From Candidatus Peribacteria bacterium RIFCSPHIGHO2_02_FULL_53_20 (lineage in GTDB: Bacteria; Patescibacteriota; Gracilibacteria; Peribacterales; Peribacteraceae), in assembly GCA_001787585.1 (NCBI GenBank), contig MFXW01000029.1:9327-41677 (forward strand): a DNA stretch of 32,351 nucleotides, written 5' to 3'. Of this stretch, positions 1-32,351 are shown piece by piece (within the stretch, counting starts at the first letter, position 1; every line of letters begins with the position of its first letter). Position numbers and translations under genes: made by a program. Under the pieces are notes generated by a model. The model searched no databases and was not told the origin of the DNA. It saw nothing but the letters and a program-made list of their open reading frames with translations.

Positions 1-5
1 GCGCC

Positions 6-689
6 ATGCAGCTTTCCATTGCACTGCCGTGTTTCAACGAGGAGGCAAATCTCCCTGCGACCATCGCGGATGTAGATGCCTGGATGGGCAAACGCAGCAT
101 TCGTGGGGATATTATTGCAGTGAATGATGGTTCCCGTGACGGTACGGGGGAGGTTCTCGAAGTATTACAAAAAACATACCCTCGCCTGCGCGTTGTCACG
201 CATCCGGAGAATCAGGGATATGGCGCTGCCGTGCGGTCCGGTTGCGATGCCGCAACCACGGAGTGGGTGGCATTCATGGACAGTGACGGGCAATTTCATG
301 CCGAGGATTTCGACAAGCTGCTGCCTTCCTGCGGTGCATTCTCCCTTGTCGTTGGTCGGCGCAGGAAGCGCGCAGATTCTTTGCTGCGGAAGGTGAATGC
401 GAAGTGCTTCGGATTTCTCACCTGGCTCGTGTTCCGGGTGTGGGTGCGCGATTTGAACTGCGCCATGAAAGTGTTCCGCCGCGATCTCTGGCAGCGCATA
501 CGACCACAGCATGCAACTGGGGCGCTCTTCAACGCAGAACTCTTCGTGCGCGCCCGGCAGACCGGTGTGCGGTGGAAGCAGGTGGATGTTTCCCATTATC
601 CGCGTACAAAAGGAAGTCAGACTGGAGCGAGTCCATTGGTGATTTTGAAGATGTTTCGGGAGTTGTGGACGTTGTGGAAAGCGTTGTGA
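6..689 (+). CDS. Family 2 glycosyltransferase (polyprenyl-phosphate sugar synthase-like)
   Basis: The 227-residue protein is a GT-A fold family 2 glycosyltransferase. It opens with the usual first strand (LSIALPCFNEE), has the nucleotide-binding VNDGSRDGT near residues 39-47 and the metal-binding MDSDGQF near 91-97. It resembles DPM1-type synthases that load a sugar from a nucleotide donor onto a polyprenyl phosphate at the inner membrane face. No C-terminal membrane segments are present, so it is a short soluble or peripheral form. The start at base 6 fits the family N-terminus, although the window edge hides upstream sequence. It converges on the PMT-type gene downstream on the other strand. 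Inference: it may supply the lipid-linked sugar used by the neighbouring GT-C enzymes. The exact sugar cannot be read from sequence. Confidence 0.9.
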   Translation: MQLSIALPCFNEEANLPATIADVDAWMGKRSIRGDIIAVNDGSRDGTGEVLEVLQKTYPRLRVVTHPENQGYGAAVRSGCDAATTEWVAFMDSDGQFHAEDFDKLLPSCGAFSLVVGRRRKRADSLLRKVNAKCFGFLTWLVFRVWVRDLNCAMKVFRRDLWQRIRPQHATGALFNAELFVRARQTGVRWKQVDVSHYPRTKGSQTGASPLVILKMFRELWTLWKAL

Positions 690-739
690 TAAAAGGTCAT
701 TGGTACACAAAAATGTCATCGGTTGCTTCTCAACGGACT

Positions 740-773
740 GGTACTTTCTTTTGTCTTGCCAAAAGAAAGTACC
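740..773. repeat. Perfect 14-bp inverted repeat, part of composite intergenic element
   Basis: GGTACTTTCTTTTG is followed after a 6-nt loop by its exact reverse complement. It lies in the 340-base gap between the GT2 gene and the PMT-type gene, both of which read toward it. It could act as a bidirectional terminator, but the purine-rich arms and the adjoining larger inverted repeat suggest a dispersed palindromic repeat. No gene is seen in this gap; the ORFs listed there are repeat or antisense shadows. Confidence 0.7.
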
Positions 774-788
774 GCAAAGAAAAGCGTG

Positions 789-930
789 GTCGCAGGTGGA
801 AAAGCGCCTACGCATCACTGCTCACAGGGCGAAAAGCGCGAACTCGCTCCTCGCTGCGGCTCGTCGCTCAGACAGCGCGCTTTTTACGCCCTGTTCACGG
901 GATGCGTGACGGCGCTTTTCCAATGCGACC
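789..930. repeat. Long imperfect inverted repeat (arms ~53 bp)
   Basis: The arms at 789-841 and 877-930 match in consecutive inverted blocks: GGTCGCA/TGCGACC, GGAAAAGCGCC/GGCGCTTTTCC, ACGCATC/GATGCGT, ACAGGGCG/CGCCCTGT and AAAAGCGCG/CGCGCTTTT. A GC-rich spacer of about 35 bases lies between them. The block order and spacing are conserved with small indels, so one long cruciform or RNA hairpin is possible. No transposase is nearby. It looks like a MITE-like or REP-like intergenic element. What it does is not evident. Confidence 0.7.
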
Positions 931-954
931 GCCCCCTTTTTTTAGAGTGGGCTC

Positions 955-979
955 CCCCTTCCTCCCGTGGAGGAAGGGG
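955..979. repeat. Perfect 11-bp hairpin (CCCCTTCCTCC)
   Basis: CCCCTTCCTCC is followed by a 3-nt loop and its exact reverse complement. It is the third palindromic unit in this single gap and sits about 50 bases before the stop codon of the convergent PMT-type gene. It could terminate either gene, but no T-run follows it on the + strand. Confidence 0.65.
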
Positions 980-1030
980 TCAGGGGATGGAGGAGTCTCT
1001 GAAGAGGAAGCAGCGAAGAGGAGGAAATTC

Positions 1031-2527
1031 CTACGGCTTTTGCACAAACGGACTCGTCTTCGCGCAATTCACGCAATGCAGATCCCACAGATCGGTGAGT
1101 GTACGTTTTGCAAATGCACCGTCACTGATGGGTTCATAGTTGCTGAGAGGGCGGTAGAATTCGTAGGAGGCAAAGATGACAAGAGTGAGAGCGAGGAAAG
1201 CTCCGAGTCTGCGCTCAGGTGTGACAGTCCATCTCCCGATTCTGCGGAGTTCCATGAGTACCAGAACAAGAACGCAGAAGCTGAAGAGCAACGGGAGGAA
1301 GTAGTGGTACAGGTACATCACGCGGCTGATTTGTGAGATGGCCGCTATGTAGGAGAAGTATAGACCCGTGAAGATCAGGAGCAGCGGACGATCCCGCAGC
1401 GGAGTTTTCATGTCGATCACAAACGAGGAGAGTAGCAAGCCTACTGCAGCGATGACTCCGGCGAAGGAGATCCACCATACCGCCGGGTTCACTTGCAGAT
1501 AGAGATACTGATAGAGTCCGCCGTCGGGGGTCTCCCAGCGGTAACTGATCGCGCGTCCACCAATCGGCCACAAAAACCACGGACTGCCATTCTCTTCCTC
1601 TTTGCAGAGATCCAGCTTCGGCACGCCGTTATTGTAATGCGAGACGAATTTCAGGGAATCTCTGAGCATCACGGGAAACCACCGCACGGATCCGTTCTTG
1701 CCGGCTGCAAGCACCGCTTTGTATTGCTCCGAGGTCTGATAGTAGCCCTGGTCGGGGAGAGCCGGATTGATCGTACTTCCGAGCGCGAAGTGGATCTGCC
1801 ATACGCCGACAAACGTCACAAAAAATGCCAGTGCGCCGATACCCAAAAATCTCTGGAGCAGATCCTTTTTGGACCAGAGGAGCCAACCGAGTGCCGGAAT
1901 CAGGAGAATCATCACCAGGCCGACAACTTTCGTAGTGAGGACGCAGCCGAGACTTACGCCAAAGAGCGCCGAATACCATCCAAAGCGTTTCGGATCTTTT
2001 TCTTCATGCAGGAGCAGGAACGCAAAGATCGTGAGCGCCGCGAAGAAAAGAAGCATGGGTTCGAGCATCGCGCCACGGAGATGCACAATGAGCGCATTAT
2101 CGAAGAGGTAGAAGGAAGAGAGAAGGGCGGCGGCGAGATCCGATTTCGTCAGTTTCCAGAAGATCAGGAAGAGCAGCGGTGCCGTGAGCCATGCGAGCAG
2201 TACGGGGAAAAACCGATAGCCGGCGAAGGAAAATCCTGCAGGAAGTTCCGTGCCGTAGTCCGTGCTGATGAACTGGTTGTCCAGTGCATTGCGATTGAGG
2301 AGTTTTTCTCCTGTGGCAATGAGAAGTTTCCCGAGCGGCGGATGCTGTTCCATGAAAAAGATGCCATTCAGATATTTCTGTGCGCTTGCGATGTGGTAGT
2401 TCTCATCCCAGAAAAATGCCGCCGGTTCGTTGTAGCGTTGCACATAGGTAAAGAATCCGATGGCGGTGACGAGAAGGAGCAAAAGCAGGGCGCGTTTTGC
2501 TTCGGGGGACTCAGGAAGGCGGGACAT
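1031..2527 (-). CDS. PMT-family protein mannosyltransferase-like GT-C glycosyltransferase
   Basis: About 498 residues with many membrane helices. The first extracytoplasmic loop has an acidic WDENYH followed by MEQHPPLGKLL, the hallmark of protein O-mannosyltransferases (GT39), where the acidic pair is catalytic and the HPPLGK segment is conserved. A later YLYLQVNPAVWW resembles the PMT C-terminal four-helix domain. The family moves mannose from a polyprenyl-phosphate donor onto Ser/Thr of exported proteins. I place the start at the ATG at 2527 rather than the ORF-track start, because it directly precedes the cytoplasmic tail and first helix. It has no Shine-Dalgarno sequence. It is the last of four GT-C genes on this strand. 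The sugar and acceptor are inferred from the family only. Confidence 0.85.
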   Translation of the reverse strand: MSRLPESPEAKRALLLLLLVTAIGFFTYVQRYNEPAAFFWDENYHIASAQKYLNGIFFMEQHPPLGKLLIATGEKLLNRNALDNQFISTDYGTELPAGFSFAGYRFFPVLLAWLTAPLLFLIFWKLTKSDLAAALLSSFYLFDNALIVHLRGAMLEPMLLFFAALTIFAFLLLHEEKDPKRFGWYSALFGVSLGCVLTTKVVGLVMILLIPALGWLLWSKKDLLQRFLGIGALAFFVTFVGVWQIHFALGSTINPALPDQGYYQTSEQYKAVLAAGKNGSVRWFPVMLRDSLKFVSHYNNGVPKLDLCKEEENGSPWFLWPIGGRAISYRWETPDGGLYQYLYLQVNPAVWWISFAGVIAAVGLLLSSFVIDMKTPLRDRPLLLIFTGLYFSYIAAISQISRVMYLYHYFLPLLFSFCVLVLVLMELRRIGRWTVTPERRLGAFLALTLVIFASYEFYRPLSNYEPISDGAFAKRTLTDLWDLHCVNCAKTSPFVQKP

Positions 2528-2599
2528 CGCAATAAAGCATAAAGCATAACGCAAAAAGGGTAAAAGTTTTTCCTGTATGCTCTATGCTTTTTGCTCTCG

Positions 2600-3955
2600 C
2601 TAATACGCTGGTATCGCATGATTCACAGTCACAAAGATCAATACTGCGCACAGGAGTCCCTGTTGCAGGAGGGGAATCCGGTGCCGAAGTATTTTTGGAA
2701 TCAGACGCTGATCCTGGAAGGCGCTTACGATCAGATAGGCAATTCCCCATATACTTGGAAGAACGTAGAGTCCTTTAGCGGGGTACCATCCCGCATAGGG
2801 AACACGGTAGATGTACTGGATCAATGCAGCACATTGCAGAAGCGAGAAGCCGACCAGAACCCAACCCAGGCGCACCCAAGGTGTTCTGCGCCGACTATGC
2901 ATCAAGAAGATGAAGAAGCCGATGAGCATCAGCCATGGGGCGATTTCCATGTATACCAGCCCCGCGCGCAGAGCGCCGGGCGTTGTCTTGCCTGCGAATT
3001 GATTCCGGATCCAGATATCCCGCCAGGTGTCTGCGAGACGATTTACCTGGGTATCGGCGAATGTGGGTCCTTGCGCCGCATGAACCGTGGTGGGTTTGAA
3101 GAGTTCGGCAAAGAAATGCACAGGATCTTTCTTTCGTAGAGTGATCGCATCTTCGACTGCACCTCCGGCATTCCATTCCGTATTGAGCGGGAAAAATTTC
3201 CCCTCCTGCATGTAGTAGCGCGCAAAGTAATACGGAAAGACGATCGCAATGGCGAGAGCGCATCCTAAAGCTCCCATGCTGCATCGTCTCCACCACCCAC
3301 GCCCATAGGGCTGAGCCCATGCGACAAATGCGGGAATAGCCAGAATCACTACTCCCGAGAATTTCGTAAGAGCAGCTCCGGCAAGAGCGCTACACAGTGC
3401 AATCATTGCTACGATGCAGTCGTGTATTGCTGACCGCACAAGGGGATCTGCCATTCCGAAACGCAGAGGCAGGGGTCTGTCCGGTTGAGAGGGATCTTCA
3501 AATATAGAACTGGGCCATAACATGTGAATGGAGGCACAGAGTACCGCCGCTGCCATAGAGAGAACGATGCCATCGAGATTGATGCTCGTGCTGACAGATA
3601 CCTGGATCGGCATGCTCGATGCGAGATAGAGGAATGCAATGCCGGATGGTTTATAGAGCAGACGACAGTGTCGCAGCGTTTCTCGCAGGAAGAAGAATGT
3701 CGCAAGTCCTGCGAGGAATGATGTCCATTGCACGCTGATTTCCGGGGAAATGCCAAACAGCATCTGGATGCTGTGAGGAACAAGAAAACCCAGCGGTGGA
3801 TGGTAACCATAGAAGCTTCCACGGATGTCGGTATCCGGATGTACCCAGCTCAGGATTTCGAGCATCTGGAAATGCGCCCCGGGATCGAAGCCAATCACTT
3901 CTCCCATCCGTCGGAGAAACACGGAAATGCGGCCGATGAGGAGGGTCGCAAGCAA
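2600..3955 (-). CDS. GT-C family membrane glycosyltransferase
   Basis: At least 451 residues with roughly ten hydrophobic segments. The first outer loop has acidic FDPGAHFQ and later GYHPPLGF, as in PMT_2/RgtA-like GT-C enzymes that use polyprenyl-linked sugars outside the membrane. The coordinates use a TTG at 3955, but the frame stays open for 18 more codons upstream. That stretch reads as a basic tail (KAARGWIRWER) leading into the first helix and contains no ATG, GTG or TTG. The real start may therefore be an ATT at 4009, just downstream of a TATAAT box. The gene lies between two other GT-C genes with short gaps (72 and 106 bases). Substrate unknown. Confidence 0.75.
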   Translation of the reverse strand: MLATLLIGRISVFLRRMGEVIGFDPGAHFQMLEILSWVHPDTDIRGSFYGYHPPLGFLVPHSIQMLFGISPEISVQWTSFLAGLATFFFLRETLRHCRLLYKPSGIAFLYLASSMPIQVSVSTSINLDGIVLSMAAAVLCASIHMLWPSSIFEDPSQPDRPLPLRFGMADPLVRSAIHDCIVAMIALCSALAGAALTKFSGVVILAIPAFVAWAQPYGRGWWRRCSMGALGCALAIAIVFPYYFARYYMQEGKFFPLNTEWNAGGAVEDAITLRKKDPVHFFAELFKPTTVHAAQGPTFADTQVNRLADTWRDIWIRNQFAGKTTPGALRAGLVYMEIAPWLMLIGFFIFLMHSRRRTPWVRLGWVLVGFSLLQCAALIQYIYRVPYAGWYPAKGLYVLPSIWGIAYLIVSAFQDQRLIPKILRHRIPLLQQGLLCAVLIFVTVNHAIPAY

Positions 3956-4015
3956 GATCCGCTCCCATCGGATCCATCCGCGGGCCGCTTTTGGTGTGTT
4001 TGTGTGAATCTAAGA

Positions 4016-4021
4016 ATTATA
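4016..4021 (-). promoter_or_regulatory. -10 box (TATAAT) upstream of GT-C gene
   Basis: On the minus strand a perfect TATAAT lies 6 nt before an in-frame ATT codon that would extend the downstream GT-C protein. The -35 is poor (TAGATT at 17-bp spacing). The expected transcription start falls at or next to that ATT, so any protein made from it would be essentially leaderless. Confidence 0.4.
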
Positions 4022-4061
4022 GCATCTTACAGCCGAAAAATCTATGTTTTCCTCATGGCGA

Positions 4062-6737
4062 CTATCGCATTCTCTTGCGTAAAAAGAGAACTCGGTATCG
4101 GCGAACTTTCTGCCATATGTTCTTGAGTAGTGAGGGCGGAGAGATCTTGTGAGCAATCACTGCCACCCACAGAACGAAGAGCACAGTATGGGCAAAACCG
4201 ATGGTCCTCGGGAGATGGGGAATTTCAAAGAGCATACGGTCTGCTTCTGTCCAGTGGAGCACTCCGAGCAGATTCAGGAAGAAGAGTAGTGAGGAGAGAC
4301 CGTAGAGCCATGCCCCGAGGCGCGAGAAAAAGATGAAGCCGATGCCGAGCGCCATGAGCGGGAACAGATATCGTTCATGCATCTCTGTATTAAAAAGGAA
4401 AAATGCATATGCGGTGAGTGCGGGAAAGAGCAGCAACAACTCCTGATGTTTCTTTCGCTGCAAAGCGCTTCGGAGCCCCGGCGCAAAGCGATAGACCAAT
4501 ATAGCGATCACACCTCCGAAGATCATGATGCCGATATCGCGGTAGGAGAGAAGCCCTATAGCCATGTCCGTTGATGAGTGTGGGCTGCCATCGAAGAACG
4601 CTAACCAGGTGTTGTAAGCGCCGTAGGTGAGGCCGGGATAGTAGCCGATGGAATGTGTGTAGACGTGCCAAATGTCGCCGAGATAGTCGGGAAGGAAGGG
4701 GATGAGAACGAGCGCGGTCACGGCAAAAGCTCCAAAGATAATGCGAAGCGCCACTCTCCAATTCTGGAGCAACATGAGGAGTGCCACGAAAGGGAGGATC
4801 ACCACTGCTTGAAATTTCGTGAGCATCGCGAGTGCGGCAAATGTTCCCACGAGTATCCAGCGTTTCCAGGCTGTCGCTGCTATGGCGGCTACCATGAAGC
4901 AGGTGAAAATCCCGTCTGTCTGTCCCCAGACGGCGGAGTCATAGAGCACAGCAGGGTGGAATGCGTAGACAGCGGCTGCAATAATTCCCGCTCGTTCCGT
5001 ACGGATGCGGCGGAGCAGGAAAAAGAGAAGGGCTGCCGTAAGCAGATCGAAAAGGATCGCAGGTAATTTGATCAGGATATGGTAGAGCAATGGTGCTCCA
5101 TCAAATTCAGAAGCAATGAAGAACCTATACACATGGCCGACTCCCCCGAGGATCAGCATCGACATCGGAGGATAGTTCGGCAGCATGCTTGCACGGCCCT
5201 GGTCGCGGTAAGCTTCTCCCCCACCCATTTCTGTGATGTTCCACGCCCAGCTCTTGAATTCTCCCACATCGAAACTCCAACCAGGATTCTGTATGACGGA
5301 GAAGCGCAGAAGGAATCCCAAAAAAAGGATGATGCAGAGGAGTTGCAGTGGTGGTCTGATGCGGAGAACATTGTCGAGAGTGTGGGACGAGTACATGACG
5401 CTCCGAGACATTCGCTTTTGCACAGGAATGACCGCATTGCGGGCTGACTTGCGCAGTTTCTGCAGTGCTGATCTAGGGATGTGCGAGAGTATCCAAGCCG
5501 CTATGGCAAGCGGTAATCCTGCCATGATCAGATGATAGCGTCCGTCGTAGGCAGAGAGGGCGTTGCCGATTGCGGGAACGAGCCAGAGAGCAACAGCAAA
5601 CGCACTCAGGATGCGCGTTCTTTTGAAGAACAATCCGCAGAACAGCGTGACCATCGTCAGCCAGTCGATCATCCGAAGCACGATAGAGTCCGTGTCGGGG
5701 AAATTTGTGGAACGCATGAACCCTTCGCCGACGTTGCGGATCGTATCTACAGGTTGTGATAGCAGGAACGGAAGAGCGGCATCATCGAGCGATCGTACGA
5801 GATGTACGACATCGGTGGTTGCAGATTGTTCATGAAGGAAAGCCCACCAAGGTATGAATTCCCTATTCTCCTGATTGCAGAAATTCCATGGGATTGCGTT
5901 TTTCGGTGATCGTGCGCAGACAAAAGGCAGAAATGACGGGTACTTACCGGTAAGATGCAAACCAGCGCCACCCGATATCGATGCATCTCCCCAACGTATT
6001 GCATGAATGAAACTCTGTGTCAGAGGAGATACTATGATGCCTCCCACAAGGATTGCCGCAGCTGCCCATTGTCTTTTTTTGAGGAAAGTGGGTAGAAGGA
6101 TCGGCAGGAGCATCACACCAAACATCACCCACATCACTTTGAAGTGAGATGCAAGAAGGGTCAGAACGGCGATCCACATTGCAGCAGTGACCGGGCGTTT
6201 TGTGTCTTTTGTGAGGGAAAGTACAGGAATGAGCAGGAGAATGAGGAGCGCACGGAGGAACGGTTCGGCGAGGAATTTTTCCGTCAGGAGCCATTGCTGT
6301 GGCAGGAGAACCAGAATTGCAAGCATCAGTGCAGCGCGCGCCGTGCCGATCATTCTGGAAGTGAAGATAAAGAAGCAAAGAGATGAGCTTGCGAGCATCA
6401 ATACAAGGAACAGATGTGCTGATAGAGCTCTACTCAGACCGAATGCATCGAGGAGCAGATATGCCGTGCCGGCACCAAGATCGCGGAAGGGAACATTCTC
6501 GAGGACCGTCCCCCAGTAGCCGTGAAAATCCTCTGCGTATGTGCTGAGATCATGCGGGATGCCCCAGAAGTGCTCTGCGAGGTAGCGGTAATCACCTTCA
6601 TCACAGCACTGGATCTGCAGGGTATCTTGAAGCATTGGTTCTTCGCGCATAGCAAAGAGCGCAATTCCCGTTGCAATGATGATCAGTCCGAGAATGATCT
6701 CGAGTGAGAGAGAGAGACAGCGTTTCCGCGTTTGCAT
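4062..6737 (-). CDS. Large double-module GT-C glycosyltransferase (membrane)
   Basis: About 891 residues. The first ~430 residues are one multi-helix module with an acidic outer loop (CDEGDYRYLAEHFWG). After a basic cytoplasmic linker (LRKSARNAVIPVQKR) a second complete module follows, with SFDVGEFKSWAW in its first outer loop, NYPPMSML, and WGQTDGIF, typical of GT-C mannosyl/glucosyltransferases. At about twice normal GT-C length it looks like a fusion of two enzymes or a duplicated one. I chose the ATG at 6737, preceding the basic tail and first helix; upstream in-frame ATGs at 6761 and 6764 are possible. It belongs to the GT-C cluster on this strand. Acceptors and sugars are unknown. Confidence 0.8.
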   Translation of the reverse strand: MQTRKRCLSLSLEIILGLIIIATGIALFAMREEPMLQDTLQIQCCDEGDYRYLAEHFWGIPHDLSTYAEDFHGYWGTVLENVPFRDLGAGTAYLLLDAFGLSRALSAHLFLVLMLASSSLCFFIFTSRMIGTARAALMLAILVLLPQQWLLTEKFLAEPFLRALLILLLIPVLSLTKDTKRPVTAAMWIAVLTLLASHFKVMWVMFGVMLLPILLPTFLKKRQWAAAAILVGGIIVSPLTQSFIHAIRWGDASISGGAGLHLTGKYPSFLPFVCARSPKNAIPWNFCNQENREFIPWWAFLHEQSATTDVVHLVRSLDDAALPFLLSQPVDTIRNVGEGFMRSTNFPDTDSIVLRMIDWLTMVTLFCGLFFKRTRILSAFAVALWLVPAIGNALSAYDGRYHLIMAGLPLAIAAWILSHIPRSALQKLRKSARNAVIPVQKRMSRSVMYSSHTLDNVLRIRPPLQLLCIILFLGFLLRFSVIQNPGWSFDVGEFKSWAWNITEMGGGEAYRDQGRASMLPNYPPMSMLILGGVGHVYRFFIASEFDGAPLLYHILIKLPAILFDLLTAALLFFLLRRIRTERAGIIAAAVYAFHPAVLYDSAVWGQTDGIFTCFMVAAIAATAWKRWILVGTFAALAMLTKFQAVVILPFVALLMLLQNWRVALRIIFGAFAVTALVLIPFLPDYLGDIWHVYTHSIGYYPGLTYGAYNTWLAFFDGSPHSSTDMAIGLLSYRDIGIMIFGGVIAILVYRFAPGLRSALQRKKHQELLLLFPALTAYAFFLFNTEMHERYLFPLMALGIGFIFFSRLGAWLYGLSSLLFFLNLLGVLHWTEADRMLFEIPHLPRTIGFAHTVLFVLWVAVIAHKISPPSLLKNIWQKVRRYRVLFLRKRMR

Positions 6738-6825
6738 GGCAGGCACTATACCCAACATCATTCTTTTCGTGCATTGCTTCGGATGCCTTGCATGATGCAT
6801 TCATCAGTTGCATCATGCGATTTCT

Positions 6826-8256
6826 TCAGGAGCAATGAGGGTTATGTGTCAGCAGAATGCGCGGATCATCGCTCACAACCTCATACAGTTTCATCCAGTT
6901 CTGCAGCACTTCCGGCGGCAGAAATGACCGGTCCCATCCCGTCAAGAAAATGGTGCAGGCGTCCTCCGCAAGCAAAAGAAATTGCGATGCATTGATGTGA
7001 TGCAGAGAAGACATGTGTGCGGTCGTAAAGCGGGTCGCACGGTATGGGTGTTGCGTCAGCTTTTTTCCCGCATCAATGGCATAGATTGGCTCCATGAAGG
7101 TGAGGACAGGCTCGGGATAGGTACGCAGCTGCGCGACGATTTGATGGTAGTCGCCTCCGCGATTGCCATTCCATTCGGCAAGCAGCGACGGGAGCGTACG
7201 ATCGATGTGGAGTGCGAGGATCAACAGAGCGATTGTCCAAGGGATGATGACTGTCCGCACAGGGAGCATTCTCCGAAGGAGAGTGGGAAGCAGCGCAGCA
7301 CCGACTGCGAATGCAAACGCCGCCGTAACGAAATAGTGCGGCCAGAACTCCGCTGGCAGAAAAATTGCGCCGATCATGCTCAGTGCGCATAGAGACAACC
7401 AACGATATCCTCGGAGGAGCGCGGTACTGAGGAGGAGGGAAGCCGTCGTACTGCCATAGAAGAAGAGATCGCGTGGATCACTATCCATGACCCATTGGAT
7501 GCGTCCCCAGCGCGACATCGTCGGAAGACCAAAATGCTCTAGGAATGTCTGATCGAAGCTCCCGGGTACCAATGCGTAAAAAAGGAGAAGGAAGGCAATG
7601 GTCACGGATCCTACAGCGGCGTAATGCCGGAGTTGCGCGGCGCGTTGTTGCTTTGTGCTTTCCCGAAGAATGATCAGGAGGGAAAGGAGAGCAATGTTTA
7701 CAGTTGCAGGATAGAGAAGTAATGCCGTCAGCGATGCCAATACGGTTTCTATGCTCGAGCGGTACTTCCATTGTCTGCACAGTATCCCCATCGACGCAAA
7801 AGCGATGACGAGCACATTACTCAGCTGCCGGAGCGCAAGAAAGCGAAAATCATGATGGACCATTTCACTGTATGTCAGATACATCATCACGCCGATCACG
7901 GCACCGAACCGGTCACCCGTGAGTCTGCGGAGGATGAGGAACAGTGGAATGGCACTTGTGACATTCAGCAGCAGATAGATAAAGCGGATCGGGTACATGC
8001 CTCCAAACAATTGGAGGCCGCTTCCTATAAGGAGCGGGAGCAGCGGCGGATGGGGATAGTAGAAATCACGGTATGGAGCAAAACCTTCAACAATCATGCG
8101 TCCGACTTCCGCGTGTGATCCCTCGTCTGTCACAGGGAATGCAGCCTCATGGAGATGGAGCACCTGCAGAAAAAACACCCCCACACAGAGGAGGATGACG
8201 AGGAGAAGGTCGCCGTGTGTACGCAGGAGATCGCGGAAACGATAGAGGCTGCACAT
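6826..8256 (-). CDS. GT-C family membrane glycosyltransferase
   Basis: About 476 residues with many transmembrane segments. The outer-loop motif PVTDEGSHAEVGR and the later FYYPHPPLLPLL are typical of PMT_2/RgtA-like GT-C enzymes using lipid-linked sugar donors. The track ORF begins at 8436 but would then overlap the divergent ftsH by 50 bases and carry an atypical hydrophilic leader. The ATG at 8256 fits best: it sits 10 nt after a TACGAT -10-like box and begins a short cytoplasmic tail. A start at 8283 would lie upstream of that box. It is first in the minus-strand glycosyltransferase cluster and divergent from ftsH. Substrate unknown. Confidence 0.8.
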   Translation of the reverse strand: MCSLYRFRDLLRTHGDLLLVILLCVGVFFLQVLHLHEAAFPVTDEGSHAEVGRMIVEGFAPYRDFYYPHPPLLPLLIGSGLQLFGGMYPIRFIYLLLNVTSAIPLFLILRRLTGDRFGAVIGVMMYLTYSEMVHHDFRFLALRQLSNVLVIAFASMGILCRQWKYRSSIETVLASLTALLLYPATVNIALLSLLIILRESTKQQRAAQLRHYAAVGSVTIAFLLLFYALVPGSFDQTFLEHFGLPTMSRWGRIQWVMDSDPRDLFFYGSTTASLLLSTALLRGYRWLSLCALSMIGAIFLPAEFWPHYFVTAAFAFAVGAALLPTLLRRMLPVRTVIIPWTIALLILALHIDRTLPSLLAEWNGNRGGDYHQIVAQLRTYPEPVLTFMEPIYAIDAGKKLTQHPYRATRFTTAHMSSLHHINASQFLLLAEDACTIFLTGWDRSFLPPEVLQNWMKLYEVVSDDPRILLTHNPHCS

Positions 8257-8266
8257 TTCGGCTGCT

Positions 8267-8272
8267 ATCGTA
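8267..8272 (-). promoter_or_regulatory. -10-like box (TACGAT) for GT-C gene
   Basis: TACGAT on the minus strand lies 10 nt before the chosen ATG at 8256. The same hexamer precedes ligA and the SF2-like gene in this window. No convincing -35 is visible. Confidence 0.4.
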
Positions 8273-8386
8273 ACATGACCCATCGATCCTAAGAGAAGTA
8301 GGGATGTCCCTGCAATACATGCTCTCCTTTTTCGTCTTATACTTGCTTCATATTTTCCTGTCTCGTCGCTATTCTGCCCTCCGTCC

Positions 8387-10252
8387 ATGGCTATCCAGCC
8401 CCCCGCAAAAAACCGGCAACAGTGGCTCCTGAGCATTCTGCTGTTCAGTTCCCTCTTGTTTCTTTCCGTCTATTCGGTCGCAGTGCCTGATAACTTCGGC
8501 GATCCCTACGCCGATGCCAAGGAAGTGCCAATTTCAGAGATCAGCAAAGGATACGCGGAAGGGACGCTCGAGAAAATCACCATCCGTGATAACAAGGTAT
8601 TCGCGGTCTCCGGAAGCGGCGGCGCTGTCCTCCGCTCGTATAAAGAGGACGGAGACAGCGTTGCTGAGCTCGGATGGAACGATCCCACAAATCCCACGAT
8701 TGTGGAAATCGAAGATAACGAGACCAGTAATCTCTTCCTTGCCATTTTGCCGGATCTCCTCTTTTTCCTTCTGGTGATTGGCGGCGTTGTCTGGCTCTTT
8801 CGCGGCATTGCCCGTAGCCAGAACAATGCGATGGCATTTGGCAAATCCAAAGCGCGTATCGCCGATGTGCGGCAAGTGAAGACACGCTTCAAGGATGTCG
8901 CCGGATGTGAGGAAGCCAAGGAAGACCTGATCGAAGTCGTCGATTTCCTGAAAAATCCGAAGAAGTATCTCAGTATCGGCGCGAAGATCCCGAAGGGCGT
9001 ACTGCTCGTGGGTCCTCCGGGAACGGGAAAAACCATGCTTGCGCGAGCGGTTGCCGGAGAAGCCAACGTACCGTTTTTCTCGATTGCAGGATCCGAATTC
9101 GTCGAGATGTTCGTGGGAGTGGGCGCTTCGCGCGTCCGTGATCTCTTTCTCCGTGCCAAGCGCAATGCGCCATGCATCATCTTCATCGATGAAATCGATG
9201 CGGTCGGCCGCCAGCGCGGTGGTGCTGGATTCGGCGGAGGGCACGACGAACGTGAACAGACCTTAAACCAGATTCTCACGGAGATGGATGGATTTGAGCA
9301 GGGGACCAACGTGATTGTGATGGCTGCTACCAACCGTCCGGACGTATTGGACATTGCTCTTCTGCGTCCCGGCCGCTTCGACCGCCGTGTCTTCATCGAC
9401 AAGCCCGATCTGGAGGCGCGTAAACTCATTCTCGAAGTTCATGCGCGCAACAAGAAAATGCACAAAGACGCTGATTTTTCCGTGATCGCGAAAAAAACCG
9501 TGGGCATGACCGGCGCGGATCTGGAAAATATCATGAATGAAGCTGCGATTTTCGCTGCCAAAAGAAAGCGCCGTGAAGTCACGCAGAAAGACATCGATGA
9601 TGCCGTGGAGAAAGTCACGCTCGGTTCCGAGAAGCGCTCCCGCAAGCTCACGCAGCACGAAAAGGAGATCACGGCCTATCACGAGCTTGGGCACGCAATC
9701 GTCGGGCACCTCTGTCCGGACAGTGATCCTCTCCACAAAATCTCGATTGTCTCGCGAGGGTCTGCGCTCGGCGTCACGTGGTTCCTTCCTCAGGAGGATC
9801 AGTACACGACCAGTCGCAGCAAGTTCCTTGATGAGATCTGTGGACTGCTCGGTGGTCGCGCCGCGGAAGCATTGGTCTTCTCGGAAATCACCACGGGGGC
9901 AAGCAGCGATCTGGAACGTGCATCGCAAATCGCGAGAAACATGGCGATGCGCTACGGGATGGGGGACAGTGAACTTGGGCCTGTAACCTATGGCGAAAGG
10001 CAAGGCGGATCCTTCTTCCTTGGCGCCGATCCCTCCGGAGGGCGCAATTATTCCGAGGAGAAAGCCCGCCAGATCGATACGTTTGTCCAAAAGACATTGG
10101 AGAAGCAATACGACCGAGCGCTTACAATGCTCAAGACACACCAGAAAAAGCTCGATGAGCTTGCAAAGATCATTCTCGAGAAAGAAACGATGACGGTGGA
10201 GGAATTTACGGCGATTTTTGAAGGAAAGGATACAGAGAAGAAAGAGGCATAA
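8387..10252 (+). CDS. ftsH: ATP-dependent zinc metalloprotease FtsH
   Basis: A 621-residue, near full-length FtsH. Two membrane helices (about 13-33 and 117-138) flank the extracytoplasmic domain. The AAA+ module has Walker A GPPGTGKT (209-216), Walker [12 protein letters not shown] and the second region of homology ATNRPDVLD...RPGRFDR. The peptidase has HELGH near residue 431; the family usually has HEAGH, but both zinc histidines and the catalytic glutamate are kept. The third ligand region is [12 protein letters not shown]. FtsH forms a membrane hexamer that unfolds and degrades misfolded membrane and regulatory proteins. The ATG at 8387 is clear, with no Shine-Dalgarno; a TATTCT box ends 11 nt before it. 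It is divergent from the GT-C cluster. Confidence 0.98.
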
Positions 10253-10278
10253 CACTTGGGCGAATGTTTACAGCATCC

Positions 10279-10306
10279 GTAGGGGCATAGCGCGCTATGC
10301 CCCTAC
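10279..10306. repeat. Perfect 28-bp palindrome between ftsH and purB
   Basis: GTAGGGGCATAGCG is immediately followed by its exact reverse complement. It lies 26 bases after the ftsH stop and about 50 bases before purB. There is no T-run, so a classic terminator is doubtful. The GTAG...CTAC ends and dyad design resemble dispersed palindromic repeats seen in many bacterial genomes. It could still cap the ftsH transcript. Confidence 0.8.
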
Positions 10307-10342
10307 CTCCGCAATCCTCGCAAACGGTCATCCGATTTCTGC

Positions 10343-10348
10343 TACACT
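10343..10348 (+). promoter_or_regulatory. Extended -10 box for purB
   Basis: TGCTACACT matches an extended -10 (TGn plus hexamer), with the hexamer ending 8 nt before the purB ATG at 10357. The transcript would be leaderless or nearly so. No good -35 is visible, which is usual for extended -10 promoters. Confidence 0.45.
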
Positions 10349-10356
10349 GCATCCCA

Positions 10357-11667
10357 ATGCTCGATCACGCCCTCTCCCCCCTCGACGGTCGTTACGCATC
10401 TTCCGTCGATAGTTTGCGTTCCTATTTTTCCGAAGAGGCGCTGATGCATGCGCGCGTCGAAGTGGAGATTTCGTACTTCATCGCGCTTGCAGAGCTTCCC
10501 GATGTGCGTGAACTGCGTCTGAATGCTCAGCAGAAAAAGGCATTACGTGGCGTTGTTGAGCGGTTTTCCGAACGCGATATCATAGAGATCAAGAAGATCG
10601 AATCACGGACGCGGCATGATGTGAAGGCCGTGGAGTATTACCTGCAGGAGCGGTTTTCGAAGATTGCCGGGCTCAAGGACAAAACCGCTTTCATTCACTT
10701 CGCATTGACGAGTGAAGACGTCAATAATCTCGCGTACGGCATTCTCATTCACCGTGCGCTGGAAGACGTCATCCGTCCGGGTGTCAAAACCATAACCAAT
10801 GCGATCACGCGTGTTGCCCGATCATGGTCCAAGGTTTCGCTCCTCAGCCTCACGCACGGTCAGCCGGCGACGCCGACGACCGTGGGAAAGGAGTTTCAGG
10901 TCTTCGCCGAACGATTGCAGCGCCAGTCCGATCAATTAAAGCGTTTCCGTATGCAGGGGAAGCTCGGCGGCGCAGTGGGTACGTTCTCCGCGCATGCAGC
11001 CGCATATCCCGATACAGATTGGCCGAAGTTCGGTGCGCGCTTCATCCGTTCCCTCGGGCTCATTCCCTTAAGCGCTACCACGCAGATCAATCCGCACGAC
11101 GATATCGCCGAGCTTAGCCATCTCCTCTGTCGCATCAATACGATCCTCCTCGATTTCTCAAGAGACAGCTGGCTCTACATCTCCCGCGGCGTTTTCAAGC
11201 AAAAAGTCGTTACAGGAGAAGTAGGTTCCTCCACCATGCCGCACAAAGTGAACCCGATTGATTTTGAAAATGCTGAGGGCAATCTGGGCGTCTCTACAGC
11301 GCTCTTCATGCACTTTGCCGAGAAGCTTCCGGTGAGTCGCTTGCAGCGCGATCTGAGCGATTCCACGGTGCAACGCAATATCGGCGTGGCATTCGGCTAC
11401 CACATGCTGGCATTGCATTCCCTCGCGCGGGGGCTCGGGAAGCTGTCTCTGGATCGTAGCGCTGTGCGCCGTGAACTCGAAGCGCATCCGGAAGTCATCG
11501 CCGAAGCCATCCAGACCGTCCTGCGCAAACACGGCGCTGCCGATGCGTATGAAAAATTAAAAAAACTTACGAGAGGTGAAACCGTGACCAAGGAGATTTT
11601 GTGGGATTACATTGAAGCTTTGCCGATTCCAAGAGGGGAGAGGGAGAGGCTGCTGAAGATGCTCTGA
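10357..11667 (+). CDS. purB: Adenylosuccinate lyase
   Basis: About 436 residues of the fumarase/aspartase superfamily, PurB branch. The N-terminus LSPLDGRYAS is typical. TSEDVNNLAYG and SLTHGQPATPT carry active-site residues, and the signature SSTMPHKVNPIDFENAEGN matches the long E. coli-type PurB. The enzyme cleaves adenylosuccinate to AMP and fumarate, and SAICAR in de novo purine synthesis. No other purine gene is in the window, so a role in IMP-to-AMP conversion is the cautious reading. I use the ATG at 10357, not the track start at 10297, because the extra 20 residues overlap the palindrome and promoter and are not PurB-like. Confidence 0.97.
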   Translation: MLDHALSPLDGRYASSVDSLRSYFSEEALMHARVEVEISYFIALAELPDVRELRLNAQQKKALRGVVERFSERDIIEIKKIESRTRHDVKAVEYYLQERFSKIAGLKDKTAFIHFALTSEDVNNLAYGILIHRALEDVIRPGVKTITNAITRVARSWSKVSLLSLTHGQPATPTTVGKEFQVFAERLQRQSDQLKRFRMQGKLGGAVGTFSAHAAAYPDTDWPKFGARFIRSLGLIPLSATTQINPHDDIAELSHLLCRINTILLDFSRDSWLYISRGVFKQKVVTGEVGSSTMPHKVNPIDFENAEGNLGVSTALFMHFAEKLPVSRLQRDLSDSTVQRNIGVAFGYHMLALHSLARGLGKLSLDRSAVRRELEAHPEVIAEAIQTVLRKHGAADAYEKLKKLTRGETVTKEILWDYIEALPIPRGERERLLKML

Positions 11668-11746
11668 GTATCATCTAGATCAGCATCATTCTTCAATGAT
11701 TGGGGGATGAAGCCGATAGTACAGAATCCATCATGTACACTGACGG

Positions 11747-12730
11747 ATGATGATCGAAATTATTCTACGATTTGTCGCTTGGGGATTCAGCATCTTCTTT
11801 CTCGCTATAAGTGTTTTAGGTGCTCTGGCTGGCGATTTTTTCCCTTCATTAGGATTGCTGATTATAGGAATTTCATTGCTTCCGAAAATAAAAAACATTG
11901 GTAGTATTATCGTGAAGTGGTGGATGCGAGTGATAGGTTTTTTTGTCGGCATCATTATTTTTGTTTCGAGCGCTCCCACTGTAAAAAATTCTGTTTCGAG
12001 TGAGGTTTCTGTTAGGCAATCCTCCTCTTTAGCGGTAGCAACATCACAAGGGTCTTCATTGGCTGCGGCGGCTGATATGTTCCCAGTTACACATATTTCC
12101 GATGGAGACACCATCACAGTGAGTATTGGTGGCAAGGAAGAGAAAGTGCGGATTATCGGACTTGATGCGCCTGAGACAAGTCCGATGGAATGTTTTGGTA
12201 ATGAGTCCTCAGCGCAACTTTCCTTTTTCCTTACAGGCAAGAATGTAACCCTTGGCACTGATTCATCAGATGATCGAGATAATTTTGGTAGGCTTCTGCG
12301 GTATGTTTTCCTCGACGGACGGGATATCGGCGCAGAGATGATTCGAGAGGGGTATGCAGCAAGCTATCGCAAATATCCACATTCCCGTACAGATTCCTAT
12401 AATGCACTTGAGATGGAGGCAAAAAATATACGAGCTGGTTTGTGGGCTTCTTGTGGAGAATCGAGATCAAGCATTTCACTGGTTCCGTTGAGCATTGTTC
12501 CAGCCGCTGCTACTTCAAAGAAACCCAATGATTTAGAACAGGTGCAAGCTGCTGAAGGCAGTAGCTGCGTCATTAAAGGGAATGTGAATAGCAAAGGTGA
12601 AATGATTTACCATGTGCCAGGTTGTGGCTCTTACAAACGGACGCAGATTAAACCGGGAGAGGGTGATAAATGGTTTTGTTCGGAAGCTGAAGCGAAAACC
12701 GCAGGATTCAGGAGAGCCGGCAATTGCTGA
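11747..12730 (+). CDS. Membrane-anchored SNase-like (thermonuclease) nuclease
   Basis: A 327-residue protein. Two or three hydrophobic segments occupy roughly residues 1-70, followed by a Ser/Ala-rich linker and a staphylococcal-nuclease domain (about 118-245). HISDGDTI, RIIGLDAPET and DRDNFGRLLRYV contain the expected Ca2+-binding and catalytic Asp/Arg positions. The C-terminal ~50 residues (IYHVPGC...KWFCSEAEAKTAGFRRAGNC) form a Cys-containing tail often found on such secreted nucleases. It probably cuts DNA or RNA at the outer surface, for example for nucleotide scavenging. A TACACT box ends 5 nt before the first of two tandem ATG codons. Base composition is more AT-rich than purB, suggesting separate ancestry. 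Confidence 0.9.
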   Translation: MMIEIILRFVAWGFSIFFLAISVLGALAGDFFPSLGLLIIGISLLPKIKNIGSIIVKWWMRVIGFFVGIIIFVSSAPTVKNSVSSEVSVRQSSSLAVATSQGSSLAAAADMFPVTHISDGDTITVSIGGKEEKVRIIGLDAPETSPMECFGNESSAQLSFFLTGKNVTLGTDSSDDRDNFGRLLRYVFLDGRDIGAEMIREGYAASYRKYPHSRTDSYNALEMEAKNIRAGLWASCGESRSSISLVPLSIVPAAATSKKPNDLEQVQAAEGSSCVIKGNVNSKGEMIYHVPGCGSYKRTQIKPGEGDKWFCSEAEAKTAGFRRAGNC

Positions 12731-12753
12731 TCAGCCTATTCATTTTGTATTTC

Positions 12754-12840
12754 TGGTGCCCAGGAGAGGATTTGAACCTCCATAGGATTGCTCCCACACG
12801 CCCCTCAAGCGTGCGCGTCTACCAGTTTCGCCACCTGGGC
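12754..12840 (-). tRNA. tRNA-Leu (anticodon GAG)
   Basis: On the minus strand this reads as a class II tRNA. The acceptor stem GCCCAGG pairs with CCTGGGC, and a D-arm with GGTAGACGC follows. The anticodon stem CACGC/GCGTG encloses loop TTGAGGG, giving anticodon GAG (reads CUC/CUU, leucine). There is a long variable arm and a T-arm GGAGG-TTCAAAT-CCTCT-type. CCA is encoded at the 3' end. A TAAACT hexamer about 10 bases upstream of the 5' end could be its -10. It lies antisense between the nuclease and the transporter genes. Confidence 0.95.
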
Positions 12841-12936
12841 ATCGGGCAAAGTTTACCCAAGGAAATGATGTAGCAACAGCGCATTCACAACAAATTGCCG
12901 GTATCTGCTCATGAATCATAGGAGTACATTTCCCAT

Positions 12937-13806
12937 GTGTTCTACGCCCTCGCTATCGGCTCCATGCTCGGCTCCATGCTGCAGAACCTTTTGCTTGTGC
13001 ATCATGCGCGGAAGATCGACGGACTCAGCCTCGCATTCTACCGCAATGTTGGGTTCTTCTTCACATTGCTGCCGCTGCTGTATGGCGCGTCTTCTCAGGA
13101 TATTACATTGGTCTTGGGTCACTGGAAGCTGCTGACAGTCTCCAGTGTCGCAGGAGGTGTGTCGCTTGCGCTCGCATATGCCTCGTTTCGGTATATCGTT
13201 GTCGGTGTTTCCACCACGATCAACAAAGCAGTTCTGACTATTGTCATGGTGATTCTGGGATGGCTCCTGCTGGATCAGCCACTCGCGCCTTCCGCATTGG
13301 CATTCATCGCACTGATTATTCTGGGAAGCGTTCTTCTCGGGCTGGAGCGCAATGCATTCCCTCATCTCGATAATCGTCATGCACTGGGTTTGGCGCTGTC
13401 CATTCTGAGCGCTCTTTCCATTGCGTTCGCGTTCTATGCGCTTGCAGTTCTTGCGACAGTCGCCGATCCGCTTGTCAGTAGTTATTTCTGGGAAACTTCC
13501 ATTGCGGTCGCCTGCGCCGTGCTCATCGCCATACGCTGGGCAGCATTCGGTACGGTACCGCAGAAAATTTCATGGAAGACATTTTGTATCATTGCTGCAT
13601 GCTCTTTTCCCACACTCATCGGGACGGGGCTTTTTAGTTTGGCTCTTCGCATGGGACCTATAGCTATCGCGAATGCCATCGGGAGCGGCTCGCTCGCTGT
13701 TACTGCCCTTCTGGCATGGGGCATGTATGGTGAGAAACTCAATCTCAAGCAATGGATGAGTATTGTGCTCATTCTCATCGGGGTGATCGCGATGCGGTTT
13801 GTGTAA
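12937..13806 (+). CDS. EamA/DMT-superfamily transporter
   Basis: A 289-residue, very hydrophobic protein with about ten predicted helices arranged as two EamA repeats. The second repeat ends with IANAIGSGSLAVTALLAWGMYGEKLNLKQW..., typical of drug/metabolite-family permeases with a conserved glutamate in helix 9. The start is GTG at 12937. The frame is closed by a TAG 18 bases upstream and an AGGAG at 12920-12924 precedes it, one of the few Shine-Dalgarno-like sites here. The substrate cannot be inferred; such proteins export or import small metabolites. It lies between tRNA-Leu and a toxin-antitoxin pair. Confidence 0.85.
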   Translation: MFYALAIGSMLGSMLQNLLLVHHARKIDGLSLAFYRNVGFFFTLLPLLYGASSQDITLVLGHWKLLTVSSVAGGVSLALAYASFRYIVVGVSTTINKAVLTIVMVILGWLLLDQPLAPSALAFIALIILGSVLLGLERNAFPHLDNRHALGLALSILSALSIAFAFYALAVLATVADPLVSSYFWETSIAVACAVLIAIRWAAFGTVPQKISWKTFCIIAACSFPTLIGTGLFSLALRMGPIAIANAIGSGSLAVTALLAWGMYGEKLNLKQWMSIVLILIGVIAMRFV

Positions 13807-13825
13807 ATATTGTTTGCGACAATAT
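13807..13825. repeat. 7-bp inverted repeat after transporter gene
   Basis: ATATTGT and ACAATAT are separated by 5 nt, directly behind the transporter stop codon. It could be a weak terminator for that gene or part of the control region of the following toxin-antitoxin pair. Confidence 0.4.
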
Positions 13826-13839
13826 CTTCCACATTCCTC

Positions 13840-13880
13840 TTGCCTTTTGCGATAGACTGTAATACAATTGTCATACAATT
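13840..13880 (+). promoter_or_regulatory. Promoter and direct-repeat operator of toxin-antitoxin operon
   Basis: TTGCCT (13840-13845) and TACAAT (13863-13868) are spaced by 17 bp. Two direct copies of ATACAATT (13862-13869 and 13873-13880) are 11 bp apart, about one helical turn, and overlap the -10. This fits autoregulation by a small DNA-binding antitoxin, which is usual for type II systems. The operator role is inferred. Confidence 0.5.
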
Positions 13881-13891
13881 CCAATCTTCCT

Positions 13892-14137
13892 ATGCGTTCC
13901 GTTCTCAGTATCTCCATTCCGCCAAAGAAGCTTGCTGCTCTGAAGAAAAGAGCAAAGTGCGAGGGCATGACCATCAGTGCCTACGTTTTGAGTTTTGTTG
14001 ATCAAGAGGAAAATCTTATCACCGAAGCGGAACTTCTGGAAGATCTCCAGCAAGGAGAACGAGATCTCGCTCAAGGAAAACAGAGGACTCTCGGTCCCAG
14101 TGATTCACTGGAAGAATTCTTTCCGATAAAGAAATGA
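13892..14137 (+). CDS. Type II antitoxin (ribbon-helix-helix-like)
   Basis: About 81 residues. The N-terminus (SVLSISIPPKKLAALKKRAKCEGM) has the short strand plus helix of ribbon-helix-helix DNA-binding antitoxins, and TISAYVLSFV would be the second helix. The acidic C-terminal half (EAELLEDLQQGERDLAQ) would be the toxin-wrapping tail. I use the ATG at 13892 instead of the track start because it lies properly downstream of the -10 and fits the family N-terminus. Its TGA overlaps the toxin ATG (ATGA), so the two are translationally coupled. It probably neutralises the toxin and represses its own promoter. Confidence 0.8.
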   Translation: MRSVLSISIPPKKLAALKKRAKCEGMTISAYVLSFVDQEENLITEAELLEDLQQGERDLAQGKQRTLGPSDSLEEFFPIKK

Positions 14138-14403
14138 GGATCCGGATTATCAACACTCTCCCAAAGTTTGACAAGAATTGGGACTCTCTTTCGAAGGAAA
14201 GTCAGACAAGAGCTTTCAAAACCATTGAACTTTTCCGAGTGAACCCCCTGCATCCCTCTCTTCGTTTGCACCGGCTGCACGGTCATCTCAAAAAATATTG
14301 GAGTATCTCTGTTGATTTACACATTCGTATTATTTTGAGATTTGAAGGTGATACAGCACATTTTTTTTCCATTGGCACTCACGCTCTGTACAAGAAGAAG
14401 TAG
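14134..14403 (+). CDS. RelE/ParE-superfamily toxin
   Basis: An 89-residue basic protein of the RelE/YafQ/ParE fold type. It has a helical first half (KFDKNWDSLSKESQTRAFKTIE), then HPSLRLHRLHGHLKKYWSISVDLHIRIILRFE, the typical toxin core with a strand ending in R-I-I-L-R-F, and a C-terminal FFSIGTHALYKK. RelE-type members cleave mRNA at the ribosome, whereas ParE-type members inhibit gyrase. The terminal HALY resembles the RelE/YafQ side, but the target is not proven. The start overlaps the antitoxin stop by the usual ATGA. Confidence 0.8.
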   Translation: MRIRIINTLPKFDKNWDSLSKESQTRAFKTIELFRVNPLHPSLRLHRLHGHLKKYWSISVDLHIRIILRFEGDTAHFFSIGTHALYKKK

Positions 14404-14422
14404 AGATTTCCTTATGGGAGTA

Positions 14423-15010
14423 TCATGTTTTTTTAAGCCCACTGAGTTCCTCCATCAGTTGCTGCGTCAACTGTTCCAATGCAGTCCGGATGTCCCCGTG
14501 CAGTTGGAGTAGTGCTTGTTCCATTGCCTTTAGGCTGTAGACATTTTGTAGCATGTCCGGCAGTTGACCATCGGTATCTTTGCGAAACTGATCGCGTGTC
14601 TGGCTGCAGAGCAAGGCGGCATTCGCATATGTTCCCGGGCAACGGGTGTTATGGAGATGCTTGCGTGTGTCGCGGATGGCGCGGTCGATACCTTGCAGGA
14701 GCTTTCGTTGTTTCCGATACTCCAGAATGTCGGATCGTCGGGATATTCCCGTTGCTTGTGTGAGGTGCATCAGTGCTCTTTCAATGGGGTCACTACATTG
14801 TCTGGCATCGTTGAAATGCGGACATGCGGGTCTGTGTAGTTTTACCTCTGCTGAGCACAGGGGATTGAGAAGGGTGGTATTGATGACTAGCAGACGAACA
14901 CAGCGGGCTTTGAGATGATCCAAGAGTTGCTCATGTCGCAGTCCGCAATCAGGGAAAAAGAAGCTGCCGAGTTCCTGCTGCAAATTGGTAGCTTCGGCGG
15001 AGGTATTCAT
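14423..15010 (-). CDS. Hypothetical protein, unrecognised, cysteine-containing
   Basis: About 195 residues that I do not recognise. It is mainly hydrophilic and helical, with no signal peptide or membrane segment. Cysteines and histidines are scattered in the first half (FPDCGLRHEQ, KARCVRL, NPLCSAEVKLHRPACPHF, RQCSD), which could bind metal, but the spacing matches no zinc finger known to me. The C-terminal half is Leu/Gln-rich and may be a coiled coil (ALEQLTQQLMEELSGL). I use the ATG at 15010, because a strong -35/-10 pair lies inside the longer track ORF. It converges on the toxin gene with a 19-base gap. An accessory role is only a guess. Confidence 0.6.
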   Translation of the reverse strand: MNTSAEATNLQQELGSFFFPDCGLRHEQLLDHLKARCVRLLVINTTLLNPLCSAEVKLHRPACPHFNDARQCSDPIERALMHLTQATGISRRSDILEYRKQRKLLQGIDRAIRDTRKHLHNTRCPGTYANAALLCSQTRDQFRKDTDGQLPDMLQNVYSLKAMEQALLQLHGDIRTALEQLTQQLMEELSGLKKT

Positions 15011-15016
15011 ATAGTC

Positions 15017-15044
15017 AAAATACACTTGAACGAAAATTAGTCAA
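15017..15044 (-). promoter_or_regulatory. Promoter for hypothetical gene (leaderless)
   Basis: On the minus strand TTGACT (15044-15039) and TATTTT (15022-15017) are spaced by 16 bp. The -10 ends 6 nt before the ATG at 15010, so transcription should begin at the start codon. This is one of the best -35 boxes in the window. Confidence 0.6.
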
Positions 15045-15069
15045 TATCCCTCTTTTTCTTATCCTGCAG

Positions 15070-15252
15070 CTACTTCTTCTTCGCCGAGCTCACGAACTGA
15101 TCTTCAGTCATCGCGGGAGAAACGCGGCGAACTTTTGCAAGGATCTGTTCTTTGGCGACACCGGTCGCGGAAGCGTACTGCTTGCGGAGACGCGCGAGCT
15201 TGGTCTTGCGTTTGCGGCGTGCGTGGATTTCACGTTGACGGATGCGGGACAT
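15070..15252 (-). CDS. Small basic conserved protein (DUF6800-like)
   Basis: A 60-residue, strongly basic protein (MSRIRQREIHARRKRKTKLA...) with one long charged helix and a conserved-looking SRIRxREIHARRKR start. From memory this pattern fits a family of short uncharacterised bacterial proteins (DUF6800-like), but the family name is not verified here. The composition suggests RNA or ribosome binding, which is only inference. The gene is complete with an ATG start and TAG stop, preceded by a pyrimidine tract and no Shine-Dalgarno sequence. It is divergent from the SF2-like gene. Confidence 0.75.
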   Translation of the reverse strand: MSRIRQREIHARRKRKTKLARLRKQYASATGVAKEQILAKVRRVSPAMTEDQFVSSAKKK

Positions 15253-15339
15253 GAGAAAAAGGGAAGAAGACCGGGGAACAGTATTGCAGATGCAGAGAGA
15301 AAGGGAAGGGTGATGAGCAGATAAATTCTCATGTGTTCA

Positions 15340-15368
15340 TTGCGCTTTCCTGACAGCTCTTTTACGAT
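15340..15368 (+). promoter_or_regulatory. Promoter for SF2-like/HTH gene pair
   Basis: TTGCGC (15340-15345) and TACGAT (15363-15368) are separated by 17 bp. The -10 ends 12 nt before the ATG of the first gene. It probably drives both large genes, because only 19 bases separate them. Confidence 0.5.
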
Positions 15369-15380
15369 TAAGCACTTTCT

Positions 15381-18041
15381 ATGGCATTAGAAGCATTCGT
15401 GCCGCCGGCGAAGTCACTTCCCATGAAAAAGGGATCCAGAAAAACAGATGCCCACAGGATATTCGATGCCATGCACGGGCAGATGGATGCGGTGTACCCT
15501 GCGGATGATGCCGAGGCATGGAGCTGGACTGGAGAAGGCTTTTCCGAACACATCATTACGCCTCCCGTTGACGATTTCAGCTACTGGTTTTCCCATACAT
15601 TTGAAACATCTGATGAGTTTTCCCAAGCGTTCGTCCAGCGGATGTTTACGGTCTGGCACTCACTTGAGGAAGAAGGATTCCGGGCCAACGATCACGAGTT
15701 GTATGAACATCAGAAGGCACTCTTTGCATGGATCGCGCTGAGCGGTGTCACCGGTGTGCGCTTCAAGATGGCCAATCTCCTGATCCGTTCTCCATACGGA
15801 AGTGGCAAAAGTCTTGTCGCGGGACTCACAAGCCGTGCCATGTATGAATTGCAGGCGGAAATGATCGCACGCGGAGTGGATATCGCCTCTATTCCTACAG
15901 GCGCACTTCTTGGTCTTCGGAGGGAACACATGCAACAAAACGCTTTGGGGCAACAGTATGCGGTGCTCCAGCCGCCGTATACAGTGGAGCGCAGAGACGT
16001 GAATTCGTTTTGGCAAAGTCTCGGCAAAATGTATGGCGATGATTTTGCAGGGAGCTTCGCTCGTCCGGCAGGAAAGCAGCATCCGTTCTACAATCTCTTC
16101 CCCATTGCTGACGAAGCAGAGCATGCTCCTCCGGTTGCCACACGGCTGCAGAATTACTTTGAGCAAATGGACAGTAAGCGTGCGGCATCATGGAAAGGCG
16201 TGGCTCCAAAAAGTCAGAGGCACATTGTCGACACTTTGGAGGCATTAATGGAAGGACGCATTGTTCTCGTGCCTGATGCCTACAATGTTCCTCAGCCCGA
16301 GAAGCCGATTCCCTTGGCGGATGATCAGAAAGAACACGGGAATCGCTACCTCGGGGATTCGGCTCACGCACTTTTCGAGAGTGAACTGTACCACGTGAAG
16401 ACAACGCATCCGCACCTTGCACTGGATCGCAATGCGTATACCACACAACCAAATATGGAACATCCAGCGCACTTCTGTATCGCGTATGGCACGATGCTCA
16501 CGCGTGATCCAGAGCTCATCCGCGCGGATGTCCGAGAAGAAATTATGCGACGTCTCCGGTTCATGGCTCTGGATGAAGCGGGAAAATACAATCCTTTGTC
16601 CGTGACCGACTCGGCGGCGCAGGCCTCTGGGCAGCCGACTCTGCTATTGGGATTTACCGGCCAGGATCGTGGTATCGACGGGTGGACGGCTCGGTCACCG
16701 GTCCTCTCCATCCGGCAGATGATCCGTTTGGGTCTCATGAAGCCTATTGCCTTCTCCGGCATCGGCGATGCGCGCCATCCCGTGAAGCAGGGGACGGAAG
16801 AGGCGTGGGATGTGTATCGCGATGCGATGTTCCGGGACGAAAAAACCGCAAGCACACTCCATCTTCCACAGGCACACGAGCTCGATACCGTTGTCGTTCC
16901 GCCTGCTGGGCACGTCCGTGAATATGCGCATCGCATCATCGAAGCGCATAAGGAAGAAGGGAAGCCGGTCAAAGTATGGGCATTTGATCCCGAAGCCGGA
17001 GACAACCGCTGGGGGATCATCGCCAACGGCTTCAATGCGCCGAAGAAGGAAGGAGATTCGCGGCGCGTTCTTGTTGCTCCTCCTTCGCAAATTTCCGAAG
17101 CGCTTCATCTCGGCGCAGAATGTTATGACGTTCTCACGAATGTGCAGCGCCATGCACTTGATCAAATGCGCGGGAGACTGGGGCACATTCGCAATACCGG
17201 AGCATCGGAGCGAGAGCGGAAGAATGCCCGAACGCATTTTCGCATGCAGTGGCTGCGCGATGCCCCCGGGGAGGCCTATGTCCGTGATATGGCCCAAAAA
17301 ATGGGATACAAGCTCGATGATGAAGGAGCCACATGGAAGCAGCAGCAATGCATGATAGATGCCGAAGCTCATGATCGCGATCAGAAACGAAAAGGGATGA
17401 GCGCTCCGGAGTCGATTCCCGACATCAAAGCCATTCAGATGCGCAAAACCCGCAAACAATCGAAAGCAGAAGGAACTCCCTTAAAGCCCACGAGCTCATA
17501 CGTGATCGCGCGTGAAGCAAAGAAGTCTGAACGCGAAGTCAAACGCAGCTTGAAGCGAGCGCTGGAATTGCCTTCTGTCATGGCATCGCTTCCGCCCGCT
17601 TCGGTTGCGACTTCAGAGACGACGACACGTCTTCCCACAGAGTCGATCCCGTTACATCTAGCTACGAATCCACATCTTCGCATCGACACTACACCTTCGG
17701 TAAAACTTCTGGAATATTCCGCGACGGTCCGGAAGAAAGGTAAAGGGAAAAGTGCGAAACAGAGAGAAATTTCCGTAACGATCATCGTCGGGCCGGATGG
17801 TATGCCGACGAATCTTGGAACGCTTGCAAACATTCACGGAATCGGTGCCTATGCCAACAATTTGATGCGTAAGTCACGAGAAGAGCTCGCAAATGACGTT
17901 CAAAAAGCAGCCTTGGCCAAAGTGGTCGCACAGGAAATCCTGCGTTTACAGCAAGTAGTCGAAGATCGGAAGAATGGCGGAACGAAAAAACCAGATGCCG
18001 ACTCCAGTGGCCACTACATTGGTGTGAAACTGGTGAGATAA
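15381..18041 (+). CDS. Divergent superfamily 2 helicase/translocase-like ATPase, unknown system
   Basis: An 886-residue protein with a recognisable but divergent SF2 ATPase layout. A Q-like LYEHQKAL (108-114) precedes Walker A SPYGSGKS (137-144). Walker B is FMALDEAGKYN (394-404), with DEAG in place of DEAD/DEAH. LLLGFTGQD follows in the motif III position, and QMRGRLGHIR (595-604) resembles motif VI. The ~250 residues between Walker A and B are unusually long. The C-terminal ~280 residues are basic and Ser/Thr-rich, ending in a small domain I do not recognise. No nuclease, methylase or DNA-recognition domain is evident. It probably moves on DNA or RNA, or remodels a complex, using ATP. It precedes the HTH-rich gene and is likely co-transcribed with it. 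Exact function unknown. Confidence 0.7.
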   Translation: MALEAFVPPAKSLPMKKGSRKTDAHRIFDAMHGQMDAVYPADDAEAWSWTGEGFSEHIITPPVDDFSYWFSHTFETSDEFSQAFVQRMFTVWHSLEEEGFRANDHELYEHQKALFAWIALSGVTGVRFKMANLLIRSPYGSGKSLVAGLTSRAMYELQAEMIARGVDIASIPTGALLGLRREHMQQNALGQQYAVLQPPYTVERRDVNSFWQSLGKMYGDDFAGSFARPAGKQHPFYNLFPIADEAEHAPPVATRLQNYFEQMDSKRAASWKGVAPKSQRHIVDTLEALMEGRIVLVPDAYNVPQPEKPIPLADDQKEHGNRYLGDSAHALFESELYHVKTTHPHLALDRNAYTTQPNMEHPAHFCIAYGTMLTRDPELIRADVREEIMRRLRFMALDEAGKYNPLSVTDSAAQASGQPTLLLGFTGQDRGIDGWTARSPVLSIRQMIRLGLMKPIAFSGIGDARHPVKQGTEEAWDVYRDAMFRDEKTASTLHLPQAHELDTVVVPPAGHVREYAHRIIEAHKEEGKPVKVWAFDPEAGDNRWGIIANGFNAPKKEGDSRRVLVAPPSQISEALHLGAECYDVLTNVQRHALDQMRGRLGHIRNTGASERERKNARTHFRMQWLRDAPGEAYVRDMAQKMGYKLDDEGATWKQQQCMIDAEAHDRDQKRKGMSAPESIPDIKAIQMRKTRKQSKAEGTPLKPTSSYVIAREAKKSEREVKRSLKRALELPSVMASLPPASVATSETTTRLPTESIPLHLATNPHLRIDTTPSVKLLEYSATVRKKGKGKSAKQREISVTIIVGPDGMPTNLGTLANIHGIGAYANNLMRKSREELANDVQKAALAKVVAQEILRLQQVVEDRKNGGTKKPDADSSGHYIGVKLVR

Positions 18042-18060
18042 TTTTTTTTACATTCTCTCT

Positions 18061-20289
18061 GTGCTTCGCAGCGAATTTCCAGCAGATTACGGCGAAAAGC
18101 TTTCTCTCGAAGAACCTGATTTGTGGGACATTAACGATTTTAAAGGTCATAAGCGAATGGCGGTTGCACGTGGCAATGCGATGCTGAGTGATATCTTCGA
18201 GACGCGGAAGACGGATCTCCCAAAACTCATTGCCGCAGTGCGGTGGTCTCTCTGCCAGATGCCATTTCGGGACTATGCGCATGGAGTTGGCTTAAGTCCG
18301 AATGGATACAGCCCCATGGAGAAGGATATGAAGAAGGAGGGACTGCTCAGCCGCTACAAGTACACCCTACTTCTTCGTGACTGGGAGCAGCGAGGAATTT
18401 CTCTGGGTATCCGCGAACAGATGATCGATGTACTCACAGCTCCGCATCTTCTTCAGATGGATGAAACATGCACGGATCTCCTGAGCAGTATCGAGTACAT
18501 CCGGAACCAATCGAAACATCTTCTTGGAGTCTTTGATATGAATGCATTTTACCATCGCATAGGTGTGGATCGTGGTCATGAAGAGGTAGAAAAGAGCTTC
18601 CCCCACCTCTTCAATACGATCTGGCAGCGGGAGCAAACAGATACAGTCCCGGACTGCCTTGAGGTCATCAGCATCGTGGATGCCATGTACGGTGGAAAAT
18701 CCAAATGTACGAAACAAATGCACGCGTTGCGGAAAGCCCAAGGGCTCGGTGTCTGGAGCGAAGTGCAAAAATGGAAGTATCGGGAATCCACAGTCGAGAG
18801 AACACTCGCAGATTTTCTCGTGGGAGTGGAACGTGATCTGGCATTGCGTTTTCATGTGCCGCTCACCGCAAAGGCGCTCCAAGATCATTACGGATTCGGT
18901 CCCCACGATGCGCAATTTCTCATTCAGTGCGAATGGATCGATCCGGCGAGTGCTGAGAAGGCAGTACGGCAGATACTGCCGCCCCGCGATGCCAAGAAAT
19001 TATTGCAAGGGTGGTCGGAGGAATATGCAGAGGAGAGCAAACGGGAAACATTCGGCAAGCTTGCCAGTGCTGCGATGGAGGATCGCGGTTACACGGCTGC
19101 CGATGTTGCAGAACTTCTCGGACTTAAGGCTCCCGAGGAGCGTGGCAAAGATACCGTTGAAAGAAAACAGCGTTATCGACCGGATGCGGAGGTGCGAGGA
19201 GTGCTGTTTGAAAATCATGTGAGCAAGCAAATTTCCGTGGAGGCATTGATTCAGGTCATTGCTCGTGATGAGGATCATCTTCAGCGACTGCGAAAAATGT
19301 ATGCCGATTACCGGACTCGTTTTTTCAGGCGCAACGGAGCAACACTGGAAGGAAAAGGGTTGCAGATGCGCACCGCACGCGAGCTTGCCAATGTCACCAT
19401 GCATGATCTCGCATTACATTTTCTTCCGAAGAAGTTGCATGACGATCGTACAGCCGTACGCAAAAAAGATCTCGAACTCCAGAAACTGGAACGCGACGAA
19501 GGGAGCATACATCCTATTCGATTTTCAAGTGTCTTCCGCATTCTCGAGCAGATCAGTGCGCAGCGCGTTGAAGAAGCAATGGCTCGTGTAAGCGCTCTGG
19601 ACATCATGGATGAGTCACTCAAACAATTCTCGACCGTGCGGGAGATGGCTTCCAATCTTGTCGTGGGGCTGAAGGGAGCCAATAAAATTTCCGATGCCAT
19701 GCGCGACATTGCGCGCAATGATTCCGAATGGCTGCGATCCGATCTCATCACCAAAATGGCAGAGGGCGCATTTGTGAGCGCCCTTCCTCCACTAAGGGTG
19801 ATGACCAAGTCGACGATTGACAAAGAACTTCCTGCAGAAGTCGTGCGGGATTGGCATGAGCGGTTCCCGGAACAATTGCAAAAAGGATTGATGGGTTTCG
19901 GGAAAGTCACAAGACCAATCGCACGCGTTCTTTGTACGCTGATTGCCCGGATCGAAGCCGAGCCCATGCAGTTCTACCAAGATCGTGTGCCGGGCATTGT
20001 GCCTACGCACGGAACAAAACACCTGCGGGACTTGGATGCGGGCTATCCAGTCGATTGGCGATACATTCACAAGGCTCTGTTGGGTGCGGGGATCCCAGCT
20101 GGGCACCCTTCGTATGTTCTCGTGAAAGAACTATATGACAACGGGGGAAATCTCGCAGCGGCACTGCTCAAAGTCATTCCTATACTTCAAGATGCGGGCG
20201 AAGAAATCCATCCGTTGAACTTGCAGGGATTAACATTCAATGAACTGAAGCCTTTTCAAAAAACCAATAAGAAATCTCCCAAAAAATAA
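18061..20289 (+). CDS. Large multi-helix-turn-helix protein, unknown function
   Basis: A 742-residue soluble, mostly helical protein that I cannot assign. Several segments resemble XRE-like helix-turn-helix units: MPFRDYAHGVGLSPNGY (about 66-82), GYTAADVAELLGL (about 347-359), MRTARELANVTMHDLALHF (about 440-458) and WRYIHKALLGAGIPAGHPSY near the C-terminus. There is no visible catalytic motif, signal peptide or membrane helix. It starts with GTG, 19 bases after the SF2-like gene across a T-rich gap, so the two likely form one operon. Inference: the HTH protein binds nucleic acid and the SF2-like ATPase acts with it. Its stop codon abuts the convergent rel-like gene with no gap. Confidence 0.65.
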   Translation: MLRSEFPADYGEKLSLEEPDLWDINDFKGHKRMAVARGNAMLSDIFETRKTDLPKLIAAVRWSLCQMPFRDYAHGVGLSPNGYSPMEKDMKKEGLLSRYKYTLLLRDWEQRGISLGIREQMIDVLTAPHLLQMDETCTDLLSSIEYIRNQSKHLLGVFDMNAFYHRIGVDRGHEEVEKSFPHLFNTIWQREQTDTVPDCLEVISIVDAMYGGKSKCTKQMHALRKAQGLGVWSEVQKWKYRESTVERTLADFLVGVERDLALRFHVPLTAKALQDHYGFGPHDAQFLIQCEWIDPASAEKAVRQILPPRDAKKLLQGWSEEYAEESKRETFGKLASAAMEDRGYTAADVAELLGLKAPEERGKDTVERKQRYRPDAEVRGVLFENHVSKQISVEALIQVIARDEDHLQRLRKMYADYRTRFFRRNGATLEGKGLQMRTARELANVTMHDLALHFLPKKLHDDRTAVRKKDLELQKLERDEGSIHPIRFSSVFRILEQISAQRVEEAMARVSALDIMDESLKQFSTVREMASNLVVGLKGANKISDAMRDIARNDSEWLRSDLITKMAEGAFVSALPPLRVMTKSTIDKELPAEVVRDWHERFPEQLQKGLMGFGKVTRPIARVLCTLIARIEAEPMQFYQDRVPGIVPTHGTKHLRDLDAGYPVDWRYIHKALLGAGIPAGHPSYVLVKELYDNGGNLAAALLKVIPILQDAGEEIHPLNLQGLTFNELKPFQKTNKKSPKK

Positions 20290-21618
20290 TCACACCCCTT
20301 CCACACAATCCCCATCTTTCAGCTCCGTCTCCACCGGTTTTTTCCTGCCGTTGATCCGCACAACGCGGATTGTTTTTGGGGTATGCGGACAGGCGATCTT
20401 CAGAAAATCCCGCGCAGTCGCCGGGCGGGGAATGTGATAGAGATTGTCCTGGGCGTCGAAGATGGCGATATGCGATTCGTCGAAATACGAACGCAGCGCT
20501 TTCTCAAACTGCGTCGGCGACCGTGCTTCCGCCCGCAACGTCTGCAGGTTGCGCCAGAGATCCACTGCTGTCCCGACACTATTCAAGGCATAGGTCATAC
20601 GTTTGTATTCCGCGTGCGACATCACGCCGAGCTCGCATTCGCGGTCCATTTCCTCCGTTCGGATCTGGATCTCCATTGGCTGTTCCGTGACCCCGGGCAG
20701 CGGCCAGATCACGGTGTGGATGGAGCGGTACCCGTTCTCCTTCGGCGCGCCGATGTAGTCCTTGAGTTTTCCCGGCACAGGATGCATGCAACGGTGGACG
20801 ACACCGAGTGTGCGGTAGCAGTCATCAAGCGATGGAACGATGATGCGCAGCGCGAGCCGGTCCGTGAGCTCACGGAATGGACGTCCTTTCACCACGATTT
20901 TGCGGTACGTGGAGTAGAGCCCCTTGATGCGGTGACTGAGGTCCGCGGAGATGCCGACACTCGCCAATTGTTTCCGGAGAAACGCCGTCGTTCGATCGAT
21001 GCAGATCATATCCACCGCGCTCATGCGCGCGAATTCCTCCTCCAGTGCTGCGGCATTTTTCGGCTGCAGTATCTGGAAACAGATGTCTTCCATTTCGTGG
21101 CGCCACCGGTGGAACCCGAGTCTTCCGGCGATCGCCGTGTACATGTGGAGCGTCTCCCGGGCGATCTCACGCTGGCGCTTCGGGGAGAGTGTCCGGATGT
21201 GGCGGATGTCGATGAGACGGTGTGCCATGCGGAGCAGAAGCAATCGGCTGTCATTCGCGAAGGAGCGGATGACGCGATCGAGATCTTTTGTATTTTCATC
21301 AATGTGCAATTTGCGCAGCTTGTGCATGCCGTGCGCGAGTGACCGTTCCTCCGATGTGAGCGGAGAAGCTTCCATGATCGCTTTTCCGTCGGGAAGAACG
21401 AGAAGGTCGTGTGCCATGGCCGCCGCAAGCAGCGTGGTATCCGCAGTGATCTCACGGAGTGCCTTCACTATCTGCTGCCCGTGCTCGAAGTAACTTTCTC
21501 CGGTATGTCTGCGGAGACCAGCAAGGTGCGTACGCGCAAAATCCAACACCATTCTCAGATGCGTGGCAGACGCAGGAGAGAGGCATTCGACGACGAGAGT
21601 ACTGGCGGATGTGTTCAT
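20290..21618 (-). CDS. Short RelA/SpoT homologue, synthetase-active, hydrolase-degenerate
   Basis: A 442-residue Rel-type protein with an HD-like region, synthetase and TGS, but no helical, zinc-finger or ACT domains (typical Rel is ~740). The synthetase looks intact: RIKGLYSTYRK, LTDRLALRIIV, GKLKDYIGAPKENGYRSIHT and MEIQIRTEEMD. In the hydrolase, H46 and H70-D71 remain, but the usual HDVVED reads HDLLVL and the LADRLHNMRTL element reads MAHRLIDIRHIRTL, so the ED pair and a catalytic Asp are lost. It likely makes (p)ppGpp and may not degrade it. A TATACT box lies 10 nt before the ATG. No other (p)ppGpp hydrolase is in this window. Confidence 0.88.
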   Translation of the reverse strand: MNTSASTLVVECLSPASATHLRMVLDFARTHLAGLRRHTGESYFEHGQQIVKALREITADTTLLAAAMAHDLLVLPDGKAIMEASPLTSEERSLAHGMHKLRKLHIDENTKDLDRVIRSFANDSRLLLLRMAHRLIDIRHIRTLSPKRQREIARETLHMYTAIAGRLGFHRWRHEMEDICFQILQPKNAAALEEEFARMSAVDMICIDRTTAFLRKQLASVGISADLSHRIKGLYSTYRKIVVKGRPFRELTDRLALRIIVPSLDDCYRTLGVVHRCMHPVPGKLKDYIGAPKENGYRSIHTVIWPLPGVTEQPMEIQIRTEEMDRECELGVMSHAEYKRMTYALNSVGTAVDLWRNLQTLRAEARSPTQFEKALRSYFDESHIAIFDAQDNLYHIPRPATARDFLKIACPHTPKTIRVVRINGRKKPVETELKDGDCVEGV

Positions 21619-21628
21619 GCCTGAATGC

Positions 21629-21634
21629 AGTATA
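21629..21634 (-). promoter_or_regulatory. -10 box for rel-like gene
   Basis: TATACT on the minus strand ends 10 nt before the ATG at 21618, implying a leader of only a few bases. The nearest TTGCAC is 14 bp upstream, too close for a standard -35. Confidence 0.4.
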
Positions 21635-21692
21635 CGGGATCATGGTCTGTGCAAGATCAGAATGAGCGGGTATTCGCAATATCAGAGAAACC

Positions 21693-25750
<4,058 letters not shown>

Positions 25751-25774
25751 TTAAAGACACATTCCCACATCTCT

Positions 25775-26797
25775 ATGCCTTCAGGACTCGATCAACTCTT
25801 CGCTGCTGCGGCAAAAGCAGGTGCATCCGATATTCATTTGGCTGTCGGCAGCCCTGTCGTTTTCCGTATCGACGGTGACCTCGTAGAACAGGGAAAGAAA
25901 GCGCTCACGGCAACGGATCTGGAACGCGCGGTGCGTGGAGTCCTTGGCGCAGAGCGATTCAAGGAGTTTGCACAAAAATTAGAAATGGATAGCGCGTATG
26001 CCGTAGGCGATGTGCGCCTGCGTGTGAACTGTCACTATGAAAAAGGCGTGCCGGGTCTCGCTGCGCGCATCATTCCCCAGGAGATTCCGGGGATCGCCGA
26101 TATCGGTCTTGCAACGGTTGCTCCTTCGCTCTGCAATCTCACCGATGGTCTCGTGCTCTTCACCGGTCCCACGGGCTCTGGAAAATCCACTTCCCTTGCG
26201 GCGATCATCCAGCAGATCAATCAGGAACGCTCGGAGCACATCGTCACACTGGAAGATCCCGTGGAATTTCTCTTCCCCGAAGGCAAGGGAATCATCCGCC
26301 AGCGCCAGTACGGTTCAGACTTCCTCTCATTTCCGGAGGCTCTCAAGCACGTCCTTCGCCAAGATCCGAATATCGTCATGGTCGGGGAAATGCGCGATCT
26401 CGAAACAATCGCCGCAGCGCTCACCATCGCCGAAACCGGCCACCTTGTCTTCGCCACGCTCCACACGCCCAATGCTGTCCAGACTGTGGACCGCATCGTC
26501 GATGTCTTCCCTCCGCACCAGCAGCAGCAAGTGCGCATCCAGCTCTCACTCGCGCTCAAGGCGATCGTCGCGCAGCGCCTTCTTCCGAAAGTCGGTGGCG
26601 GCAGAGTCGCACAGCGGGAAATCCTCGTCATGAACCCCGCCGTCGGTCACATCATCCGTGATAACCGTTCGCAGGAACTCAAGTCCGTCCTCCAAACCGG
26701 TCGCGATACGGGCATGACGACGTTTGAGAATGATGCAAAGAGGCTTCTCAAAGAAGGGTTGATTAGTAAGGAGACGTGGGAGTGGGCGAGGGTGTGA
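25775..26797 (+). CDS. pilT: Type IV pilus retraction ATPase PilT
   Basis: A 340-residue PilT/VirB11-family ATPase of normal length. The N-terminal PAS-like domain has GASDIHLAVGSPVVFRIDG. The C-terminal RecA-like domain has Walker A GPTGSGKST, the Asp box VTLEDPVEFLF, Walker B IVMVGEMRD and the His box GHLVFATLHT. The C-terminal arm carries VGHIIRDNRSQELKSVL, in the position of the PilT AIRNLIRE motif. It drives pilus disassembly on the cytoplasmic side, for twitching or DNA uptake. No other pilus genes are in the window. Its last 53 bases have a diverged second copy behind the next gene. Confidence 0.96.
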   Translation: MPSGLDQLFAAAAKAGASDIHLAVGSPVVFRIDGDLVEQGKKALTATDLERAVRGVLGAERFKEFAQKLEMDSAYAVGDVRLRVNCHYEKGVPGLAARIIPQEIPGIADIGLATVAPSLCNLTDGLVLFTGPTGSGKSTSLAAIIQQINQERSEHIVTLEDPVEFLFPEGKGIIRQRQYGSDFLSFPEALKHVLRQDPNIVMVGEMRDLETIAAALTIAETGHLVFATLHTPNAVQTVDRIVDVFPPHQQQQVRIQLSLALKAIVAQRLLPKVGGGRVAQREILVMNPAVGHIIRDNRSQELKSVLQTGRDTGMTTFENDAKRLLKEGLISKETWEWARV

Positions 26798-26846
26798 GGT
26801 TCTCTCCTTCCCCCGTTCCCTTTCTCCACGTACCATCGGCCTACGT

Positions 26847-27341
26847 ATGACAAATATACGAGAATATCGACCAGCGGATGACGATGCTCTTATGGCACTG
26901 GTCCAGTCGCTGCAGGATCATGTGGCTGCACTTGATCCGCTGAAGCTGAATAAATATGGACAGGCATTTCTTGTTGGGGAATACATCAAGTACTTGGTCG
27001 ACCGCGTCTCTCGGGAAAATGGCATGATCTATCTTGCAGAGCAGAATGATCACATCGTCGGTTGTATTGCCGGTGTGGTTCAACAGCCGCAAGATGATCT
27101 CGAAACGTACGCATCTCTGGATGGCAGGATCATGGATCTGGTCATCGCGCCGGAGCATCGTGGCAATCAGATCGGTAAACATTTAATTGCTGCTCTGGAG
27201 CAACATTTTCGAGCGCATCATTGTGCTCACGTGCGGGTCGAATGCTTTGGATACAACCACGGCGCTTACAAATTCTATGCAAAATGCGGCTATCATGATC
27301 GCTCGATGGAGATGATCAAGAAACTCTCAAAGAGGGGGTGA
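26847..27341 (+). CDS. GNAT-family N-acetyltransferase
   Basis: A 164-residue protein with the GNAT fold. REYRPADDDAL forms the first strand and helix. LVIAPEHRGNQIGKHLI contains the acetyl-CoA-binding R-G-x-x-I-G loop of motif A. YNHGAYKFYAKCGYHDRSMEMIKKL is a typical motif B end. It would acetylate an amine on a small molecule or protein; the substrate is unknown. It lies 50 bases behind pilT, on the same strand. Its last codons and stop fall inside a remnant of a pilT-like gene tail (read in another frame), so its natural C-terminus may have been reshaped by that junction. Confidence 0.88.
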   Translation: MTNIREYRPADDDALMALVQSLQDHVAALDPLKLNKYGQAFLVGEYIKYLVDRVSRENGMIYLAEQNDHIVGCIAGVVQQPQDDLETYASLDGRIMDLVIAPEHRGNQIGKHLIAALEQHFRAHHCAHVRVECFGYNHGAYKFYAKCGYHDRSMEMIKKLSKRG

Positions 27342-27378
27342 TCAGCAAGGAGACGTATGAGTGGGCGAGGTTGTAGGG
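27326..27378 (+). pseudogene. Remnant of a second pilT C-terminus
   Basis: These 53 bases match the end of pilT (26747-26799) at 44 of 53 positions without gaps. In frame they read LKEGVISKETYEWARL-stop, against LKEGLISKETWEWARV-stop in pilT. The differences are largely silent or conservative, as expected for two once-coding paralogues rather than a fresh duplication. The rest of the second copy is absent, and the GNAT gene runs into it in a different frame. It is probably the stump of a tandem pilT paralogue. Confidence 0.75.
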
Positions 27379-27393
27379 TTAAGGGTGGGGTCT

Positions 27394-27413
27394 GTTCCAT
27401 GCCACCATGGAAC
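27394..27413. repeat. 8-bp hairpin GTTCCATG/CATGGAAC
   Basis: A perfect inverted repeat with a 4-nt loop lies in the gap between the pilT remnant and the TrmB-type gene. No T-run follows it. It may be a terminator stem or another small palindromic repeat. The remainder of this ~150-base gap shows no gene, only a weak TTGCGT/TAGCAT promoter-like pair near 27489-27516. Confidence 0.4.
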
Positions 27414-27528
27414 GCCAGGAAATGGCTTATTCATGCCGCAATTCCAGCGAGAATGGCAAATACTGAAATAGGTGAATCCATCATGTCCTTGCGTTCTGTA
27501 AAGACCTTGGTAGCATACGAAATTGCCG

Positions 27529-29775
27529 ATGACCCAGTTGCCCGCTTCTATCGAGCAATACCTTCTCGAGTCCGGATTCTCCGGAACGGAGATCTTCATT
27601 CTCAAGCATTTGCTTGCGGGAGGTTCCATGACATTACGCGAGCTTGCCGCGAAGACCGGGAAAAGCACGGGGGTGCTGGATTCTGCGAGTAAAAAGCTTC
27701 TGAAGAAGGGGATTTTAGGTCGCGAAGTGATCAATGAGACGCCAAAGCTCACACTCTCTTCTTTAGGCGCTGTTGTCGCATGGGTCCATGAAGACAGCGA
27801 ACACAAGCACAGAGCCATGGAGCGCCGCGAAAAGGATCTGCAATCCTTCGTGGATTCACTTTCCGTCGAAGTCAGCCGCGCCGATATCCAGCATTACGAA
27901 GGATTAGCAGGATTGGAGCAGACCTACACGAAACTCCTCGAAGAGTGCGGCGGACACATGCTCCACTTCCTCCCCGTCCGTCATACGGAGGTCGAAGATC
28001 CACTCCGCGACTTCCTCGTTTCCTACTTCCGCCTCCGCCGCCGTAATGGTGTCATCACGCGCGTCATCGCTCAAGACACCCCCCTCGGTCGCCGCTATCA
28101 ATCTCGTGATGTCTTCGAGTATCGCCAGACGCTCCTCGTCCCAGAGTCCGTTTACGCCTTCAATACCGAAAAGGTCGTCGCCGGCGACTGGGTCGCAACG
28201 ATCAATCACGAAGAAAACAAAGCGTTCCTCATCCGCAGCAAAGAAATGGCGCATACCGAGAAAGCGATGTTTGAGGCGATTTGGAAGCAGGAGATGGTGA
28301 AGCAGAAGGAGAAAGTGGGGGCAGCGGCTCCTACCACAGTGAAGGAATTGGATGTGGGAACGAGGGTAGCGTCGACCGTAAGAGATTTTCTTCTTAGCAA
28401 GCGCAGCATTGCTGCCTTTGCTTTCTGTGGCGTTCTGGCAGGTGTTCTTACCTTTGCTCTCTACAAGAATAACGAGAAACTTATCCTAAAGCGAGTAGAG
28501 GAAAAAATTCTTTCGGTTGCTGCTACAGGTGCTTTGCAATTCGATGCGAATGATCTCAATCAATTACGTACATCGGCAGACATCACTAAGCCGCAATATG
28601 CTAAAGTTATCCGCCAGCTCAATGCGATCCGGCAGCAGAACGAAGGTATCCAATACATTTATATCTTGCGTCCAACGGAGGAATTTGGCATTTGGGAATT
28701 TGTCGCAGATGCCGATTCATTGGATCTCTCTGCGCAAAAAGATTTGAATAAAGACGGAAAAATTGATGAGGCAGATCATCTCTCGCCGCCCGGAGAAAAA
28801 TACGACCCCATGAACTCAATGAATGAAAATAGTCTCGCATTAATTAAGCCCACCATCATCAGTGCATTGGCAGACCAGTGGGGCAATCTTATTGCCGGGT
28901 GGGCTCCCATTAAAGACAGCATGGGGAAAACAGTAGCTGTTCTCGGAGTGGATAAGTTTGCCAGCGATGTAGGGAGTCTTACGAATGCGACGTTTAAGCC
29001 TGTTCTATATTTCCTGAGCCTATTTTTCCTTTTTGCCTTCATTCGTCTGGCTGCGCTTAATCGTTCTTTGCTTAAAGAAATACTTTCCTTGAGTAAAACA
29101 AAAGCTTTTTTAACAGCAGCAGGTGTGTTGGTTATTTTGTTTATAGGGGTTTCCTATGCGATGTATCTGCAGACCTTGAATTTAATTAAAGAACAGACCG
29201 CAGAGCGTTTAAGAGCAATCGCAGCCACAACTGCTTTGCAAATTGATTACAAAGATCTTGAACCACTGCAGTTTGCGGCTGATATGAAGAGATCTGAGTA
29301 CCAAAGAGTTTTTGAAATTTTAAATAATGTGAGAAAAGAGAATCCAGATGTGAAATGGGCTTTTATTCTTCGACCAACCGGGAACGAGGGGATTTGGGAA
29401 TTTGTTGTAGATGCAGATGCAAATTATTTCTTGCCATCAGGAATCGATGAAAATCAGGATGGCGTTATATCGGAATCAGAAGAGAACGTTTTTCCGGGGT
29501 TTCAGTATGATGTGTCTGAGGATCCTATTATGAGAAGTGCGTTGGAAGGTCCAGTAGCAGCGAAAGAATTTCATTCGGATCAATGGGGTACATATGTTTC
29601 AGGATTTGCGCCTCTTTTTGATACTAACGAGACTGCGGTAGCAATCATCGGATTTGACATTACTGTGTCAGATGTTTTAATAAAAGCCAGAAATAAATTC
29701 CTTAGCAATCTACTATTCATAGTTATTTTGTTCATAGGGTTCATTATTTCCAAAAATATGACTATATTCAAATAG
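27529..29775 (+). CDS. TrmB-type regulator fused to two membrane sensor modules
   Basis: About 748 residues. The first ~255 are a complete TrmB-like regulator: a winged HTH (SGFSGTEIFILKHLLAGGSMTLRELAAKTGKSTGVLDSASKKLLKKGIL, quoted in parts elsewhere) and an effector-like domain. A linker (VGAAAPTTV) follows, then helix, sensor A, helix, helix, sensor B and a final helix. Each sensor has a Cache-like ending (DQWGNLIAGWAPI, DQWGTYVSGFAPL) and an EF-hand-like loop (DLNKDGKIDEAD near 405; DENQDGVISESE near 640). It would be a membrane-tethered one-component regulator that binds DNA inside while sensing outside. Start ATG 29 codons into the region is not needed; I use ATG 27529, two codons after the track TTG. 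Base composition falls sharply after the linker. Confidence 0.85.
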   Translation: MTQLPASIEQYLLESGFSGTEIFILKHLLAGGSMTLRELAAKTGKSTGVLDSASKKLLKKGILGREVINETPKLTLSSLGAVVAWVHEDSEHKHRAMERREKDLQSFVDSLSVEVSRADIQHYEGLAGLEQTYTKLLEECGGHMLHFLPVRHTEVEDPLRDFLVSYFRLRRRNGVITRVIAQDTPLGRRYQSRDVFEYRQTLLVPESVYAFNTEKVVAGDWVATINHEENKAFLIRSKEMAHTEKAMFEAIWKQEMVKQKEKVGAAAPTTVKELDVGTRVASTVRDFLLSKRSIAAFAFCGVLAGVLTFALYKNNEKLILKRVEEKILSVAATGALQFDANDLNQLRTSADITKPQYAKVIRQLNAIRQQNEGIQYIYILRPTEEFGIWEFVADADSLDLSAQKDLNKDGKIDEADHLSPPGEKYDPMNSMNENSLALIKPTIISALADQWGNLIAGWAPIKDSMGKTVAVLGVDKFASDVGSLTNATFKPVLYFLSLFFLFAFIRLAALNRSLLKEILSLSKTKAFLTAAGVLVILFIGVSYAMYLQTLNLIKEQTAERLRAIAATTALQIDYKDLEPLQFAADMKRSEYQRVFEILNNVRKENPDVKWAFILRPTGNEGIWEFVVDADANYFLPSGIDENQDGVISESEENVFPGFQYDVSEDPIMRSALEGPVAAKEFHSDQWGTYVSGFAPLFDTNETAVAIIGFDITVSDVLIKARNKFLSNLLFIVILFIGFIISKNMTIFK
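28315..28337. repeat. 23-bp imperfect palindrome at the TrmB/sensor junction
   Basis: GTGGGGGCAGC, a central G, and GCTCCTACCAC form an odd dyad with two mismatches and one G-T pair over 11 positions. It is translated as part of VGAAAPTTV, in the linker between the complete TrmB-like part and the first membrane helix. It may be another in-frame palindromic repeat. Confidence 0.5.
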
Positions 29776-29825
29776 AACTATCAAAATGACATTGTGCATC
29801 GGTAGCAAAAATCAAGATAAAGGGT

Positions 29826-29831
29826 TATAAT
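29826..29831 (+). promoter_or_regulatory. -10 box for histidine kinase (leaderless)
   Basis: A perfect TATAAT ends 7 nt before the kinase ATG at 29839, so the first transcribed base should be at the start codon. No good -35 is seen. The kinase can thus be transcribed apart from the upstream fusion gene. Confidence 0.55.
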
Positions 29832-29838
29832 GCTTTGA

Positions 29839-31281
29839 ATGAAAATAAAAAAAATAATTGAAAGCTATTGGGCCCACGGAAGAGTTCTTATGGCACTTAG
29901 TACATGTGCCCTTTTGGCAGCAACAATTACATATGTATTATTCATACAAACACAGCAAATTTTGAAACAAAGACTTCAAGAACGAATTACGGCAATAGTT
30001 TCTACCATTGCCAATGAAATTAGTGCAGTAGATGTAGAGAGCGTTAAAGATGTAACTGATCTAAACACACCTCAATTGGAAAAATTGGTTAAACAATTAG
30101 AAAGATTAAGATTGGCAAATGCTAACATTCAATATGCATATATCATGAGGCGGACTAAGGAGTCTAATATTTTGGAATTTGTAGCTGATGCAGACTCTTT
30201 GGATTCAATAGCAGAGCTAGATTTAAACGAAGATGGAGAAGTGTCAGAAGATGAAGTAGCACCTTTGCCCGGAGATCCCTTTGATATATCTGCATATCCT
30301 ACCCTAAGAGATGAGGCTTTTTATCATCCGGTAGCAGCGAATGAATTAGAGCAGGACCAGTGGTCAGTACAGCTTTCTGCATATGCTCCGATTTTGGATG
30401 AAAGTGGCAATGCAGTTGCAATCGTTGGTATCGATGTGATCATGGATGATTTCAACGAGAGAACGCAAGCAATGCTTCGTCCTTTTCTATTGTTCATTCT
30501 TTTTCTAATTCTTTTGCTTTCCCTTTTAACTGTAACACTTGTGCGTGTTTATAATGAACGAGTTGAGGCAGTAAAAGAACTTGATCGTCAAAAAGATGAA
30601 TTACTTGGCATCGTTAGTCATCAATTAGCCACTCCTATTTCTGCGTTGAAATGGGATTTTGAGATGTTGCTGGATGGAGATATCGGAACATTTACGGGAG
30701 AACAAAAAGATTTCTTCCAAAAACTACAAGGAGTGGCCGCACACCTTTCTGATCTCGTTTCGATGATTCTCGATGTGTCACGTATTCAATTAGGACGTAT
30801 GAAGGTAGATCGAACAGATCTTGAGCTCAATACATTCTTTGATGAGCTTTTGAATATCATGTCCGCTAAAGCAAAAGAGAGGAATGTGAATCTTACATCA
30901 TCTATACCAAAAGGCCTTCGTACTGCTCAGTTAGATAAACGTCTTATGTTGATGATAACAGAAAATCTTATGAGTAATGCAATCAAGTACACCCCCGAAA
31001 AAGGAAATGTAAAATTAGATGTGAAAGTGGAGAATAAAGTTCTAAAAATAGTAGTTAGCGACACAGGTTGCGGAATTCCAAAACAGGATCAAGACAAAAT
31101 TTTTGGGAAATTATATCGTGCTAGTAATGTCCGGAGTGTTGATGGAAATGGATTTGGTTTGTATGTAGTTAAAGGTGCAACAGAGGCTCAAGGGGGAAAA
31201 ATTACTTTTAAAAGCCAGGAAAACCAAGGAACATCTTTCTATGTAGAATTGCCCCTAAAGGAAAATCAAGAAACCAAATAA
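29839..31281 (+). CDS. Membrane sensor histidine kinase with EF-hand-containing sensor
   Basis: A 480-residue kinase. Helix one spans about 16-36. An extracytoplasmic sensor (37-215) follows, homologous to the two sensors of the upstream gene: AYIMRRTKESNILEFVADADS, an EF-hand-like DLNEDGEVSEDE (128-139), DQWSVQLSAYAPI and VAIVGIDV. Helix two is about 218-240. HisKA has the phospho-acceptor H261 in GIVSHQLATPISALKW. The HATPase has an N box (NLMSNAIKYT), G1 (DTGCGIP), F box and G2 (GNGFGLYVV). All catalytic motifs are intact. No response regulator gene is adjacent, so its target is unknown; the TrmB fusion has no receiver domain. The DNA is AT-rich, unlike the first 28 kb. The gene end overlaps the convergent transporter by 16 bases. 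Confidence 0.93.
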   Translation: MKIKKIIESYWAHGRVLMALSTCALLAATITYVLFIQTQQILKQRLQERITAIVSTIANEISAVDVESVKDVTDLNTPQLEKLVKQLERLRLANANIQYAYIMRRTKESNILEFVADADSLDSIAELDLNEDGEVSEDEVAPLPGDPFDISAYPTLRDEAFYHPVAANELEQDQWSVQLSAYAPILDESGNAVAIVGIDVIMDDFNERTQAMLRPFLLFILFLILLLSLLTVTLVRVYNERVEAVKELDRQKDELLGIVSHQLATPISALKWDFEMLLDGDIGTFTGEQKDFFQKLQGVAAHLSDLVSMILDVSRIQLGRMKVDRTDLELNTFFDELLNIMSAKAKERNVNLTSSIPKGLRTAQLDKRLMLMITENLMSNAIKYTPEKGNVKLDVKVENKVLKIVVSDTGCGIPKQDQDKIFGKLYRASNVRSVDGNGFGLYVVKGATEAQGGKITFKSQENQGTSFYVELPLKENQETK

Positions 31282-32156
31282 ACACCCAATATCATCATTG
31301 AAAGTGCCAGATATTTTTTCCAAAGATTCAAAAAGACTTGGGTGTCATACTTAACTTTAAAAAATGAAACAATCAGTAAGCCAATAATAAATGTAAAACC
31401 CGGCATTGTTGTTTCTACTGCTGCAACGAGTGAAGGAATGCCTTCTTGAATAGATTTTTGCGCAAATGCCAAAGCTGCAAGGTTTATAATTTCTATACAA
31501 ATAAATAATTTAAATGAAGAATTTAACAAACCACTTCTGATAGCTAAGACAGATCTTACTTTTGTAAAAATAAGAGGGATCACACCGACTAAAATAATAC
31601 CACAAGTTAGTAGAGTGAATCCGGTAACGTATTGAGTATTTTCATATACAAAATCTTGAATAAGATAGGAAATAGCTTGAAGCAATGAAGCTCCAACCAT
31701 AAAAATGAAGGCAGATGTTCGTGTCTCTAAATTATGATCAGAAAGCAGCATCATATTAGATGCAAAAATTAAAATAACGATTCCAATATATTGGTAAGGT
31801 GTAAGTATATTTCCAAATATTGAAAAACTAAGAATTGGTAAAATTGCTGGAATAATATTCCAGTAGGCAGCAACAATTCCTGCGTTGGTGTTCGCAAGCG
31901 CATTAAAATAAAGTAGCTGGCTGATTTGTATAAGGATTCCAGCACCGATGGCCAATAACATTATTGAGTTACTCGGCCATTCCCATCCTATTATTGGCAA
32001 AACAAAAGGTAACGGTGCAATGACTACAAGCGACGCAACAGCACTTGTAATAACACCTATCCAAGGTCTTTCAAAAATCTCGTCAATGCAATATTCATCG
32101 AGCAAATGTACAACCGCAAAACAGACAGCAGCAGCCAGCGCTAGGAATACCCACAT
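31266..32156 (-). CDS. EamA/DMT-superfamily transporter
   Basis: A 296-residue protein with about ten membrane helices in two EamA-type halves. The first half ends with NTNAGIVAAYWNIIPAILPIL and the second with IPSLVAAVETTMPGFTFIIGLL, both at the place where DMT permeases conserve small and charged residues. The substrate is unknown. The sequence is not closely similar to the other EamA protein in the window. The ATG at 32156 follows a TATATT box by 6 nt. The gene is AT-rich like the kinase and shares its 3' end with it, which suggests they entered the genome together. Confidence 0.85.
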   Translation of the reverse strand: MWVFLALAAAVCFAVVHLLDEYCIDEIFERPWIGVITSAVASLVVIAPLPFVLPIIGWEWPSNSIMLLAIGAGILIQISQLLYFNALANTNAGIVAAYWNIIPAILPILSFSIFGNILTPYQYIGIVILIFASNMMLLSDHNLETRTSAFIFMVGASLLQAISYLIQDFVYENTQYVTGFTLLTCGIILVGVIPLIFTKVRSVLAIRSGLLNSSFKLFICIEIINLAALAFAQKSIQEGIPSLVAAVETTMPGFTFIIGLLIVSFFKVKYDTQVFLNLWKKYLALSMMILGVYLVS

Positions 32157-32162
32157 ACTAGA

Positions 32163-32184
32163 AATATAACATTTTTTAGAAAAA
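32163..32184 (-). promoter_or_regulatory. -10 box and AT-rich upstream of EamA gene (leaderless)
   Basis: On the minus strand TATATT (32168-32163) ends 6 nt before the ATG, and a TTGTAT lies 16 bp farther upstream. Transcription should begin at the start codon. The remaining bases to about 32262 are AT-rich and show no gene. Confidence 0.5.
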
Positions 32185-32262
32185 ATACAAACATCATTAA
32201 AAATCCATTATTAATGCAATAATGGCGTGCAATAGTCATTTTGGCATTTGCTGCGTACCACA

Positions 32263-32351
32263 ATGCACCGACCCGTACCCCCAAATCAACTCCCTGCAGT
32301 CGATTCCAATAACCTCTCTTTCGGGGAAGCTTTTTGCCAAAACCCCCAAAG
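32263..32351 (+). CDS. Possible 5' end of a further gene (partial)
   Basis: An ATG at 32263 opens a frame that stays open to the window edge, about 29 codons (MHRPVPPNQLPAV...). Base composition returns to the GC-richer style of the first 28 kb. The product is hydrophilic at its start and is not recognisable. With so little sequence it could be chance. Confidence 0.3.
   Translation, partial: MHRPVPPNQLPAVDSNNLSFGEAFCQNPQ

Follow-up and report, generated by a model that had tools for sequence, protein, structure and literature searches.

The window (the whole 32,351-nucleotide stretch of DNA analysed here) codes on its minus strand for a RelA/SpoT homologue (RSH) whose hydrolase site departs from the canonical one. 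Does this protein make (p)ppGpp that it could not degrade itself, and what would then remove the alarmone and control its synthesis? A literature search returned essentially nothing on alarmone control in Patescibacteria, and no paper on the RSHs of the window lineage was found. We consider it likely that the protein is a monofunctional (p)ppGpp synthetase of a Peregrinibacteria-type Patescibacterium, with hydrolysis carried out in trans and an inactive HD domain (pseudo-HD) that may serve in sensing.

Domains and catalytic residues of the window protein

The ORF starts with ATG, stops with TGA and codes for 442 amino acids. The following features were located in it:
20290..21618, minus strand: short RSH ("A type") with pseudo-HD, active-looking synthetase and TGS (ORF, Pfam)
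21112..21546, minus strand: HD_4 domain with altered catalytic residues (residues 25-169; Pfam HD_4, E 5.5e-19)
20599..20934, minus strand: RelA_SpoT synthetase domain (residues 229-340; Pfam RelA_SpoT, PF04607, E 4.6e-33)
20293..20478, minus strand: TGS-like C-terminal region, directly after which the protein ends (Rel homology up to residue 440; tails of the relatives)

The HD-synthetase-TGS order and the fold are those of the amino-terminal half of a long RSH, as seen by Pfam, by the match to B. subtilis Rel (residues 36-440, E 4.6e-58, gapless around the motifs) and in an AlphaFold2 model (pLDDT 82.5, pTM 0.72), for which the best Foldseek matches were the Rel catalytic-domain structures 6yxa, 8acu and 7oiw of B. 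subtilis and S. aureus. The RelA_SpoT synthetase domain with its catalytic motifs places the protein in the RSH superfamily, and its score with the NCBIfam model spoT_relA (TIGR00691), 287 bits, lies under the full-length cut-off of that model because the C-terminus is missing. A small alarmone synthetase (SAS) was ruled out, since SAS proteins have no HD domain, and a bifunctional Rel[HS] was ruled out by the hydrolase substitutions E81V, D82L, D144H and N148D (residue numbers are those of B. subtilis Rel unless a window-protein number is given). With the synthetase residues kept and the hydrolase residues lost, the protein would fit the monofunctional synthetase [hS] of Atkinson's notation.

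In the synthetase site, R241, K243, S247, K251, D264, Y308, H312 and the glutamate of EIQIRT are all kept. The motifs read RIKGLYSTYRK, TDRLALR, KLKDYI, NGYRSIHT and MEIQIRT, so that the RxKD motif is KLKD (RFKD in Rel), the motif of RelA-type synthetases being ExDD. Apart from one S247A, these motifs are invariant in 16/16 relatives. The HD site, in contrast, combines kept and replaced positions:
21481..21483, minus strand: H46 (= H53), metal ligand position kept (Rel alignment)
21406..21411, minus strand: H70-D71 (= H77-D78), present in all relatives (clade alignments)
21394..21399, minus strand: V74-L75 in place of the catalytic E81-D82 (Rel alignment)
21220..21222, minus strand: H133 in place of D144, clade-invariant (clade alignments)
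21208..21210, minus strand: D137 in place of N148, clade-invariant, one helix turn beyond H133 (clade alignments)

The T151 position of Rel is also a histidine in the window protein. Among the 16 relatives first collected, R44, Y50, H77, D78, R141, H144, R145 and D148 were found in 16/16 and H53 in 15/16, with V or L at the E81 position and H, L or C at the D82 position. The altered residues are also present in 26 full-length family members, one N-interrupted sequence and one named record, and in these 28 sequences the E81 position is always hydrophobic and H144 and D148 are invariant. Beyond the first 16 relatives, agreement thus extends to ten other family members, to an eleventh in its HD half and to the named records. 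D82 is retained in one lineage only (L273/L143, probably the same genome); L143, Candidatus Peregrinibacteria bacterium CG1_02_54_53, is the nearest named genome to carry this gene type, with 53% identity, and suggests the Peregrinibacteria-type lineage given above. Since the same changes recur in family members, they are neither chance nor assembly error. Misalignment was ruled out by the gapless alignment and the invariant replacements in relatives. No conserved acid that might represent a relocated ED pair was found around residues 74-75 in the clade, where the sole conserved acid nearby is D137 (i+4 from H133).

The original prediction had noted intact synthetase motifs, HD-VL in place of HD-ED and AHR in place of ADR; all three readings were confirmed by the B. 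subtilis Rel alignment, which adds the overlooked N148D, and the synthetase without a hydrolase of its own that it proposed is in agreement with these residues. With its intact synthetase domain, the protein would make the alarmone, and it would be unable to hydrolyse it, having neither the water-activating E81/D82 pair nor N148 and carrying a histidine in place of the metal ligand D144. On these residues, synthesis without hydrolysis is probable.

The protein was also said to lack a regulatory C-terminus. It does end after TGS, with no helical, CC/zinc-finger or ACT/RRM domains, which rules out a full-length Rel[HS] or RelA; the loss is nevertheless common in Patescibacteria and hence not an unusual feature of the window protein. 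It is unremarkable because otherwise intact bifunctional Patescibacteria RSHs also end soon after TGS: in a sample of the phylum, about 20 RSHs of 470-523 aa stop 32-59 aa past TGS, most of them with intact HD and synthetase sites. The gene is present in three congeners, and in each of them the protein stops directly past TGS, with differing stop codons (TGA in G003, TAA in G001); relatives in other genera extend 30-50 aa more, in a stretch similar to the beginning of the helical domain. TGA-recoded relatives do occur in the same class, but a recoded TGA prolonging the protein was ruled out, as the family has no in-frame TGA and a congener stops at the same place with TAA.

Conservation and possible role of the HD pocket

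The roles of the pocket residues were taken from A. baumannii SpoT, in which Y51, E82, D83 and N147 are each needed for hydrolysis, R45 stacks the guanine, and K140 and R144 hold the 3'-pyrophosphate (PMC9974481). By motif alignment these correspond to Y50, E81, D82, N148, R44, 141 and 145 of Rel, respectively. Three of the four residues essential for hydrolysis are thus lost in the window protein (E81, D82, N148) and Y50 is kept. Ligand, metal and catalytic positions were conserved in the window clade at 10/14 sites, against 45/138 across the HD domain, with a p of 0.002 that is a guide only, the 14 positions having been chosen from PMC9974481 and the sequences tested being related; at the same positions the other synthetase-only type (B type) conserves 2/14. 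With the SpoT roles (PMC9974481) mapped on its conservation, the clade keeps the alarmone-binding residues and metal ligands and has dropped the catalytic residues. The site described earlier as broken has therefore lost its catalytic residues, but the pocket is not decayed: it is frozen in an altered form.

Because R44, K141R, R145 and Y50 persist together with three metal ligands and the catalytic residues do not, the pseudo-HD is most likely alarmone-binding. It would still bind the alarmone and signal allosterically to the synthetase, a product sensing that would replace the absent ribosome-binding C-terminus; that absence makes control via the HD domain probable. In RelA of E. coli, the synthetase is under the control of an inactive HD domain (PMC8012599). 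Taken alone, sensing of (p)ppGpp by the HD pocket is a plausible but tentative proposal. More speculatively, the window type might form a new subgroup of RSHs with the hydrolase site converted to a dedicated non-hydrolysing (p)ppGpp receptor (and, via H-H-D-H, a metal site) whose feedback on the synthetase replaces ribosome control, within a family where the activities are split and hydrolysis is often membrane-tethered.

The HD domain might instead be a purely structural or regulatory remnant, with an empty pocket and no role other than as a scaffold for the synthetase, a possibility to which we give some weight: the pseudo-HD of RelA works as a scaffold and regulator (PMC8012599), and the other synthetase-only type of the same genomes is apparently fine with a drifted pocket. 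A scaffold pocket should drift as it does in those long synthetases, yet eight of the window pocket residues listed above are fixed in the first 16 relatives and H53 is missing from one only. The conserved H-H-D-H with the adjacent D148 could also be a metal site that has kept some catalytic activity. A site re-tooled in this way, with H46, H70, D71 and H133 (and D137) binding metal and hydrolysing (p)ppGpp or another nucleotide by a different chemistry, would account for the invariance of H144 and D148 in 28 sequences and for the retention of 3/4 metal ligands and of the phosphate-holding basic residues, and the relative MESH1 has other substrates (PMC13221220). We regard it as unlikely, as three of the four residues each essential in SpoT (E81, D82, N148, Y50; PMC9974481) are gone and the clade has no conserved acid near the ED position. 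Finally, a decaying pseudogene copy heading for loss, which would suit the patchy presence of the type (27/74 family genomes) and the further truncation in the genus of the window, is very improbable, given NG86 dN/dS values among congeners of about 0.10-0.14 in the HD half where unsaturated and about 0.1-0.14 in the HD and synthetase halves where measurable, synthetase motifs intact across about 20 genera, and no frameshifts besides one assembly gap.

Division of synthesis and hydrolysis in the genome and the family

The genome of the window (1.127 Mb, 91% complete, 81 contigs) codes for four RSHs in total, together with another two HD_4 proteins; besides the window protein these are:
L005:711-3974, minus strand: C11 RSH, 1088 aa, canonical HD site, synthetase motifs lost, 12-TM EamA-type membrane domain
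C5: RSH ("B type" long synthetase), 655 aa, HD dead, synthetase intact
L004:1288-2442, plus strand: C1 RSH, 385 aa, synthetase-TGS without HD, synthetase intact
C13: 195 aa, stand-alone HD, SAH-like small hydrolase (HD_4, canonical HD motifs)
L054:1468-2817, plus strand: C5 HD-zeta protein, 449 aa, HD_4 with canonical (p)ppGpp hydrolase motifs and a zeta-toxin-like P-loop kinase

The search of the genome for a separate HD-type hydrolase, which had been suggested for this gene, thus returned three proteins with canonical HD motifs, the C11 RSH, the C13 protein and the C5 HD-zeta protein. Hydrolysis in trans would be carried out by such dedicated hydrolases, chiefly the C11 RSH with its EamA membrane domain. 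The expected need of the synthetase for a separate hydrolase or tight control in a small genome holds in that hydrolases are present, but the protein is not a lone enzyme, standing among four RSHs and two HD_4 proteins in a family where the activities are split throughout. The gene of the C1 385-aa RSH precedes a PAS-PAS-GAF sensor gene and overlaps it in open frame; the two form a possible sensor-coupled alarmone synthetase.

A long hydrolase-dead synthetase was found in 36/36 family genomes analysed in sequence (a few as contig-end fragments), and none of these 36 genomes has a bifunctional RSH. An intact HD site, in an RSH or a small protein, is present in 34/36, the two exceptions being 85% and 88% complete. 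These counts of the split are for the family genomes. The HD site is canonical in 37/37 proteins of the hydrolase type, which have lost the synthetase residues; 26/37 carry 3 to 12 membrane segments, nearly all past residue 600, and 11/37 none, as predicted by hydropathy only (Pfam EamA was run for the genome of the window only). The window type was not seen in the other families sampled. An ordinary bifunctional Rel is present in several further families of the class, and two (G039, G049) also have the split hydrolase type.

The trees resolve the window type, the long synthetases and the hydrolase type as one clade each (SH-aLRT 100, 100 and 96), and a single clade for both synthetase-only types, with one shared HD loss, gave an AU p of 0.53, which is compatible with a single origin. 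The window clade stands apart from the proteobacterial sequences, which have intact HD motifs, the trees containing no true RelA. Descent from the short RSHs found elsewhere in Patescibacteria was unsupported, the window type being a separate long-stemmed clade. Another loss of hydrolase residues is apparent in L319-L322, short RSHs from other Patescibacteria that form one clade; their HD motifs are degenerate and their synthetase motifs are of the DDY form, three of them ExDD-like.

No neighbour gene is conserved past genus level, and no conserved operon joins the synthetase to the hydrolases; isoprenoid genes lie nearby in four genera and ligA at four loci, both apparently incidental. Two adjacent ORFs next to the gene, at 15381-18041(+) and 18061-20289(+), of 886 and 742 aa and with no Pfam or PADLOC families, were not tied to the synthetase as a partner. 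Their homologues occur in 7/59 genomes, as a pair in G004, G008 and G014 at least, and the pair looks like horizontal transfer because its presence is patchy, the loci differ, and homologues in other genera are closer (40-43% identity) than those in congeners (24-30%). GC drops from about 54% to 36-43% at the window's right end (28000-32000); this part spans the ORFs 27523-29775 and 29839-31281, both in one similarity cluster.

Comparison with known RSH systems

The split in this family is a subfunctionalisation of the RelA/SpoT style, known in kind, whereas the altered HD pocket is unusual. A family in which every analysed genome gave up the bifunctional Rel adds another, apparently independent, case of this type, and a pseudo-hydrolase that conserves its ligand pocket would allow the signalling from HD to synthetase to be tested directly, free of both hydrolysis and ribosome effects.

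Among RSHs without a C-terminal domain, RshC[HS] of Bacillus and those of Patescibacteria also stop inside the helical domain or ahead of it and retain TGS (PMC3153485), but in most of those examined here the HD site and the synthetase site are both intact. The L319-L322 clade has lost the HD motifs too, but differs in its ExDD/DDY synthetase motifs and has no link to the window clade in the trees. The B type of the same genome shares the dead HD and intact synthetase, and differs in its separate clade, drifted pocket and longer C-terminus. Like the window protein, RelA[hS] of beta- and gamma-proteobacteria has an HD domain without catalytic residues and an intact synthetase, a separate RSH (SpoT) carrying out hydrolysis; its HD pocket is however divergent and its ribosome-binding C-terminus complete (PMC3153485), whereas the window protein keeps the ligand contacts and stops after TGS. 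The RelA[hS] and SpoT[Hs] of Moraxellaceae are likewise long RSHs with fully divided activities, one only a synthetase and the other only a hydrolase, each retaining the dead partner domain (PMC9974481, PMC3153485). That pair belongs to another phylum and presumably split independently, while the window genome has three synthetases and a hydrolase with a 12-TM EamA-like domain.
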